A DNA stretch of 64,000 nt from Halolamina litorea (GTDB lineage: Archaea > Halobacteriota > Halobacteria > Halobacteriales > Haloferacaceae). The stretch is from the NCBI RefSeq assembly GCF_026616205.1, contig NZ_JANHGR010000003.1:124001-188000 (forward strand), in the 5' to 3' direction. This document shows positions 1-64,000 of this stretch, piece after piece (the stretch's first letter is position 1; each line of letters opens with the position of its first letter). The position numbers and the translations under genes are program-made. The notes under the pieces were generated by a model. It made no database searches. It saw only the letters and a list, made by a program, of their open reading frames with translations, and was not told where the DNA came from.

Positions 1-481
1 CGAAGCGCGCGGGGTGGAGGTACGCGAGTTCGTGGAAGCCGCGATAACGAACGTGCCGGGCCGGGAGTTCGCGGTCGAACGCCTCTGGGGTGGCGACGAC
101 GGCCGCGGCCGGCAGCGTCACGCGGTCGAGCAGACCCGCGACCTCGGTGTCGTGGAACACGACGTTAGGCACGCCGAGTGCGGCGGCGACGTGGGCCGAG
201 GCGGGGTTGAGACGGCTGAGCACCACGTCAGGGTCGTACGCGCGGGCGTAGCGGTACAGCTTCGCGCCGCGGCCGAGCCACTCTCTGAGGGTGCCGGCGG
301 CGCCGGAGCGGGTCTGTGAGAGACAAACGTGGTCGATCCCGTAGGCCGACAGCACGTCAAGGGTCACGTCCTTGTCTCGGGCGACCACCCGAACCTCGTG
401 ACCACGGTCCCGAAGCGTCTCCGCGGCGTTCCGGAACAGGTGGACGTGGGCCGGGTGGGTCACGTCGACGAGCAGCCGCAT
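1..481 (-). CDS. DUF354-family glycosyltransferase, partial (C-terminus beyond left edge)
   Basis: About 160 N-terminal residues are visible, starting MRLLVDVTHPAHVHLFRNAA; the gene runs off the left edge. The opening Rossmann-like strand with an HPAHVH motif, then DPDVVLSRLNPASAHVA and VPNVVFHDTE, resemble the DUF354 predicted glycosyltransferases, which are related to the MurG/UDP-GlcNAc 2-epimerase fold. It would act in the cytoplasm on nucleotide sugars for surface polysaccharide or glycoprotein assembly. Its ATG overlaps the stop of the upstream phosphodiesterase gene (TAATG), so the two are probably translationally coupled. The substrate cannot be inferred, and the family call rests on recalled motifs. 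Confidence 0.7.
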   Translation of the reverse strand, partial: MRLLVDVTHPAHVHLFRNAAETLRDRGHEVRVVARDKDVTLDVLSAYGIDHVCLSQTRSGAAGTLREWLGRGAKLYRYARAYDPDVVLSRLNPASAHVAAALGVPNVVFHDTEVAGLLDRVTLPAAAVVATPEAFDRELPARHVRYRGFHELAYLHPARF

Positions 482-2049
482 TACTCCAAGTAGCCGAGGT
501 CGGCGAGTCGTTGCTCGACGGCGTCGCTGTCGCCTGCGGCCGACTCCCGGTCGCCCGAGATGGGCAGGCGAGTCTCGACGCCGCGCTCGGCCGGTTCGGA
601 GCCGGGGGCGAACACGTCCAACACCTCGCCGTCCACGTCGGTGGGGACGGCCGCGCCCATCGCGTGCAGTAGCGTCGGCGTGAGGTCGGTGATCGACGCC
701 CGTTCGGTGAGGCCGTCGGAGCGGAAGCGCGGGCCGCTGAACAGGAAGATCCCTTCGGGCATGTTGCCGCCGGCCCAGACACCCTCTGCGGCGATGGGTT
801 CGTCGGGGCCGACGGCGTCGCTGACGTGGACGTTTTCGCCCTGATCGAGTAGGAGGTCCGGCGCGTTCTCGGCGTAGGGCCCCTCGTAGAACTCCTCACC
901 GCGGTAGACGGCCTTCACGATCCGCTGGCCCGTCTCGGGGTGGGTGAGCGCTTCCAGCTTCCGGATGAGTTCGTCGCGGGTGGGCTCGTAGGCCGGGTCC
1001 GAGGGGTCGATCGCGAGGTAGATCGGTCCCTGGTTGCTGGCGACGGCGGTGGTGCGGTCCCAGTCGAGCACCGAGAGCACGCGGTCGCGCTTGACGCCTT
1101 CCTCCCACGGGACGAGGCGCTGCACGCGCTCAGGGACGACCTTGGCCAGCGTCTCGGTCATGCCCAGCGTCTTGGCCGCCGAGAGCGCCCGCTCCTTGGT
1201 GAACCCCACCCGCCCGAGCAGTTCGTCGACGCCGCGCTCGGTGGCGAGGTAGCCCTCCTGTTCGAGCCAGGAATTGATGTAGAACACCGTGTCGACGTGC
1301 CACGTCCCGTGATCGGACATGATCAGGATGTCGTGGCCGGCGTCGAGGAAGCGCCCGAGGTTCTCGTCGATGCGCTCCCACGCGCGGCGGACCGGCTCGT
1401 CGTCCCAGAAGTAGTGCTGGAGGGCCATGCTGTAGAACACGGTCAGATGGAGGAAGTCAGGGTCCTCACGCTCCAGCAGCCGGTCGGCAGCCTCGAAGCG
1501 CGTGTCGATGAGGTCGAGCACCGCCTCGACCTCGGCGTCGCCCTTCTCGGTGGGCGAGATCATGGGGTTGGGGTGGACTCGATAGTCCAGTTCCTCCCGC
1601 AGGAACGTCTCCACGTCGGCGGGGGTGGCGAAGCCGTGGTCAAGCGAGCGATAGGTCGTCTCGGAGGCGTCCGGCCCGCCGGCGACGACGAAGCCGTCGA
1701 TCTCCTTTGGTGGATAGGTGGAGGGTTTGTTGATGACGCCGGCGGTCAGCCCCTCGTCGTTGAGGTAGTCCCAGAGCTCGGCGCTGCGGAAGTCCGTCGC
1801 GTCGTGGAAGACGTGTTCGCGGCCGGCCGTGTCGATGCGGTCGAAGCGGAACACGTCGAGCTTGCCCGGGTTCTTCCCCGTCGCGTAGCACTTCCAGTTG
1901 GGGACGGTGATCGGTGGCAGACAACTCTCAGAGACGCCGCCGATGCCGTCGTCGATCAGTCGTTGCAGGTTCGGCAGCCGGCCCTCATCGAGCCAGTCGC
2001 CGATCAGGTCCCAGTTCGCCCCGTCGAGTCCGATGGTGAGCGTCGTCAT
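481..2049 (-). CDS. AlkP-superfamily phosphodiesterase/phosphatase-like protein
   Basis: The 522-residue protein starts MTTLTIGLDGANWDLIGDWL; this start is preferred over one six codons upstream because the GLDG strand is the conserved beginning of the fold. Alkaline phosphatase/type I phosphodiesterase hallmarks are visible: metal Asp in GLDGANWD, PNWKCYATGKNPGKL in the nucleophile region, LIMSDHGTWHVD in the middle and NAPDLLL near the end. It lacks a signal peptide. The C-terminus VEQRLADLGYLE matches the endings of two other AlkP-like proteins in this window. Such genes often sit in haloarchaeal exopolysaccharide loci, and here it is coupled to a glycosyltransferase. The substrate is unknown. 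Confidence 0.85.
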   Translation of the reverse strand: MTTLTIGLDGANWDLIGDWLDEGRLPNLQRLIDDGIGGVSESCLPPITVPNWKCYATGKNPGKLDVFRFDRIDTAGREHVFHDATDFRSAELWDYLNDEGLTAGVINKPSTYPPKEIDGFVVAGGPDASETTYRSLDHGFATPADVETFLREELDYRVHPNPMISPTEKGDAEVEAVLDLIDTRFEAADRLLEREDPDFLHLTVFYSMALQHYFWDDEPVRRAWERIDENLGRFLDAGHDILIMSDHGTWHVDTVFYINSWLEQEGYLATERGVDELLGRVGFTKERALSAAKTLGMTETLAKVVPERVQRLVPWEEGVKRDRVLSVLDWDRTTAVASNQGPIYLAIDPSDPAYEPTRDELIRKLEALTHPETGQRIVKAVYRGEEFYEGPYAENAPDLLLDQGENVHVSDAVGPDEPIAAEGVWAGGNMPEGIFLFSGPRFRSDGLTERASITDLTPTLLHAMGAAVPTDVDGEVLDVFAPGSEPAERGVETRLPISGDRESAAGDSDAVEQRLADLGYLE

Positions 2050-2246
2050 AGTGTGGCGGAGTGACACGCCGCGTGTGGCGGTTATCCGGGTAATCCGGAG
2101 AGGGACCCATAGTTATGGACGGGCTGAGGGTCGTCTGGCCGTGCATCGGGCGGCGTCGACGGCGTCGGAGGCGCAGTGGGAGCCGCCGGAACACCGGGTG
2201 AGCCGTCCGCTCACCGGGGAGGAAGCGACGGACAACCAGGAGGGAA

Positions 2247-2628
2247 CTACTCGGCGCTCAGCCTTCCGGTATCGTGCTGTAGCTGCAGCCCGGTAGCCAT
2301 CAGCCGCCGGACGATTGCGACGAGCCCGTTGTCGAAGCCGCGACCGAACGCCCTGTTCGTTCTCGCGCTCGTGGTCGCTGCCCACCGTGAACGAACTCAC
2401 GAGGATCGCCTCGCGGTCGGCGAGCAACAGCCGGCTGATCTCGGTCTCGTCGCCCGGGAGCGCCGACGTACTCAGCCACTCCAGCCCCGAGACGAACACC
2501 TCGATTCTGGAGAGCACAGTCTGGGTGTCGCCGCGGAGGTCCCCGTCGATCGTGACAGACCTGAACACCTGGCAACTGGACGGGGACCGTGAGTAGGCAG
2601 GGGTAACGCGGATCCGTACAACAAGCAT
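2247..2628 (-). pseudogene. Frameshifted remnant of a sensor/regulator C-terminus
   Basis: Two reading frames join into one protein-like sequence. The first runs from about 2628 to 2350 and includes GLEWLSTSALPGDETEISRL and ADREAILVSSFTVGSD. The second continues one base over with AFGRGFDNGLVAIVRRLMAT and stops at 2247-2249. The combined pattern resembles, from memory, the sensor-like C-terminus of haloarchaeal TrmB/HTH-type regulators. No DNA-binding N-terminus is present. A +1 shift near 2350 together with the missing N-terminus suggests decay rather than a working gene. A sequencing error at the shift would be an alternative. Confidence 0.45.
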
Positions 2629-2698
2629 ATATCCATGTAGTAGCCATCTACGGCTATAGAACTCGAACGGCTGCTAGCAGGGAACAGGCCCGATCAGC

Positions 2699-3055
2699 AT
2701 GAACGACGACACGAACGAGACAGACGACGAACCGACGGTCCCGAGCGTGGAGTCCGACGAATTTACCCTCCGCCGCGATTGGGACCGTTCGGTCGGGATC
2801 AGCATCGCCATCGTCGAGGCGGTGGCCGTCGCGACCGACCAGTCGGCAGTGGATCTTCCCCCCCTCCAACACAGCCTGGATCAGGACGCTCTCGAGGTCC
2901 TGTTGGCCCGTGATCGGGGATCGCAGGTGACTATCAGCTTCGTGTACGCGGGCACCGTCGTCACGATACTGGAGAACGACGTCATCGAAGTGGAGGTCGA
3001 CGAACGATCCGGCGACGACAGAATCCGGCCTACTGGCCCGGGTGATCGTCGATAA
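2699..3055 (+). CDS. HalOD1 output-domain protein
   Basis: The 118-residue protein has an acidic N-terminus (MNDDTNETDDEP) and then a single HalOD1 (halobacterial output domain 1) module at about residues 30-100: SVGISIAIVEAVAVATDQ, DLPPLQHSLDQDALEVLL, QVTISFVYAGTVVTILEND. HalOD1 is a haloarchaeal domain of unknown biochemical function, found alone or after receiver domains, and presumed to be a signalling output. The gene stands alone between two decayed regulators, and its 3' end overlaps the opposite-strand remnant by about 26 bases. No partner kinase is nearby. Confidence 0.85.
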   Translation: MNDDTNETDDEPTVPSVESDEFTLRRDWDRSVGISIAIVEAVAVATDQSAVDLPPLQHSLDQDALEVLLARDRGSQVTISFVYAGTVVTILENDVIEVEVDERSGDDRIRPTGPGDRR

Positions 3056-3269
3056 CGTCGGGCAGCGAGGCGATCTCTGAGAACCCCGGGCCGCGGGTGA
3101 CGGTACCGAGATCTGCGTCATAGACGATCACCGGGGCCTCCTGCATCATCGGGAGGTGCACGTGGCGGAGTCCGATTGATGAGGCGCTCGTACAGTCGGG
3201 CGCTGCCGGGGGGCTGGCCCCATCGAGCGCCCGTTCGAGGCAGTTGACAGTCGTTGACCCGAATCTTCC
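3030..3269 (-). pseudogene. Truncated DUF7344-like winged-helix remnant
   Basis: Complement translation gives NCLERALDGASPP, then GLRHVHLPMMQEAPVIVYDA, then LGTVTRGPGFSEIASL. This is the pattern of the C-terminal half of haloarchaeal DUF7344-type winged-helix regulators, which typically have L-x-HxHLPKL followed by V-x-Y-D. The intact gene at 21878 has the equivalent YHLHLPKLESGGF. A stop (3270-3272) lies just upstream in frame, no sensible start precedes the motif, and the helix-turn-helix N-terminus is missing, so it is most likely a remnant. An in-frame GTG within RHVHLP would give only a fragment. Confidence 0.4.
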
Positions 3270-3374
3270 CTATGTCAGCAGCGACTACCTCCAAGGCGTC
3301 GGAACGGTAGGGTCCGAGGAGGCCAGCAAAACTCCCGGCTAACAAGGTCGCTGCGTGGCGAAGTGTGTACCGCA

Positions 3375-3545
3375 ATGGCACACCAGTACGCGTGCGGCGA
3401 GTGTGAGTTCATGGTCCGATCAGAGAACGACGACGAGGTCATCGATCTCGTCCGGAACCACGCCGAGTCGGCCCACGACATGCAGGTTGCGGCCGACGAC
3501 GTGCGGGCGGGCTGGGAGTCCGTGGGTGCGGGCGCACAGGACTGA
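3375..3545 (+). CDS. DUF1059-family small protein
   Basis: This 56-residue protein begins MAHQYACGECEFMVRSENDD and continues EVIDLVRNHAESAHDM. The C-G-E-C pair, the paired acidic residues and the NHAESAHDM helix are characteristic of DUF1059, a small cytoplasmic family with a possible metal- or thiol-binding CxxC and a conserved H-x-x-x-x-H. An ATG four codons upstream is possible, but the family normally begins as chosen here. The function is unknown. It stands alone in the plus direction. Confidence 0.7.
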   Translation: MAHQYACGECEFMVRSENDDEVIDLVRNHAESAHDMQVAADDVRAGWESVGAGAQD

Positions 3546-3738
3546 GTACGGGCCGGTGGAGTTGGGCGCGGGCCCTCACGCGCTGTTTTCGTCGATACTG
3601 GAGTCGAGTAGCGGTACGCAACCGAGGCCGTCGGGAGCGATCGATCCCGGCGCGTGAAATCGCCGTTCCCCGAGTAGGATAGCCCCCTGAATCGAGTCCC
3701 AGTTCATAACGAAGCGCTCGGCGGCCGAACAGCCGACG

Positions 3739-5568
3739 ATGCAGCAGACACGGCTCACACCCCGAGTTCTCGTGGTCATCATCGTCGCGAGCGCCGTCTT
3801 CGGTGGGACCGTCGCTGCGGTCGGCCCGTTCGCCACGGCCGGCACCACCGACGGCGCAGCCGAACCGTCGACGGCTCCGGCGACGTTCACGGCGCCGGCC
3901 GATGCACAGGCCGCGGGACAGCAGCTTGCACAGACCACCCAACGACCCCGGAGTATCGACTTCCTCAGGGTCCGATCCATCGGCGATGGTGAGTACGCAT
4001 ACCGGTTTCGCGTGCGCGGGTACGTCCAGAAGACCCGCGTCAACGACGGGATCAAGTCGGAGTCGAACGACGTGCTCCGGCGGAACGACGACGGCACCGT
4101 GACGGTGACTGGGACGACCGGGAACGGGCTGAGCGACGCCTACGTGGTCGTCGGTGAGATCGTCTCCTTCCGGAAGATCCGTGGCCATGCCGACGGCGAA
4201 CTCACGCTGAACGGGCTGGAACTCACCCGCGACGAACTCCTCAACACCGAGACCGTCGAGGTCGTCTCGCGCGACGAGGGCGAGGAGGTCCGCTACGAGA
4301 TCCGGGTCCGCGGGCCCGTCGAACGCGTCGAAACCGAGGAGGCCGTCGCCGGCGACGACGACGACCGAATCGTCCGCAACGACGACGGCACGCGGACGAT
4401 CCGCGGCGTCACGGGCGACCAGACCGGCGACGCGTTCCGGGTTCGCGGGGAGGTGCTCTCCTTCGAGCGGACCGGCGGGGACTCGCGGCTCACCCTCCGT
4501 TTGAACGGGCTCGAAGTCGACCCCGAGACGCTCGGCGCGGGGCCGGGCGAACCGCCGGACGATGGAGATGGCGACAACGGTGATGACGACGACGGGGACG
4601 ATGGCGACGTGGTGACCCGGATCGACGACTGCACCGTCATCGATGAGCCCGGGTCGTACGTCCTCACGGGGAACGTCAGAAACGCCGACGAGGACGCCTG
4701 TATCGAGGTGACGGTCGACGGCGTCACGATCGACGGTGACGGCCACGGGATCGACGGCGTCGACAGCGACGGCTCGGTCGGTATCGCGATCGTCGCCCCT
4801 GAGGACGAACGCTTCGAGTCCGTGACCGTCACGGACGTGGTCGTGACCGACTGGGGAACCGGGATCGACGTCGATGGAGGCGAGGCGACGACCCTTCGGG
4901 ACGTGACGCTGCGTGACGTGGTCAGTCGCTCGAACGTCGATACCGGGATCCACCTCGTCGACGCCGCCGAGAGCCGGGTCGACGGGGCAAGGGTCAGGGA
5001 CAACGGCCTGACGGGTATCCTGTTGGAGGACTCAGGGCTCGGAAACGTCGTCACCGGGAGCACGGTGGGTGACAACGGCGCCTACGGGATCGTCGTCTTC
5101 GACGGCGGGCGCGGGACGGAGGTCCGAGACAACACCGTCCGCCGAAACGGCCGCGGCGGGATCGCCACCTCGAACGGGGAGACGGGAACCGAGATCAGCG
5201 GGAACGTCGTGACCCTCAACGACGGAAACGGGATCTCGCTCTCCGACAGCGACGCCCCGGAGGTCCGCGGGAACCGCATCACTGGGAACGACGCCAGCGG
5301 GGTCTCCCTCGCCGACGTGCGGGAAGGGTCGGTCGCCGAGAACCGGGTCGCCGGGAACGGCGTCTACGGGATCAGCCTGCGCTTCGTGCGGACGACGAAC
5401 GTCAGCGAGAACGTCGTGCGGGGGAACAGCGACAGCGGCATCTCGGTCGAACGGTCGCGGGAGAACACCGTCACTAGGAACGTCGTCTGTGAGAACGGCG
5501 AGCCACAGATCAGCGTCGGCGCCGAGAGCAGCGACAACGAGATCGCCGACAACCGCCTCACCTGCTGA
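3739..5568 (+). CDS. Secreted right-handed beta-helix (NosD-like) protein with two repeats of an unnamed module
   Basis: The 609-residue protein has a signal sequence (residues about 9-28, RVLVVIIVASAVFGGTVAAV). It then carries two tandem ~93-residue beta-rich modules, about 76-169 and 172-266. Each runs from a YxFxVxG strand through NDDGTVTVTG-type turn and DAxxVxGExxSF to LNGLELxxxxL. A 20-residue Asp/Gly linker follows. From about residue 295 to the end come parallel beta-helix coils of the periplasmic copper-binding/NosD class (N-x-I-x-x-N-x-x-x-G-I). The fold suggests a polysaccharide-binding or -modifying surface protein; no catalytic residues can be assigned. The same module recurs in the protein at 24019-26175. 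It is acidic, as expected for an exported haloarchaeal protein. Confidence 0.85.
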   Translation: MQQTRLTPRVLVVIIVASAVFGGTVAAVGPFATAGTTDGAAEPSTAPATFTAPADAQAAGQQLAQTTQRPRSIDFLRVRSIGDGEYAYRFRVRGYVQKTRVNDGIKSESNDVLRRNDDGTVTVTGTTGNGLSDAYVVVGEIVSFRKIRGHADGELTLNGLELTRDELLNTETVEVVSRDEGEEVRYEIRVRGPVERVETEEAVAGDDDDRIVRNDDGTRTIRGVTGDQTGDAFRVRGEVLSFERTGGDSRLTLRLNGLEVDPETLGAGPGEPPDDGDGDNGDDDDGDDGDVVTRIDDCTVIDEPGSYVLTGNVRNADEDACIEVTVDGVTIDGDGHGIDGVDSDGSVGIAIVAPEDERFESVTVTDVVVTDWGTGIDVDGGEATTLRDVTLRDVVSRSNVDTGIHLVDAAESRVDGARVRDNGLTGILLEDSGLGNVVTGSTVGDNGAYGIVVFDGGRGTEVRDNTVRRNGRGGIATSNGETGTEISGNVVTLNDGNGISLSDSDAPEVRGNRITGNDASGVSLADVREGSVAENRVAGNGVYGISLRFVRTTNVSENVVRGNSDSGISVERSRENTVTRNVVCENGEPQISVGAESSDNEIADNRLTC

Positions 5569-5628
5569 ACAGGTCGAAAGCGCCGGCCCCTCGTGAAAGC
5601 GGGGGAGCGACCGCCCGTCAGTCGGTGA

Positions 5629-7212
5629 TCACTCGACGCGGGTCTGGGTCTGTTCGCGCATGAACTGCTGGAGGTACCAGTAGCCGCCGGCGAACTTCCC
5701 GGTCGTGCCGGAGAACTTCCAGCCACCGAAGGGCTGGGCCTGCACGAGCGCACCCGTCGTAGCGCTCTGGGAGCGGTTCGCGTAGCACATCCCCGACTCG
5801 ATCTCGTCGAACCACTGCTCGACCTCGGACTCGTCCTCCGAGAAGATGCCGGCACAGAGGCCGTACTCGCTGTCGTTGGACTTCTCGATCCCCTCCTCGA
5901 GGTCCGAGATGGGGTGGACCGTCAGGAACGGGACGAAGTGCTCCTCGGTCGCGAGTTCGTGCTCGTGCGGGATGTCCGCGACGACGGTCGGCTCGACGTA
6001 GCGACCCTCGGGGAGGGCGTCGTCCTCGACCTCGGCGCCGCCGGTCAAGACCTCGCCGTCTTCTCGGGCTTTCTCGGCAATTTCGAGGTAGTGTTCGAGC
6101 GCCGAGTCGTCGATCAGCGGCGAGACGAACGTGTCCTCGGCGGTCGGCTCACCGATCGTCAGCTCTTCGGTTTCCGCGACGAGGCGGTCGGTGAACTCGT
6201 CGATCAGGGACTCGTCGACGTAGACCCGGGAGGTCGCCGAGCACTTCTGGCCGCTGAAGGAGAACGCCCCCTTCATCACGCCCTCGACGGCGTCGTCGAG
6301 GTCGGCCTCGTCGGTGACGATGACGGGGTTCTTCCCACCGAGTTCGGCGATCACGGGGCCGCGCTTGCCCAGCTCCGAGAAGGTCTCCTGGATGCCCAGG
6401 CCGACCGCGCGCGAGCCGGTGAATGCGACGCCGGCCACGTCCTCGTGCTCGACGAGAGGGTTCCCGACGTCACTGCCGCCGCCGGTGACGAGGTTGATGA
6501 CGCCGTCGGGAATGCCGGCGTCCTCGAGGAGGTCGACGTACATGTGCGCGACCAGCGGGGTCGCGCTCGCGGGCTTGAGGACAACGGTGTTGCCCGTGAT
6601 GAGCGCGCCCGCGGTCATCCCCATGGTGATGGCGACGGGGAAGTTGAACGGTGCGATGACGCCGAAGACGCCGTACGGCCGCAGGATGTTCCGCGTGTGC
6701 TGGCCGGGCGTCGGCTCGCCGGTGTCGAAGCGGTAGCCGTCGGTGCGCTCGAACTCGCGGCTGTAGAAGTCGAGGAAGTCGATGGCTTCGTCCACGTCGG
6801 CCATCGCCTCGGTCCGGTTCTTCCCGTTCTCCAGCGAGAGCGCGGCGGCGAACTCGTACTTGCGCTCGCGGAGGAGGTCGGCGGCGTCGGTGAAGAACTC
6901 GGTCCGCTCTTCGGGCTCCATCGCCTCCCAATCGGGCTGGGCCGCGCTGGCGGCGTCGACGGCGGCCTCGACCTCTTCGGCCTCGCCCGCGGCGAACTCG
7001 CCGATCTCGAGGTCGAAGTCCCCGGGCGACTGGACGCCGAAGCTGTCGCCTGTCTCGACGGCCTCGCCGTCGATGCGGAGCGGGTGTGTGGCGCCGAGGT
7101 CGGCTCTCACCGAATCAACGGCGGCCTCGTAGGCCTCGTGGAACTCGGCTTCGGTGCCGTTCTGTTGGTGGGTGTGATACGTCAGTTCGTTCTCGTAGTC
7201 GCGTTGTTGCAC
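5629..7212 (-). CDS. NAD-dependent aldehyde dehydrogenase, probably 1-pyrroline-5-carboxylate dehydrogenase
   Basis: A 527-residue aldehyde dehydrogenase. The nucleotide-binding part carries APFNFPVAITMGMTAGALIT and AFTGSRAVG, the general base lies in AELGGKNPVIV, and the catalytic cysteine is in FSFSGQKCSATSR. Length, the N-terminal HPLRIDG segment and DVDEAIDFLDFYSREFE fit the RocA/PruA branch, which oxidises glutamate semialdehyde (P5C) to glutamate in proline breakdown. No proline dehydrogenase is nearby, so the substrate is inferred from family resemblance only. It is transcribed as a single gene, divergent from the MBL-fold gene at 7333. Confidence 0.8.
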   Translation of the reverse strand: MQQRDYENELTYHTHQQNGTEAEFHEAYEAAVDSVRADLGATHPLRIDGEAVETGDSFGVQSPGDFDLEIGEFAAGEAEEVEAAVDAASAAQPDWEAMEPEERTEFFTDAADLLRERKYEFAAALSLENGKNRTEAMADVDEAIDFLDFYSREFERTDGYRFDTGEPTPGQHTRNILRPYGVFGVIAPFNFPVAITMGMTAGALITGNTVVLKPASATPLVAHMYVDLLEDAGIPDGVINLVTGGGSDVGNPLVEHEDVAGVAFTGSRAVGLGIQETFSELGKRGPVIAELGGKNPVIVTDEADLDDAVEGVMKGAFSFSGQKCSATSRVYVDESLIDEFTDRLVAETEELTIGEPTAEDTFVSPLIDDSALEHYLEIAEKAREDGEVLTGGAEVEDDALPEGRYVEPTVVADIPHEHELATEEHFVPFLTVHPISDLEEGIEKSNDSEYGLCAGIFSEDESEVEQWFDEIESGMCYANRSQSATTGALVQAQPFGGWKFSGTTGKFAGGYWYLQQFMREQTQTRVE

Positions 7213-7290
7213 ACGGAGAACGGGCGAGGGAACCCACTTATACCTTGACCTAGGGGGCGTTCCAACGGCCCGGGTGACGACGGTAACCGC

Positions 7291-7298
7291 TTAATAAC
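7291..7298 (+). promoter_or_regulatory. TATA box for the MBL-fold gene
   Basis: TTAATAAC lies about 35-40 bases before the ATG at 7333, the usual position for a haloarchaeal TATA box driving a short-leader or leaderless transcript. Confidence 0.5.
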
Positions 7299-7332
7299 GA
7301 ACACCCGGGAGCGGATACGGCCGGTCGAACGA

Positions 7333-8676
7333 ATGAAGGTCACTTACCTCAGTTCGGCGGCCATCCTCGTCGAGACGGACGACACGACACTCCTCTGTGA
7401 CCCGTGGCTGGAGGACGGGGCGTTCTACGGCTCGTGGTGTCACTACCCCCCGCTCGAGGCCGAGCCGGAGGAGTTCGACGACGCGGACGGGATATACATC
7501 TCTCACATCCACCCCGACCACTTCGACCCGGCGACGCTGGAGCGCATGAACACCGACATCCCGGTGTACGTCCACGACTACCGCTGGGACTGGCTCCGCG
7601 AGGAGATCGAGGAGATCGGCTTCGACGTCCACGAACTCGAACACGGCGAGCGGACCCACGTCGGGGGCGACCTCCACATCAACATCCTCGCGGCCGACGC
7701 CTGTGACCCCGAGATCTGCGGGAACTACTTCGGCTGCTCGTGGGTCGAGGGGAACCCCGAACTCGGCTCGACGCAGGTGGACTCGCTGGCGGCCATCGAC
7801 GACGGCGAGCACACGGTCGTCAACATGAACGACTGCCCGTACCCGATGGTGGAGACGAGCATGCGGCAGGTCAAGGATCGCTACGGCGACATCGACATGC
7901 TCTGTCACCAGTACAGCGCCGCCCAGTTCTACCCGCAGTGCATGCTCGACTACAGCCACGAGGAGAAACTGGAGGCCCGCGACGAGGTCATCCTCGAGAA
8001 ACACCAACTGGCCACGGAGTTCGTCGACCTGATGGAACCGGACTACTACCTCCCCTTCGCCGGGGAGTACGTCCTCGCGGGCGACCTTGCGGACCTGAAC
8101 GAGTACACCGCGAACCCGCCCCGCATCGAGGCCTACGAGTGGTTCGAACGGCACGTCCCCGACGAGCACCAGTGTGTGTTCCTCAACTCCGGGGAGCACA
8201 TCGACCTGACCGACGGGAGCCTCTCGAAACCGTACGAGCCGCTGGATCAGGAGGAGAAACAGCGCTACATCGAGGAGGAACTGGCCGAGCGCGAGTTCGA
8301 CTACGAGGACGAGCCGATGCCCGACCGCGAGGAGCTGTACGAGCGGCTCCCGGCGGCCTACGAGAAGTTCGAGGAGAACCGTCAGTCGGTCGGCTTCGAG
8401 ACGGACACGACGGTGCTCGTGAGCATGCTCGACGACGAGTACGTCGAACTCACCTTCGACGGCGAGGGGTACGAACTGGTGCGCTCGCCGGACCTGGACC
8501 AGTACGACGGCTACGTCCGGTTCGAGGTGGATCCGCGACTGCTGAACTGGCTGTTACAGGGGACCGAAAAGGCCCACTGGAGCGACGCGAAGATCGGTTC
8601 GCACCTCGGCATCGCCAAACAGCCGGACATCTACGAGCGCCAACTGTACAACTGTCTGGGCTCGTTCCATGCCTAA
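7333..8676 (+). CDS. MBL-fold metallohydrolase-like protein (large, CMAH/UlaG-like architecture)
   Basis: The 447-residue protein opens MKVTYLSSAAILVETDD and carries the metallo-beta-lactamase motif in SHIHPDHFD (about residues 57-65), so a dinuclear metal site is likely. Further possible ligands are seen in MLCHQYSAAQF and LPFAGEYVLAG. The 200-residue C-terminal extension ends IAKQPDIYERQLYNCLGSFH. The size and extension are reminiscent of CMP-N-acetylneuraminate hydroxylase-like MBL proteins of sugar loci, but no Rieske cluster is present, so the substrate is unknown. Its last bases overlap the next gene by 8 nt, suggesting coupling to the SOUL protein. Confidence 0.75.
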   Translation: MKVTYLSSAAILVETDDTTLLCDPWLEDGAFYGSWCHYPPLEAEPEEFDDADGIYISHIHPDHFDPATLERMNTDIPVYVHDYRWDWLREEIEEIGFDVHELEHGERTHVGGDLHINILAADACDPEICGNYFGCSWVEGNPELGSTQVDSLAAIDDGEHTVVNMNDCPYPMVETSMRQVKDRYGDIDMLCHQYSAAQFYPQCMLDYSHEEKLEARDEVILEKHQLATEFVDLMEPDYYLPFAGEYVLAGDLADLNEYTANPPRIEAYEWFERHVPDEHQCVFLNSGEHIDLTDGSLSKPYEPLDQEEKQRYIEEELAEREFDYEDEPMPDREELYERLPAAYEKFEENRQSVGFETDTTVLVSMLDDEYVELTFDGEGYELVRSPDLDQYDGYVRFEVDPRLLNWLLQGTEKAHWSDAKIGSHLGIAKQPDIYERQLYNCLGSFHA

Positions 8677-9388
8677 ATCGAGGTCGACGCCGGGGGACGA
8701 CGACGGTCGCCTTGGGACGCTGAAGCGGGCCGCAACAGTCGGCGCCGGCCTCACTGTTGGCGCCCTCGTCGCCGCGAGCGTCTGGGGCCGCCGGCAGCGA
8801 GACGACGCCGAGACGGTCCCCTACACCGTCGTCGCCCGGCTCGGCGAGGTCGAACTCCGGCGGTACCCACGGGTGGTGACGGTCGAGACGACCGCCGACT
8901 CCGAGAACGAGGCGTTCGGGCGGCTGTTCCGGTACATCGCTGGTGCGAACGAGGGGAGCAACGACATCTCGATGACGACGCCCGTCGAGATCCGCCCCCG
9001 CGGTGCGTCGATCCGGATGACCACCCCCGTCGAGGTCGATCTCGGTTCTCGGCTCCCGGAACGCGACGACGGCGACGAGGACCGACGGCGGGACGAGGGC
9101 GTCCGGATGGCGTTCTACCTCCCCGCGGACTACGGCCCGGAGACAGCCCCAGTGCCGACTGACGACCGGGTGGAACTGGTCACGGTGCCCGAACGGACGC
9201 TCGCGGTTCGCCAGTTCTCGTGGCGGCCGACGACCGCACGGATCACGCGCGAACGCGACGCGCTGCTGTCGACGCTCGCCGACGCCGACGTGGCGACGGT
9301 CGGCGAGCCGTTCTTCATGGGCTACGACGCGCCGTGGACGCTGCCGTTCACCCGCCGCAACGAGGTCGCCGTCGAAGTCGAGAACTGA
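8669..9388 (+). CDS. SOUL-family haem-binding-like protein with N-terminal anchor
   Basis: 239 residues. A hydrophobic segment (about residues 22-41, AATVGAGLTVGALVAASVWG) probably anchors the protein in the membrane. The SOUL/HEBP domain follows: YTVVARLGEVELRRYP, AFGRLFRYIAGANEGSNDIS, MTTPVEI and a second MTTPVEV, FMGYDAPWTLPFTRRNEV. SOUL proteins bind haem or related tetrapyrroles, though a specific axial ligand is not conserved across the family. It overlaps the MBL-fold gene upstream by 8 bases; the shared operon does not by itself reveal a common pathway. Confidence 0.85.
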   Translation: MPKSRSTPGDDDGRLGTLKRAATVGAGLTVGALVAASVWGRRQRDDAETVPYTVVARLGEVELRRYPRVVTVETTADSENEAFGRLFRYIAGANEGSNDISMTTPVEIRPRGASIRMTTPVEVDLGSRLPERDDGDEDRRRDEGVRMAFYLPADYGPETAPVPTDDRVELVTVPERTLAVRQFSWRPTTARITRERDALLSTLADADVATVGEPFFMGYDAPWTLPFTRRNEVAVEVEN

Positions 9389-9431
9389 GCCCGCGGGCGC
9401 CTCGAAAGCCGAACCTACGGACAGGGGAGCG

Positions 9432-9439
9432 TTCATAAC
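9432..9439 (+). promoter_or_regulatory. TATA box for the dps gene
   Basis: TTCATAAC is centred about 33 bases before the ATG at 9469, which fits leaderless transcription. Confidence 0.5.
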
Positions 9440-9468
9440 GAAACTCCCCGGCGGCCAACCGTTGGGGT

Positions 9469-10017
9469 ATGGCCCAAGAGACGACCGAGACTGTTCCGTT
9501 CTCGACCAGAAACGACATCGAACCGGAAGTGCGCGAGGAGGTCGCCCGGGCGCTGAACCAGGCGCTCGCGGACACGACCGATCTGCAGACCCAAGCCAAA
9601 CACGCCCACTGGAACGTCAAGGGGATGCAGTTCCGCGAACTCCACCTGCTGTTCGACGAACAGGCCGAACTCCTCGCCGAGCAGGCCGACATCCTGGCCG
9701 AGCGACTGACCGCCCTGGGCGGAACGGCCCACGGGACGGCCAGACAGGCCGCCGCAAACTCCCAACTCGGGGAGTTCCCCCCCGACACGACCGAAGGCAG
9801 CGAGTGTGTCGTGGCGTTGGCCGATCGCTTCGCCGCCCACGCCGCGAACATGCGCGCGTGGATCGACACGACGGCGGCCATCGGCGACGCCGACACCTCG
9901 GACATGTTCACGGAGCTATCCCGGGAGATCGATAAACAGCTCTGGTTCCTCGAAGCCCACCTCCAGGGGACCGAGATGGCCGCCGAGTCGGACCTCATGG
10001 CGCCAGACGAGGGGTGA
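9469..10017 (+). CDS. dpsA: Dps-type ferritin (DpsA), iron storage and DNA protection
   Basis: 182 residues, the same length I recall for the DpsA of Halobacterium. The Dps signature TQAKHAHWNVKGMQFRELH (about residues 42-60), followed by LLFDEQAELLAEQADILAER, supplies the inter-subunit ferroxidase ligands (His, Asp, Glu). The later helices carry DRFAAHAANMRAWIDTT and EIDKQLWFLEAHLQG. It should form a dodecamer that oxidises ferrous iron with peroxide and stores it, protecting DNA. It is monocistronic with its own TATA box. Confidence 0.93.
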   Translation: MAQETTETVPFSTRNDIEPEVREEVARALNQALADTTDLQTQAKHAHWNVKGMQFRELHLLFDEQAELLAEQADILAERLTALGGTAHGTARQAAANSQLGEFPPDTTEGSECVVALADRFAAHAANMRAWIDTTAAIGDADTSDMFTELSREIDKQLWFLEAHLQGTEMAAESDLMAPDEG

Positions 10018-10058
10018 GCCACGGCGCTGCGGCGTCAACGTGATCGGGGAAAAGGGCG

Positions 10059-10994
10059 CTAGCGGTAGCCGAGATACTCCAACTGTTTGGCGGTCTGTTT
10101 CGGGGTGCGTCGTCGGTCGGGCTTCTCGTAGTGTGGTTCGTAGGAGCCGGTGTCGGTCGCGGTGGTCTCCAGCCACGGGACCCGCCGGAGCCGGGGGTGT
10201 GGGACGCCCGTGGGGTGGCTGTAGAGGCCCATGTGGCCGAACAGTTCCCCGTGGTCGGCGGTGACGACCGCACGGTCAGCGTCGACGTTGTCGAGGAGCA
10301 CCTCGACCTCGTCGAGGACCCAGCGGAGTTCGTCGAGGTAGCGCTCCCAGACGACACCGCGGTCCCCACCGTCGCGCAGGTAGTCGAACGGGCGGTACTC
10401 GTAGGACTCCAGCGTACGGTTCTCCCGGAGCGCGTTCGCCCGGTAGGGGTTGTGCGGCGGGAGGTAGTGAACGATCATCCGGTCGGCGTCGACCTCGCGG
10501 CCCACGCGAACCGCCCGATCGGTAGCGATCTCGGGCACCGTCGTCCCCCCGTGGGGGTCCGTCGGCGCGTAGTCCGAGACGGAGTCGAACGTGTGGAACG
10601 CTTCGGGCTCGACGGTGTCCCACGACGTGAACCGGCGGGCCAGCGGCGACTCCATCGCATTGCCGGCTTCGAGCGTCCGCGTGACCTGTGCGTTGCTACA
10701 GACGTAGGCGGTCTCGGCGATCCGGTCCCGGTGTCCGGTGGTGAACGTGTTCGCCGTCCACTCCCGGGTCGAACTCCCGAGACTGTGGATCGAGTCCACG
10801 TCGGTGACGAACTCGTACTCCGGCGCCAAACTGGCGAGCGCGTCGTACCGACAGGTGTCAAGTACGACCAAGAGGTCCCAACCCCGATCGAACACGTTCG
10901 TTCCGAGCGGTCGCCGCGACGACGCGCCGAGGAGCACGGACTCGACGACGGGTGTCACTGGGAGCCGGTCGGTGATTTTCTCAGCGAGTGACAT
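10059..10994 (-). CDS. Sulfatase/AlkP-superfamily-like protein
   Basis: A 311-residue member of the alkaline phosphatase/sulfatase fold. The first metal aspartate is in DLLVVLDTCRYDALASLAPE and the distal metal site in ADRAVVTADHGELFGHMG followed by YSHPTGVPHPRLRRVPW. The nucleophile region is SSTREWTANTF (candidate Ser/Thr). There is no signal peptide, so it is probably intracellular. The C-terminus TAKQLEYLGYR matches the ending of the AlkP proteins at 481 and 26677. Such proteins recur near haloarchaeal glycan loci; the substrate is unknown. Confidence 0.8.
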   Translation of the reverse strand: MSLAEKITDRLPVTPVVESVLLGASSRRPLGTNVFDRGWDLLVVLDTCRYDALASLAPEYEFVTDVDSIHSLGSSTREWTANTFTTGHRDRIAETAYVCSNAQVTRTLEAGNAMESPLARRFTSWDTVEPEAFHTFDSVSDYAPTDPHGGTTVPEIATDRAVRVGREVDADRMIVHYLPPHNPYRANALRENRTLESYEYRPFDYLRDGGDRGVVWERYLDELRWVLDEVEVLLDNVDADRAVVTADHGELFGHMGLYSHPTGVPHPRLRRVPWLETTATDTGSYEPHYEKPDRRRTPKQTAKQLEYLGYR

Positions 10995-11105
10995 GGTGTA
11001 TCAGCAGCCGCCTACGCCGATGGGGCCGTCTCTTAAAGCTACGAACCGCCTAAAACGCGGCACCGGGCGGTTTTGTCACTCGAAACAAGGAGATCGAATC
11101 GGGCG

Positions 11106-12035
11106 CTACTCGGCGCTGCCCGTGTCCTGTGTGACGATGAGGTCGAACGGCACGTCGGCGGGTTCGTCGTCGGGGGAGAGGTAGCCGCTGGCGAAAGCGG
11201 TGTACACCTGCTCGCTCTCGACGGTCACGTCGAAGTCGGCGACGATTTCGCCGTCGTTGGACTCCGTGTCGCCACGGATCTCCAGGGTGTAGTCGCCCGC
11301 CGGGACTTCCACGGAGCCGGACTCGCCGAAGGCGACGCCGTCGAACAGCACCGTCTCGCCGCCGCCGACGGTGATGTCCACGGCTGGTGCGTCGGGCGAC
11401 GCGTGGACCGCACGGACGCGGGCGGTGCCACTCTCGGGCGGTTCGAGGTCGTCCTCGAGGATCAGCGGGGAGAACGGCTGGTCGGCGTCGGAGGCCACCT
11501 CGCCGATGGCGGCCACGGTGTAGGCCATCTCGGCTTCGACTGTCACCTCGCCCTCGAAGACGACGGTATCGGGCTGACCGGTCGGCGTGACGACGACGGT
11601 GTGTTCCCCGGCAGAGAGCGCCAGATAGTCGCTGACGGTCCCGAAGGGGACGTCCTCCAGTACGGCCGTCCCGTCGACGGACACGTCGACGTTCGGGGCG
11701 TCCGGTGAGAGGTGGGCGACGCGGACCATCGCCTCGCCGGCCGGCGTCTCGGTCTCGGTTTCTGTCTCCTCGGGAGCCTCCGTCTCGGTTTCCGTCCCCT
11801 CGGCCGGCGTGTCGGTGTCGGTCCCCATCGGTTCGTCCGTCTCGGTGTCCATCGACGTGCCGGTGCCGTCGGTGGCCATCGTCCCGTTGGGCGATCCGTC
11901 GGTGTCGGTCCCCGTGCCCCCACAGCCCGCGAGGAGGACGGTACCGACGACTGAGCCCGTGAGGGCGACGAAGCGGCGGCGTGTCGGCGGTGATACGTCG
12001 GTGGACTCTGACGGCGTGTCTGTTGGATCGGACAT
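11106..12035 (-). CDS. DUF4397 lipoprotein with two repeats
   Basis: The 309-residue exported protein starts MSDPTDTPSESTD. It has a twin-arginine-like RRRFVAL stretch and a lipobox LLAGC (Cys about 38), followed by a Thr/Glu/Asp-rich linker of about 65 residues. Two DUF4397 repeats then appear: VRVAHLSPDAPNVDVSVDG and VRAVHASPDAPAVDITVGG, each followed by AGEHTVVV/AGDYTLEI-type strands. It should be a lipid-anchored surface beta-sandwich protein. DUF4397 proteins have no established function. The linker is typical of haloarchaeal surface stalks. Confidence 0.88.
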   Translation of the reverse strand: MSDPTDTPSESTDVSPPTRRRFVALTGSVVGTVLLAGCGGTGTDTDGSPNGTMATDGTGTSMDTETDEPMGTDTDTPAEGTETETEAPEETETETETPAGEAMVRVAHLSPDAPNVDVSVDGTAVLEDVPFGTVSDYLALSAGEHTVVVTPTGQPDTVVFEGEVTVEAEMAYTVAAIGEVASDADQPFSPLILEDDLEPPESGTARVRAVHASPDAPAVDITVGGGETVLFDGVAFGESGSVEVPAGDYTLEIRGDTESNDGEIVADFDVTVESEQVYTAFASGYLSPDDEPADVPFDLIVTQDTGSAE

Positions 12036-12184
12036 CGTGTTCCGTCGTCGCCGGCTGAGGGTTTTGTTATGGATGGTGGCGCGTGAGTAATACTGTCCTT
12101 CAGTTCAGTAGGGCCGGAACCGTCCGCATCGGGCGTCGTCGATGCGGTAGTGTCGTCCGACGGCTGCTGGCGACCGTCGGGCTG

Positions 12185-12607
12185 TCAGTCCTCGAGCGTC
12201 GTGACGACGACGGGAACCGTCCCCATCCGGATCACTTTGTCCGTGACGCTGCCGAGGACGGCCTTTGTCAGTTCCGAGTGGCCCCGGGTCGGCATCACGA
12301 TCACGTCGATCCCGTTGGCCTCGGCGTAGTCGACGATGGTCGCTGCCGGGTTCCCCTCAAGAACCGCGGTCTCGACCGGCACGCCGCGTTCGTCGCCCAG
12401 TTCCGCGACCGCCTCGACGAGGGCTTCGCCCCGACCGGTCAGTTCTTCGAGCACCATGCTGTGGACTGACGCCTCGTGGCTGAGCGCTTCGACGACGTAC
12501 AGCGCGTGGAGGGTCGCTCCCTGGTCGGCGGCGAGTTCGAGCGCGTGGTCGCGGGCGCTGGCGGAGCCCTCGGAGCCGTCGGTCGGGAAGAGGATCACGT
12601 CGTACAT
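12185..12607 (-). CDS. Universal stress protein (UspA family)
   Basis: 140 residues. MYDVILFPTDGSEGSASARD starts the USP fold. The ATP-binding signature is visible as PTRGHSELTKAVLGSVTDKV (G-x2-G-x9-G-S type), and the terminal strand VPVVVTTLED closes it. It is a soluble, probably dimeric nucleotide-binding stress protein. It is monocistronic. A second family member lies at 54531 in the window. Confidence 0.92.
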   Translation of the reverse strand: MYDVILFPTDGSEGSASARDHALELAADQGATLHALYVVEALSHEASVHSMVLEELTGRGEALVEAVAELGDERGVPVETAVLEGNPAATIVDYAEANGIDVIVMPTRGHSELTKAVLGSVTDKVIRMGTVPVVVTTLED

Positions 12608-12809
12608 CCCACTCAGCCGGACTCGGCGGCGTCGGGGCAGTCGTCGGGCCGATCGAGCGCCGCGGAGGAGGGCATGGTGTCCCTCTCTACGTATCAGCCA
12701 AGTATGAAGATGGACCTACACGATCGAAGCCGGGCGTCGCCACTCGAAGCCGTCGGCGTCGGCGTCGCCGACGTCGCCGCTCGGGGATGATCAACGGAAA
12801 ACGGTGCGG

Positions 12810-12827
12810 GCGGGCGGAGCCGCCCGC
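12810..12827 (-). terminator. Hairpin terminator after the DUF378 gene
   Basis: GCGGGCGG-AG-CCGCCCGC forms a perfect 8-bp stem. On the minus strand it lies just after the stop at 12841 and is followed by CCGTTTTCC, a short T run. Confidence 0.5.
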
Positions 12828-12840
12828 GGGGGTTGGTCGG

Positions 12841-13116
12841 TCACTCGGTCGTCCGTCCGCCGGGGCTGCGCGAGACCGTGCGGGCGTCGTAAAGCTGGTA
12901 GGCGAAGTACAGTTCGTACAGGCCAGCCAACCCTACGAGGACGTACACGATGCTCTCCAGGGTGGGGATCGACCCGAAGATCAGGTTCACCAGGTTCCAG
13001 TTGGCGTCGACGAACCCGCCGAGGCCGACGAGTCCCCAGTTAATCGCGCCGACGATTACCAGCGTCAGCGACACCCAATCGAGCATGCTCGCACGTATCG
13101 AACCGTCTGATTGCAT
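12841..13116 (-). CDS. DUF378 small membrane protein
   Basis: 91 residues with two membrane spans: WVSLTLVIVGAINWGLVGL at about 13-31 and LESIVYVLVGLAGLYELYF at about 51-69. The motif GAINWGLVG followed by NLI is diagnostic of DUF378, a short inner-membrane family of unknown function. A shorter start at the internal MLDWVS is equally typical of the family. A hairpin terminator follows. Confidence 0.88.
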   Translation of the reverse strand: MQSDGSIRASMLDWVSLTLVIVGAINWGLVGLGGFVDANWNLVNLIFGSIPTLESIVYVLVGLAGLYELYFAYQLYDARTVSRSPGGRTTE

Positions 13117-13301
13117 CTTCTTTCACCGTGGGTATGATGGCGCCGAGACAACATAAACACATACGACCGTTCACAGAAAGGATCCCTCTACCCGAAGGAA
13201 CCGAACGGTAGCGCTGTTTTCGCTCCGCAGTAGGAACAGTTGTTTTCGAACGGGTAAGCCGGGTAGGGTCGTCCATCGCTTCACGGGCGGCGAGCGCCCG
13301 G

Positions 13302-13535
13302 CTACTCCCTGAGCACCACCTCGTCGTCCGAAATCCGGCGGATTTGGGAGTGCATGACCTCGAAGATATCGTCCTCCTCCGCCCAGCCCAGTCGTCGGCG
13401 GATGCTCCGTGAGAGCGATCCCTTGGGTTTGACGTGAGCGTTGTTGTTGTGGATCCGGTCGATCGTTCCGACCTCCTCGCCGCCGGCGGTGACCACGGTC
13501 TTCCCCTCGTCGCTGTCGGTGAGTTCACGTACCAT
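13302..13535 (-). CDS. PRC-barrel-like small protein
   Basis: 77 residues: a small beta-barrel with GKTVVTAGGEEVGTIDRIHN, the second half HVKPKGSLSRSIRRRLGW and VMHSQIRRISDDEVVLRE. This matches PRC-barrel/DUF2171-like haloarchaeal proteins, thought to mediate protein or RNA interactions. It stands alone and no partner can be named. Confidence 0.65.
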   Translation of the reverse strand: MVRELTDSDEGKTVVTAGGEEVGTIDRIHNNNAHVKPKGSLSRSIRRRLGWAEEDDIFEVMHSQIRRISDDEVVLRE

Positions 13536-13650
13536 CTGTGTGTCCGATGCACGCTCGTGCGCACATCGGCTCCGAGGAGGCCTGTCTCGCGCTTTGTAAT
13601 AGCCAAACTACAGCTCGTACGGGAACCCTTCGAGATCGGGTGGGCGACAG

Positions 13651-14454
13651 TCAGGAGTCAGCGGCGCCGTAGCTGAACAGCGCCATACCCCGTTTGACGA
13701 GGTTCACCGCCCCGTCGGTCGAGCGGGCGGCGATGAGTTCCGGCAGCGAGTCCACCCAGCGCTCGGGGTGGGCGAGCAGGCAGGCCCGTTCGATTTCGCC
13801 CTCGCGGAACAGCGCTGCGAGGCCGTCGGTCGTCGCGGGGTTGACCTCTTTCTCACCCTCGCCCATGGTGTGGTCTTTCACCTTCAGCGGCCCATCGCTC
13901 CACGTCCGGCCGGTGTCGGAGAAGTACGCCACGTCGACAAAGTCCATCGAGAGGTAGGCCTCGCCGAGCAGGCTGTACGTCTCGAAGTCGGGCGCCTTCG
14001 GGTGGGTCCACATCGTCCGGTTGTCGTGGGGCGACAGGGGGTTGCCGTGCATACAGATCGTCTGGACGGGCTCGGAGTGGCCGCGGCGGAGCCGCTGGAG
14101 GTTCATCGCGAATCGGCGGTGGGCCGCCCGCAGGTCGCCGTCGGTGGCGACGTAGTCCTCGTAGTGGTAGCCGACCTCGTGACCGAGCCGGGCGAGCCGT
14201 CGCGTGCGGTCCGGCTCGAACGTCGAGGTACGGTAGTAGTAGGTGCTTCTCACACCGTGGTCGGCTTCGAGTTCCGCCATCCGCACCGCCCGACCGGGTC
14301 GGCGATCCACGTCGTGTCGAAGGACGACGAACCGCTGGGGGAGGTCGTCGCTGGCGAGGTACTCACGGACGGTGATGAACTCGTGACCGCCGTCCTTGAT
14401 CGACTCGAGGAGGTCGGCGTACGCCCCCATCGTGAAACCGTCGCTCACTGCCAT
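13651..14454 (-). CDS. Polysaccharide deacetylase-like protein of the glycan operon
   Basis: 267 residues. The NodB-like core starts at FVVLRHDVDRRPGRAVRMAE, with the catalytic Asp and metal Asp in HDVD, then RSTYYYRT, GHEVGYHYEDY (metal His pair), MHGNPLSPHDNRTMW and LLAHPERWVD. It probably removes an acyl group from a sugar or a glycan intermediate in the cytoplasm, because there is no signal peptide. It overlaps the nucleotide-sugar dehydrogenase by 10 bases and is the last gene of the operon that starts at 18506. Confidence 0.8.
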   Translation of the reverse strand: MAVSDGFTMGAYADLLESIKDGGHEFITVREYLASDDLPQRFVVLRHDVDRRPGRAVRMAELEADHGVRSTYYYRTSTFEPDRTRRLARLGHEVGYHYEDYVATDGDLRAAHRRFAMNLQRLRRGHSEPVQTICMHGNPLSPHDNRTMWTHPKAPDFETYSLLGEAYLSMDFVDVAYFSDTGRTWSDGPLKVKDHTMGEGEKEVNPATTDGLAALFREGEIERACLLAHPERWVDSLPELIAARSTDGAVNLVKRGMALFSYGAADS

Positions 14455-15860
14455 CCGCGCCCCACGGTGTACAGCCGGTGGTCGGTCCCGGTCAGGTCGA
14501 GCACGTCCCGGCCGTCGACGACGACCGTCGGCGGCAGCGCGGTCCAGTCGAGCGCCTCGAAGGCCTCGTGGGCGGTCGCGAGCACGACCGCGTCGGGGGC
14601 GTGGTCCGGGAGCTCTTCGGCCGGGACATCGGTCGCCGTGAGTCCCTCAGCGTCGACCAGCGGGTCGGCAGCGAGCACGGACGCCCCGCGGGCCGCCAGG
14701 TTCGCACAGATGTCGATCCCGGGGCTGGCGCGGGTCTCCTCGACGCCGGCGCGGTAGGTGAGGCCGAGGACGGCGACGGTCGCGCCGTCGAGTACCTCGT
14801 CGGGGGCGGGCGTCGCGTCGGAGCGGTCGTCGGCCATGGAGACCCCGCCGTCGGCGATACTCGCCGCTCGGGTGACCGCCAGCCCCTCGGCGACGCGGTC
14901 GACGACGAACCGCGGCATCGCGTCGTTGACGCTGCGGGCCGTCGCCAGCGTCGCCGGCTGGCCGTCGAGCCAGTTCAACACGAAGTACGGGTAGTAGGGG
15001 ATGCAGTGCCCGCCCACGCCGGGGCCGGGCGTGTGGATGTCGCAGTACGGCTGTGTGTTGGCGGCGTCGATGGCCGCCCGTACGTCCACGCCGAGTTCGC
15101 CGGTTAGCCGTGCGAGATCGTTCGCCAGCGCGATGTTTACGTCCCTGTACAGGCCCTCGAACACCTTCACCGCCTCCGCGGTGGTGGCGTCCGCGACCCG
15201 GACGATGTCGTTGTCGACCAGTTCGCCGTACACCAGTTCCGCGACGCGGCCGCTCTCGTCGTCGACGCCGCCGACGACTTTGGGGTGGGTCCCGCGGATG
15301 TCGGCGAGCGCGCGACCGCTTGAGGTTCGCTCTGGACAGACGGCCACGCCGAAGCAGTCGCCCGCCAGCCCGCTCTCCTCGGCCAACCGCGGCCGGAGTA
15401 CGTCGGTCGTCGCCCGCGGCGGGAGCGTCGACTCGAAGATCACGGTGTCGCCCGGCGCCAGGCCCGCCGCGATCTCGTCGACGGCCGCCTTCACCGCCGA
15501 GAGGTCGGGGTTGTTCCGGTCGTCGATCAGCGTCGGCACCATCACCACGTGGAGGACCGCGTCGGCAGCGGCCGTCGCGGCGTCGGTCGTCGCCGTCAGC
15601 GAGCCGTCAGCGACGAGTGACTCGACGAGCGCGGGCAGGCCGGGTTCGCCCTGGACGTGGCAGTCGCCGACGTTGATGCGCTCGACGACAGTCTCGTCGA
15701 TGTCGACGCCGGTGACGTTGCCGGTGTGCTCGGCGTACACCGACGCCAGCGGGAGGCCCATCTTCCCGAGGCCGTAGACGGCGACCGGGATCTCGCCGGC
15801 GCCGAACTGGGTTCGTTGGGCGTCGGGTTCGAGCAGCGAGTCGTACAGCGAGGCGGTCAC
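14445..15860 (-). CDS. UDP-N-acetylhexosamine 6-dehydrogenase (WbpA/WecC-like)
   Basis: 471 residues. Rossmann motif VYGLGKMGLPLASVYAEHTG, central FESTLPPRATTDVL and CPERTSSGRALADI, then AEAVKVFEGLYRDVNIALAN, and the catalytic cysteine in GPGVGGHCIPYYPYF. This is the UDP-glucose/UDP-ManNAc/UDP-GlcNAc dehydrogenase family, oxidising C6 with two NAD molecules to a uronate. With the oxidoreductase, aminotransferase and acyltransferase in the same operon, UDP-GlcNAc is the likely substrate (WbpA-like); ManNAc cannot be excluded. It overlaps both neighbours (4 and 10 bases). Confidence 0.88.
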   Translation of the reverse strand: MTASLYDSLLEPDAQRTQFGAGEIPVAVYGLGKMGLPLASVYAEHTGNVTGVDIDETVVERINVGDCHVQGEPGLPALVESLVADGSLTATTDAATAAADAVLHVVMVPTLIDDRNNPDLSAVKAAVDEIAAGLAPGDTVIFESTLPPRATTDVLRPRLAEESGLAGDCFGVAVCPERTSSGRALADIRGTHPKVVGGVDDESGRVAELVYGELVDNDIVRVADATTAEAVKVFEGLYRDVNIALANDLARLTGELGVDVRAAIDAANTQPYCDIHTPGPGVGGHCIPYYPYFVLNWLDGQPATLATARSVNDAMPRFVVDRVAEGLAVTRAASIADGGVSMADDRSDATPAPDEVLDGATVAVLGLTYRAGVEETRASPGIDICANLAARGASVLAADPLVDAEGLTATDVPAEELPDHAPDAVVLATAHEAFEALDWTALPPTVVVDGRDVLDLTGTDHRLYTVGRGWQ

Positions 15861-16828
15861 GGCGACACCTCCTGCTGGGGCCGCCCCAGTTTCGCGGCGA
15901 CGGCGCTGGCCAGTTCGACCGCACGGATCCCGTCCTCGGCGGTCACGAGGGGCGTGGTCCCCTCAGCCGCGGCTTCGAGGAACGCCGCGAGTTCGCGTTT
16001 GAGCGGTTCGCCGCTCTCGACGAACGGGCGCTCGATCACGCTCTCGATCCGGTGGCGCACGTCGCCGTTGGCGGCGACGTACTCCGGGCTGGAGCGTCGG
16101 TGGACCTCGACGGTCTGGTCCAGCAGGTCGACGACGATCCGGCACTCCTCGGCGGTGACGGTCAACCGGCGGACCCGCTCCTGGGTGAGTCGGCTCGCGG
16201 TCAGCGAGGCGACGACGCCGTCATCGTTGGTCCACGTCGAGGTGGCGTACTCGCCGTCGCCGGCGCCGGTCGCCGAGACCAGCGTCGGCGTCGCGCCGAG
16301 CAGCGTACAGAGCAGGTCGATGTCGTGGATCATCAGGTCGAAGGTGACCCCGGCCGCGATCTCGCGTTCGAGCGGTGGGCCGAGGCGCTCGGCGGTGACG
16401 GCGATCACCGAGAGGTCCCGGAACCCCGACAGCAGCGTCCTGACGGCGGGGTTGAACCGCTCGATGTGGCCGACTTGGAGCGTGACGCCGGCCGTCGCCG
16501 CGGCCTCGGCCAACTCCCGACCCACCGCGGGGTCGTCGACGAACGGTTTCTCGACGAGTACGTCGACGCCGGTGTTGATGCAGTCCCGGACGACCGGCTC
16601 GTGGACGGGCGTCGGCACGGCGACCGAGACGGCGTCGGCCCGCGCCAGCAGTTCGATCGTGTCGTAGGCCTCGGTGTCGAACTCCGTCGCGACGGCGTCG
16701 GCCGCGGCGGCGTCGGCGTCGGCGACGCCCACGAGTTCGCACTCCGAGAGCTCCTGGTACACCCGGGCGTGGTTCCGGCCCATGCTCCCGACACCGATGA
16801 CGCCGGCCCGCAGCGGCGCGTCGCTCAC
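15857..16828 (-). CDS. Gfo/Idh/MocA sugar-nucleotide 3-oxidoreductase (WbpB/WlbA-like)
   Basis: 323 residues from a GTG start at 16828, chosen because it overlaps the stop of the upstream aminotransferase gene as GTGA and begins directly with the Rossmann fold (PLRAGVIGVGSMGRNHARVY). The catalytic lysine lies in DVLVEKPFVDD, followed by LQVGHIERFNPAV and the HDIDLL motif. WbpB-type enzymes oxidise C3 of UDP-GlcNAc-uronate, creating the ketone for the adjacent aminotransferase. Overlaps of 4 bases on both sides indicate translational coupling. The reaction is inferred from the operon. Confidence 0.85.
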   Translation of the reverse strand: MSDAPLRAGVIGVGSMGRNHARVYQELSECELVGVADADAAAADAVATEFDTEAYDTIELLARADAVSVAVPTPVHEPVVRDCINTGVDVLVEKPFVDDPAVGRELAEAAATAGVTLQVGHIERFNPAVRTLLSGFRDLSVIAVTAERLGPPLEREIAAGVTFDLMIHDIDLLCTLLGATPTLVSATGAGDGEYATSTWTNDDGVVASLTASRLTQERVRRLTVTAEECRIVVDLLDQTVEVHRRSSPEYVAANGDVRHRIESVIERPFVESGEPLKRELAAFLEAAAEGTTPLVTAEDGIRAVELASAVAAKLGRPQQEVSP

Positions 16829-17940
16829 GAGTCCGTCACCCCCGGTTTCGGGACCGGCGTCGTTGAGGGCTCGAACGTCTCGACGGCACGCGCGACCGTT
16901 CGGAGGTCCTCGACCGAGAGCCCGGGGTGGACCGGCAGCGAGAGCACGCGGTCGGCCGCGCGCTCGGCGACGGGCAGGTCGGCCTCCACGTCGTCGTAGG
17001 CCGGTTGCTCGTGGATCGGCGTGGGGTAGTAGACCTTCGAGCCGACGCCGTGGTCCTCGAGGTGCGCCATCAGCGCCTCGCGCTCGTCGGTCCGGACGGT
17101 GTACTGGTGGTAGGAAGCGTCGACGCCGGGCCGTTCCGGCGGCGTCTCGACGGCGCTGTCGGCCAGTCGGTCCGTGAGGTAGGCGGCGTTCCCCCGGCGC
17201 GCGAGGTTGAAGAAGGGGAGCCGCCGGAGCTGTTCGCGGCCGATGGCTGCACAGACGCTGGTCATCCGGAAGTTGTGGCCGACTGTCGCGTGGTCGTAGC
17301 CCGACGTGCGGCCGTGGTCGATGTAGCGCCGGATGCGGTCGGCGAGGTCGGCGTCGTCGGTGGTGACCATCCCACCCTCGGCGCTGGTCGCGTTCTTGGT
17401 CGGGTAGAACGAGAAACACGCCGCGTCGCCGAGCGAGCCGACGGGTTCGCCCTTGTAGCGTGCGCCGTGGGCCTGGGCGGCGTCCTCAACCAGCGCCACG
17501 TCGTGAGCGTCCGTCAGCGCCCGGAGCCGGTCCATCTCGGCGGGGAAGCCGTAGAGGTGGACCGGGAGCACGGCGACCACGTCGTCGCGCTCGGCGAGGA
17601 CGCTGGCCACCGCAGCGGGGTCGATAGTCAGCGTTTCTGGGTCCACGTCGGCGAACACCGGCTCGCCGCCGGCCAGCCGGATCGCGTTGGCGCTGGCGAC
17701 AAAGGAGAACGGCGTCGTGATCACGGCGTCGCCGTCGCCGACGCCGAGGGCCTCGAAGACGGCGTGGAGCGCGGTCGTGCCGTTGGTGGTGGCGACCGCG
17801 TGCTCGGTGTCACAGAACTCGGCGAAGGCCTCCTCGAACTCACGGACCGCCGGCCCGTCTGCGAGTTGGCCGCTCTCCATCACGTCGCGGACGGCCTCGA
17901 TCTCGTCGTCGCCGATGTCGGGGTCAGCGATCGGGATCAT
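16825..17940 (-). CDS. DegT/DnrJ/EryC1/StrS sugar aminotransferase (WbpE-like)
   Basis: 371 residues. Substrate loop TNGTTALHAVFEALGVGDGD, AVLPVHLYG, VEDAAQAHGARY and the PLP lysine in FSFYPTKNATSAEGGM, then HNFRMTSVCAAIG. It belongs to the PLP-dependent sugar aminotransferases. Between a 3-oxidoreductase and an acetyltransferase, its likely job is to put an amino group on C3 of UDP-3-keto-GlcNAc-uronate, as WbpE does. It overlaps the acyltransferase gene upstream and the oxidoreductase gene downstream by 4 bases each. Confidence 0.9.
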   Translation of the reverse strand: MIPIADPDIGDDEIEAVRDVMESGQLADGPAVREFEEAFAEFCDTEHAVATTNGTTALHAVFEALGVGDGDAVITTPFSFVASANAIRLAGGEPVFADVDPETLTIDPAAVASVLAERDDVVAVLPVHLYGFPAEMDRLRALTDAHDVALVEDAAQAHGARYKGEPVGSLGDAACFSFYPTKNATSAEGGMVTTDDADLADRIRRYIDHGRTSGYDHATVGHNFRMTSVCAAIGREQLRRLPFFNLARRGNAAYLTDRLADSAVETPPERPGVDASYHQYTVRTDEREALMAHLEDHGVGSKVYYPTPIHEQPAYDDVEADLPVAERAADRVLSLPVHPGLSVEDLRTVARAVETFEPSTTPVPKPGVTDS

Positions 17941-18506
17941 GCGGTGTTCCCCCCGCGGAGCGTCTCGGGCAGCGGGCGGTGTTCGGCCGGCGAGCCGATG
18001 GCCAGCGTCCCCGGCGGCACGTCCTCTGTGACGACGGCGTCAGCGGCGACGAACGCGCGCTCGCCGACAGTCACCCCCGGGAGGACCGTCGCGTTGGCGC
18101 CGATCGAGACGTCGTCCTCGATGGTCGGCCCCTCGAGGTCGGCCTCCTGGCGCAACGGGTAGGGGTCGTTGGTGAGGACCGCGTGGGGACCGAGGAACAC
18201 CCGGTCGCCGATGGTCGTGTTCCGGGGGACGTACACCCCCGTTTGGAGGCTCACGTCGTCGCCGAGCGTGCAGTGACCGTCGATGACGGTGTTGGTGCCG
18301 ACGAGCACGTCGTCGCCGAGGATCGTTCCCTCGCGGATCACCGCGCCGTGGCCGGTCGAGAGCCGGTCGCCGACGACCACGTCGCCGTAGACGACGGTGT
18401 GGCTACGGATCGTTGGGTCTGCCCCGAGGCTGGGGCGGTCGTCGGCGTCGCCGAGGGTGGCGTCCGGGTGGATCTCCGCGTCCTGCCCGTACTCGGTGCC
18501 GGTCAT
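17937..18506 (-). CDS. Hexapeptide-repeat N-acetyltransferase (WbpD/WlbB-like)
   Basis: 189 residues from MTGTEYGQDA. About eight left-handed beta-helix hexapeptide turns are seen, for example VVYGDVVVGDRLS, VLVGTNTVIDGHC, VFLGPHAVLTNDPYPLR and VSIGANATVLPGVTVG, with a PPGTLAIGSPA ending. The loop TNDPYPLR is typical of WbpD/WlbB-type 3-N-acetyltransferases, which acetylate the C3 amine. The chosen start overlaps TGA of a possible 34-codon leader; an upstream ATG at 18545 would add 13 non-conserved residues. First clear gene of the glycan operon. Confidence 0.88.
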   Translation of the reverse strand: MTGTEYGQDAEIHPDATLGDADDRPSLGADPTIRSHTVVYGDVVVGDRLSTGHGAVIREGTILGDDVLVGTNTVIDGHCTLGDDVSLQTGVYVPRNTTIGDRVFLGPHAVLTNDPYPLRQEADLEGPTIEDDVSIGANATVLPGVTVGERAFVAADAVVTEDVPPGTLAIGSPAEHRPLPETLRGGNTA

Positions 18507-18657
18507 CGGCCCGCTCCCCCCGGGATGTCGGCCGTGGACTGGCATCCAGCTCGCGCGGGGAACACGGTGCTGGTCCGTCGGTCAGGTCGGAATGCTGTGG
18601 GTGACATAGTCGATACCGCCGATGGCGGGTACGAGAGGGTCCCGGCGACCGGGCCAA

Positions 18658-18664
18658 AGTTATA
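18658..18664 (-). promoter_or_regulatory. Possible TATA box of the glycan operon
   Basis: CTATAAC on the minus strand lies about 155 bases before the acyltransferase ATG, or about 50 before the short ATG at 18607, leaving an unusually long leader. Confidence 0.35.
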
Positions 18665-18711
18665 GAGGGGCTTTCACGGCGTTAAGCGGCCGCTGTACGG
18701 GTGACGGTGCC

Positions 18712-19416
18712 TCAGCGCGGCGGCTTGCTGGCGACGACGAACGTGCTATTGCCCACTACCGCCGAGCCCGGGGTGCGGTTGCCGACCAGTTCGACAACCT
18801 CGAAGCCGACCGCGCGGACGATTCGGACGAGCGAGAGCGGGTCGGTGAAGTGCGCCGTCGCGCCGTCCTCGGTCGTCAGGTACGGGGAACCGGCGAGCAG
18901 TGTCCCCGCGTTGCGCCGCCAGAAGCGCGCCAGCTTCCCGATCCAGTAGCGCGTCGGCGGGAGCGGGAGCAGCCACCTGAGGACGTTCTGGCTGCTGAAC
19001 GCGAAGCGGCCGCCGGGTTCGAGCACGCGAAAGGTTTCCCGGATGGCGGCGGCCCGCGCCGACTCGGGGCGGAGCCAGTCGAGCCCGTTGTACGAGAACA
19101 GGACGTTGCTGAAGCTCCCGTCGGTGAACGGGAGCGTCGCGGCGTCGGCCGCGAGGTAGCGGACCTCGGGGTCGGCGGCCGCGGCGACCGCGAGCATCGG
19201 CCGGCTGCTGTCGAGCCCGACCGTCTCGAACCCCTCCTCGGCGAGCACCGCCGAGGTGCGACCGGTCCCGCAGCCGAGGTCGAGCGTGCGGCCGTGGGGA
19301 TCGAAGTACCGATCGACCGCGTAGCGCTCGCGCCGACGAAGACCCTCCTCTCGGGCCGCCGCGTAGGTCGTCACCACGTCCGCGCGGTCGTAGTAGTCGG
19401 GGACGCGACGGCTCAC
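18712..19416 (-). CDS. Class I SAM-dependent methyltransferase
   Basis: 234 residues. The SAM-binding motif I is [20 protein letters not shown], motif II is [16 protein letters not shown] and motif [23 protein letters not shown], with [20 protein letters not shown]. It is a typical Methyltransf_11 fold; the C-terminus has a hydrophobic [11 protein letters not shown] segment. The substrate is unknown: a sugar or lipid precursor is plausible because the gene overlaps the beta-helix lipoprotein gene by 4 bases and precedes the glycan operon. Confidence 0.88.
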
Positions 19417-20882
19417 GGCCTGAGCGGCCCGAGGGGCTGGTAGGCGCCCTCGTCGTCGCAGTTCTTCTCGTCGGGGGTCGAACTCAGCCGGACGTTACGG
19501 CGCTCTATCGTCGAGTTCGAGAAGGAGAGTGGTTCGTTGGTGACCGAGACGCAGGTGTCTACCACTTCGCCACCGACGCCGGTCGTGACGATGCCGTCGC
19601 GGTCGTCGCCGGGCTGGTGAATGCAGAGGCCGCGGAACGAGCAGTTCTCCCGCCCCGAAGCCTGGACCGCGGCGCCGCCCGCGGCGTCGCCAGTGATCCG
19701 GACGTTCTCGAATCCGAACGGGCCGTGGCGGACCGACTCGCCGGCACCGGAGTTGGGTTGTTTCACCCGGAGTGCGTTCACGCCGTCGGCGTCGACCCGG
19801 ATGCGGCAGTTCCTGATCGTCGCGGACTCCAACTCGGAGGCGATCGTGATGGCGCCGTCGCTGCTCGGGACTTTGAGCATCTCGACGAGGCAGTCCTCGA
19901 CGACGTGGTCGTGGCCGCCGCGGAGCCGGATCCCGCGCATGTTCTTCCCGACAGCGTCGGCGTCGTCACAGCGGACGTGGACGCCCCTGACCTCGCTCGG
20001 CTCGCTCGTGGTGATGCGGACGCTCGCGACGCCGTTGTTGCGGAACGATCCCCCGTGAACCTTGATCGAGCCCTCCGGCGGATCAGCGTAGAGCCCGTTG
20101 TCCGGGAACCCGTCGATTCGGCAGTCGAGGAACGTCACGTCGCCGTGGTTGTCGTCGCCGACCTCACAGCCGGTCACGCCCGGTTCGGTGGAGCCGTCGG
20201 GAAGGCTGAGCCGGTGGACGAACCCCTTGCCGTCGGGCGACGTCACGTCGAGTCTGAACACGTCCTGTGGCACGTCGACGACGCCGTCGACCGAAAGGTC
20301 CCGGAGAACGACGAGGTCGTTGGCCGTCGCGGAGATGGGACGGGCGCCGGTGTTCTCGGCGGTGAAGTCGAAGGTGAACCCGCGGACGAGGAGGCTCGAC
20401 AGCGGGTCGGGATAACCGACGGTGAGCAGTACCGTGTCGAACCCCTCCGCCGGGACGATGGTGGCGTCGTCGCCCAAGAGCCCGAGTCGGCCGGGGCCGG
20501 CATCCGTGTCGGTCGCCCCATTGAGCGCGACGGTGTCCTCGATCCGGTACTCACCGGGCGGAAAGTACAGCAGCGTCCCATCGTCGGCGTGCTGTTTGAG
20601 CAGGTCGTCGATGGGTTGGTTCCCGTCGGTGTCGGCCCCCAGATCCGCGAGGTTCGTGACCGAGTCGAGCCCCCATCGGTCGGCGACGGTCTCGGGGTGG
20701 CTCGACTGGACGCGTTCGCGGTAGTCCCACGGCTCCGGCGTACTCGTTGTCGGGTCGCCCATCGTCGCCGGCGGGTCAGTCTCGGGACGTTGAGGCGAGT
20801 CACTCGGGCCGGTACCTGCACACCCGACGAGACTCACGCTGCCGAGACTGCCGAGCCAGCCGAGAAGCTGACGGCGGTTCAT
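19413..20882 (-). CDS. Tat-exported beta-helix (pectate lyase-like) lipoprotein
   Basis: 489 residues from [21 protein letters not shown]: a twin-arginine signal with a lipobox Cys near residue 21, then a Ser/Pro/Thr-rich linker. The rest is a right-handed parallel beta-helix: [17 protein letters not shown] (pectate-lyase superfamily 3-like entry), then repeated [56 protein letters not shown]. It is paralogous to the N-terminal half of the protein at 24019-26175 (GIRLR followed by ENC in both). A surface polysaccharide-interacting or lyase role is inferred. No active site could be assigned. Confidence 0.8.
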
Positions 20883-21095
20883 CTGTGGGACACTGTGACT
20901 GCCGCTACCTTCGTTATGCGGCGTCGATTCGGGTTCCTCACGGTGGTACTGGCCCGGCCGCCGGTCGGCGTTCTGTTGGGTAAAGGAACTGTTACTCGGC
21001 GGGGAACGCGCGGCGCAAGCGTCGCCGGCGGTGGGGCCGTGGCGCCGAGGAGCCACGATGTGGCTAACGAAGACGCCGGCTCACGTAGACGACGT

Positions 21096-21296
21096 ATGTC
21101 ACTGATGGGCGTAGCGAACGCGACGGTGTTACAGTTCTTCTCGGGACAGTTCCTCGAGTTGGCGATCCTCTTTTTCGTCCTCGCCGTCGTCGCCGCGATA
21201 GTCGGCGCCCGCGGCGTCGCCGGGGTGAGCATGGCGGCCGCCCGCTGGCTGATCATCGCGTTCCTCGTGTTGGCGCTGATCACCGCGATCCTGTGA
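21096..21296 (+). CDS. DUF1328-like small membrane protein
   Basis: 66 residues, starting [20 protein letters not shown]. Two hydrophobic helices, [20 protein letters not shown] and [16 protein letters not shown], match the short DUF1328/YtjA-type membrane family (F-L-V-x-A-x-x-A-x-x-G-x-x-G-V-A). The function is unknown. It is divergent from the beta-helix lipoprotein. Confidence 0.7.
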
Positions 21297-21379
21297 GGCA
21301 GGGTGGGCTCGCCGGCAGCACCGCTCGGGGACAGTATGGTACTCATTTACAAACTTAATCGCCGTCCTTCTTCGGTGGT

Positions 21380-21532
21380 ATGCGACTCGACTGCCCCCAC
21401 TGTGGTGCGCGCCTGCTGGTCTCTGCGGCGGAGCGCGCCATCCAGAACGCACCAGGAGTGGATAGCCGGCTCCAAGGCGGGGAGTACACCTGCAACGAGT
21501 GTCAGAGCGACCTCGACGTGTACTACTTCTGA
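21380..21532 (+). CDS. Small two-CxxC zinc-ribbon-like protein
   Basis: A 50-residue gene: MRLDCPHCGARLLV at the start and GEYTCNECQSDLDVYYF at the end. Two C-x2-C knuckles separated by about 30 residues indicate a zinc ribbon. It follows an AT-rich stretch (CATTTACAAACTTAATC, about 21343-21360) that could hold the promoter. Such small zinc-finger proteins are abundant in haloarchaea and often unannotated; the specific target is unknown. Confidence 0.6.
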   Translation: MRLDCPHCGARLLVSAAERAIQNAPGVDSRLQGGEYTCNECQSDLDVYYF

Positions 21533-21877
21533 CCGCGTCGCGGTCGTTGGCCGGGAGCCCGCCGGGCGCTCGGCCGGCAGGGAGCGCGTAGGGGCCGCAA
21601 ACCGTGCGGTAATCGCCACTTTACAATACTGCAATCCGTCCAAGGGGTAACCGGGACCGGCCGAGTCAACCACGACGTTGGCCTGTTCCATTCCCCCCCC
21701 CCATCCCGATCCTGACCCCGAGCGGGGAGGTGCTTTCCTCACCTCCCCGTCCCCCCTTTCGACGACCTGAACGAGACCCCAAGCGACGGCCGCGGGAGCC
21801 GTCACCGCCGGGAACAGCAGTTGGCGCATCAATCAAATTTATAACTATTAGCCGCAATTGATACGAGATAGAGCACG
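21533..21877. other. Intergenic region with hairpin and AT-rich promoter
   Basis: No gene is seen. It contains a run of nine cytosines, a strong hairpin GGGGAGGTG/CACCTCCCC at 21724-21748, and near its end an AT-rich stretch with an ATCAAT/ATTGAT inverted pair (about 21828-21862) around the TATA box of the next gene, which could be an operator. Confidence 0.4.
21837..21847 (+). promoter_or_regulatory. TATA box for the winged-helix regulator gene
   Basis: ATTTATAACTA is centred about 36 bases before the ATG at 21878. Confidence 0.55.
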
Positions 21878-22213
21878 ATGGAGTCGGAGCCAAGGACTGA
21901 GACAGATATCCGTCTCGACGCTGTCAGCCACGCCGCGCGTCGGCGGGTGCTGTATACCCTGTTGGCCGCACGCTGGAACGGCAGTTCGGGTGTCAGTATC
22001 GGCTCGATCTACCCCGAGCGTGGCGAGAACCAGGTGGTGGAGCTGTACCACCTCCACCTCCCGAAGCTCGAGTCGGGCGGGTTCGTCGGCGTCGACAGGG
22101 AGCAGGACCGCGTAGAAGTCGGCCCTCGGTTCGACGAGATCGTTCCGCTGCTCGACCACTTGGCGGAGGACGCCGCCACAGAGTACGGGACGGTCGGCTG
22201 CCGGGAGCGCTAG
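21878..22213 (+). CDS. DUF7344-like winged-helix transcriptional regulator
   Basis: 111 residues. The N-terminal helix IRLDAVSHAARRRVLYTLLA is the first helix of the wHTH. YPERGENQVVELYHLHLPKL is the recognition region, and FVGVDREQDRVEVG the wing. It is a cytoplasmic DNA-binding regulator of the short haloarchaeal DUF7344-type class. Just downstream lies the TnpB element, so its usual 3' neighbours may have been displaced. The AT-rich inverted repeat in front of it could be autoregulatory. Confidence 0.75.
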   Translation: MESEPRTETDIRLDAVSHAARRRVLYTLLAARWNGSSGVSIGSIYPERGENQVVELYHLHLPKLESGGFVGVDREQDRVEVGPRFDEIVPLLDHLAEDAATEYGTVGCRER

Positions 22214-22279
22214 CGGGCACCGCGGCGCCGCGAGAACCATGCGGTCAGCGGGAGCAGTCAGCGTTTTTCAAGGTGGAGC

Positions 22280-22332
22280 CTCCGGCCTCAAGGAGCGACC
22301 GAAGCGTAGCGAAGGGAGCGAGTAGGCCGGAG
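22280..22332 (+). repeat. Palindromic left end of the TnpB element
   Basis: Perfect 9-base arms CTCCGGCCT (22280-22288) and AGGCCGGAG (22324-22332) enclose CAAGGAGCGACC...GGGAGCGAGT. This core resembles the right-end hairpin at 23750-23790 (CTCAAGGANCGA then GGGAG, TAGG), suggesting a related RNA-like structure at both ends. Confidence 0.5.
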
Positions 22333-22419
22333 AGGAAACCGACATGGTACGACACAACCGGCAGACTGCGACCGGCAAACTCCCATATGTTCAAGTACCG
22401 TCTACCCTTCTCTGAAGTC

Positions 22420-23667
22420 ATGGACGTGCGTCGAACTGCCGTCGTGAAACTCGACCTTTCCGACGAGCAACGCGACGCACTCCATCGAACCGCCGAGCAA
22501 TACCTGTACTGTGCAAACCGAACTGGCGACTACTGTTGGTCCGACATCTCCTACACCGAGTGCAAGACCAACAAGCGAGAGGTTCGTGACGCGCTCTACT
22601 CCAAACTTCGAGAGGAGACGGACCTACAGGCACAACTCGTCCAAGCCGCCATCAAACGCGCTGTCGAAGCCGTCAAAGGCGTTATTGAACGGTGGAAGAA
22701 GGGACAGCGTGTCTCTTGCCCGACATTCACCGCCAAGACGATGGACTACGACGCGCGGAGCGCGACCTTCTACCGAAACAAGGTGTCGCTGGCAACTGTT
22801 GAGGGCCGCGTCGAACCGTCGTTCGTTCTCCCAGCAGACAGTCCGACGCCCTACGAGCGGTACGTACTCCCAGAGGACTACGAGTTCCGCGAGAGTACGC
22901 TTCGGTACGACGCGGCCACTGACGAGTTCTACATCCAACTTTCGACGCGGCGGATAGACGGCGACGAAGAGGTTCCGGCAGATACCGAGCACCCCGACCA
23001 AACGGTCCTCGGTATCGACCTCGGCGTCAACAGTCTCGCGGTCTCCTCAACCGGCACGTTTTGGCAGGGAGACGACTACAACCACTGGTGCCGCGAGTTC
23101 GAGAAACGACGTGGAGAGATGCAACAGCGCGGCACACAAGCCGCGCACAACGCCCTGCTTCGACTCGGAAAGCGCGAAGATGCGTGGCGCAAACAGTACA
23201 TCCACACGGTCGCTAACGAGCTTGTCGCGGAAGCCGTCGAACACGACTGTGACGTAATCGTGTTCGAGGACTTGAGCGGCATTCGAGAGCGTCTTCCGCA
23301 CGCGAAGTGGCATCACGTTTGGGCGTTCCGACGCCTGTTCGAGTACGTCTCCTACAAAGCACCCGAGCAGGGCGTCTCTGTGGAGCAAGTCGAGCCGAAC
23401 CACACGTCTCAACGCTGTTCTCGGACGGATTGTGGGTTCACGCACGAGGACAACCGCCACGGGGAACACTTTGAGTGCCAGAAGTGTGGCTACGAGGTGA
23501 ACGCGGACTACAACGGCGCGAAGAACATCGGGCTACGGTACGCTCGAAAGCGGACACACAGACTCCGTTCCTCGCCCACGTCGGGGAGCGGAGACGTAGA
23601 AGTAGACCTGCGTGTGAATGGTGGGACGTTGAACGGCGAGAGTCACCGGCCTATTGCTGGTGACTGA
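22420..23667 (+). CDS. tnpB: RNA-guided endonuclease TnpB
   Basis: 415 residues from MDVRRTAVVKLDLSDEQRDA, the usual TnpB beginning; an ATG at 22387 would add 11 residues. The split RuvC site is complete: Asp in VLGIDLGVNSLAVSS, Glu in VIVFEDLSGIRERL and Asp in NADYNGAKNIG. The zinc finger is CSRTDCGF...CQKCGY. The helical lobe with KRAVEAVKGVIERWKKGQ precedes it. TnpB cuts DNA guided by an RNA (reRNA/omegaRNA) from the element's right end, next to a short transposon-adjacent motif. All catalytic residues being present, it is probably active. No TnpA is present. Confidence 0.93.
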   Translation: MDVRRTAVVKLDLSDEQRDALHRTAEQYLYCANRTGDYCWSDISYTECKTNKREVRDALYSKLREETDLQAQLVQAAIKRAVEAVKGVIERWKKGQRVSCPTFTAKTMDYDARSATFYRNKVSLATVEGRVEPSFVLPADSPTPYERYVLPEDYEFRESTLRYDAATDEFYIQLSTRRIDGDEEVPADTEHPDQTVLGIDLGVNSLAVSSTGTFWQGDDYNHWCREFEKRRGEMQQRGTQAAHNALLRLGKREDAWRKQYIHTVANELVAEAVEHDCDVIVFEDLSGIRERLPHAKWHHVWAFRRLFEYVSYKAPEQGVSVEQVEPNHTSQRCSRTDCGFTHEDNRHGEHFECQKCGYEVNADYNGAKNIGLRYARKRTHRLRSSPTSGSGDVEVDLRVNGGTLNGESHRPIAGD

Positions 23668-23800
23668 TTGCTGGGAGTCCACATCAAAGCCCCATCACCA
23701 GAAATCGGTGATTTCTGGTTAGCAGTCAGAACACGACGCGTTCTGACGACACCCTCAAGGACCGAGGCGCGTATGCGCCGAGGGAGTAGGGTGGGGTAGT
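23640..23800 (+). ncRNA. Predicted reRNA/omegaRNA scaffold at the TnpB right end
   Basis: Consecutive hairpins start at the 3' end of tnpB: AGTCACC/GGTGACT (23641-23665), CCAGAAAT/ATTTCTGG (23698-23718), GTCAGAAC/GTTCTGAC (23725-23747) and GGCGC-GTAT-GCGCC (23766-23779) within CTCAAGGACCGAGG...GAGGGAGTAGGG. In TnpB systems this region is transcribed with the gene's 3' end and its downstream flank acts as the guide. Sense-overlapping RNAs of this kind are known from haloarchaeal tnpB genes. The 3' end and guide start are not determined. Confidence 0.6.
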
Positions 23801-24019
23801 TTACCGGACCGTACCGAGGTCCCGAACCGAAGCCTCGTCGACGATCATGAACGCGTCCTCCGCCAGCAGGTCCTCGTCGGTGGGGAGCACCAGTGCCCGG
23901 TTCTCGCCGTTCGTGTTGGTGCTGATCACGTCGAGTTCGACGACTTCGTAGCCGAGGTCGTCGGTGGGGTCCGGGTCCTCCGAGACGTCCCACCAGTCCG
24001 TCGAGGGGTCGTGTTGCAT
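23801..24019 (-). CDS. Small acidic hypothetical protein coupled to the beta-helix gene
   Basis: 72 residues, MQHDPSTDWWDVSEDPDPTD, then GYEVVELDVISTNTNGENRA and a final ASVRDLGTVR. Strongly acidic, no membrane span, no recognised domain. Its ATG overlaps the TGA of the large secreted protein upstream (TGATG), so it is probably translated with it. The TnpB element's right end adjoins the stop codon, which may mean the C-terminus was trimmed or replaced. The function is unknown. Confidence 0.55.
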   Translation of the reverse strand: MQHDPSTDWWDVSEDPDPTDDLGYEVVELDVISTNTNGENRALVLPTDEDLLAEDAFMIVDEASVRDLGTVR

Positions 24020-26175
24020 CAGGCGTTCCTCTCGATGTCGACGACGGCGTCGCCGTCCACGGTGATGCCAGTCACGTGACCGTCAAACCGGTAGGCGTCG
24101 ACGCCGCTGCCGACCAGGCCGATGACCTTCCCGTCCTCCGCGAAGTCCTCAACGCGGCTCCACATGGTGCCGTCCTCGGTGGGCTGGCTGGCCTCCGTGT
24201 CACGGGCGACCGAGCCCGAAACCGTGAACGTGTAGGTGGTCAGGCCGTCGGTGTCGCCGTCGATGACGATCTGGTTGGGCAGCGTGTCGGCGGTCTCGCT
24301 GTCGCCGTCCGTGGTGCTGTCCGTCGATCCGTCGGTCGACCCGTCCGTGGAGCTGTCCGTCGAACCGTCCGTGGAGTCGTCGGTCGATCCATCCGTGGAG
24401 TCGTCCGTCGACCCATCCGTGGAGTCCCCATCAGTACTGGAGCCGAAAGCGGTCGGGTCGACGACCTCACCGTTGACCAGCACGTCGAAGGCGTAGTCCT
24501 GGTCGTCCCAGTCGAACGACTGGATCGTACCGTCGACGAGGTAGGCGTCGCCGTAGCCGTCGTTGCCGGTGAAGCCGGTGACCGTCACCGTACCGTCGGC
24601 GTTCTGGACGACCGTGTCACCGTTGCCCGACGTGATCATGTCGGAGGTCTCGTGGAGTTCCGCGCTCCCGTCGACCACGAACTCGTAGTTGAGCGGGCCG
24701 GACTGGCGTGCGACCACTTCGACAGTGTCGGCGCCCGTGCTGTCGTCCCCGGTGGAGCTGTCGGTCTTGCCGGTCAGGTCCGCGAACGTCGTCGTCGTCC
24801 CGTCGACCGAGAGGTCGATTGTCGCCGCCGCCGGGACACTGTAGTCGACCACGCTCCCGCTGAAGCGGAAGGAGTCGAGTTCGTCGGGCGCGAGCACGCT
24901 CGTCACCGTCGCCGTGCCGTCGCCGTTGTCGACGACGGTGTCGCTGTCGGCCTCCGCCTCGCCGGCGAGTTCGGCCGAGCCGTCGACCGTGAAGTTCACT
25001 TCGGCCGTTTCGGCGTTATCGGGGCTGGCGTGGAGGGCGAGCGTGTGGTCGAGGGAGGAGTCCTCGGTGGTGCTGCCGGAGCCGCTGCCCCACGGGCCAA
25101 TGTCCGTGCCCACGCCGTCGATGTCGTCGGCCGACGCGTAGCCGGTGACCGCCGACGGGAGCGGGAAGGTGACGCTGTCGTCCTCGGTGAGCCCCGAGCC
25201 GTCGTAATCGGGCTCGATCGTTCGGCTGCCCGAGCCGGCGACGGTACAGTTCTCGATGGTCACGTCCATCTCGCCGCCGGACTTGTCCCGCACGATGTCG
25301 CGGTCCGAGTCGTTGTAGAACGCACAGTCGCGGATCTCGACGGTCGCGCCCGCGGCGCCGTCGTGAAGCTCGATCAGGTCGGCGGTGCCGTCCACGTCGA
25401 GGTAGATGAACCAACAGTTCTCGATCAGCAGGTCCGCGGGGTGACGCAGTCGGATCCCGCGGGCGTGTGGGACGTTCGTGTCGTCGTTCTCGACCTGCTG
25501 GGTGACCGCGATCAGGCTGTTGCGGATGACCGTCCGTTCGTCCTCGTCGGTGCCGTCTCGGTGGCCGACGCGGATGTTGGCGATGTTGTTGTTCACCGCC
25601 GCGCAGTTCTCCATCGTGACCGGCGGCTTGTCGAGGTAGGCGCCGTTGTTCACCATCCACCCCCACGCGGAGTTCCGAACCGTTAGGCGGTCGTTACCGC
25701 CGTCCGGCGTGTACATCGCCCGGTCCTCGCTCTCCTGCCCCCCCTCGGGCCAGATGAGCCCGTCGACGGTCGCACCGGGGTGAAGGTTGATCCCGGACTT
25801 CGGGTCGTGGTTCGACCCGCGGACGACAACGTTCTCGAGGCGACCCTCGATCGACCCGTCCATGGTCCCGGATTCGAGGTTGAGCACGACGTCGCCCGGA
25901 CTCCCCTCACCGACGATGGCCTCGCCGCTGTCGTTGCGGAGGCCGTCGCCGTCCCACGAGTACTCGCCCGCGGGAATCGTCACGTCCCCGCCCGAGAGGT
26001 TCACGTCGGCGGCGGTCGCGCTCCCCATGATCCCGCTCAGACCGCCGAGTGCCGCGGTGGCGCCGACCGCCTTCAGCATCGACCGGCGGCCCAGCTGTCG
26101 CCCCGCCGACTCGTCCGTCGCGTCGTTGGTAGGATCGTCCTTTCCCTGACCGTCGTCGCCATGGCGTTCTGCCAT
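24019..26175 (-). CDS. Tat-exported beta-helix protein with three copies of an unnamed module and a Ser/Thr/Asp repeat
   Basis: 718 residues from MAERHGDDGQ; this start puts the twin-arginine signal GRRSMLKAVGATAALGGLSG at 29-48 and lies 30 bases after a TATA-like AAAATACC. Residues about 58-345 form a beta-helix (IRVGHRDG, GIRLRHPADLLIENCWFIYL). Three ~90-residue modules follow at about 378-467, 485-576 and 634-716, sharing the motif YxFxVxGxx, NADGTVTVTG, DAYxVDGxIxSF. Modules two and three are separated by a 50-residue (STDGSTDD)-type repeat. It is probably a surface protein, paralogous in its helix to 19413-20882 and in its modules to 3739-5568. No catalytic residues can be assigned. Confidence 0.83.
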   Translation of the reverse strand: MAERHGDDGQGKDDPTNDATDESAGRQLGRRSMLKAVGATAALGGLSGIMGSATAADVNLSGGDVTIPAGEYSWDGDGLRNDSGEAIVGEGSPGDVVLNLESGTMDGSIEGRLENVVVRGSNHDPKSGINLHPGATVDGLIWPEGGQESEDRAMYTPDGGNDRLTVRNSAWGWMVNNGAYLDKPPVTMENCAAVNNNIANIRVGHRDGTDEDERTVIRNSLIAVTQQVENDDTNVPHARGIRLRHPADLLIENCWFIYLDVDGTADLIELHDGAAGATVEIRDCAFYNDSDRDIVRDKSGGEMDVTIENCTVAGSGSRTIEPDYDGSGLTEDDSVTFPLPSAVTGYASADDIDGVGTDIGPWGSGSGSTTEDSSLDHTLALHASPDNAETAEVNFTVDGSAELAGEAEADSDTVVDNGDGTATVTSVLAPDELDSFRFSGSVVDYSVPAAATIDLSVDGTTTTFADLTGKTDSSTGDDSTGADTVEVVARQSGPLNYEFVVDGSAELHETSDMITSGNGDTVVQNADGTVTVTGFTGNDGYGDAYLVDGTIQSFDWDDQDYAFDVLVNGEVVDPTAFGSSTDGDSTDGSTDDSTDGSTDDSTDGSTDSSTDGSTDGSTDSTTDGDSETADTLPNQIVIDGDTDGLTTYTFTVSGSVARDTEASQPTEDGTMWSRVEDFAEDGKVIGLVGSGVDAYRFDGHVTGITVDGDAVVDIERNA
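24292..24444 (-). repeat. Coding tandem repeat (Ser-Thr-Asp-Gly linker)
   Basis: Roughly ten 12-18-base degenerate units encode STDGSTDDSTDG-type residues between two modules of the surface protein. Such linkers are flexible, often O-glycosylated, and prone to length change. Confidence 0.8.
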
Positions 26176-26676
26176 GGACGGGTAGAGAGAGATTACCCGA
26201 AAAGGTATTTTGACGGGCTGGGGCCCAGTCGGCGGTAAAACGGGCCTACTTGGCGACGAATGCCATTCAGTTCTGAACCGAATCCAGACCGGATCAAGAC
26301 GAGATCGAAACCCGATGTCGGAAGACTGGCGACCGGCAGAGCTGACGCGCACGCCGACCAGTAGGACGGGTTATACGTTCAGTAGGGCCTTTCGAACGAT
26401 TCGGTAACCACGTTCTACAGCCGGTAGGACGGTCCATACGGGTTGAAGAGGCGGAGAACGGCGTCGATCGGCTGTCGGTCCGTCGACGTCGACGGCGGGG
26501 CCGCGATCGCGGGAACGCCGGATGGGCCCCGGCCGCGGCGTCATCGTCGCGCACGGGCCCGTTTCGGTAGGTCGGTCGTACGGCTCGGGGAGGGGTACCT
26601 GCAGTGGTCACGATATCCATAACAATTGCTGGGGGCGGGGAACACGGCTCCCGTGTCACCCCGAGTATCGACCGAG
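26176..26676. other. 500-base divergent intergenic region
   Basis: No gene seen. Two promoters are suggested: AAAATACC on the minus strand at about 26200-26207 for the beta-helix gene, and CCATAACAATT at about 26614-26624 on the plus strand before the AlkP gene. Two CAGTAGG copies flank GGTTATACGTT near 26365-26385. Confidence 0.4.
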
Positions 26677-28266
26677 ATGGAGACGCTGCTTATCGGCCTC
26701 GACGGGGTCTGTCGGGACGTGCTCGAGCCGATGTTCGACGCCGATCGGCTGCCGGCGCTCGCCTCGCTGTTCGAGGACGGGGTCGTCGGCGACCTCGAAT
26801 CGCAGGTGCCGCCGTGGACCCCGAGCGCGTGGCCGTCGCTGTACACGGGTGTCAACCCCGGGAAGCACGGCGCGTTCGACTTCCTAGCGTTCGACGGCTA
26901 CGACTGGGGGCTGGTGAACCGGACCCACGTGCGCGAGCACGCGATCTGGGAGCTACTGGATCGCCACGATACCTCGAGCGTGGTCGTGAACGTGCCCGTG
27001 ACCGGCCCACCCCGTGAGTTCGACGGCGCGCTCGTGCCCGGCTACGTCAGTCCGGAGCCGCCCACCTGTCACCCGGAGGGACTGCTCGACGAACTCGAAG
27101 CGGAGCTCGGGGAGTACCGCGTGTACGCCCCGTCCGGCGTCGAGGGCGACGAAGCGATCGAGTGGTACCGGCGGCTGGTAGAGATGCGCGGGGAAGCGTT
27201 CCGACTGCTCGCCGAGCGCGAGGACCCGACGTTCGGCTTCCTCCAGTTCCAGCAGACCGACACGGTGTTCCACGAGCGGCCGGCGGACGAGACGGCCGTT
27301 CACACCGTCTTCGAGGCCGTCGACGAACAGGTCGCCGAGACGCTCGAGGCGTGTGACCCAGACCGGGTGATCGTCGCCAGCGACCACGGCATCGGCCCCT
27401 ACAGCGAGGACGAGTTCCGGGTCAACGAGTACCTCGCCGAGATGGACTACCTCCGCACGACCACCGGCGAGGGCGGGATGCCCTCCTGGAGCAGCATCGT
27501 CAGGGAGAAAGAGGAGTCCGCTTCCTCGGTCGGCGGCCGGCTGGTGGCACTCGCGGCCACGCTGGGAATCAGCAGCCAGCGGATGGGCGATCTGCTGGAC
27601 CGCCTCGGCCTGAAAGACTTCGTCCTCCGGCACGTCTCGACGGGGACGGTCCGGGCCGGCTCCGAGCGCGTCGACTTCGCGGACTCGGCGGCGTACATGC
27701 GTTCGCGCACCGAGTTGGGCGTCCGGATCAACAAGGCCGGCCGGGACCCCTCGGGAGTCGTCGCGCCCGCGGAGTACTCGGCAGTTCGGGACGACCTGAT
27801 CACCGCGCTGAACGAGGCGCGGGCACCCGACGGCGAGCCGATCTTCGACGACGTGGCGCCCGCCGAGGAGTTCTTCGATGGGCCCTACGCCGACGAAGCC
27901 GTCGACATCGTCACGATCCCGGCGGGGTTCGACCGCCTGCTGTCGGCGGCGATCCGTGGCGAGGTGTTCGGCGACCCGCCAGACGAGTGGAACCACAAGC
28001 GGACGGGCATCGTCGCGATGACGGGCGACGGCGTCGACGAGACTGCGGGTCTCGACGGCGCGCACCTGTTCGACGTGGCGCCGACGGTGCTCTCCTCGCT
28101 CGGGCTGCCACCGTGTGACCGCATGGACGGGGGCACGCTCGCCCCCATCGACGGGGTCGAGCCGGAGCCGTACGCGCCGTTCGACCCGCGGCTCGAACGG
28201 ACCGAAGACGACGACGTGACCGAGCGGCTCTCACAGCTCGGATACATCGACGACAATGAGTATTGA
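26677..28266 (+). CDS. AlkP-superfamily phosphodiesterase-like protein
   Basis: 529 residues from METLLIGLDGVCRDVLEPMF. The type I phosphodiesterase/nucleotide pyrophosphatase pattern is complete: first metal Asp in GLDG, nucleophile region WTPSAWPSLYTGVNPGKHG (candidate Thr/Ser), VIVASDHGIGPY, and the His-containing end region NHKRTGIVAMTG. It ends VTERLSQLGYIDDNEY, sharing the L-x-x-LGY ending with the other two AlkP-like proteins. There is no signal peptide. It overlaps the FemAB/GNAT-like gene by 11 bases, suggesting a joint role in surface polymer synthesis. Confidence 0.85.
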   Translation: METLLIGLDGVCRDVLEPMFDADRLPALASLFEDGVVGDLESQVPPWTPSAWPSLYTGVNPGKHGAFDFLAFDGYDWGLVNRTHVREHAIWELLDRHDTSSVVVNVPVTGPPREFDGALVPGYVSPEPPTCHPEGLLDELEAELGEYRVYAPSGVEGDEAIEWYRRLVEMRGEAFRLLAEREDPTFGFLQFQQTDTVFHERPADETAVHTVFEAVDEQVAETLEACDPDRVIVASDHGIGPYSEDEFRVNEYLAEMDYLRTTTGEGGMPSWSSIVREKEESASSVGGRLVALAATLGISSQRMGDLLDRLGLKDFVLRHVSTGTVRAGSERVDFADSAAYMRSRTELGVRINKAGRDPSGVVAPAEYSAVRDDLITALNEARAPDGEPIFDDVAPAEEFFDGPYADEAVDIVTIPAGFDRLLSAAIRGEVFGDPPDEWNHKRTGIVAMTGDGVDETAGLDGAHLFDVAPTVLSSLGLPPCDRMDGGTLAPIDGVEPEPYAPFDPRLERTEDDDVTERLSQLGYIDDNEY

Positions 28267-29257
28267 GGTAACCACGGTCGACGACGCGGGAAGGTGGAAC
28301 GAACTGTTGTCGGAGACGGCGGGGGCGGCCGCGTTCCACCACACGGGGGCACTGGAGGTGTTCGAAGCACACAGCGCCGGGACGTGTCACCGTCTCGTCG
28401 GGCTGAAAGGCGAGGAACCGGTCGGGCTGTTCCCGGTGTTCACGATGCGGAAGGGCCCGGCGACTGCGGCGGTCTCGCCGCCGCCGAACCTCAAACTCCC
28501 GTATCTCGGACCGCAAGTGCTCAACCGCCAGTCACCCAAGCGGCGACGGCGGGACAAGCGGAACCGCCGGTTCGTCGATGCGTGTCTCGACTGGCTGGCG
28601 AGCGAACACAGTCCGAACTACACGTCGATCCGGACCGCGCCGGGCTACGATGACGTCCGGCCGTTCATCTGGCAGGAGTACGAGACGACGCCGCGGTACA
28701 CATACGTCGTGGACATCGACCGGGATCCCGAGACGCTCCTGTCGGCGTTCAGTACTGACGCCCGGCGGAACGTCACCGACGAGTACGACGTGGAGTACGA
28801 ACTGACCGAGGGGAGCATCGACGACATCGACCGCATCGTCGAGCAGGTCGAGCAGCGCCACGCGGAGCAGGACGAGTCGTACCCGCTGGACGCCGCGGTC
28901 GTGCGCGATCTCTACCGGTCGCTCCCGGAGGGTGTCGTCCGGCCGTACGTCTGCCGTATCGACGGATCGTTCACTGGCGGCGTCATCAACATGGAGTACG
29001 GCGACCACGCCGTGCGCTGGGTTGGCGGGGCGAAGGTGTCGGCGGACCTTCCGGTGAACGACCTGCTCGACTGGGCGTACATCACCGACGCGATGGAGCG
29101 GGACGTGCTGACCTACGACCTCGCCGGGGCGAACAACCCGCGTATCGCCCGGTTCAAGGCGAAGTTCGCGCCGGACCTCGTCCCCTACTACCGGCTGGAG
29201 AACGGGACGCGAACCATGTCGACGCTCTCGAAGCTGTACGGGAGCCTCAGCGGGTGA
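28256..29257 (+). CDS. FemAB/CelD-type GNAT acyl- or aminoacyltransferase
   Basis: 333 residues. The double-GNAT FemAB-like layout is visible: AFHHTGALEVFEAHSAGTCH, VGLFPVFTMRKGP, LPYLGPQVLN, YVVDIDRDPETLLSAFSTDA, ARRNVTDEYDV and the second half VCRIDGSFTGGVINMEYGD, NDLLDWAYITDAMERDV, FKAKFAPDLVPYYRLE. Members add amino acids or acyl groups to glycan or lipid-linked precursors. Its coupling to the AlkP gene (11-base overlap) suggests exopolysaccharide or glycoprotein decoration. The substrate is unknown. Confidence 0.8.
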   Translation: MSIEVTTVDDAGRWNELLSETAGAAAFHHTGALEVFEAHSAGTCHRLVGLKGEEPVGLFPVFTMRKGPATAAVSPPPNLKLPYLGPQVLNRQSPKRRRRDKRNRRFVDACLDWLASEHSPNYTSIRTAPGYDDVRPFIWQEYETTPRYTYVVDIDRDPETLLSAFSTDARRNVTDEYDVEYELTEGSIDDIDRIVEQVEQRHAEQDESYPLDAAVVRDLYRSLPEGVVRPYVCRIDGSFTGGVINMEYGDHAVRWVGGAKVSADLPVNDLLDWAYITDAMERDVLTYDLAGANNPRIARFKAKFAPDLVPYYRLENGTRTMSTLSKLYGSLSG

Positions 29258-29311
29258 GTGCCAGCACGGAGTCGGCTGACCGGACAGTCGGTGAAGAGAG
29301 GGCGGCGCCGA

Positions 29312-29731
29312 TCAGTCGCTGATCGACGGTACGTCCGGGGGCGACTCCGTCAGCGGGGAGAGGAGTGCCGGGCCCACGATGTCGATCCCGTAGGCGTCGG
29401 CGATACTGAGTGCGCCAGTGTCGAACCCGACCGCCGAGACGACGATCACGTCCTCCGGGGCGGCGACTTCCGCGTAGACCCCGAGCAGCGTCGAGGCCGT
29501 GATCTCCCCCGCCTCACCCGGGACGGCGAGGATGATCCGTGGGTTGGCCGCGCGGACGAACAGTACCACGCCCGCCTCCACGGGTCGAGTCACGTCACCG
29601 GTTCCGGGCGGTAGCTCCGCCTCGGAGGGCCTGACGACCTCCCAGCCGTACTCCCCCCACGTACGTGCGACGACCCGAGCGAACGCCTCCGCGTCGAGTT
29701 CGCGGAACTGATCGACCGTGCTGGAACTCAT
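29312..29731 (-). CDS. Restriction-endonuclease-like (Mrr-type) protein, possibly degenerate
   Basis: 139 residues from MSSSTVDQFRELDAEAFARV. The layout FARVVARTWGEYGWEVVRPS, then a beta-strand VVLFVRAANPRIILAVP and ASTLLGVYAEVAAPEDVIVV, DTGALSIADAYGIDIVGPAL, resembles the Mrr-like PD-(D/E)xK fold. The usual D...(E/Q)xK catalytic set is not clear: the strand after GVVLFVRA lacks an obvious lysine, so it may be a non-catalytic DNA-binding relative. A start 30 codons upstream is less likely. It is monocistronic. Confidence 0.55.
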   Translation of the reverse strand: MSSSTVDQFRELDAEAFARVVARTWGEYGWEVVRPSEAELPPGTGDVTRPVEAGVVLFVRAANPRIILAVPGEAGEITASTLLGVYAEVAAPEDVIVVSAVGFDTGALSIADAYGIDIVGPALLSPLTESPPDVPSISD

Positions 29732-29957
29732 CGTCCCCCGGTGACTGCCGGCCTCAATCGCCGCGTCGGATCGCGGACCCGTCGTCCCGTTCGATGTCGT
29801 ACCATCAACAACGCAACACAATCGGGTTTGGCTTGGTTATACACTTCTTACCCATCGATTTCTGGGGTTCCGAGGTCGTTCGCGGAAGGTCGAAAAAGCG
29901 GCCTGCGTCGGCGGCGTCGATGCTCGTCAAGGCTGCTGTGTCCGTCGCGGTACTGAC

Positions 29958-31250
29958 TCAGTCATGGACGTGCGCCGATCCCGAGTGGCCCTCGGCAGGG
30001 GCTGGCGGTTCGTGCGTGCCGAACTCCGGGTGGGTCTCCTCCATCCAGAGGGTGACGATTCCCCCCGAGACGAACATCAGGCCGGCAGTCAGGTAGAACG
30101 CGGCCTCGACGCTGGCGAACTGCATCGCCAGCCCGATGACGATGGCGCCGACGCCGTAGCCCGAGTCGCGCCACATCCGGTAGACGCCCATCCCGGTCGC
30201 CCGCCACGTCGGGTGGGCGGCGTCACCGGGCACCGTCATCAGGTTCGGGTACAGCAGCGCCATGCCGATCCCGGAGAGCCCGGCGAGGGTTACCCACGGG
30301 AGATAGCCCTCCACGAGCACCATCCCGAGAATGCCGGCGCCGGCGAGGAACATGCCGGCGACGACTGGTGGGCGGCGACCGATGCGGTCGGCCAGCCCGC
30401 CGGTCCCGATCTGGAGGAAGTACATCGCGCTGTGGACGCCGACGACGAACCCGACCGCGGCGATGCCGAGCCCCCGACTCGTGAGGTAGAGCGGGACGGC
30501 GAGCCAGAACAGCGTATCGACGAACTTCTCGATGTGGCCGGCCTGGGCCGCGGCGAACAGCGTCCGGTCGCCGTAAGTCGCGCGCTTCAGGACCGCGACG
30601 AACGGGAGGTTCGCGTCGTGGTGGTCCTCGTCCTCGATCTCCGCTCGTGCGAGTTGCAGCGTCTCCTTGACCAGGAACACCGAAAGCAGGAACGCCAGAA
30701 CGACGACGATCGCGAGGAAGTAGAACGGCTCGGGCCGGAGCCCCGTCCGGGCGGCGATGGCGCCCGTGATCCACGCGCCGACAGCGACGCCCGTGTAGCC
30801 GAACGCCTCGTCGATCCCCACGGCGAGACCACGCTGGTCCGGCCCCGCGATGTCGATCTTTGCGTTGATCGCCATGCTCCACGTCAGCGCCTGGTTGACC
30901 CCCAGCAGGACGTTCCCGACGGTGACCCAAGCCCAGTTGGGGGCGTAGATGAGGATGACCGGTAGCGGGAGCGCGGTCAGCCAGCCGAGGATCAACACGG
31001 GTCGGCGACCGTACGCGCCGCCCCACTTGCCGGCATAGAGGTTCAGGAACCCCTTGACGAAGCCGAAGGAGACGACGAACGAGCCGATGACGAACAGCGA
31101 CTCGACGCCGAGCACGTCGCGGCCGAGAACGGGGACCACGGCCCGTTCGGAGCCGATAGTCAGCCCGGTGGCGAACACCAACAGGACGTGGAGCGAGAAC
31201 TGTCCGAGGTGTTCGCGGATCCCCTGTGTCGGCTCGGTGTCGCTGCTCAT
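29958..31250 (-). CDS. MFS transporter
   Basis: 430 residues, start at MSSDTEPTQGIREHL. Twelve predicted spans; the loop 2-3 motif KWGGAYGRRPVLILG and the second-half copy GGLADRIGRRPPVVAG are the MFS signatures. A hydrophilic centre (EDEDHHDANLP) separates the halves, and the C-terminal tail is His-rich (EGHSGSAHVHD). The substrate is unknown; drug or metabolite efflux is typical. It is divergent from an HTH-10 regulator, with a palindrome between them, so it may be that regulator's target. Confidence 0.88.
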   Translation of the reverse strand: MSSDTEPTQGIREHLGQFSLHVLLVFATGLTIGSERAVVPVLGRDVLGVESLFVIGSFVVSFGFVKGFLNLYAGKWGGAYGRRPVLILGWLTALPLPVILIYAPNWAWVTVGNVLLGVNQALTWSMAINAKIDIAGPDQRGLAVGIDEAFGYTGVAVGAWITGAIAARTGLRPEPFYFLAIVVVLAFLLSVFLVKETLQLARAEIEDEDHHDANLPFVAVLKRATYGDRTLFAAAQAGHIEKFVDTLFWLAVPLYLTSRGLGIAAVGFVVGVHSAMYFLQIGTGGLADRIGRRPPVVAGMFLAGAGILGMVLVEGYLPWVTLAGLSGIGMALLYPNLMTVPGDAAHPTWRATGMGVYRMWRDSGYGVGAIVIGLAMQFASVEAAFYLTAGLMFVSGGIVTLWMEETHPEFGTHEPPAPAEGHSGSAHVHD

Positions 31251-31365
31251 CGACCACCCCGAAGGCGGCCGGTGCTGTCGCTGTCGGTTCCCTCCCACGC
31301 CGGTTCGTCGACGGACGCCGCCATCAGTACCTTTCGATTGGTACGGTACGGGGATATGGGTACTG

Positions 31366-31379
31366 CCGGTCATGACCGG
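31366..31379. promoter_or_regulatory. Palindrome between MFS gene and regulator (possible operator)
   Basis: CCGGTCATGACCGG is a perfect 14-base palindrome 35 bases before the regulator's ATG, in a stretch with several GGTAC repeats. Confidence 0.45.
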
Positions 31380-31413
31380 TACCGTTAATCACTGCACTCC
31401 CGAACCTGTCGGT

Positions 31414-32124
31414 ATGGGTCTGTACGAGGCCTCGATCCGGGTCAGACACGAGTGTCCGTACCGACGGATCTCGGAACGGCACCCGGACCTGACGATCCGC
31501 GAGTGGCCGTTGAGCGACTGCCAGGTGCTCGAAATCTCGACGGCGGCGACGCCGACCGACGAACTGCTCGCCGAGATCGACGAGATCGGGACCGTGCTAC
31601 ACGAATCGGCGAACGACGAGGGCTATCACGTCGTCACTCGCTCCTGTCTCTGTTCGCTCGAAGCGTCGATCGTCGACCGGTTCGAGGACCACAACTGCCT
31701 GTACCAGTCGCCGACGATCTACCGACAGGGGTGGGAACACTACACGGTAATCGCGTTCGACGAGGACGACGTGCGGGACCTGCTTGCCGACCTCCGGGCC
31801 GACCGGGACATCGAACTGCTCTCGAAGACGGCGATTTCGGAGACACAGATCCCACACACCATGCTGGCACCGGCCGGACGGCTGTTCGAGGACCTCACCG
31901 ACCGACAGTTGGCGGCGCTCCAGGTCGCGCTCGAACGAGGCTACTACGAACAGCCACGGAAGACCACGCTGCGGGAGTTAGCCGAGGGGACCACCGTTGC
32001 CCGCTCAACCTACGAAGAACACCTCCGCAAGGCGGAGAACAAACTCCTCACGAACGCGGGACAGTTCCTCCGGCTAGTTACTGCCACTTCGACGGCCGAC
32101 CCACTCGGAGTGGCGTCGCCGTAA
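31414..32124 (+). CDS. HTH-10 (bacterio-opsin activator-like) transcriptional regulator
   Basis: 236 residues from MGLYEASIRVRHECPYRRIS. The sensor part contains clustered Cys/His (HECPY, SDCQVLEIS, SCLCS, HNCLYQSP). The C-terminal helix-turn-helix region is LTDRQLAALQVALERGYYEQ, PRKTTLRELAEGTTVARSTYEEHLRKAENKLL, typical of HTH_10. Cytoplasmic. The Cys cluster would fit a metal or thiol ligand, though that is inference. It is divergent from the MFS gene, suggesting local control. Confidence 0.87.
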   Translation: MGLYEASIRVRHECPYRRISERHPDLTIREWPLSDCQVLEISTAATPTDELLAEIDEIGTVLHESANDEGYHVVTRSCLCSLEASIVDRFEDHNCLYQSPTIYRQGWEHYTVIAFDEDDVRDLLADLRADRDIELLSKTAISETQIPHTMLAPAGRLFEDLTDRQLAALQVALERGYYEQPRKTTLRELAEGTTVARSTYEEHLRKAENKLLTNAGQFLRLVTATSTADPLGVASP

Positions 32125-32179
32125 TGGGTGGACGCTGACGGAAGCGAACGGTATCACCAGAGAACCAAGGTGGGGTAGT

Positions 32180-32392
32180 TCACGAGCCGAAGTAGGGGAT
32201 GTGATCCCACTCAAAGATCATACAGAAGAGGATCGAGAAGCCCCAGAGCGTCCCGCTCGCGACCAGTACGTACCAGCCGAGCGGTACTGTTTCCCAGACG
32301 ACGATCATCAACACGCTGAGTACGACGCCAACGAGGCCGATCACCGCACCGATCACGCCGGGGCAGTCGGCCGGTGAAGGTAGAGAGACCAT
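32180..32392 (-). CDS. Small two-span membrane protein
   Basis: 70 residues, MVSLPSPADCPGVIGAVIGL, two membrane helices (about 12-34 and 39-61), ending FEWDHIPYFGS. No family recognised. It lies at the left edge of the origin region. Just past its stop (plus-strand 32169-32183) is a 15-base sequence nearly identical to one at the TnpB right end. Confidence 0.55.
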   Translation of the reverse strand: MVSLPSPADCPGVIGAVIGLVGVVLSVLMIVVWETVPLGWYVLVASGTLWGFSILFCMIFEWDHIPYFGS

Positions 32393-32491
32393 GTTTTTCA
32401 GATAACACGATTGGTCGTGAGGATACTAAACGGTGACCTTGGATGACGAAGGTGTCGAGGGTGAGTTCCCTGGCCGAAATCGAGGCTCGCT

Positions 32492-32533
32492 GGAACACAC
32501 ACACCCCGGGTGTCGAGTGTAAGTGCCAAAATA
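32492..32533 (-). repeat. Left arm of ~42-base origin inverted repeat
   Basis: Reverse complement reads TATTTTGGCACTTACACTCG and continues through CACCCGGGGTGTGTG and GTTCC. It is nearly identical to 32948-32990 in the opposite direction, with the AT-rich region between them. Confidence 0.85.
32502..32521 (-). repeat. Origin recognition box ORB1
   Basis: Exact consensus TACACTCGACACCCGGGGTG on the minus strand; the only ORB in this orientation, left of the AT-rich region. Confidence 0.85.
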
Positions 32534-32764
32534 CGGTGGTGGGAGTCCTTCTACGACGCGGTCACGAATCGGCCGAAGTGGCGAAAGCGCAGAGTAGGAC
32601 GGTGGTGTACACGAGATCCAGCACGACCTCGTCGATTCCTCGATCCATCGGGACGTTCTGTCGTCGAGGCCCGAACAGATCATGGCGGATGGCCGCAGCC
32701 GAACAAATGCTACTTAAAAGACGGCGCGACTGTACAATTCAGGACGTGTGGGTTACTCTCTTCT

Positions 32765-32870
32765 TGCGTTCTCAGATGTCTGTTTTGCTGCTACAATAAA
32801 ATATATACCATAGATATAGATAGTAGTAGTAGTAGCAGTCCCAGACACGAAGTAGGAGTCTACTAACTAC
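32765..32870. other. AT-rich DNA unwinding element candidate
   Basis: Contains ACAATAAAATATATACCATA, then ATAGATATAGA and five TAG triplets (about 32819-32835), in striking contrast to the GC-rich surroundings, and lies between oppositely oriented ORBs. This is the layout of archaeal origins. Confidence 0.75.
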
Positions 32871-32947
32871 TGTTCGTGGCGTTGTCGTCGCTGTACCGTC
32901 TACCGTCCCAATTTGGTAAACGCGGCGAAGCGACCCCCCACCCCCAC

Positions 32948-32990
32948 TATTTTGGCCATTTACACTCGACACCCGGGGTGTGTGTGTTCC
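32948..32990 (+). repeat. Right arm of ~42-base origin inverted repeat
   Basis: TATTTTGGCCATTTACACTC continuing through the full ORB and GTGTGTGTTCC; matches the left arm with about one indel and one mismatch. Confidence 0.85.
32961..32980 (+). repeat. Origin recognition box ORB2
   Basis: Exact TACACTCGACACCCGGGGTG, plus strand. Confidence 0.85.
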
Positions 32991-33090
32991 CCCACTCGCC
33001 GTTCGTGTGAGCGAGTCGACCCCTGAGGTATAGTCGGTACCGACAGCGTGATCTGCCGGGACGCCACGTCGACGTCGTCGGCCAATTGAA

Positions 33091-33110
33091 TACACTCGAC
33101 ACTTGGGGTG
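33091..33110 (+). repeat. Origin recognition box ORB3
   Basis: TACACTCGACACTTGGGGTG, two differences from consensus. Confidence 0.8.
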
Positions 33111-33153
33111 GTCTCGGGCAACACGGGGCGAGAGTACCAGAAACGTCAACGGA

Positions 33154-33173
33154 TACACTCGACACCCGGGGTC
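33154..33173 (+). repeat. Origin recognition box ORB4
   Basis: TACACTCGACACCCGGGGTC, last base differs. Confidence 0.82.
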
Positions 33174-33218
33174 GGACCTGGCAGTATAGGGTGACATTAA
33201 CACGGATATCTCAACCGT

Positions 33219-33238
33219 TACACTCGACATCTGGGGTT
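33219..33238 (+). repeat. Origin recognition box ORB5
   Basis: TACACTCGACATCTGGGGTT, three differences from the consensus. Confidence 0.75.
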
Positions 33239-33318
33239 CTCCGGCCGTCGACCGGGACGAGAAGCGTGAGTTGTGTATTCAGCACTCTAGCGGCCTATAT
33301 CGGACGTATTCGGGTGGA

Positions 33319-33338
33319 TACTCTCGACGCCCGGTGTG
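33319..33338 (+). repeat. Degenerate origin recognition box ORB6
   Basis: TACTCTCGACGCCCGGTGTG, immediately before the orc1 promoter; it could link ORB binding to orc1 autoregulation. Confidence 0.6.
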
Positions 33339-33351
33339 TCTCATCCCGCAT

Positions 33352-33359
33352 CTTTATAG
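33352..33359 (+). promoter_or_regulatory. TATA box for orc1/cdc6
   Basis: CTTTATAG lies about 55 bases before the ATG at 33414 and 14 bases after ORB6, giving a leader of about 25-30 bases. Confidence 0.5.
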
Positions 33360-33413
33360 TGCCACACCGGCTGTCGTGTGTAACATGGAGCGGAAAAGTC
33401 GGGTGGAAGGCTG

Positions 33414-34643
33414 ATGGGCGAGGAGGCACAGAGCTCCCTCGACTCCATCTGGGAGAGCAAGGACCCCATCTTCGCCGATAAGGAACTCCTCGACATCGAG
33501 CACATCCCCGACGAGGACCGGATCATCGGGCGCGAGGACGAGATTTCCGACCTCGCGAACGGCATCCATCCGGCGATCCGCGGCGGCAAGCCCCGGAACA
33601 CGCTGATCTACGGCAAGACGGGGACCGGCAAGAGCCTCGTCGCGAAACACGTCACCCGGAGTGCCGAGGCGTTCGCCCAGGAACAGGGCACACGACTACA
33701 GCGGGCCTACATTGACTGTACACAAGCGACGACCGAGACGCAGGTCGTCATCAAGCTGGCTCGCGCGTTCAACGACCCCGACGAGACCGACATCTCCGTG
33801 CCGCTCTCCGGACTCTCGACGAACGCCTACTACGACCGCCTCTGGCGGGTCCTCGACGCGCGCCACGACGTCGTGATCATCATCCTCGACGAGGTCGACA
33901 AGCTTCAGGAGAACAACGTCCTGATGCAGCTCTCCCGGGCAGGCGAGGCCGGCAAACTCGACACCTGCAAGGTCGGCATCCTCGCGATCAGCAACAAGAT
34001 CTCGTTCAAGGACAGCCTCGACGAGCGCGTCCTGAGCAGCCTGCAGGAGCGGGAGTTCATCTTCCCACCGTACGACGCCAATCAACTCCGAGAGATCATG
34101 CGCCACCGGAAGGACGCCTTCCACGAGGGCGTGCTCACCGACGACGCGATCCCGCTGGCGGCGGCGTTCGCCGCACAGGAGCACGGCGACGCTCGGAAGG
34201 CGCTCGACATCCTCCGGAACGCCGGCGAACTCGCCAAGGACGACGGCGACGACCTTGTTCGGGAGGAACACGTCAGGAACGCCAGGGAGAAAGCCGACGT
34301 CGACCGGTTCTCGAAACTGCTGCAGGATCAGCCGACGCAGTCGAAAGCGGCGGTCTACGCGCTCTCGCTCATCGCCGACGCCAAGAACGACGAGGAGTTC
34401 GCGACCCGTGAGATCTACGAGCGCTACGAGCAACTGACCGAGCGGCTGGACATCGACGCGCTCTCGCAGCGACGGTTGGCCGACCGGCTCAACGAACAGG
34501 CGTTCCTCGACATCCTCGGCGTCACTGACCGTGTGGGCCGCGGGCGTGGGAAGGGGATGACGAACTTCTACTACCTCCTCGAGGACCCCGGGGTCGTCCA
34601 GACCGCCATCGAGTCCGATCAGCGCTTCTCCGAGAGCGAGTAG
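33414..34643 (+). CDS. orc1/cdc6: Orc1/Cdc6 replication initiator
   Basis: 409 residues, AAA+ ATPase followed by a winged-helix domain. Walker A is NTLIYGKTGTGKSLVAKHV (about residues 62-80), Walker B VIIILDEVDKLQENN, sensor 1 GILAISNKISFKDSLDER, sensor 2 GDARKALDILRNAGELA, and the C-terminal wHTH EIYERYEQLTERLDIDALSQ...LGVTDRVGRGRGKG. It should bind the surrounding ORBs, open the AT-rich element and load MCM. Its position in the middle of ten ORBs makes it the cognate initiator. Length is normal and nothing is missing. Confidence 0.96.
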   Translation: MGEEAQSSLDSIWESKDPIFADKELLDIEHIPDEDRIIGREDEISDLANGIHPAIRGGKPRNTLIYGKTGTGKSLVAKHVTRSAEAFAQEQGTRLQRAYIDCTQATTETQVVIKLARAFNDPDETDISVPLSGLSTNAYYDRLWRVLDARHDVVIIILDEVDKLQENNVLMQLSRAGEAGKLDTCKVGILAISNKISFKDSLDERVLSSLQEREFIFPPYDANQLREIMRHRKDAFHEGVLTDDAIPLAAAFAAQEHGDARKALDILRNAGELAKDDGDDLVREEHVRNAREKADVDRFSKLLQDQPTQSKAAVYALSLIADAKNDEEFATREIYERYEQLTERLDIDALSQRRLADRLNEQAFLDILGVTDRVGRGRGKGMTNFYYLLEDPGVVQTAIESDQRFSESE

Positions 34644-34658
34644 CCTGCTGGCCAGTTT

Positions 34659-34678
34659 TTCACTCGACACCCGGGGTG
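34659..34678 (+). repeat. Origin recognition box ORB7
   Basis: TTCACTCGACACCCGGGGTG, one base from the consensus, 15 bases after the orc1 stop. Confidence 0.82.
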
Positions 34679-34762
34679 GTCGACCTGTCCGAGCCCGCAC
34701 CCGTTCGACACGCGAGCACCGAAACGACGTTACGAACGCTCTCGAAGCTGATACCGGGAACT

Positions 34763-34782
34763 TACACTCGACACGAGGGGTG
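34763..34782 (+). repeat. Origin recognition box ORB8
   Basis: TACACTCGACACGAGGGGTG, two differences from consensus. Confidence 0.78.
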
Positions 34783-34889
34783 GGGGCGACGTAGCTCGGG
34801 CCTCTCGACGGCGAGACCGTTCGGACCGGCCCCGAACGTCACGGTAATCGCTTCGCCCTCGGCGCCGACGTCCCGACACCCGGTCACGT

Positions 34890-34909
34890 TACACTCGACA
34901 CCCGGGGTG
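34890..34909 (+). repeat. Origin recognition box ORB9
   Basis: Exact TACACTCGACACCCGGGGTG. Confidence 0.85.
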
Positions 34910-35051
34910 ATTCGGTACCGGCGACGGTGACCGACGCCGATAGACAGCGACAGTGATCGGCGCCGATGGCCGGCATCCGACGCACACGCTACCCACTCTC
35001 GCCGATAGGCGAACCCCTGAGAACCCTCAAAAAGCCTGTATCCGGCGGTTT

Positions 35052-35071
35052 TACACTCGACACCCGGGGTG
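35052..35071 (+). repeat. Origin recognition box ORB10
   Basis: Exact TACACTCGACACCCGGGGTG, ten bases before the long inverted repeat. Confidence 0.85.
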
Positions 35072-35080
35072 ATGGCCGGA

Positions 35081-35128
35081 GTCTTAACCAACAACACCGC
35101 GCCATTCAGGCCGGTTGTTGGTTAAGAC
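35081..35128. repeat. Perfect 15-base inverted repeat at origin edge
   Basis: GTCTTAACCAACAAC (35081-35095) and GTTGTTGGTTAAGAC (35114-35128) with an 18-base spacer. The TTAACCAACA core and its inverse recur at 44203-44242. Confidence 0.8.
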
Positions 35129-35218
35129 GGTTGCAGTTCGGGACTGGCTCGACCGAGCACGACGCAGCGGCGCCCTTCGAGCAGTAGTGGGGACGAAACA
35201 GCGTACCCGAGGGGTCCG

Positions 35219-35731
35219 CTAGCTCTCCGCCTGCTCGAACTCCGGTCGGTAGGTGACGACGCCGTCGACGCCGTCCAGTGCGCCGCCGTGAAGCGGTTCG
35301 ACCATGAACGCTTCGTCGGCGCCGTACTCGTTCCCGAGTCCGTACTCGCTCGCGCGTTCGAAGCCGAACCGGGAGTAGTACTCGGGATCACCCAGCACGA
35401 CCACCGCGTCGACGCCGGCCGCACGGCACGCCGCCAGCCCCTGCCGAATCAGCGACGAACCGACCCCGTCGTTCTGGTTCTCCGGAAGGACTCCGACCGG
35501 CGCCAACCCCACCAGTTCGATAGCCACGTCGCAGTCAGCTACAGTCACTCGGGAGAACAGAACGTGACCCACGACTCGCCCGTCGATCACTGCGACAAGC
35601 GAGACCACGGCCTCGTCGGCGTCGTGCAGTCGCTGCACGATGCGTGCCTCGTCAGTCCGTCCGCCGAAGGCACGGCGATGCACTTCGAAGACCGCGTCGG
35701 CGTCACGCTCGCTGTACGGTCGGATATCCAT
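35219..35731 (-). CDS. GNAT N-acetyltransferase (YhbS-like)
   Basis: 170 residues from MDIRPYSERDADAVFEVHRR. GNAT core: VSLVAVIDGRVVGHVLFSRV, IELVGLAPVGVLPENQNDGV and GSSLIRQGLAACRAAGVDAV (acetyl-CoA loop), then GDPEYYSRFGFERASEYGL, which is typical of the YhbS subgroup. It acetylates an unknown small molecule or protein amine. It lies downstream of the origin's inverted repeat and is transcribed toward it. Confidence 0.88.
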   Translation of the reverse strand: MDIRPYSERDADAVFEVHRRAFGGRTDEARIVQRLHDADEAVVSLVAVIDGRVVGHVLFSRVTVADCDVAIELVGLAPVGVLPENQNDGVGSSLIRQGLAACRAAGVDAVVVLGDPEYYSRFGFERASEYGLGNEYGADEAFMVEPLHGGALDGVDGVVTYRPEFEQAES

Positions 35732-35820
35732 GGGTATTCGACGGTAGTGAGCCGGCCCGTGTGCAAGGCGTGATCGGTCCGGGGCCGTCGCCCCCGGCGA
35801 CGCGCGGGGCCGGCTCGGAC

Positions 35821-38202
35821 CTACTCCTCCAGCAGCGGCCGCGAGGAGTTCGTCACGACCAGCAGGCTGCTGGCGGCCATCGCCACTGCGGCGAACAGGG
35901 GATTCAGCAGCCCCGAGAGCGCCAGCGGGATGGCGACCGCGTTGTAGCAGAACGCCCAGCCGATGTTCTGTTTCACCCGTTTGCCGGTCGCCTTCGAGAG
36001 GTCGAAGACGGTCTCGAGCGAGCCGAGGTCGTCGTCGATGATCGCCACGTCGGCGGCGTCGACGGCGATGGCGGTGCCGCTTCCGAGCGCGATCCCGAGA
36101 TCCGCGCTCGCCAGCGCCGGCCCATCGTTGGTGCCGTCGCCGACCATCGCCAGCGTCCGACCGGCACCGAGCCGTCTGACGGTCTCGGCTTTCCCCTCCG
36201 GGGGAACGCCGGCGAACACCTGGTCGATCGCGGGGTGCTCGCGGTAGGTCGCCGTCGCCTCGGTCTCGTCGCCGGTGAGCAACACCACGTCGACGCCGCG
36301 GTCGGCGAGGCCGGTGACGGTCTCCTCCCACCCCGGTCGGGGTTCGTCGCCGAGCACGAGCAGCCCCACCGCCTCGCCGTCCCGGCCCACGAGGATCGGG
36401 AGGTCGCCCTTCGAGCGAACCGTCGACGCCCGGTCGCGGAGCTCCTCACCGACGGGCCAACCCCGCTCGCCGAACAGGTCCGGGTGCCCGACGACGACCT
36501 CATGGCCGTCGACGACACCGCTGACACCCTGCCGGTGGCTCTCGAACTCAGAGACGGGGTCGTCGTCCCAGTCGCTCTCGACGGCGTCGGCGATAGCCGC
36601 CGCGATCGGGTGTGAGGAACGCCCTTCGAGGACCGCCGCGGCCGCGAGCGCCGCGTCCGGCGCGTCGGACTCCTTCACTTCGAGGTTCCCCGTCGTCAGC
36701 GTCCCCGTCTTGTCGAAGACGACGGTGTCGACGCCGCGGAAGCGCTCGAACACCGTCTCGTCGAACACGACAATGCTTCGCTCGATCGCGTCGCGGATCC
36801 CCGAGGCGACCGCCAGCGGCGTCGCCAGCCCCAGCGCGCAGGGACAGGAGACGAGCAACACGGTGAGCGCGATCAGCACCGCCCGGGTGGGTTCGGCACC
36901 GAGTGCGAGATAGCCCACGCCCGCAATCGTCGCCAGTACGATCACCGTCGGAACGAAGATCACCGCGAGCTTGTCCGCCAGCTTCTGGACGCCGCCGTTG
37001 GCGCTCTGGAGGTTCCACAGCAGGCTCGTCACCCGATCGATGCTGCTGGTGGCGCCCTCGCCGACCTCGACGGTGAGCGAGCCGTCGGCCAGTACTGCAC
37101 CGCCGACGACACGATCGCCCGGCTCCTTCGAGACGGGGAGGGACTCGCCGGTCACGACGGCCTCGTCGACGGTCCCCTCGCCGTCGATAACGGCGCCGTC
37201 GACGGGGATCCGGTCGCCGGTCCGGACGAGCACCCGCTCGCCACCCGTCAGATCGGCCACGTCGACGGTCGTCGTCGAGCCGTCGTCGTGCAACAGCACG
37301 GCGTCGGAGACCTGCTCGCCGCTCAGCTCCGAGAGCAGCCCCATCGCGCGGTTCTTGATCGAGGACTCGTAGTAGTTGCCGGCGGTGACGACGACGATGA
37401 TCGCCACGGTCACGTCGTAGTAGATGTCGATCCGGCCGAGCGCGGCCGCCAGCGTGCTGTAGGCGAACGCGCTCAGCGCCGCCAGCGAGACCAGTAAGTC
37501 CATGTTCGGCGACCTCGCGCGCAGGCTCACGATCGCACCACGCAGGATCGGGCCACCGACGCCGAACAGTACGATCGACGTGAGCAGCGCCAGCACGACG
37601 TAGAAGTACGTCGCGCCCTGTAGCTGTGCTTCGGCCATCTCGGCCAGCCACGGCGGGTAGAGTCCGAAGTGGACCGGGTAGATGTATACGAGGTACGGGA
37701 TCATCACGGCCATCCCGAGCATCGCGCCGGCCGCGATCCGCCAGAGCAGCGTGTCCTCAGCGGTGACGCCGGGGTTCTGCCCCTCCCGGTCGTTTGCCAC
37801 GTAGCCCGCCGTCGTCAGTCGCTCCCGGACCGACTCCTCGGACACTCTCTCAGGGTCGTGGTCGACCCGGACCGTCTCAGTGACGTAGCTCGCTTGTGCG
37901 CCGCTGATACCCTCCTCGGCGCCGGCGACGGACTCGAGGAACGCCTCGCAGGTGGTACAGTGCATCCCGCTCACGTGGTAGTACGAGCGCTCGTGACCCT
38001 CGGGTGGCTCCTCGTCGAGGGCGGTCTCGTCGGCTTTCGCCTCGCGCACGTCGTCGGCCTCGATCGCGGCGTCGCCGAGGGCGTTCTGTACGTCCCGACA
38101 GCCGGTACAGCAGTACACCGCGTCCTCGCCTTCGACGCGACCGCGCGCCAGCGAGAGGCCACAAAGCGCACACTCGCCGTCCTCGACAGCTGTTGCCGTC
38201 AT
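35821..38202 (-). CDS. Copper-translocating P1B-type ATPase (CcoI/FixI-like)
   Basis: 793 residues from MTATAVEDGECALCGLSLAR. The N-terminal cysteine cluster CALCGLSL...YCCTGCRDV and an HMA domain YHVSGMHCTTCEAFLESV (about 90-155) precede eight membrane spans. Actuator TGESLPVSKEPGD, transport motif VSCPCALGLATPLA, phosphorylation site [12 protein letters not shown] and hinge VGDGTNDGPALASADLGIALG are intact. Copper(I) is the likely ion. The extra N-terminal cysteines resemble FixI/CcoI ATPases that supply copper to terminal oxidases. It is divergent from a SafE-like membrane protein often paired with such ATPases. Confidence 0.88.
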   Translation of the reverse strand: MTATAVEDGECALCGLSLARGRVEGEDAVYCCTGCRDVQNALGDAAIEADDVREAKADETALDEEPPEGHERSYYHVSGMHCTTCEAFLESVAGAEEGISGAQASYVTETVRVDHDPERVSEESVRERLTTAGYVANDREGQNPGVTAEDTLLWRIAAGAMLGMAVMIPYLVYIYPVHFGLYPPWLAEMAEAQLQGATYFYVVLALLTSIVLFGVGGPILRGAIVSLRARSPNMDLLVSLAALSAFAYSTLAAALGRIDIYYDVTVAIIVVVTAGNYYESSIKNRAMGLLSELSGEQVSDAVLLHDDGSTTTVDVADLTGGERVLVRTGDRIPVDGAVIDGEGTVDEAVVTGESLPVSKEPGDRVVGGAVLADGSLTVEVGEGATSSIDRVTSLLWNLQSANGGVQKLADKLAVIFVPTVIVLATIAGVGYLALGAEPTRAVLIALTVLLVSCPCALGLATPLAVASGIRDAIERSIVVFDETVFERFRGVDTVVFDKTGTLTTGNLEVKESDAPDAALAAAAVLEGRSSHPIAAAIADAVESDWDDDPVSEFESHRQGVSGVVDGHEVVVGHPDLFGERGWPVGEELRDRASTVRSKGDLPILVGRDGEAVGLLVLGDEPRPGWEETVTGLADRGVDVVLLTGDETEATATYREHPAIDQVFAGVPPEGKAETVRRLGAGRTLAMVGDGTNDGPALASADLGIALGSGTAIAVDAADVAIIDDDLGSLETVFDLSKATGKRVKQNIGWAFCYNAVAIPLALSGLLNPLFAAVAMAASSLLVVTNSSRPLLEE

Positions 38203-38363
38203 CGCCCGGCCACCCCGGTCGTCGGCTGGAACGATCCCTTGCTCGGACACGACGCTTCGACACTCACACCAGAACTGCAAACCCCACAGCCCTCGTAGTG
38301 TTGGGTCGTGATCCGTGACCGAACGCTGTGTGCCCGACAACGGGCGGGACCGTGGGGTGGGCG

Positions 38364-39158
38364 ATGATCCCGGCGGGGCTTCCGGCCCACGTCGGGCCGC
38401 TGCCGACCGGCGAGGTCGAGATCGCCGTCTTCCTCGTGGTCGGCGTCCTCGGCGGCGCCCACTGTCTGGGGATGTGCGGGCCGCTGGTGACGATGTACGC
38501 CGACCAGATGGACAGCGGGGGCCGCGACGGCGTGCTCTCGCTCTACGAGGTGCGCCAGCACGCGCTGTTCAACGCCGGCCGGACCGTGAGCTACGCCCTC
38601 ATCGGCGCGCTGTTTGGCTCGTTGGGAGCCGTCGTCTTCGGCGCGGCGTCGACGGTAACTGCCATCGGCGACACCGTCCGAGCGGTCTCCGGCCTGGTCG
38701 TCGGCGTGCTGATCCTCGTCGTCGGCGCCCGGTACGCCCTCGGCCAGTTCGGTGGCCACGGGCTCTTCGGTGGGGGCGGGAGCTGGTTCGGCGCGGTCTA
38801 CGGCCGACTCACCGGGCGCGTCGAGAAGTGGGCCAACGGCCCCGGCATCTTCGGGCTGGGGCTCGTCCACGGGCTGTTGCCCTGCCCCATCCTCTACCCG
38901 GCGTTCCTCTATGCCTTCGCACAGGGATCGCCGGCCGTCGGCGCCGTCTCGCTGACGCTGCTCGGGCTGGGGACGTTCCCGACGCTGTTCCTCTATGGCA
39001 CCGTTATCGGCGCCGTCGGGCAGCGACACCGCACCCTGCTCCACCGTGCCCTCGGCGTCGCCTTCCTCGCGATGGGTTGGATGCCGATCGCGCACTCCCT
39101 CCAACTGTTCGGGATCGCCATTCCCCACATCGAAGTGCCGGTCTACCTGCCGTTCTGA
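38364..39158 (+). CDS. SafE/DsbD-like membrane protein (sulfite exporter TauE/SafE family)
   Basis: 264 residues, six to seven spans. The signature GVLGGAHCLGMCGPLVTMYA (about residues 25-45), RTVSYALIGALFGSLGAVV, GLGLVHGLLPCPILYPAFLY and LGVAFLAMGW match the CcoH/SafE-type subgroup of the TauE family, which accompanies CcoI-type copper ATPases. The Cys residues near the membrane face (HCLGMC, LPCP) could pass copper or electrons. It is divergent from the ATPase across 161 bases. The role in oxidase maturation is inferred from this pairing. Confidence 0.82.
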   Translation: MIPAGLPAHVGPLPTGEVEIAVFLVVGVLGGAHCLGMCGPLVTMYADQMDSGGRDGVLSLYEVRQHALFNAGRTVSYALIGALFGSLGAVVFGAASTVTAIGDTVRAVSGLVVGVLILVVGARYALGQFGGHGLFGGGGSWFGAVYGRLTGRVEKWANGPGIFGLGLVHGLLPCPILYPAFLYAFAQGSPAVGAVSLTLLGLGTFPTLFLYGTVIGAVGQRHRTLLHRALGVAFLAMGWMPIAHSLQLFGIAIPHIEVPVYLPF

Positions 39159-39291
39159 CGGCGAGAGCCGGTCGCCGCCCGGCTCGACTCCGGTTCGATG
39201 GGTCACGGAGCAGGTAGGGGACGGAGGTAGGTGTCGATTCTGGTTCGAACGTCTAACTGGGTCGGATGAGCATGCCCACGTTCGAGTGAGC

Positions 39292-39663
39292 TTACTCCTC
39301 CCGCCCTGCGGCCAGTTCGTCGGCGATCTCCTCGGGGTGCTCCATCGCCACGCGCAACACCGCCTCGTGGAGCTCTCGCCCCGCCTCGTTCCTGACGCCG
39401 CGATCCCGGAGGAGCCGTTTCACGTCGATGTCGAGGAAGTCCTCGAACTCGTCGTGGGTCGTCTTCCGCGGATAGATCTGGGCCTGCACCGCCTCGTCGA
39501 ACGGGAACGCCGGCTCCTGTTCGTCGCCAGCGTTGCTTCCCGCGTCGTCGGTGCCCTCGATGGCGCTACCGTTCGCCGCGACGCTGTCGGTTGCCTCCTC
39601 GTCGGTGTCGGCGGCCGCGACTTGCTCCTTGCCGGCTTCGTTGAGGTCGTCGAACCCCGTCAT
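39292..39663 (-). CDS. Small acidic partner protein of ParA (possible centromere-binding protein)
   Basis: 123 residues. MTGFDDLNEAGKEQVAAADT, an acidic alanine-rich middle and a C-terminal ordered region: EPAFPFDEAVQAQIYPRKTT, EFEDFLDIDVKRLLRDRGVR, ELHEAVLRVAMEHPEEIA. No family recognised with certainty. It overlaps the parA stop by 4 bases, which is where partition cassettes keep their second component (ParB or other adaptor). The C-terminal helical part could bind DNA. The inference rests on position. Confidence 0.65.
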   Translation of the reverse strand: MTGFDDLNEAGKEQVAAADTDEEATDSVAANGSAIEGTDDAGSNAGDEQEPAFPFDEAVQAQIYPRKTTHDEFEDFLDIDVKRLLRDRGVRNEAGRELHEAVLRVAMEHPEEIADELAAGREE

Positions 39664-40526
39664 CGGTCGATCCCTCCACGCTCGACGATCGAAGCCAACT
39701 CGGCGTAGTTCTCCAGTTGGTCACAGTCGCCGTCAAAGTCACGAACCGGCAGCCCGGCGTCGTGGGCGGCGTCGATGGACCCGCGGAAGCGGATCCCCGG
39801 CAGGCCGCCGTCGTACTCGCCGGCGTCGATGGCGTCCCACTCCTCCTCGGTGATCCGGGCGTAGGACGGGACGATGTCGTCGGCGATGTCGAGGGAGTTG
39901 AGCTGTTCGAGTAGCCCGCGGTCGCGGGTGTCCTGATCGATCCTGCTGTTCAGCGCTGTCGGCGTCACCGCGAGGATGTTCAGTTCGAAGTACTCGCGGG
40001 CGTCCTCGACGAGCCGCTGGATCGTGTTCGAGAGCCCCGAGTCGTAGCCGCTCTCGGGTTTGAGCGGGATGATGATGTTCCCCGTCGCGTACATCGCGTT
40101 GTCGTTCAGTTTCCCGCGGTTCGCCGGGCAGTCGACGACGATGTAGTCGTAGGTTTCCCCCAGCAGCGGGTCGACCAGGTGCTTGCGGAGCCGCGCACTC
40201 CCCATCGTCGCGTTCCGGAGTTCGTTCTCGACGGACTCCAGTTCGGTGTGAGCCGGGAACAGGTCGAGGCCGTCGACGACGTTCACGGTGTATTGGGTCG
40301 GGTCCTCCCCCTCGACGAGGACGCGCTTCGTGTGGTTGGTCTCGCTCGTGAACTCCGCTTCGAAGCCCAACTGCCGAGTCATGTGGCCGTTGTCGTCGAG
40401 GTCGACGACGAGGGCGCTGTCGTTCCGGTGGGCGAGTTCGCGTGCGGTGTTGATCGCGGTGGTCGTCTTACCGAACCCCCCCTTCAACACGCCGACGCTG
40501 ACCGCCCGAGGTGCTGTCTCAGTCAT
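39660..40526 (-). CDS. parA: ParA-family partition ATPase
   Basis: 288 residues. Deviant Walker A VGVLKGGFGKTTTAINTARE (about residues 11-30), DLDDNGHMTRQLG, Walker B-like YDYIVVDCPANRGKLNDN and NIIIPLKPESGYDSGLSN. It is the MinD/ParA class, forming a nucleoid-bound ATP gradient that moves replicons. It is divergent from nothing else nearby but is preceded by direct and inverted ACCTNAGGT repeats (40540-40860), the likely centromere. Its companion follows with a 4-base overlap. Confidence 0.92.
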   Translation of the reverse strand: MTETAPRAVSVGVLKGGFGKTTTAINTARELAHRNDSALVVDLDDNGHMTRQLGFEAEFTSETNHTKRVLVEGEDPTQYTVNVVDGLDLFPAHTELESVENELRNATMGSARLRKHLVDPLLGETYDYIVVDCPANRGKLNDNAMYATGNIIIPLKPESGYDSGLSNTIQRLVEDAREYFELNILAVTPTALNSRIDQDTRDRGLLEQLNSLDIADDIVPSYARITEEEWDAIDAGEYDGGLPGIRFRGSIDAAHDAGLPVRDFDGDCDQLENYAELASIVERGGIDR

Positions 40527-41150
40527 GGATTTCTGAAGCAGCTACTGCAGCTACGGTACCTAAGGTAACTTGGGTACCTAGTACACCTGCAGTAGGTGCT
40601 GTTTTCGTACGTCGAACCGTCGGGCACCCACTTGAATCTACCTACGGTAGCTGCCGCAGGCGCTTGAGCTGCCGAATCTACCCACGCTACCTTAGTTACC
40701 TAAGGTGAATGTGGTGTCGAACGCGGCCGGATTCACGGGTGTCAGCTCCTGGATCGTCGCCACAGTCGCACACATCGCGCAGTTACCCCCGGCACATCAG
40801 TCACCAAAGCCGAAACAGCTACCCGAGTTATCTTAGTTACCTTAGTCACCTCAGGTAGCTCTGCTGGATGCGGTACCTCGTCCACCGTAGTAGCCACCGG
40901 TACCTCCCCCAGCTTCGGCGCCGATGGCGCCGGCGACTCGTGCCGACGAACGCCGGCACGCGGATCATCGACGCCCGGTGGCCGCTCCAGCAGTAGGGTC
41001 GCCTTTTTCGCTCGGCGGTCCCGAAACCCCGCCTCCGGTCGTGCGAAGTGGTCGACGGCCGTCGCGTGCAGGAGCTCCCTCTCGATGGAGCGCGTAATGT
41101 GACGTTTCACACGCGTGTCCGACCTTACTCGATACACGTCTCGGATTGGT
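40527..41150. repeat. Centromere-like repeat region upstream of parA
   Basis: No gene supported. ACCTAAGGT at 40558 and 40698, ACCTCAGGT at 40848 and ACCTACGGT at 40640, with half-sites TTACCTTAG between, are spread over about 300 bases and then fade. They flank the parA promoter. Iterated palindromes before parA are the usual place of a parS/centromere. Confidence 0.7.
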
Positions 41151-41160
41151 TATTTATAAC
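41151..41160 (+). promoter_or_regulatory. TATA box for the PQQ dehydrogenase gene
   Basis: TATTTATAAC is centred about 36 bases before the ATG at 41192. Confidence 0.55.
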
Positions 41161-41191
41161 GAAGCTCGTCGCTGCCGAACCCGCGTACGTC

Positions 41192-43318
41192 ATGGAGAAG
41201 CATCCAGAACCCGGCAAACGCGACGACGAGTCGGACAGCTACGGCCCGGAACGGGCCGAATCAAGCACTTCGCGCCGACGTCTGCTCCAGGGCGTCGGCG
41301 TCGCCGGCCTCGGTTTGGGGCTCGCGGGCTTTGCCGCCCAGCAGAAGAGTACGACGTTCGTGTTCGACGGGGAGGTAGAGGCGTGGCAGGGGCAGTCCCC
41401 CGAGTCGATCCTCGGGGCAAACCCGACACTCCCGCTCCAAGCGGGACAGGAGTACACCGTCGAGTGGGAGAACGTCGACGGGCAGCCACACAACTTCGTG
41501 ATCCTCGACGCCAACGAGGAGCAGCTACTCCGGACGGAGATCATCACCGAGCAGGGGGCGACCCAGTCGGTCACGTTCACCGCCACCGAGGAGATGGCGA
41601 CGTACCTCTGTGAGGTCCACCCGACGACGATGGTCGGCGATATCGAAGTGACCGGCAGCAGCACGGGGACCGGAACGGCGACCGAGGACGCGACCACCGA
41701 GCAGGGTGCCGGAGCCGGCTTCTTCAGTCCCGGTGCCGAGGTCGGCCTCGAGGTCGTCGCCGAGGGGATGACCGCGCCGACGGACCACGCCCTGCCCGGC
41801 GACGACAGCGGCCGGCAGTTCGTCGCCGACCAGACCGGCGAAGTGTGGACGATCACCGAGGAGGGCCGCTCCGAGACCCCGTTCATCGACGTCTCGGACC
41901 GCATGGTCGACGTGGGCGGCGGGGAGTCGGCCGACAGCGTCTCGTACGACGAACGAGGGTTGCTCGGAATCGACTTCCACCCCGAGTTCGCCGACAACGG
42001 ACGCTTCTACCTCCACTACAGCGCGCCGGCGAACGAGGAGACCCCCGATGGCTGGGACCACGTCGGCGTCGTCTCCGAGTTCACCGCCACCGAGGACCGC
42101 TCCGCGGGGGACCCCGACTCCGAGCGGACGATCCTCGAACTCCAACAGCCCCAGTTCAACCACAACGGCGGCCCCATGGCCTTCGGCCCGGACGGCTACC
42201 TCTACGTTCCGACGGGCGACGGCGGCGGCGCCAACGACGAGGGACCGGGTCACGTCCAAGACTGGTACTCCCCGAACGCAGGCGGCAACGGGCAGGACGT
42301 TTTCGAGAACCTCCTCGGGGACGTGCTCCGGATCGACGTCGACTCGGAGTCGGGCGACCAGCCCTACGGCATCCCGGAGGACAACCCCTTCGTCGACACG
42401 TCGGCCCGCGAGGAGATCTACGCCTACGGCTTCCGGAACCCCTACGGGATCTCCTTCGACAGCGCCGGGAACTGCTTCGTCGCCGACGCCGGTCAGAACC
42501 TCTTCGAGGAAGCGAACGTCGTCGAAGCCGGCGGCAACTACGGTTGGAACGTCAAGGAGGGTACCCACTGCTTCAGCACCGACAGCCCGAGCGACCCGGC
42601 AGCGATCACCGACTGCCCGTCGACCGGGCCCGCGGAACCGCCCTACAACGGGGACCCCCTGATCGACCCCGTCGTGGAGTTCCCGCACACCTATGAGGGA
42701 ACGGGCGTCGGAATCACCATCATCGGGGGCCACCGGTACGAGGCGTCGACGATCCCGGAATTGGCCGGGAAGTACGTCTTCGGCACGTGGACGCGAGGCA
42801 CGTCGGGGCCCGCCCCAGAGGGCCGCATATTCGCCGCGACGCCTCCTGAGGGGTTCGACACGGGCGGCGAAACTGGGACCGGCGACGACATGGCCGGAAA
42901 CGAGACCGCCGAGAACGACACGACCGGTAACGAGACTGCTGGCAACGACACGATCGGTAACGACACGGCCGGCAACGAGACCGCCGCTAACGGCGGGATG
43001 AACGGGACGGCCACGGCGACACCCGCCGACGGAGACAGTGGCGCCGACCCCGGAGCCGTGCCGGTCGAGGACCTCTGGGAGATGGAGGAGGTCGTCGTGA
43101 GCGGGGAGTTCCCGTACTTCGTCCGCATGTTCGGACAGACGGCCGACGGCGGCGTCGCCGTCCTCGCCAGCCAGAACCCCGTTCCGGACGGCGACACCGG
43201 TGTTTTGCTGGCGATCGTTCCCCCGGGTGACGGAGACACGACCGGAACGGCGACGGAGGCACCGAACGGAACGATGACCGAAGCGCCGAACGGAACGACG
43301 GGCAACGAGTCCCAGTAG
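41192..43318 (+). CDS. Cupredoxin fused to a PQQ-type glucose/sorbosone dehydrogenase-like protein
   Basis: 708 residues from MEKHPEPGKR. Twin-arginine signal SRRRLLQGVGVAGLGLGLAG (about 27-46). A cupredoxin domain at about 50-155 has copper ligands in QPHNFVI and YLCEVHPTTM (His, Cys, His, Met). The soluble quinoprotein dehydrogenase/sorbosone-dehydrogenase beta-propeller follows, with TEEGRSETPFIDVSDRMVDV, GLLGIDFHPEFADNGRFYLH, FNHNGGPMAFGPDGYLYVPT and EIYAYGFRNPYGISFD. An insert of (G)NETAGNDT repeats splits the C-terminal part. It would oxidise a sugar outside the cell and pass electrons to copper. The exact substrate is unknown. Confidence 0.82.
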   Translation: MEKHPEPGKRDDESDSYGPERAESSTSRRRLLQGVGVAGLGLGLAGFAAQQKSTTFVFDGEVEAWQGQSPESILGANPTLPLQAGQEYTVEWENVDGQPHNFVILDANEEQLLRTEIITEQGATQSVTFTATEEMATYLCEVHPTTMVGDIEVTGSSTGTGTATEDATTEQGAGAGFFSPGAEVGLEVVAEGMTAPTDHALPGDDSGRQFVADQTGEVWTITEEGRSETPFIDVSDRMVDVGGGESADSVSYDERGLLGIDFHPEFADNGRFYLHYSAPANEETPDGWDHVGVVSEFTATEDRSAGDPDSERTILELQQPQFNHNGGPMAFGPDGYLYVPTGDGGGANDEGPGHVQDWYSPNAGGNGQDVFENLLGDVLRIDVDSESGDQPYGIPEDNPFVDTSAREEIYAYGFRNPYGISFDSAGNCFVADAGQNLFEEANVVEAGGNYGWNVKEGTHCFSTDSPSDPAAITDCPSTGPAEPPYNGDPLIDPVVEFPHTYEGTGVGITIIGGHRYEASTIPELAGKYVFGTWTRGTSGPAPEGRIFAATPPEGFDTGGETGTGDDMAGNETAENDTTGNETAGNDTIGNDTAGNETAANGGMNGTATATPADGDSGADPGAVPVEDLWEMEEVVVSGEFPYFVRMFGQTADGGVAVLASQNPVPDGDTGVLLAIVPPGDGDTTGTATEAPNGTMTEAPNGTTGNESQ
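42892..42995 (+). repeat. Coding repeat for Asn-Glu-Thr/Asp-Thr linker
   Basis: Six to seven degenerate 12-15-base units encode GNETAGNDT-type residues inside the dehydrogenase; each N-x-T is a potential N-glycosylation site. Confidence 0.75.
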
Positions 43319-43384
43319 GCGACGCCGGTCCTCCAGTCGTCCGACTCAGCGGGGTAGGTGCCTCGTAGCCCGGCCGGAACGGCC

Positions 43385-43393
43385 TCATAACTA
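43385..43393 (+). promoter_or_regulatory. TATA box for the 43419 gene
   Basis: TCATAACTA is centred 30 bases before the ATG, fitting a leaderless mRNA. Confidence 0.5.
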
Positions 43394-43418
43394 TTCGGTT
43401 CCGGACACGACGGGAGCC

Positions 43419-43778
43419 ATGGCGCTCATCGACTCGGTGATCGTGTTCCTCGTCAGCCTGTTGATCGGCGCGCTCGGCATCTACGTCGGTGCCCGCGTCG
43501 TCACCGACCGCGACGACTACAGCTACGCGATCATCACCGCACTCATCGGCGCCGTCATCTGGGTCGTAGTGGCCTTCTTCGTCGGCTGGATCCCGTTCCT
43601 CGGCCCCCTGCTCGCGCTGCTCGCGTACGTCGCCGTCATCAACGCCCGCTACCCCGGCGGCTGGTTGAACGCGGCCGCCATCGCCATGATCGCGTGGCTC
43701 GCGTCCGTCATCGTCCTCTACATTCTCGGGGTGCTCGGGTTCGCCAGCTTCGAAGCCATCGGCGTCCCCGGTGTCTGA
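43419..43778 (+). CDS. Four-span membrane protein
   Basis: 119 residues, with four membrane helices: SVIVFLVSLLIGALGIYVGA, AIITALIGAVIWVVVAFFVG, PFLGPLLALLAYVAVINA and AIAMIAWLASVIVLYILGVL. The loop ARVVTDRDDYSYAI recurs in uncharacterised haloarchaeal membrane proteins. No function known. It converges with the gene at 43785. Confidence 0.7.
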   Translation: MALIDSVIVFLVSLLIGALGIYVGARVVTDRDDYSYAIITALIGAVIWVVVAFFVGWIPFLGPLLALLAYVAVINARYPGGWLNAAAIAMIAWLASVIVLYILGVLGFASFEAIGVPGV

Positions 43779-43784
43779 ACCGGC

Positions 43785-44192
43785 TCACTCCGGCGCATCT
43801 GCCGGGCCTTTGTACTGCGACCGGATCTTGTCGCCGTCCCGCCACTGCCAGTAGTGATAGCGGTTGCCGTTGATCTCCTTGATCGTCGTCGAGGCTTTCG
43901 CCGGCACACCCTCGGGGCGGTCCTCAGCATCCGCGATCGAGTCGGTACGGTCCTCGCCGGCGTCGTCCGCATCGTCCGCGCCGGCGACATCGTCGCCCGT
44001 CCCGCCGCTCACCTCCTCGGCCGACTGCCGGGCTTCTCGACGGTGGGTCGCGAGGGCACCCGCGTAGTCGGACAGTGCACTCGTGTAGTCGGCAAGCGCG
44101 GTCAGTTCCTCGGCGTCCAGATCGGCGACACTCTCGACGACGCTCTCGGAGAGGGTTTCCGGGGGTTCGGGCGAGGACGGGTCGTCGGGCAT
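43785..44192 (-). CDS. Hypothetical protein with DUF6788-like C-terminal motif
   Basis: 135 residues, MPDDPSSPEPPETLSESVVE. A helical LDAEELTALADYTSALSDYA region, an acidic disordered middle, and a C-terminal motif INGNRYHYWQWRDGDKIRSQ followed by YKGP. The last motif is the [YHYWQW-R-DGDK-S-YKGP] pattern of small putative nucleic-acid-associated proteins. The inverted repeat TTAACCAACA...TGTTGGTTAA lies 11-50 bases before its ATG, so it may be autoregulated or controlled by a factor that also binds the origin edge. Confidence 0.55.
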   Translation of the reverse strand: MPDDPSSPEPPETLSESVVESVADLDAEELTALADYTSALSDYAGALATHRREARQSAEEVSGGTGDDVAGADDADDAGEDRTDSIADAEDRPEGVPAKASTTIKEINGNRYHYWQWRDGDKIRSQYKGPADAPE

Positions 44193-44202
44193 CGTGACTC
44201 GA

Positions 44203-44242
44203 TTAACCAACACGGCGCGGAGAGCATACGTGTGTTGGTTAA
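44203..44242. promoter_or_regulatory. Inverted repeat operator candidate TTAACCAACAC/GTGTTGGTTAA
   Basis: Perfect 11-base arms with an 18-base spacer in the divergent promoter between 43785-44192 and 44304-45389; it shares its core with 35081-35128. Confidence 0.7.
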
Positions 44243-44303
44243 GAACGCCGGTGTTCGGTTCGCCCGCCGCCGGAGTTTTCCCCCTCACAGCCCACCGTCC
44301 GGT

Positions 44304-45389
44304 ATGGCCGACACCACGCCCGACTCGGCGCTGTACCGGGAACTCGCTGACCTCCCGCTCACCGTCGAGGGGTTCGACTACGAACAGTTCGAGCAGGACA
44401 CCTCCTCGGACTTCACCCGCGTCACGACGGTCTTCGAACTCGCCGGCGACGGCGAGACCGGCCGTGGCGAGGACGTTACCTACGACACCGAGGACCACGA
44501 GCGTGTCGCCGACGCCATCGACGACGGTCGCTTCACCCTCCCCACCGGCTCGTTCACGTTCGCGGAGTTCTCCGCGGCGCTCGATGGCGTCGACCTCTTC
44601 CCGGGCGATGGCCCCGAGCGCGCCGACTCCCACGACTACCGCCGCTGGGCCGTCGAGTCGGCGGCGCTCGACCTCGTGCTCCGCCAGAACGACACCACGC
44701 TGCCCGACCTGTTCGACCGGGAGCACCAGCCGGTCCGCTTCGTCGCCAGCACGCGGCTTGGCGACCCGCCGAGCGCCGACCGCGTCGAGGAGATCCGCTC
44801 TCGCAACCCCGGCATCGGTTTCAAGCTCGACCCCACCCCCGACTGGAGCGACGACCTCATCGACGACTTGCGGGCCCGTGATGCGGTCCGGATCCTCGAC
44901 CTGAAGGGTCACTACGAGGGGACCGACGTTGACAACGAGGCCGATCCCGCGTTCTACCGGCGGATCGTCGAGGGGTTCCCGGACGCCGTCATCGAGGACC
45001 CGCGGCTGACCGAGGAGACCCAACCGGTGTTTGCGGGCGCTGAGGGTCGCGTCTCGTGGGACAGCCCGATCCACAGCCTCGCCGACGTGCGCTCACGCCC
45101 GTGGGTGCCGTCGTGGCTCAACGTCAAGCCGTCCCGGTTCGGGACAGCCGCGTCGCTGTTCGAGACGGTCGAGTGGGCGCTGGCGAAGGGGATCACCCTC
45201 TACGGCGGCGGCCAGTTCGAGCTCTCGGTCGGGCGCGGACAGGCCCACGAACTCGCTTCGCTGTTCTACCCCGACGGCCCGAACGACCTCGCGCCGAGCG
45301 TCTACAACGAGTCGTCGCTGCCGCCGGAACTCCCCCGTAGTCCGATCGCTGTCCCGGCCCGCGGCGCCCACGAGGGCTTCGGCTTCTAA
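44304..45389 (+). CDS. Enolase-superfamily-like protein (possible o-succinylbenzoate synthase/racemase relative)
   Basis: 361 residues. The N-terminal half has a capping-domain-like region (TVEGFDYEQFEQDTSSDFTR, ESAALDLVLRQNDTTLPDLF). The barrel half shows FVASTRLGDPPSADRVEEIR, GIGFKLDPTPDWSDDLIDDL, VRILDLKGHYEGTDVD, AVIEDPRLTE, SWDSPIHSLADVRSR, LNVKPSRFGTAASLFE and GGGQFELSVGRGQAHELASL, consistent with the enolase/mandelate racemase fold, including LDLKG (metal Asp/Lys), EDPR and the KPSR strand. Substrate unknown; it may be an inactive or novel member. Confidence 0.6.
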   Translation: MADTTPDSALYRELADLPLTVEGFDYEQFEQDTSSDFTRVTTVFELAGDGETGRGEDVTYDTEDHERVADAIDDGRFTLPTGSFTFAEFSAALDGVDLFPGDGPERADSHDYRRWAVESAALDLVLRQNDTTLPDLFDREHQPVRFVASTRLGDPPSADRVEEIRSRNPGIGFKLDPTPDWSDDLIDDLRARDAVRILDLKGHYEGTDVDNEADPAFYRRIVEGFPDAVIEDPRLTEETQPVFAGAEGRVSWDSPIHSLADVRSRPWVPSWLNVKPSRFGTAASLFETVEWALAKGITLYGGGQFELSVGRGQAHELASLFYPDGPNDLAPSVYNESSLPPELPRSPIAVPARGAHEGFGF

Positions 45390-45479
45390 GCGCCGACCCC
45401 GCGATCCACCCGCCCTGGGCCGACCATCGGTGATCCACCCTAACGTGAATGTGCCTGCGAGCGAACGACTCCGGTAGCC

Positions 45480-45896
45480 ATGTCGTTCGAACTCCTCGAG
45501 CATCCCGGCGACGCCAAACTCAGAGCTCGCGGCGAAACACTCGAAGACGCGTTCTCGGGCGTCGTCGATGCCGTCTCCGCCCTCGTCGGCGGGACGGGGA
45601 TCGACGGTCCCGAGACGACCCGCGAGGTCGAACTCGCCGCCCGCAACCCCGAGGCCCTGCTGTTCGACTTCCTCGACCGGCTGATCCTCTTTCAGGACCT
45701 CGAAGACGTCGTCGTCACACGAGCCACGGCGCTCGCCATCGAGGAGACCGACGACGGCGTCAGGCTCTCGGCGACGCTCCACGGGGTCGCTATCCCGCCC
45801 GACCGCACCCTGCTCGACGTGAAGGCGCCGACCTACAGCGAGATGCGGATCGAGGAGAACGCCGAGTGGGTCATCGAGGCGGTCCTCGACCTCTGA
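45480..45896 (+). CDS. Archease, RtcB-activating protein
   Basis: 138 residues. MSFELLEHPGDAKLRARGET, FSGVVDAVSALVGGTG, ARNPEALLFDFLDRLILFQD and the C-terminal VKAPTYSEMRIEEN match archease. The N-terminal HxGDxK and the acidic patch bind calcium and RNA ligase RtcB, promoting its guanylation and turnover in tRNA splicing and RNA repair. It converges on the rtcB gene across a 30-base gap, an arrangement that supports the assignment. Confidence 0.93.
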   Translation: MSFELLEHPGDAKLRARGETLEDAFSGVVDAVSALVGGTGIDGPETTREVELAARNPEALLFDFLDRLILFQDLEDVVVTRATALAIEETDDGVRLSATLHGVAIPPDRTLLDVKAPTYSEMRIEENAEWVIEAVLDL

Positions 45897-45926
45897 GCGG
45901 TCCCCACGGGCCGCCCCGCGGTCCAG

Positions 45927-47363
45927 TCAGCCCTTGATGTTGCAGATCGGCACCGTCCGGGCGACCTTGGTGCCGATGTTCAGCGCGTCGCTGACCCGGA
46001 TCACCTCGTCCACGTCCTTGTACGCCCCCGGCGCCTCTTCGGCGAGGGTTCCGCCCGAGCGCGCCCGGACGTAGATCCCTCGTTCGCGCAGGGTCCGCCG
46101 GAGTTCCCCCGCGCTGTACTCCTTTTTCGCCTGCATCCGGGACTTCAACCGCCCGGCGCCGTGGGCGGTCGAGCCGAACGTCAGGTCGAGTGAGCGCTCG
46201 CCGCCACAGAGTACGTAGGAGGCGGTCCCCATACTCCCGGGGATGAACACCGGCTGGCCCACGTCACGGTAGGCATCGGGTATCTCCGGCCGACCGGCCG
46301 GGAACGCCCGCGTCGCGCCCTTCCGATGGACGAGCAGGGTGTCCTCGCCGCCGTCGATGCGGTGGCGTTCCTCCTTGGCGATGTTGTGGCACACGTCGTA
46401 GACCAGTTCGACCGTATTCACGCCCAGGAGGTCCGCGAACACCTCCCGAACGGCTTGCGTCATCGCCTGCCGGTTCGCCCACGCGAAGTTGGCGGCGGCG
46501 TACATCGCCTGCTTGTAGTCCTCGGCGACCTGCTCGTCCAAGGGCGCGTAGATGAGCTGTTTGTCGGGCAGCGAGTCGGCGATGTCCGGGAACGCCCGCT
46601 CGAACCGGCGGACGTACTCGGTACAGGTCTGGTGGCCCAGCCCGCGCGACCCCGAGTGGATCATCACGACGATCCGGTCCTCGGCGAGACCGAACGCGGC
46701 CGCGGTCTCGGCGTCGTACACGTCGGCGACGCGCTGGACCTCGAGGAAGTGGTTTCCCGAGCCGAGCGAACCGACTTGATTGTGACCGCGGCTCAGCGCT
46801 TCCGCCGGCACCTTCCCCGGGTCACCGTCGAGCCGACCGTTCTCCTCGCAGTGTTCGAGATCGGCCTCGGTCGCGTGACCCGCCTCGCGCATCCACTCCA
46901 TCCCACCGTCGAGGATGCCTCTGAGGTCGTCCATATTGGTCTCGAGATAGCCGCCTTTCCCCAGGCCACACGGGACCGTCTCGTAGAGCCGTTCGGCGAG
47001 TTCCTCCTCGTGACCCGCCACGTCGTCGGCGGTCAACGGTGTCCGGAGCAACCGGACGCCACAGTTGATATCGAAGCCGATCCCGCCGGGGCTGATCACG
47101 CCCGTCTCCGTGTCCACGGCCGCGACGCCCCCGATCGGGAAGCCGTACCCCTGGTGCCCGTCGGGGAGCACGACTGCGAACTTCCGGATGCCGGGTAGTG
47201 TCGCCACGTTCCGGCCCTGACTGAGTGTGCGGTCGTCGGCAGTCTGCATCTCCTCGACCAGCGCCGCCGACCCGTAGACCCGAACGGGGACCTCCATCCC
47301 CTCGTCTTCGGGTATCTCGTAGACGTTCTCCGCGACCTGTGTAAGTTGGATCTGTTGGCTCAT
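45927..47363 (-). CDS. rtcB: tRNA-splicing RNA ligase RtcB
   Basis: 478 residues from MSQQIQLTQVAENVYEIPED; an upstream ATG would add 11 non-conserved residues. Metal and catalytic motifs are complete: PDGHQGYGFPIGGVAA, GFDINCGVRLLRTPL (metal Cys), GHNQVGSLGSGNHFLEVQR, HSGSRGLGHQ, KGATRAFPAG, and the guanylated-histidine loop FGSTAHGAGR. The ligase joins 2',3'-cyclic phosphate and 5'-OH RNA ends with GTP and manganese. It has its own promoter, divergent from an Hsp20 gene, and its activator archease converges on its 3' end. Confidence 0.96.
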   Translation of the reverse strand: MSQQIQLTQVAENVYEIPEDEGMEVPVRVYGSAALVEEMQTADDRTLSQGRNVATLPGIRKFAVVLPDGHQGYGFPIGGVAAVDTETGVISPGGIGFDINCGVRLLRTPLTADDVAGHEEELAERLYETVPCGLGKGGYLETNMDDLRGILDGGMEWMREAGHATEADLEHCEENGRLDGDPGKVPAEALSRGHNQVGSLGSGNHFLEVQRVADVYDAETAAAFGLAEDRIVVMIHSGSRGLGHQTCTEYVRRFERAFPDIADSLPDKQLIYAPLDEQVAEDYKQAMYAAANFAWANRQAMTQAVREVFADLLGVNTVELVYDVCHNIAKEERHRIDGGEDTLLVHRKGATRAFPAGRPEIPDAYRDVGQPVFIPGSMGTASYVLCGGERSLDLTFGSTAHGAGRLKSRMQAKKEYSAGELRRTLRERGIYVRARSGGTLAEEAPGAYKDVDEVIRVSDALNIGTKVARTVPICNIKG

Positions 47364-47552
47364 GGTGACGGGACACGACCAGCCACTGTGCGACACGGTC
47401 GATCACCGCCGACCTGGTCCATCCGCCCCGGCCGTCCGTAACCTGTCTCCCCTGTTCGTTCGAGCCCACGTGGCCGCTCGACCAGTCCCCGACGTGGTCA
47501 GTCGGCGTCCGCATTTATGCACCGTCGGCACATATGTAGACGTGGTGAAACC

Positions 47553-47930
47553 ATGACCTCGATCAAGCGAGTCCCACTGGACCGCATCCGACCAGCCATC
47601 GACCCCAGAGCGCGCCGCTCGGAGCCGTTCCCCGTCGACGTCGAGGACCGCGGCGACGAGTTCCACGTGTCGGCGGACCTCCCGGGGCTCCGCAAGCAGG
47701 ACCTCGACATCAGCGTCCGCAAGAACCGCGTCCGGATCACCGCTGACTACGGCGACGAGTCCGAGTCGGGGACGTACCGCCGACGCGAACGGGCCAGCGG
47801 CGAGGTCAGCCGCGTCGTTCGGCTGCCCGTCTGGGTCGACGAGAAGCACGCCGACGCCTCCTACGACCAGGGCGTCCTGCGGATCACGCTCCCGAAGCGC
47901 GAGCGGGGGATCGACATCGAGGTCTCCTGA
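47553..47930 (+). CDS. Small heat-shock protein (Hsp20)
   Basis: 125 residues from MTSIKRVPLDRIRPAIDP. Alpha-crystallin domain: FPVDVEDRGDEFHVSADLPG, LDISVRKNRVRITADYG, RVVRLPVWVDEKHADASYD, and the conserved GVLRITLPK near the end. It is an ATP-independent holdase. It is divergent from rtcB across 189 bases with CACATATGTAG near the start, and is about 1.6 kb from a second Hsp20. Confidence 0.9.
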   Translation: MTSIKRVPLDRIRPAIDPRARRSEPFPVDVEDRGDEFHVSADLPGLRKQDLDISVRKNRVRITADYGDESESGTYRRRERASGEVSRVVRLPVWVDEKHADASYDQGVLRITLPKRERGIDIEVS

Positions 47931-47944
47931 GCCGGCCTGCCACC

Positions 47945-48406
47945 TCAGGCCGCCCCGGTTCGCTCCTGTGTCGCGTCGTACCGTCGCACCAGCACACCGA
48001 TCCACCAGAGCTTCAGCGCCGACCCGAGCACCGTCCCGACTGCCGCTCCGAGGGGCCGTCGACGCCACGCGGCGAGCAGCGCGTAGCCGAACGCGAGTGC
48101 GCTCGCCGCGTTGCAGACGTTCGGGTACGTGCGACCGACGGTCCCGTTTCCTTCCTCGCGCACCCACCAGCGCTCGGCGAGTACGCCCCGGGTCATCCAC
48201 GCCTCGTCGGTCGCCGGCGGGGGGAAGATGAAGGGGTTGACCGCCGCCCAGAGCAGTCCGGCGAGCAGGAGTCGCGTGTCCCGCTGGTAGACCGCGTAGA
48301 TCAGCACGGCGCCCGTCGGAACCCTGCTCCAGCCGCTTTTCGGGTTGGCGTGCCGGGCCCACAGCACTGCCTCTGCCCGGCCCCGGACCGACGGTGATCC
48401 GTCCAC
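47945..48406 (-). CDS. Membrane protein of DUF6653-like type
   Basis: 153 residues from a GTG one base after the stop of the phosphoribosyltransferase gene; this start joins the two genes and begins just before the conserved WARHANPKSGWSRVPTGAVL. Two to three membrane helices (LIYAVYQRDTRLLLAGLLWA, ASALAFGYALLAAWRRRPL, GTVLGSALKLWWIGVLV), with NPFIFPPP between. It fits uncharacterised haloarchaeal DUF6653-type proteins; the family name is from memory. It shares an operon with the PRTase. Confidence 0.6.
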   Translation of the reverse strand: MDGSPSVRGRAEAVLWARHANPKSGWSRVPTGAVLIYAVYQRDTRLLLAGLLWAAVNPFIFPPPATDEAWMTRGVLAERWWVREEGNGTVGRTYPNVCNAASALAFGYALLAAWRRRPLGAAVGTVLGSALKLWWIGVLVRRYDATQERTGAA

Positions 48407-48407
48407 G

Positions 48408-49037
48408 TCAGCCCTCCGGCGTGAGGAACGTCGTCGCCTCGTCATCGCTGACCTGGTCGAAGCGTTCGTAGAACTGGCCGACCGCTCGGAAATGCGGCGG
48501 CGTTTCGACGCAGATCACTTCGTCGGCCTCGGCGCGGAGCCGTTCGACGGTCTCCACCGGCGCGACCGGGACAGCGACGACGATGCGTTCGGCGCCGGCG
48601 TTCCGGACTTGTTTGACACACGCCATCGTCGTCGCCCCGGTGGCGACGCCGTCGTCGACGATGAGCACCGTCTTCCCTCGGAGATCGGGCGGCGCTCGAT
48701 CACCGCGATAGCGTTCGACGGCGTCCAGCGCGGCCGCCCGCTCGTACTCGCCCCGCTCCTCGATGTACGGCTCTGACACCCCGAGGTCGTCGATGAGCGT
48801 CCGGTTCAGCCACACGGAGCCGTCGCTCGCGACGGCACCGATCGCGAGTTCCCGGTTCCCCGGCGCGCCGATCTTCCGTGCGGCGACCACGTCGAGCGGG
48901 AGGCCGAGGCTGTCGGCGACGATACGGCCGACCGGCAGGCCGCCCCGCGGGACCGCCAGCACGATGTCGGCCTCCACGTCGTGATCGTCGAGGAGGTCGG
49001 CCAGCTGTTCGCCGGCGTCGGTTCGGTCTGTGAACAT
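48408..49037 (-). CDS. Phosphoribosyltransferase-family protein
   Basis: 209 residues. MFTDRTDAGEQLADLLDDHD, then DIVLAVPRGGLPVGRIVADS, ARKIGAPGNRELAIGAVASD, and the PRPP-binding motif TVLIVDDGVATGATTMACVK. This is the PRTase fold of the putative-phosphoribosyltransferase group (sometimes fused to dienelactone hydrolase elsewhere), whose substrate is unknown. Genes of this family are often next to Hsp20 genes, as here. It is followed directly by a DUF6653-like membrane protein. Confidence 0.88.
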   Translation of the reverse strand: MFTDRTDAGEQLADLLDDHDVEADIVLAVPRGGLPVGRIVADSLGLPLDVVAARKIGAPGNRELAIGAVASDGSVWLNRTLIDDLGVSEPYIEERGEYERAAALDAVERYRGDRAPPDLRGKTVLIVDDGVATGATTMACVKQVRNAGAERIVVAVPVAPVETVERLRAEADEVICVETPPHFRAVGQFYERFDQVSDDEATTFLTPEG

Positions 49038-49155
49038 GGGTGGTGGATCTCTCTGTCGCCTCGGCGGGACGGCCCCCTCGGCTGACGGGCTGTCGGTTCG
49101 TTCACCGCGGTCTGCCCACGCGGAGACCGTCGGTCGGTCCGACTCGGCGGGCAGT

Positions 49156-49596
49156 CTACTCGATCTCGATGCTGTGGGCTTCCTCGACCTCCATCTTCGG
49201 GACCGTCACGGTCAGCACGCCGTTGTTCATCCGGGCTTTCACCTCCTCCTTCCGGACCTCCTCGGGCAGCCGGATCGACCGACTCATCGAGCGCTCCCGG
49301 CGCTCGTGACGGAGGTACCGTTCGGACTCCTCGTCGGTGCTCTCCTCGCGGTCGGCCTCGATCCGGAGCGTGTGGTCGGTTACCCGGACGTCCACGTCGT
49401 CCTTCTCGAAGCCGGGGAGGTCGATGGTCACGACGAACTCGTCGTCGTGTTCGACGAGGTCGATCGCCATCTCCTCGCCGCCCCACCGGCCGAGTGGCCC
49501 GTCGTTCTCCCACGCGTCGGCCGACTCCTCGAACTGCCGGCTCATTCGCTCGAAGAACTGTTCGATGTCCTCGAAGGGGTTACTGCGTGTGCTCAT
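49156..49596 (-). CDS. Small heat-shock protein (Hsp20)
   Basis: 146 residues with MSTRSNPFEDIEQFFERMSR and PLGRWGGEEMAIDLVEHDDE leading into the alpha-crystallin core: EFVVTIDLPGFEKDDVDVRV, HTLRIEADREE, RSIRLPEEVRKEEVKARMNN and GVLTVTVPKMEVEEAHSIEI. It is the canonical haloarchaeal Hsp20 form. It is transcribed toward the phosphoribosyltransferase gene, 118 bases upstream of it. Confidence 0.92.
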   Translation of the reverse strand: MSTRSNPFEDIEQFFERMSRQFEESADAWENDGPLGRWGGEEMAIDLVEHDDEFVVTIDLPGFEKDDVDVRVTDHTLRIEADREESTDEESERYLRHERRERSMSRSIRLPEEVRKEEVKARMNNGVLTVTVPKMEVEEAHSIEIE

Positions 49597-49737
49597 TGTC
49601 GTGCTCCGACGTAATCAGAGGACGAGGACGGAGATATACAGTACGCTTGACTATTACAGGTGCTCGACGCCCTCGGGCACCGTGGTCGCCAATCCCCCGA
49701 GCGGGCCTTTATCGTTCCTGTCAACCAATAGCCGCCT

Positions 49738-50178
49738 ATGCCGATCGATATCGAGGCGCCGAGCCCCCCCGACCTGACGAATCGTTCGCTACCGAGCGGG
49801 ATCGACCCGACGGACGTGACCGACAGCACTGGTGACCTCCGCCGTGAGGAGTTGGAGACGGCACTGCGAGAGGGTGCGTGGGACGACGCCTTCGGCGAAT
49901 GGACCGAGTACACGGACCTGAACGAGGCGGAGTACCGCGCGGTCCACGACGCCGGCCTCGTCGAGTCGCTTGACTTCTACTGGGACCCCGTGGAGGGTGG
50001 CGTCCGGTTCGAGCTCCCGTCGATCCCCGATGGGCTCGGCGACGACGGCAGCCTGTCCAGCCTCGCCAGCACGGAGCTCGCCGACCTCGGCGAGACGGTC
50101 CGGAAGGTCCTCGAGGGCGGCTATATCGACTGGAGCGAGCTGGAGACCGATGAACAGGAGATGGACGAAAACCTCTAG
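49738..50178 (+). CDS. Acidic hypothetical protein
   Basis: 146 residues. MPIDIEAPSPPDLTNRSLPS, ELETALREGAWDDAFGEWTE, YTDLNEAEYRAVHDAGLVES, then LDFYWDPVEGGVRFELPSIP and a helical ELADLGETVRKVLEGGYIDW. Very acidic, cytoplasmic, no recognised domain. Followed 13 bases later by an ACCTGAGGT palindrome of the par-like class. Its function is unknown. Confidence 0.6.
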   Translation: MPIDIEAPSPPDLTNRSLPSGIDPTDVTDSTGDLRREELETALREGAWDDAFGEWTEYTDLNEAEYRAVHDAGLVESLDFYWDPVEGGVRFELPSIPDGLGDDGSLSSLASTELADLGETVRKVLEGGYIDWSELETDEQEMDENL

Positions 50179-50190
50179 GCAGCCATGTTG

Positions 50191-50237
50191 GCTACGGTGG
50201 CTCAGTCACCTGAGGTACCTAATGTAAGTCTGGTAGC
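50191..50237. repeat. Remote copy of par-like palindrome ACCTGAGGT
   Basis: AGTCACCTGAGGTACCTAAT shares 14 bases, AGTCACCTNAGGTA, with the site at 40844-40857 before parA; it lies in the spacer before the threonine deaminase gene. Confidence 0.6.
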
Positions 50238-50338
50238 TTCGGATCCGGTTCGCGCCGGCGCTGTGGCCACGCCCTCCTCAGGGCGCAGTTGCGTTTTCAC
50301 CCGAACGCTTAGTAGCCGACGGCCACAGCGTCGAGAGC

Positions 50339-51370
50339 ATGACTGCTGGGTACGAGCCGGTCGATTCACCCGACGAGACGACCGTCTTCCCCTACCACGA
50401 CCTTGAACCGCCGACGACGGCAGACATCTATCGCGCGCGCCGTGTCGTCGACCGCCACCTCCCCCGGACGCCGCTCGTGCGGAGCGAAGCTCTCTCCGCC
50501 GAGTTCGACGCCGACGTCTACCTCAAGCGGGAGGACACCCTGCCGACGGGGGCGTTCAAAGTCCGAGGCGGGCTCTACCTGGCTTCGGGGCTCGACCCCG
50601 AGTTCCACGAACAGGGGCTGATCGCCGCGAGCACCGGGAACCACGGCCAGTCGGTCGCCTACGCCGGCCGGACGTTCGACGTGCCCGTTACCGTCGTCGT
50701 CCCCGAGGACGCCAACCCCTCGAAGGTGACCGCGATGGAGCGACTGGGCGCCGAGGTGCTGTTCCACGGTGAGACGTTCGACGACGCCCGCGAGCACGCT
50801 GAGGAACTGGCGACGGCCAAGCCCTACCGCTACGTCCACTCGGCCAACGAACCCGCGCTCGTCGCCGGTGTCGGCACTGCGGGGCTCGAAGTCGTCGAGG
50901 ACCTGCCGGAGATCGACCACCTCTTCTGCCCGGTCGGCGGCGGGTCGAGCGCTACCGGTTACTGCCTCACCGTCGGCGCGCTCACCGACGCGACGGTCAC
51001 GGGGGTTCAGTCCGCGGCCGCGCCGGCGATGCACCGCGCGTGGTCGGAGGGCACGCTCGCGCCACACGAGCGCATGGAGACGTTCGCGGAAGGGATCGCC
51101 ACGCGGGTCCCGTTCGCGCTGACCACGGAGGTGCTCCGGGAGCGACTCGACGCGTTCGAACTCGTCGAGGAGTCGGCCATCGAACGCGGCGCTCGCGACC
51201 TGTTCGTCGATGATCGCATCCCCGCAGAAGGCGCGTGCGCGGCGAGTCTGGCGGCGATGCGCCAGCAGCGCGACGCGATCCGTGGCGACACCGTCGTTTT
51301 CCCGATCTCCGGGGGAAACGTCTCGCCGGACCTGTTGCGGACGCTCCTCGACGGTAGCTCCCTCGAGTGA
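50339..51370 (+). CDS. Threonine/serine ammonia-lyase-type PLP enzyme
   Basis: 343 residues. PLP lysine in DTLPTGAFKVRGGLYLASGL, ASTGNHGQSVAYAGRTFDVP, FCPVGGGSSATGYCLTVGAL and VVFPISGGNVSPDLLRTLL. Fold type II threonine dehydratase without an ACT regulatory domain, so a catabolic or unregulated isoform is likely: threonine to 2-oxobutyrate and ammonia. Serine racemase/dehydratase activity cannot be excluded. It is single and preceded by the par-like palindrome and a promoter. Confidence 0.87.
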   Translation: MTAGYEPVDSPDETTVFPYHDLEPPTTADIYRARRVVDRHLPRTPLVRSEALSAEFDADVYLKREDTLPTGAFKVRGGLYLASGLDPEFHEQGLIAASTGNHGQSVAYAGRTFDVPVTVVVPEDANPSKVTAMERLGAEVLFHGETFDDAREHAEELATAKPYRYVHSANEPALVAGVGTAGLEVVEDLPEIDHLFCPVGGGSSATGYCLTVGALTDATVTGVQSAAAPAMHRAWSEGTLAPHERMETFAEGIATRVPFALTTEVLRERLDAFELVEESAIERGARDLFVDDRIPAEGACAASLAAMRQQRDAIRGDTVVFPISGGNVSPDLLRTLLDGSSLE

Positions 51371-51402
51371 GCATCGCCCGTTGTTGGCTGTGATGTCCCG
51401 TC

Positions 51403-51825
51403 TCAGTACGGTGGTGATTCGGCCTCGATCACCCCAGAGAGTTCGTCAAGTTCGTCGGCGAGCATGACCACGAGGTCGTCGAGGGTGATGATCCCCGCGA
51501 CGGCACCGTCCCCGTCGACGACCGGCAGCCGTCGTACCGAGCTATCGTGTAGGGTCCTGATCGCGTCGAACACGCCCGTATCGAGATCGACGGTGACGGG
51601 CGTCTCCGTCATGATGTCACCGGCGGTCACCGCAGACGGGTCGCCCCGTGGTTCGAGTACGCCCATCACGAGGTCGCGGTCGGTCACGATCCCGACGGGC
51701 TCGCCGTCGTTCTCGATGACGACGCTCCCGACGTTCTCCTCTTTCATCACCGTTGCGAGGTTCCCGGCTGACTGGTCACGGTGTGCGGTCATCACGTCCG
51801 TTCGTACGAGGTCTTGGATCGGCAT
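51403..51825 (-). CDS. Two-CBS-domain protein
   Basis: 140 residues: CBS1 is VRTDVMTAHRDQSAGNLATV, NVGSVVIENDGEPVGIVTDR; CBS2 is ITAGDIMTETPVTVDLDTGV... VRRLPVVDGDGAVAGIITLD (names abbreviated from the sequence). A Bateman module alone, which usually binds an adenosine ligand and regulates another protein. The partner is not adjacent. It converges with the threonine deaminase gene. Confidence 0.92.
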   Translation of the reverse strand: MPIQDLVRTDVMTAHRDQSAGNLATVMKEENVGSVVIENDGEPVGIVTDRDLVMGVLEPRGDPSAVTAGDIMTETPVTVDLDTGVFDAIRTLHDSSVRRLPVVDGDGAVAGIITLDDLVVMLADELDELSGVIEAESPPY

Positions 51826-51983
51826 TGTGCTTCAGTAGAAGGTGGCCGGGAGTCCCTCAATAGTATAGACACGATTCTGGCCGGGCGCGAATCCAGACCG
51901 CTACTAACCTCGGCGTAGGCCGGTGCTTCACGGCGGACGTGTTATCGGACAACACTTTTCGAGTGAGCGGCCCTACCGACGGT

Positions 51984-52559
51984 ATGGCATCGATCCTGGT
52001 GTATTACGGAACCGGCGAAGGGCAGACTGCGACGGTCGCCGAACGGCTGGCGGCGACGCTGGACGAGCGGGGCCACGACGCGACGGTGGTCGATGCGGCC
52101 ACTCGGCCCATCGACCTCGACATCGCCGACTTCGATGCAGTCCTCGTCGGCACGTCCATCCACATGGGTGACCCACAGCAGTCGGTCGTCCAGTTCGTCT
52201 CGGCGAACGCCGAGGCCCTGGCAGAGCGCCCGACGGGGCTGTTCCAACTGTCGCTGTCGTCGGCCACCGACGACCCCGAGGGCCGCGCCGCTGCCGCCGA
52301 CTACGTCGACTCGTTCGTCGAGCAGACGGACTGGCAGCCCGACCGCATCGGGCTGTTCGGCGGGGCGCTCCGCTACTCGGAGTACGGCTTCTTGAAGCGC
52401 CTCGTCATGAAGCGCATCGCCAAGGATGCCACCGGCGACACCGACACCAGCCGGGACTACGAGTACACCGACTGGCACGAGGTCGAGGCGTTCGCAAACG
52501 ACTTCTCGGCGTTCGTCGAGGGCCGGTTGGGCGAGCGCCCGCCGGCCGACGACGGCTGA
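51984..52559 (+). CDS. Flavodoxin-domain protein (HemG-like)
   Basis: 191 residues from MASILVYYGTGEGQTATVAE. The FMN phosphate loop GTGEGQTATV, ADFDAVLVGTSIHMGDPQQS, LFQLSLSSATDDPEG, YVDSFVEQTDWQPDRIGLFG and GALRYSEYGFLKRLVMKRIA match the flavodoxin-like protoporphyrinogen oxidase/HemG branch. Activity on protoporphyrinogen is uncertain in archaea; it may be a general flavodoxin. Start chosen at MASIL because the fold begins there. Confidence 0.85.
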   Translation: MASILVYYGTGEGQTATVAERLAATLDERGHDATVVDAATRPIDLDIADFDAVLVGTSIHMGDPQQSVVQFVSANAEALAERPTGLFQLSLSSATDDPEGRAAAADYVDSFVEQTDWQPDRIGLFGGALRYSEYGFLKRLVMKRIAKDATGDTDTSRDYEYTDWHEVEAFANDFSAFVEGRLGERPPADDG

Positions 52560-52665
52560 GGTCTCAGCGTCGCCTCCCGCCGTTCCTGCCCGCTGGTCCA
52601 CTCCCGTTCTCGCCCGCCGAGGCGTGTCGTCGATATTGAAGGTCTCTGGGACCGTTCGTTCCCGT

Positions 52666-53202
52666 ATGGAACAGCGCAACGACGGCCAGGGGACCGAGAG
52701 CGAGGAGTTCCCGGCCTACGGTCCGGTAGAGGCGGTGTTCGGCTACATCCTGTTCTACGCTCTCGTCGACCGAGCGACGCCGGTCGTCGTCGACGTGCTG
52801 GCCGGTACCGGGCTGTCGGCCTCGTCGGTCCGGTTCGGGTTCGCGGCGCTGCTGTGGTTCGTGCTCGTCGTGAGCGTCGTCGACGAACTCCGCCGGCAGT
52901 TGGCAGCGCTCGGGATCGGCAGCTACGAGCCGGATCTGCGCGTCTGGTCGCGGGTGACGCCGTCGTCGGTGCGGACTGCGGGCTATGTCGCCGCGTTGGT
53001 CCTCGGCGTTACCCTCGCGTCGCTGACGTTCGACCGTGCCTTCGAGACGGTGCTCGCGCTGCTCACGCTGTTCGTCGACGGGGCGTCGATCAGCGTCCTC
53101 GACGCCGTCGCGACGGTCGTCTTCTTCGCCGCCTACGGCGCTGCGACTCACTCGCTCGACCGACTCGTCATCGGCGTCGTTCGGGCGCTCACGCCCCGCT
53201 GA
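52666..53202 (+). CDS. Membrane protein of unknown function
   Basis: 178 residues from MEQRNDGQGTESEEFPAYGP. Four hydrophobic helices at about 25-45, 52-72, 105-125 and 140-160 (for example FAALLWFVLVVSVVDELRRQ, AGYVAALVLGVTLASLTFD). No family recognised; possibly an uncharacterised haloarchaeal channel-like protein. It converges with pitA. Confidence 0.6.
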   Translation: MEQRNDGQGTESEEFPAYGPVEAVFGYILFYALVDRATPVVVDVLAGTGLSASSVRFGFAALLWFVLVVSVVDELRRQLAALGIGSYEPDLRVWSRVTPSSVRTAGYVAALVLGVTLASLTFDRAFETVLALLTLFVDGASISVLDAVATVVFFAAYGAATHSLDRLVIGVVRALTPR

Positions 53203-53257
53203 GCCCGGCTGAGTCCCGCCAGTCGAAGCACCTGTCGCCGGCGGGACCCCGTGCCGG

Positions 53258-54433
53258 CTACGGCGTGCCGGCGATCGGGAGGAACGTGAACGTCACGTAG
53301 GAGAGCGCGGTCGCTACGGACGGGCCGATGATCCAGAACGCGACGAAGCGGACCACCGAAGACGGGTCGAACAGCTGTTGAGCCTCGCGGATGTTCGTCG
53401 GGTCCTCCTGCCCGACTGGGGGGACCTCGTCGTCGGTCTCGGCGGCGACCGCGCTCACCGATATCTCGGTGTCGATGTCCTGCTTGACGAGGTCGGGCGC
53501 GCTCACGGGTCGCGTCGCGCGACCCCAGCCGAGGCCGACGATGCACATCACCGTCGAGAGCGCCAGGCTCATCGGGATCCCGAGCGCCGACGCGACGGTG
53601 GTGATGCTCGCGGCCACGACCATCACGATGGTCGCCGCCAGCAGCGGCAGGTCCGTGAGGTCGTTCCCGACCGACTCCATCGTCCGGCGCGCGATGGTGA
53701 ACGCGCCCAGTCCGATCGCGGCGGTCCCGAGGTAGACGGCGTTGTTGACGCCGATCAGCTCCCCGCCGACCAGTGGCGCGACCGCGTTGGCGACGTTGCT
53801 CGCGCCGGCGCTGAAGGACATGTAGCACGCGATGGCCAACACTACCAGCGTACTGACCGCTTCCTTCGGGGTCGTCCCGGGCCCGAGCGTCGGCGTGGGG
53901 ATCGCGCCGGAGCGGTCGAGCGTGAACAGCGGCCCCTCGGACTGTTCGAGCGCGAACCGCTTGTCGAGGTACGGGTAGAAGTACCGGCCGATGAGCCCGC
54001 CGGTCCAGAAGCCGAGGACTGGCGCGATGATCCACCACATCATGATCGAGCCGATGACGGCGTAGTCGAGTTGGTTCGTCGCCAGCCCCAGGCCGGCGAT
54101 AGCGCCGACGGCGGTCATCGACGTGGAGACGGGGACGCCGTAGAGGTTCGCCAGCAGCATCCCGAGTCCGATGAACGCCAAGACGACGATACTCGCCTCC
54201 GGCGAGAACATCGACTGGGGGACCAGGTCGCCGCCGAGCGTGTCGATCACGTTCCGACCGACCGTCCAGCCCCCGAGGAACACGAAGAACGTCATCAGGG
54301 CTGCCGCGCCGGTCTTGTTCATGATCCGCGCGCCGACGGGGGGACCCCACGCGACGCCCGTCGACGACCCACCGATGTTGAAGCCGACGAACGCGGCTGC
54401 GACGACTGCAACCAGCAATAAGAGAGAAACCAT
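53258..54433 (-). CDS. Inorganic phosphate transporter (PiT family)
   Basis: 391 residues from MVSLLLLVAVVAAAFVGFNI. The duplicated PiT topology is visible: AAAFVGFNIGGSSTGVAWGP, YGVPVSTSMTAVGAIAGLGL, then a cytoplasmic loop (residues about 155-195) and the second half AIACYMSFSAGASNVANAVA, LGIPMSLALSTVMCIVGLGW. It uses Na+ or H+ to import phosphate. It is divergent from a UspA gene, a pairing that suggests nutrient-stress coupling. Confidence 0.9.
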   Translation of the reverse strand: MVSLLLLVAVVAAAFVGFNIGGSSTGVAWGPPVGARIMNKTGAAALMTFFVFLGGWTVGRNVIDTLGGDLVPQSMFSPEASIVVLAFIGLGMLLANLYGVPVSTSMTAVGAIAGLGLATNQLDYAVIGSIMMWWIIAPVLGFWTGGLIGRYFYPYLDKRFALEQSEGPLFTLDRSGAIPTPTLGPGTTPKEAVSTLVVLAIACYMSFSAGASNVANAVAPLVGGELIGVNNAVYLGTAAIGLGAFTIARRTMESVGNDLTDLPLLAATIVMVVAASITTVASALGIPMSLALSTVMCIVGLGWGRATRPVSAPDLVKQDIDTEISVSAVAAETDDEVPPVGQEDPTNIREAQQLFDPSSVVRFVAFWIIGPSVATALSYVTFTFLPIAGTP

Positions 54434-54530
54434 ACCGTAAGTTAGCGAAATTCTGTATGTATGCGTTTCGGCTCCACAACCGTCTCGCACGTGGCTACTG
54501 ATTTATCACCTCGGGTGTGCAACACCGGAT

Positions 54531-54950
54531 ATGGTCGAACGCGTGCTGGTCCCCATGGACGACTCGGACCTCGCCGAGCAGGCGCTCAGATACGCGCTCG
54601 AAACACACCCCGACGCCGAGATCGTGGTACTTCACATCGTCGGCGAGCCGTCGCCGATGATGGGGGGCGCGGTCGGCCTCGCCCTCGAGGGGGACATCGA
54701 GACCGCGGCGAAGGAACACGCCTCCGAGGTGCTCGACCGGGCACGCGAGATCGGCGACTCCTACGGGATCGACGTGGAGACTGAGGTAGCCTGGGGGAGC
54801 CCGGCGAAACTGATCGTCAAGCGCGCCGCCGACTTCGACACGGTCGTGATCGGCAGCCACGGCGGCTCCATCGCCGAGCGTATCTTCGTCGGGAACGTCG
54901 CCCGGACGGTGTTCCGTCGCTCGCCGGTCCCCGTCACCGTGGTTCGGTAG
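54531..54950 (+). CDS. Universal stress protein (UspA family)
   Basis: 139 residues. MVERVLVPMDDSDLAEQALR, EIVVLHIVGEPSPMMGG, KEHASEVLDRAREIGDSYGI, and the nucleotide loop VIGSHGGSIAERIFVGNVAR. It binds ATP in the A-type USP manner. It is divergent from pitA across 97 bases. Confidence 0.92.
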   Translation: MVERVLVPMDDSDLAEQALRYALETHPDAEIVVLHIVGEPSPMMGGAVGLALEGDIETAAKEHASEVLDRAREIGDSYGIDVETEVAWGSPAKLIVKRAADFDTVVIGSHGGSIAERIFVGNVARTVFRRSPVPVTVVR

Positions 54951-55060
54951 CCACCTACCCACGGATCGATAGCCTGCTGCCGACGGGCCGGCGGGTCCCG
55001 GCTGTGGGGCCGTGCCACCGACGGGTAGTTTTTCACCGATGGCGCTGCACTCCTACCTGA

Positions 55061-57334
55061 ATGTCGGACCTCCTCGATGCGGCCGTCGGCGCGTTCCTCG
55101 CCGGCGACGACCCCATCCTTCTCTCGACACCCGGTGTCGAGTCGCTCCCCGGCGACGCCGATGAGCCACCCATCGGCGCGGCTCTCGACCGACTCCAGGC
55201 CTACGACTCGCTGGTCACCGACGACGGCACCGTCCTCCTCCCGCTGCACGAACGCGACTCGGCAGAACTCACAGGTGAGTACGTCGAGTACCGCCCGAGC
55301 GGCCTCGCCCCGACGTACGTCTATCGGGATACGGCCACGGACGCGCAGGCCCGACTCGACCCCGGAAAGATCGCGGGGACGACGGTGGGCTGGCGCCTCC
55401 GCTTTTGGACCGAGGCGTTCGACCCGCCGACGCCGCCGTCCTACGCGAGTGAGGGCGCGGATGAGGGGTCCAACGCGGTCCGTGCGGAGCCGGTCGTCAC
55501 GATGGACGACGACGAGCGGGAATCGTTCCACGAGGAACTGGTCGATTCCGTCGAGAGCCTCCGCGGACGGGACCGTGTCGACACCCGCGAAGCCCTGGCC
55601 GAACGGGGCTATCGGTACGTCAGCCGCACGGAGGGTGGGATCGAGGAGACCATCTACACCGGCCGGCGGGTGACCCAGTCCCACGGCACCGTCGAGGTGT
55701 TTACCATCCCCGAAGAGGAGGACGGCGAACGGCGCTTCGACATCCCCGGCGAGCACGACATCTACCCGGATTCGGAGGTGCTGGTGGTCCCGAACCCGGA
55801 CGCCTCGACGGTCTGGATCGACCGGGACGAGACGCCGTTCCCGGCCGAGGCCCGCGTCGCGTTCGCCGAGGACGGCGCCGTCGGCCTCTCCTTTTTCGAG
55901 GACCGCTCGCCCGACCCCGAGACCCTCCGGCGGTACTTCTCCGACGACCGCGCGGTGTTCTCGGTGCTCGCGCTGCTCAACGGCGTCCCCTACGACCGCG
56001 AACGATCGGGGATCGAGTCGGTCCGCTCGACACCCGAGAAGTGGGACGTGCTGACCGGCCAGCAGTCCCTCGGTTTCACCCCCGCGTTCACCGTCGACGT
56101 GGACACCGATCTCGCGTTGAACGAGTTCCAGGAAACGGCCGTCTCGCGTGCGCTCCGGGCCCGTGACGTGTACTGCATCCACGGTCCTCCGGGGACCGGC
56201 AAGACCCGGACGCTGATGGCCATCGTCCAGCAGGCTGTCGCCGACGGGCAGCGCGTGCTCGCCTGTGCCCACTCGAACCAGGCGGTCGACAACCTCCTCG
56301 TCGGTGCCAGTTCGGCCGACGACCCCGACCCCGGAACGCTCCACGCGATGGCCGTCGACGACGACCACGAGGAGATCGACATCCGGCGGGTCGGCCACCC
56401 AGAAAGCGACCTCGTCGCGGACCGCTACACCGACGGCCCCGTCGCCGAGGCGGACGTGGTCGGCGCGACGACGAGCATGGCCAGCCGGTTCGACGTGGAC
56501 GAGTTCGACATCGCCGTCCTCGACGAGGCGACGCAGGCCTCGATCCCGGCGAGCACGATCCCCTACGCCTGTGCCGAGCGACTGGTGCTCGCCGGCGACC
56601 ACAAGCAGCTACCGCCCTTCGCCTCCGACGAGCTCGAACAGCGCGAGGCCGAGGTCTCCCTGTTCGAGCACCTCCTCGATACGTACGACGACGGTGTCAG
56701 CACGATGCTTCGCCGACAGTACCGCATGCACGAGCGCATCGTCGACTTCCCCAACGAGGCGTTCTACGACGGGCAACTGGAGACCGCCGACCGCAACCGC
56801 GGGTGGACGATCGACGATTTGGACCCGATCGTCGCCTACGACGTGGCCGGCGGCGAGGACCGAACCTCCGGGAAATCCTACCGTAACCCCGCGGAGGCCG
56901 AGATCGTCGCCGACGAGGTCCAACGCCTGCGCGAGCACGGCGTCCCCCAGTCGGACATCGGCGTCATCACGCCCTACACCGGCCAGATCAGCTGCATCAA
57001 GAGCGCCCTCGCGGATGTCGACGCCCGGACGCGCGGGATCAAGGTCAACACCGTCGACTCCTTCCAGGGCAGCGAGCGCGAGGCGATCGTCCTCTCGCTC
57101 GTTCGGTCGAACGACCGCGGGAGTTCGGGCTTCCTCACCTTCGGCGACGAGGGCGAGCGTCGACTGAACGTCTCGCTGACCCGTGCGAAACGCCGCCTCG
57201 TCGTCGTCGGCGACTGGGAAACCCTCGGAACCGTCGGCCGCCACCGCGACCCCGAGGACTCCTGTGCGGACGTGTACGCGGCGCTTCGGGAGGCCCTCCC
57301 GATCGAGAAAGCCCCGACGGGAACCGTGTCGTAG
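55061..57334 (+). CDS. UPF1/Dna2-like superfamily 1 helicase
   Basis: 757 residues. The N-terminal ~350 residues form a haloarchaeal extension with beta-rich segments (YVEYRPSGLAPTYVYRDTAT, VTQSHGTVEVFTIPEEEDG). The motor carries Walker A CIHGPPGTGKTRTLMAIVQQ (about 372-391), motif Ia CAHSNQAVDNLL, Walker B FDIAVLDEATQASIPASTIP, motif III LVLAGDHKQLPPF, motif IV LRRQYRMHERIVDFPNEAFY, motif V VNTVDSFQGSEREAIVLSLV and motif VI NVSLTRAKRRLVVVGD. It is a 5'-3' SF1B-type RNA/DNA helicase, all motifs intact. It follows a UspA gene in the same direction without obvious coupling. Confidence 0.92.
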   Translation: MSDLLDAAVGAFLAGDDPILLSTPGVESLPGDADEPPIGAALDRLQAYDSLVTDDGTVLLPLHERDSAELTGEYVEYRPSGLAPTYVYRDTATDAQARLDPGKIAGTTVGWRLRFWTEAFDPPTPPSYASEGADEGSNAVRAEPVVTMDDDERESFHEELVDSVESLRGRDRVDTREALAERGYRYVSRTEGGIEETIYTGRRVTQSHGTVEVFTIPEEEDGERRFDIPGEHDIYPDSEVLVVPNPDASTVWIDRDETPFPAEARVAFAEDGAVGLSFFEDRSPDPETLRRYFSDDRAVFSVLALLNGVPYDRERSGIESVRSTPEKWDVLTGQQSLGFTPAFTVDVDTDLALNEFQETAVSRALRARDVYCIHGPPGTGKTRTLMAIVQQAVADGQRVLACAHSNQAVDNLLVGASSADDPDPGTLHAMAVDDDHEEIDIRRVGHPESDLVADRYTDGPVAEADVVGATTSMASRFDVDEFDIAVLDEATQASIPASTIPYACAERLVLAGDHKQLPPFASDELEQREAEVSLFEHLLDTYDDGVSTMLRRQYRMHERIVDFPNEAFYDGQLETADRNRGWTIDDLDPIVAYDVAGGEDRTSGKSYRNPAEAEIVADEVQRLREHGVPQSDIGVITPYTGQISCIKSALADVDARTRGIKVNTVDSFQGSEREAIVLSLVRSNDRGSSGFLTFGDEGERRLNVSLTRAKRRLVVVGDWETLGTVGRHRDPEDSCADVYAALREALPIEKAPTGTVS

Positions 57335-57399
57335 CGCACCGGCCGAAATCCAGCCGTTCGTCGTGTCTTCCTCGTGGCTCCCCGCGAGCCACGCCGAGG

Positions 57400-57765
57400 C
57401 TACAGCCGCCAGAGCAGCGACCGAAGTTTGTAGAGCAGCGAGCCGTTCTGGTAGCCGCGCCACCCGCTCATGCCGCCCGAGAGCGTGCTCGCGTCGTAGC
57501 CCTCCTCGACGAGCAGGTCCGTCGCTCGGCGGGCGACGACGCCCATCTTACAGACCACGACGATCTCCTCGTCCCGGGGCAGCGTATCGAGCCGCGCCCG
57601 CAGCGTGCTGTCGTCGCCCGCTCGGAGGTCGTCGTACACCGGGACGTTGTGACTCCCCTCGATGGCCCCCGACTCGTAGGCCGACTGCGGCCGGATGTCG
57701 AGCACGTACGGCTCGTCGCCGCCGTCGAGACGGCTCGCAAGCTCGGCGGGTCGAACGTCGCTCAT
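57400..57765 (-). CDS. Rhodanese-like sulfurtransferase
   Basis: 121 residues. The single rhodanese domain has SRLDGGDEPYVLDIRPQSAY, AIEGSHNVPVYDDLRAGD, the catalytic-loop VVVCKMGVVARRATDLLVEE with Cys about 79, and LSGGMSGWRGY. It transfers sulfur from thiosulfate or a persulfide. The active loop CKMGVVA is typical of rhodanese rather than a phosphatase. It converges with the helicase gene. Confidence 0.9.
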   Translation of the reverse strand: MSDVRPAELASRLDGGDEPYVLDIRPQSAYESGAIEGSHNVPVYDDLRAGDDSTLRARLDTLPRDEEIVVVCKMGVVARRATDLLVEEGYDASTLSGGMSGWRGYQNGSLLYKLRSLLWRL

Positions 57766-57864
57766 TATCTACTGTCGGCCCCGCGGCGGCAAAACCACAC
57801 CGGTACTGGCGACGCCATTAGCACGGTGAGGTTTAACACACAGCGTTCGCTACTTTGGGACGGC

Positions 57865-58107
57865 ATGACATCCGTCGAAATCGAGTACTGCGTTCCGTGT
57901 GGCCACCTCCAGCGAGCACAGGACCTGGAAGCGTCGATCCTCGAAGCGTACGGCCTCGGCGTCGACCGCGTCGCGCTCGTGACCGGCGACGGCGGCGTCT
58001 TCGAGGTCAGCGTGGACGGCGAGACGATATTCGACGTGGAAGAGGACGAGTACGACGCCGACGCGATTGTCGACGAGGTCGGCACGCACGTCGGCGCGAC
58101 CGCGTAG
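57865..58107 (+). CDS. Rdx/SelT-SelW-like thioredoxin-fold protein
   Basis: 80 residues from MTSVEIEYCVPCGHLQRAQD. The CVPC redox pair, the helix RAQDLEASILEAYGLGVDRV and FEVSVDGETIFDVEEDEYDA match the Rdx (SelW/SelT/SelH-type) family of small oxidoreductases, without selenocysteine. Function unclear in archaea. It stands next to the rhodanese gene on the other strand (99-base gap), so the two sulfur-linked proteins might share regulation. Confidence 0.85.
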   Translation: MTSVEIEYCVPCGHLQRAQDLEASILEAYGLGVDRVALVTGDGGVFEVSVDGETIFDVEEDEYDADAIVDEVGTHVGATA

Positions 58108-58137
58108 CTCCGGCCGGATCCCGGTCCGATACCGACG

Positions 58138-59532
58138 CTACCCGTCGGTTGCGACCGCGACGGCCGCCCGACAGGCCACGGTGACGGCGACGGCGGCGAC
58201 GGCCCGGCCGCCGAGGCCGAGTGAGACGCCGACCAGCGGCGCCACGCTACTGGCCAGCGAGAACAGTACGACGACGGGCAGCACCCAACTCACCGCCAGC
58301 AGCCACGGCTCGGCCAGCGGCGTGAAGGCCCCAGCACCGGCGCGGAACTCCTCGAGCGCTTCCGTCCGGATCACCCAGCCGGCGATGGCGAGGAACGCGA
58401 ACAGCCCGACAGAGAGCAGCAGATCCGCGAGCGTCCCCGAGACGAACGTGAACACCGAACTCGCCAGCGCCAACCCGCTTCCGGTCGCGGCGAGCAGCAG
58501 CGAGACCAGCAGCGTCGCCCGTCGACGAGGGACGCCGAAGCTGTCGACCAGCGTCCCCACCGGTGTCTCGAGGAGGTTGATCCCGCTCGTGACCGCCGCC
58601 AGCAGGACGGTCCCGAAGAACGCCGTGGCGACGACGCTCCCGCCCGGGATCGCCGCGAACGCGCTCGCCAGCGCGACGAACAGCGCGCCCGGTCCACCCT
58701 GTCCCGGGTCGATCCCCTGTGAGAACAGCAGCGGAATGACGACCAGCCCAGCTAACACGCCGATGACGGTGTTCGAGACGGCGATGACGATGGTGTCCTG
58801 CGGGAGCGAGGTGTCCTCGTCGAGGTAGGACGCGTAGGTGAGCATCGAGCCCGCACCCACCGAGAGGGTAAAGAGCGCCTGCCCCGCCGCGGGGCCGAGC
58901 ACGCTGGTGAGGTTGGCCGCGAGGTAGTCGGCGTCGAAGCTCAGGTAGAACTCGTAGCCTGCGGTGGTCCCCGGTTGGGTGGCGGTCCACGCCGCCAGCC
59001 CAGCCAGCAGCACCACGACAGCCGGGAGCATCACCTTCGACACCCGTTCGATCCCGCGGCTCACGCCGAAGAAGACGATGCCGGCGACGATGGCGAGGAA
59101 GGCGAGGTGGAAGGCCACCGCCTCCGCCCCGTAGCTGATAGAGCCGAAGTACCGTCCCGGCTGGGCAAAGTACGCACCCGTCGGCGAGGCCACGGTGTAC
59201 CGGAGTATCCAGCCGCCGACTACCGAGTAAAACGAGAGGATCACCAGCGTGGTGACGACGTTCAGCACGCCGACCGCCGCTCCCCAGCCACCGACGAGGG
59301 AGCGAAGCGCGCCGATCGGCGTCTGTCGCCCCCGCCGCCCGAGCACGAACTCCGCGAGCAGTCCGGGGACGCCGACGCCCACGACGATGAGCAGATAGAC
59401 GACGAGAAAGGCGCTCCCGCCGTTGCTGGCCGTCAACCACGGGAACCGCCAGATGTTCCCGAGTCCGGCGGCGCTCCCGATCGCGGCGAGCACGAACCCG
59501 ACGCTCGATACCCAAGAGTCACGAGTGGACAT
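58138..59532 (-). CDS. Sodium-dependent transporter (NSS/SNF family)
   Basis: 464 residues, about eleven to twelve spans. [40 protein letters not shown] (sodium-site helix 1), [39 protein letters not shown] and [17 protein letters not shown] are the neurotransmitter:sodium symporter signature. It takes up amino acids or similar solutes with Na+; the substrate cannot be assigned. It converges with the Rdx gene. Confidence 0.93.
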
Positions 59533-59703
59533 TCGTGGACAGAACTGTCCATCGGCTACTCAAGTGGGTGTTGCTTTCGTCCGGGAACTCTTCACAAAGA
59601 TGAGTCAACCGATGGACACGACCGGCCGTACAGGGGCGGCTACGTCCCAGTATCCGTCGATGAACTAACACGCTCCAGCCCATATCCAGGGGTCGAGGAC
59701 ACC

Positions 59704-61872
59704 ATGGCCGACAACAACCCCCACTCCCACGACGGTCCGGACGGGGACCACGCCGATCACGCCGACCACAACGAACCGGACGGCGACGCCCACGATGGGA
59801 CCGGCGGCGGCCACGGGGAACACGACCACGGTCACGGGGACCACGACGGCGGACACGGCGACCACGGGGGGATGCACGCCGGCCATGAGGCGATGTTCCG
59901 TCGGCGCTTTGTCGTCTCGACGCTGCTCTCGGTCCCGGTACTGCTCTACAGCGAGACCCTCCAGGGGTGGCTCGGGTTCTCGGTGCCGGCGTTCCCCGGC
60001 AGCGAGTGGCTCACCCCCGTCTTCGCCGTGATCGTCTTCGCCTACGGCGGGGTGCCGTTCCTTCGGATGGCCGTCCCCGAACTCCGGGAGCGCAGCCCCG
60101 GGATGATGACGCTCATCTCCATGGCGATCACCGTTGCCTTCGGCTACAGCCTCGCGAGCCTGCTGTTCCCGACGACGGCCTTTTTCTGGGAACTGGTCAC
60201 GCTGATCGACATCATGCTGTTGGGTCACTGGATCGAGATGCGCTCGATCCGGCGGGCCTCCAGCGCGCTCGACGAACTGGCGAAGCTCCTCCCCGACACC
60301 GCTGAACGTCTGACCGAGGACGGCGACACCGAGACCGTCCCGGTCGGCGAACTCGCGGCCGGTGATCTGGTGCTCGTCCGGCCGGGAGCGAGCGTCCCCG
60401 CCGACGGCGTCGTCGAATCCGGCGAGTCCGACGTGAACGAGGCGATGATCACCGGCGAGTCCCGCCCCGTTTCGAAGGAACCCGACGACCAGGTCATCGG
60501 GGGCACGATCAACGGCGACGGCAGCCTCCGGGTCCGGATCAGCGCGACCGGCGAGGAGACGACGCTCGCGGGGATCATGCGGCTGGTTGAGGAGGCCCAG
60601 CAGAGCACCTCCCGGACCCAGCGCCTCGCCGACCGGGCGGCCGGCTGGCTGTTCTACGTCGCCCTCGCCGCCGCCGCGGTCACGGCAATCGCGTGGACTG
60701 TCGCCGTGGGCTTCGACGCGAGCGTCGTCGAGCGTGTCGTCACCGTGCTCGTGATCGCCTGTCCCCACGCCCTCGGGCTGGCGATCCCGCTGGTCGTCGC
60801 CATCAACACCTCGTTGGCGGCGGGCAACGGCATGTTGATCCGCGACCGCACCGCGATGGAGCGCGCCCGGGGCCTGGACACCATCGTCTTCGACAAGACC
60901 GGTACCCTGACCGAGGGGGAACACGGCGTCGTCGGCGTCGGGACGACCGACGCCATCGGCGAGTCCGAGGCGGTCGCGCTCGCTGCCGCCGTCGAGGGCG
61001 ACTCCGAGCACGTGATCGCTCGCGCGGTCCGGGAGGCCGCCGCCGACCGCGACCTCACGGTCCCCGAAACGCGCGATTTCGAGGCGATCAAGGGACGCGG
61101 TGTCCGCGGCACCGTCGACGGCGAGACGGTCCACGTCGGCGGGCCGAACCTCCTCACACAGCTCGATACGGCGGTTCCCGACGACCTCCGGGCGTTCGCC
61201 GACGAAGCGGGCGCCAACGCACAGACGGTGGTCTACCTCCTCCGCGGGGGTGAGCCGGTGGCGGCGTTCGCGCTCGCGGACGTGATCCGGCCCGAGAGCT
61301 ACCGGGTCGTCGACGCGCTCCACGGGCTCGGCATCGAGGTGGCGATGCTCACCGGCGACGCCGCCGACGTGGCCGATGCCGTCGCAGACGAACTCGGCAT
61401 CGACACGGTGTTCGCCGAGGTACTGCCCGAGGACAAGGACCGGCACGTCGCCGGCTTGCAGGAGGCGGGGAAGCTGGTCGGAATGGTCGGCGACGGCGTC
61501 AACGACGCGCCGGCACTGGCCCGCGCCGACGTGGGCATCGCCATCGGCAGCGGCACCGACGTAGCCGTCCAGTCGGCCGACATCGTGCTCGTCCAGAACA
61601 ACCCGATGGACGTGGCCCGCCTCGTCGCACTCAGTCGCGCCAGCTACCGGAAGATGCAGCAGAATCTCGTCTGGGCGGCCGGCTACAACGTCGTCGCGCT
61701 CCCGCTGGCTGCCGGGGTGCTCGCGCCGTGGGGAATCTTACTTTCACCGGCCGTCGGCGCGCTGTTGATGTCGCTGAGTACGGTCATCGTCGCCATCAAC
61801 GCCCAGTTCCTCCGGCGTGCGGACCTCGACCTGACTGATGGCGACGGGGCGCCGACCGCCGCCCCCGCGTAG
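59704..61872 (+). CDS. CopB-type copper-translocating P1B-3 ATPase
   Basis: 722 residues from [20 protein letters not shown]. The N-terminal ~60 residues are a His/Asp/Gly-rich metal-binding tail (about 17 His), with no CxxC HMA domain. The motor is complete: actuator [13 protein letters not shown], transport motif [20 protein letters not shown] (CPH, the CopB subtype), phosphorylation site [15 protein letters not shown], hinge [23 protein letters not shown] ATPases export Cu(II) or Cu(I). Divergent from the NSS transporter over 171 bases, where regulatory elements may lie. Confidence 0.95.
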
Positions 61873-62077
61873 GTCCCTGCCCGCGACGTGTCGAACCAGT
61901 AGACCTTTTTCGGCCGTCGCCGACACCCCGAGCGAGACGTCGATGTACCGACGGTCGGTCCGTCCGGTGTTCGATCGTCTTAGCACAGCATTTCCCGCCG
62001 GCTAAGACGCTCCTACGCCGACTTGCCGGTGTATTACTTTGCCCCCTGACCGGGGAGAGACAAGGGGAGTCACCGTA
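61873..62077. other. Intergenic spacer before the thiolase operon
   Basis: No gene seen. GTAGACCTTTTTCGG at 61901-61915 gives a T run after copB, a possible terminator; GTATTACTTTGCC at about 62031 is a weak promoter candidate for the thiolase gene. Confidence 0.35.
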
Positions 62078-63334
62078 ATGACCGAACCAGCAATCATCGG
62101 TGTTGGAGCGACCAAATTCGGCAACGTAACGGAAGACGAACAACTGAAGGGAAAGACCTTCGAGGAGCTCTGTGCCGACGCCGCCTTCGAGGCGATGGAC
62201 GACGCGAACGTCGACGCCGCAGACATCGACGGCTTCTACGTCGGAAACATGCTTCAGAGCACGAGCCAGGTATCGAGCCACGCAACCGTCCTGGCCGACT
62301 GGCTCGGCCTCCAGCTCAAGGGCGGCTTCCACTTCGACACGGCCTGCTCAACCGGGAACACCGGCTTGGGCATCGCCCACGCGATGGTGAAAGCCGGCAA
62401 GTACGACACCGTGCTCGTCCTCGGCGGCGAGATCACCAGCTCCGAACCCGTCGACCGGGACCAACTGCAACGCAAGCCCCTCGATCCACAGGAACTCTGG
62501 TACCTCACCGACATCGGCGTCGACACGACGTACGCCTACAAGCACGCCTACGACGTGGCGACGGCCTACGGCGCCATCCCGACGATGGGGTTCGCCGAGC
62601 GCCACGACCTCGACATGGAGGAGATGGACGAGCTGATGTATCACGTCAGTCGGCTCGCCAAGGAACACGCCTCGATGACGCCGAAGGCGGCGCGCCACGA
62701 GACCTTAGAGGACATGGCTGCCGACCGCGGCTTCGAGGACCCCAAGGAGTTCTGGCAGAGCGACTACAACCCGTTCTTCGCGTGGCCGACGCGCCAGCTG
62801 TCGGCGCTCACGGCCGTCGACGGGGCTTCGGCGTGTATCGTCACGAACGAGCCCGAGGCCTACACGGACAAGACCCCCGTCGAGATCACGGGGTTCGACT
62901 GGACCACCAAGTCGTTCCCGTGGTACGGCGACCAACCGGGGCTCATGCCACAGGACGAGCGGGCGTTCGAGCGAGCTTACGCGATGGCCGACATCGACGG
63001 CTCGGATATCGACTACCTGTACGTCCACGACTGCATGCAGATCTACCAGCCCACGCTGGGTGAAGTCGCCGGCTATCTCGACGACCCGGTCTCGGCGTTC
63101 ATGAACGAGGAGACCCGCTACGACGGCGAGAAGCCCATGAACGTCACCGGCGGCCGCCACGGCGTCGGCCACGCGTGGGAGGCCTCGGCGGGCTTCGAGA
63201 CCTACGAGATCGTCAAACAGATCCGCGGCGAGATGGACCGCAAACAGATCACGCCGGAGCCGGAGACCGCGGTACAGCACAACCACGGCTACGGCATGCA
63301 CACGGCAGTCACCGTGATGGAGGCCGCCGACTAA
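62078..63334 (+). CDS. Thiolase-domain acetyl-CoA acetyltransferase
   Basis: 418 residues from MTEPAIIGVGATKFGNVTED. Catalytic cysteine in FHFDTACSTGNTGLGIAHAM (about residue 90), DGASACIVTNEPEAYTD, the QPTLGEVAGYL and GGRHGVGHAWEASAGFETY motifs. It is the archaeal thiolase group that works with a DUF35 protein, channelling acetoacetyl-CoA into HMG-CoA synthesis for isoprenoid lipids, or in other CoA metabolism. The DUF35 gene follows after 2 bases (stop TAA, CC, ATG). Confidence 0.9.
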   Translation: MTEPAIIGVGATKFGNVTEDEQLKGKTFEELCADAAFEAMDDANVDAADIDGFYVGNMLQSTSQVSSHATVLADWLGLQLKGGFHFDTACSTGNTGLGIAHAMVKAGKYDTVLVLGGEITSSEPVDRDQLQRKPLDPQELWYLTDIGVDTTYAYKHAYDVATAYGAIPTMGFAERHDLDMEEMDELMYHVSRLAKEHASMTPKAARHETLEDMAADRGFEDPKEFWQSDYNPFFAWPTRQLSALTAVDGASACIVTNEPEAYTDKTPVEITGFDWTTKSFPWYGDQPGLMPQDERAFERAYAMADIDGSDIDYLYVHDCMQIYQPTLGEVAGYLDDPVSAFMNEETRYDGEKPMNVTGGRHGVGHAWEASAGFETYEIVKQIRGEMDRKQITPEPETAVQHNHGYGMHTAVTVMEAAD

Positions 63335-63336
63335 CC

Positions 63337-63780
63337 ATGGCAGAACCAGTTATCACCGAGACACCGGAAGGGGTACCGCGAGTCGAACGCACGGCCAAAC
63401 GGTTCTACGACGGCCTCGAGGAAGGCGTCATCTGGGGCACGCACTGCAACGACTGCGAGGAACACTCGTTCCCGCCGATGACGGCGTGTCGGAGCTGTGG
63501 CAGCCGCGACATCGAGTTCACCGAGATGAGCGGTCGCGGCAGCCTACAGTACTACTCCAGCACGATGCTGCCGTCCTACCGCTTCCGCGACGAGGACCGG
63601 ATGGCCTACGGAATGGTCCAACTCGACGAGGGACCGTACTTCTTCACCAAAATCGAGGGAGTCGACTTCTCCTCGCCGGAGGCGATACAAGAGGGCAACG
63701 AGGAACTCCCGGTCGATGTGGTCGGCAAGCCCGAGGAGGTCGGCGGCAGTACGATCCTCGTCTTCGAGGTCGAGGAGTAG
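63337..63780 (+). CDS. DUF35 OB-fold/zinc-ribbon partner of thiolase
   Basis: 147 residues. N-terminal helix and zinc ribbon ERTAKRFYDGLEEGVIWGTH, CNDCEEHSFPP...CRSCG (four Cys), then an OB fold MSGRGSLQYYSSTMLPSYRF, YGMVQLDEGPYFFTKIEGVD and GGSTILVFEVEE. DUF35 proteins bind CoA substrates and bridge thiolase to a synthase in archaea. Its spacing of 2 bases from thiolase indicates co-translation. Confidence 0.9.
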   Translation: MAEPVITETPEGVPRVERTAKRFYDGLEEGVIWGTHCNDCEEHSFPPMTACRSCGSRDIEFTEMSGRGSLQYYSSTMLPSYRFRDEDRMAYGMVQLDEGPYFFTKIEGVDFSSPEAIQEGNEELPVDVVGKPEEVGGSTILVFEVEE

Positions 63781-63824
63781 CCCGGCCTCCCTCCTCTCGC
63801 TCCTCCACGGATTCCGACCAACAA

Positions 63825-64000
63825 TCACCGACGGAGGGCAACGGCGACAGCACACTCCGTTTCGAAAGCGAGGCTCAGCAGCAGTTTTTCGCCGTCCCGA
63901 CACACCGCCCGCGGCTGGCCCCGCACGTCTCTGACGACTTCGACGTCGTCGCCGTCGGTCCAGCCCGTTCCGAGCGCTTTGAAGCTGGCTTCCTTCGCCG
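63825..64000 (-). CDS. 4'-phosphopantetheinyl transferase-like protein, partial (N-terminus beyond right edge)
   Basis: The C-terminal 57 residues are visible on the minus strand: AKEASFKALGTGWTDGDDVE, VVRDVRGQPRAVC, LLLSLAFETECAVAVALRR and stop at 63825. KEASFKALGTG is the KEA-K-A-G signature of AcpS/Sfp-type holo-ACP synthases, which transfer phosphopantetheine to carrier proteins. The usual later S-H motif reads SLAF here, so activity or specificity may be altered. Archaea usually lack acyl carrier protein, so a substrate is not obvious. Converges with DUF35. Confidence 0.6.
   Translation of the reverse strand, partial: AKEASFKALGTGWTDGDDVEVVRDVRGQPRAVCRDGEKLLLSLAFETECAVAVALRR

Follow-up and report, generated by a model that had tools for sequence, protein, structure and literature searches.

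The window analysed here, a stretch of 64,000 nt, corresponds to C3:124001-188000 of the genome of Halolamina litorea (3.02 Mb, four contigs). It contains an orc1/cdc6 gene on the plus strand (33414-34643), encoding an initiator protein of 409 aa with an AAA+ domain, a lid and a C-terminal winged helix. The protein scores 422 bits against TIGR02928, for which the cut-off is 181 bits, the Cdc6 lid and the Cdc6_C winged helix are both detected, and the best solved relatives are the crenarchaeal Orc1 structures of Aeropyrum and Saccharolobus (2v1u, 225 bits; 2qby_A, 220 bits). Genes for MFS, HTH_10, GNAT and P-type ATPase proteins make up the neighbourhood. Eleven ORBs surround orc1/cdc6, seven upstream, four downstream and none within the gene. 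As at other haloarchaeal origins, a full-length initiator gene with AAA+ and winged-helix domains adjoins the ORBs, some of which form inverted repeats in the intergenic region next to it.

The first two ORBs enclose the core of the locus. ORB1 (box 32502-32521, minus strand) lies in the left core arm at 32492-32531, and ORB2 (box 32961-32980, plus strand) lies in the right core arm at 32951-32990, with the G-end of each extended box pointing outward, to the left and to the right, respectively. The two arms are 40 nt long and 93% complementary, with 31 contiguous perfect positions, in agreement with the inverted arms of about 42 bases described in a first-pass annotation of this DNA. Between the inverted ORBs, the core block (32523-32959) holds an AT-rich unwinding element on the plus strand (32776-32840) with the conserved motif AATAAAATATATA..ATATAGATAGTAGTAGTAG, a further trait of haloarchaeal origins. 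AT content peaks at 74% over 50 nt (32776-32825) against a mean of 34% for C3, which is 66% GC. No other part of C3 is as rich in AT, whichever window size between 50 and 200 nt was used, and only a few equally AT-rich places occur in 2.22 Mb of the genome. The AT-rich core of the annotation is also upheld. A C-rich run at 32934-32947 lies beside ORB2. It is not conserved in relatives and is the only feature of the locus that recalls the G-rich enhancer repeat of oriC1, which was rejected as a component here.

The remaining upstream boxes lead from the core to the initiator gene. ORB3 (33091-33110) and ORB4 (33154-33173) are co-oriented on the plus strand, followed on the same strand by ORB5 (33219-33238), which begins 100 nt before ORB6 (33319-33338). 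ORB6 is the first half of a pair at the orc promoter, as ORB7 (33363-33382) is inverted on the minus strand and converges with it at 44 bp. A putative TATA box of orc (TTTATAG, 33352-33358, plus strand) lies between the two, and its position is aligned across relatives. Downstream, ORB8 (34659-34678) starts 16 nt past the stop codon, ORB9 (34763-34782) follows 104 nt after it, and ORB10 (34890-34909) and ORB11 (35052-35071) complete a cluster of four plus-strand boxes, all of them within 430 nt of the orc stop codon. Nine boxes end in GGGG, the G-string typical of haloarchaeal ORBs; the other two, ORB6 and ORB7, have CCGGTGTG in its place. Just past the last ORB, a 15-nt perfect inverted repeat, GTCTTAACCAACAAC / GTTGTTGGTTAAGAC (35081-35128), marks the right boundary. 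The first-pass annotation had extended the origin to 35128, which holds for the ORB array up to its last box, whereas the terminal segment is a separate stem-loop outside the array. The repeat has no second copy in the genome, which rules out a genome-wide repeat element, and it is possibly a terminator or a protein-binding site.

Ten boxes, one in minus orientation at 32502 and nine in plus orientation, had been recognised in the annotation, and all ten were recovered at their positions. The total had to be raised by the inverted ORB7, which had been missed and which scores 28.7 bits against a profile derived from the family. With this profile, the boxes range from 26.9 to 40.4 bits, and the best other site on C3 reaches 15.0 bits. 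The 18-mer core of the box with up to three mismatches gives 12 matches in the window, compared with 0.29 expected from shuffled sequences. Across the 3.02-Mb genome, its eight matches with up to two mismatches all fall at the origin locus. A search of 2.22 Mb with the full 20-mer and up to four mismatches likewise returned only this locus, apart from two strays with four mismatches each. Together, these searches rule out boxes scattered over the genome, the outcome that would have spoken against an origin here. Within this genome, the searches support the suggested origin specificity of the CACTCGA/GGGG box, although the box is shared with the relatives of this Orc in other haloarchaea. Carriage of the extended box by viruses was also considered and rejected, as no exact match was found among viral contigs.

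The end of C3 repeats its start exactly over 17,097 bp, and from this perfect terminal redundancy C3 closes into a circle 250,713 bp in length. A ParA-like ATPase gene at 40011-40505 of the window, 5.4 kb downstream of orc, is likely the partition gene of the replicon, and ParA genes likewise adjoin orc in the plasmid relatives. The cumulative GC skew of C3 reaches its global maximum at 157,425 in the linear calculation and at 157,433 in the circular, detrended calculation, equivalent to positions 33,425-33,433 of the window. The skew is positive for about 55 kb leftward of the locus and negative for about 55 kb rightward, and its range was exceeded in none of 5000 block shuffles. Beyond about 55 kb on either side the skew is flat, and the minimum (72 kb) is not antipodal. 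Origins of Haloquadratum also sit near high points of cumulative skew (PMC3119063). In the same genome, the ancestral-type oriC1 on C2 displays the same plus-to-minus turn, with a maximum at C2:68,585, 2.5 kb from its orc, both in the first 140 kb and over the whole contig. A further orc, located at 1.20 Mb on C1, has a weak turn of the opposite sense, so that skew is a proxy only; as the C1 skew is partial, with about 0.78 Mb missing, the polarity of oriC1 is taken from C2 alone.

The number, orientation and uniqueness of the boxes, the AT-rich core, the intact orc, the circularity of C3, the position of the skew maximum and the conserved layout lead to the reading that this locus is very probably the bidirectional origin of a circular secondary replicon of 250,713 bp, a megaplasmid or minichromosome, with its own Orc1/Cdc6 of non-oriC1 type. 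The annotation's proposal of an origin adjoining orc1/cdc6 thus receives strong support from box uniqueness, the AT-rich core, the intact orc, the skew maximum and conservation across the family. During initiation, Orc would bind ORB1 and ORB2, whose extended boxes form an inverted and perfectly matched pair, and would open the AT-rich element, after which one MCM helicase would be loaded per side at the opened core. It is very unlikely, in comparison, that the locus is a dormant or relic origin whose anatomy is intact while another site replicates C3. Dormant cdc6-ORB origins with intact loci do occur in Haloferax mediterranei (PMC4595724), and C3 carries two further Orc-like genes, at C3:243421-244374 and C3:212749-213678. 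However, the former is truncated at its N-terminus, the latter is divergent and falls under the family cut-off, and no ORB-like array was seen near either of them. The replicon-wide skew maximum also falls at the window locus, where the boxes and the promoter pair are conserved.

Membership of the oriC1 family was defined by an Orc that passes the equivalog model for the conserved, ancestral-type Orc1 and by neighbouring genes such as signal peptidase and polA. The window Orc scores 334 bits against this model, below the cut-off of 501 bits, whereas the orc on C2 passes at 656 bits and has an adjacent signal peptidase gene, as judged by sequence. Model scores and neighbouring genes thus rule out oriC1 identity for the window locus. 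The locus does share inverted ORBs, outward G-ends, an AT-rich element and an adjoining orc with haloarchaeal oriC1 (orc7/cdc6A type; PMC3936714; PMC4010727), but oriC1 has a G-rich enhancer repeat, of which the C-rich run beside ORB2 resembles only half. Two inverted Orc sites around an AT-rich region are also found in ORB2-DUE-ORB3 of Sulfolobus oriC1, which is bound by Orc1-1 (PMC12141716). There, ORB3-DUE-ORB2 spans 130 bp and includes the UBP-bound ucm motif, in contrast to the 439-nt core of the window locus with its different conserved motif.

In its main anatomy, an initiator gene flanked by its boxes, the locus is ordinary and belongs to a known kind of haloarchaeal origin, to which it adds a good but unexceptional member. 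ORBs on both sides of orc had been regarded as unusual in the first-pass annotation, a view at odds with the literature: the arrangement is described as general (PMC4010727), is found in Haloarcula hispanica (PMC3936714) and applies to about ten listed haloarchaeal origins (PMC3528665). Among these, the predicted origins at Halobacterium orc8/orc10, H. volcanii orc4 and Hlac_1078/2747/2997 have the same layout and halophile G-string ORBs, and the main text of that paper mentions neither a promoter ORB pair nor a core inversion (PMC3528665). A close match in layout is oriC2-cdc6E/oriC2D of Har. hispanica (PMC3936714), where inverted ORBs precede the initiator gene and an ORB-rich region follows it immediately, all of these ORBs having G-rich ends. 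Such a directly downstream cluster, the trait of oriC2D, is also present at the window locus, with four ORBs in place of 11.

In Har. hispanica, the 11 downstream ORBs restrain firing of oriC2, probably through titration of the initiator; the cluster alone supports no replication, reduces the copy number of plasmids and could not be deleted from cells that retained oriC2 (PMC3936714). By analogy, ORB8-ORB11, and perhaps ORB3-ORB5, would titrate Orc and restrain firing at the window locus, and ORB8-ORB11 most likely restrain the origin as the Har. hispanica cluster does, negative control by downstream ORBs having been demonstrated in that organism (PMC3936714) and being predicted here. As the number of downstream ORBs among relatives ranges from 0 to 16, titration is not essential everywhere. 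In six relatives whose Orc is about 70% identical (L134-L137, L142 and L143), 11 to 16 ORBs lie downstream of orc, many of them at steps of about 36 nt or 72-73 nt, and these series are putative titration arrays of very large size.

The promoter pair points to a second level of control. ORB6 and ORB7 converge on the orc TATA box, and ORBs overlap the TATA or transcription-start region of orc in relatives as well. The spacing of the pair is exactly 44 bp in all eleven close loci aligned, with the TATA box between, and 45 bp in three aligned relatives at 64-71% identity. A 45-bp pair is also found in further Haloferax loci at 64-66%, and other relatives at 66-71% are without the pair. Based on the usual archaeal spacing, ORB7 would lie between the TATA box and the expected start, where bound Orc should block orc transcription. 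Since ORB6 and ORB7 bracket the orc TATA box, Orc occupancy would repress its own transcription, and the pair suggests Orc autoregulation. In Sulfolobus, the paralogous Orc1-2 recognises another motif in its own promoter (PMC9738581). The promoter ORB pair was not found in the published papers searched. The boxes at the initiator promoter and the titrating extras parallel bacterial oriC-dnaA, with DnaA boxes at the dnaA promoter and titration by datA (cited in PMC3936714), but by analogy only, as the initiator-box pair is unrelated.

It had also been suggested that Orc on the boxes of both sides loops over orc to form a single, gene-spanning initiation structure. The presence of boxes on both sides, their co-oriented series and certain conserved spacings are compatible with such an assembly: ORB5 and ORB6 lie 99-100 nt apart in nearly all close relatives, ORB6 and ORB7 keep their 44-45 bp, and ORB8 and ORB9 lie 103-104 nt apart in most close relatives. 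The distance of ORB8 from the stop codon is 11-52 nt in the close relatives that have this box. The assembly is nevertheless improbable, given the variation in downstream boxes from 0 to 16 and the inhibitory role of the Har. hispanica cluster, which is without origin activity (PMC3936714). An operator together with titration sites would explain the same anatomy and has precedent.

An Orc at least 85% identical to that of the window is encoded in seven other genomes among 170 sampled from the taxonomic family, is absent from all six sampled genomes of the same genus, and also occurs in other haloarchaeal families. This scattered distribution fits the mobile origin-initiator modules described for haloarchaea (PMC3528665). 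Relatives have an inverted core pair and, in most cases, additional direct boxes together with the promoter pair, and between 0 and 16 boxes lie downstream; in the Halopenitus loci (L025, L057) the core is rearranged. Relative to orc, the ORB1-ORB2 block occurs in both orientations, with five species each way. The window core (orientation A) aligns forward with L022, L024, L026 and L120, whereas L020, L021, L023, L031 and L130 (orientation B) align to it only as the reverse complement. None of the pairs among the ten loci contradicts the two classes, a few diverged pairs (e.g., with L021) scoring near background. Once the reversed cores are flipped, the distance between the motif AATAAAATATATA..TAGATAGTAGTAG and the reference ORB is 239-253 nt in most loci and 273 nt in the window, which argues that the entire core block turns. 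The stretch from ORB2 to orc is always forward in the same locus pairs, so that, with orc as the reference, only the core is inverted. As most left flanks share no similarity between loci, orientation is defined relative to orc, and the moving side is not assignable.

On the orc tree of the ten loci, orientation requires three changes by parsimony, at least two of which are forced by well-supported branches, and we infer two to three inversions of the ORB1-ORB2 block in evolution. The core arms are perfect or near-perfect over 26-31 nt, and recombination between these inverted arms would be the simplest mechanism. It is rather unlikely that a single ancient inversion, followed by lineage sorting or gene exchange, produced both orientations. 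Only ten loci are available, and codon positions 1 and 2 alone do not reject one clade for all orientation-A loci (AU p = 0.33), but with all codon positions such a clade is rejected (AU p = 0.01). Furthermore, three Halorubrum loci differ in orientation inside a group with 98-99% support (L024 vs. L020 and L021), and the best matches to the inner block of L022 are, in reverse, those of orientation-B loci. The block has thus been turned round during evolution, and function apparently does not depend on which way the core faces with respect to orc.

The features that are new, a core flipped among relatives and an eleventh box on the promoter of orc itself, are found at the level of the family; no mention of the core inversion was found in the main texts of the papers searched. 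A bolder and still doubtful possibility, drawn from sequence comparison, is that the core is a reversible segment flipped repeatedly by recombination between the inverted ORB arms to which the initiator binds, perhaps within living populations, that the origin works both ways and initiation is functionally symmetric, and that the fixed 44-bp promoter pair links the supply of initiator to the occupancy of the origin. Since this element occurs both ways among related species, at a like distance from a core ORB, the comparison provides a natural experiment on whether an archaeal origin has a functional direction, given by the asymmetry of the unwinding element and its position beside orc. The promoter ORB pair offers a concrete and easily tested hypothesis of Orc autoregulation, beside titration.

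Elsewhere in the window, a search for RNA families found none. A 96-nt tRNA-Glu (CTC) gene at 11181-11276 is the sole tRNA found on the 251-kb circle, and it may make this replicon hard to lose.
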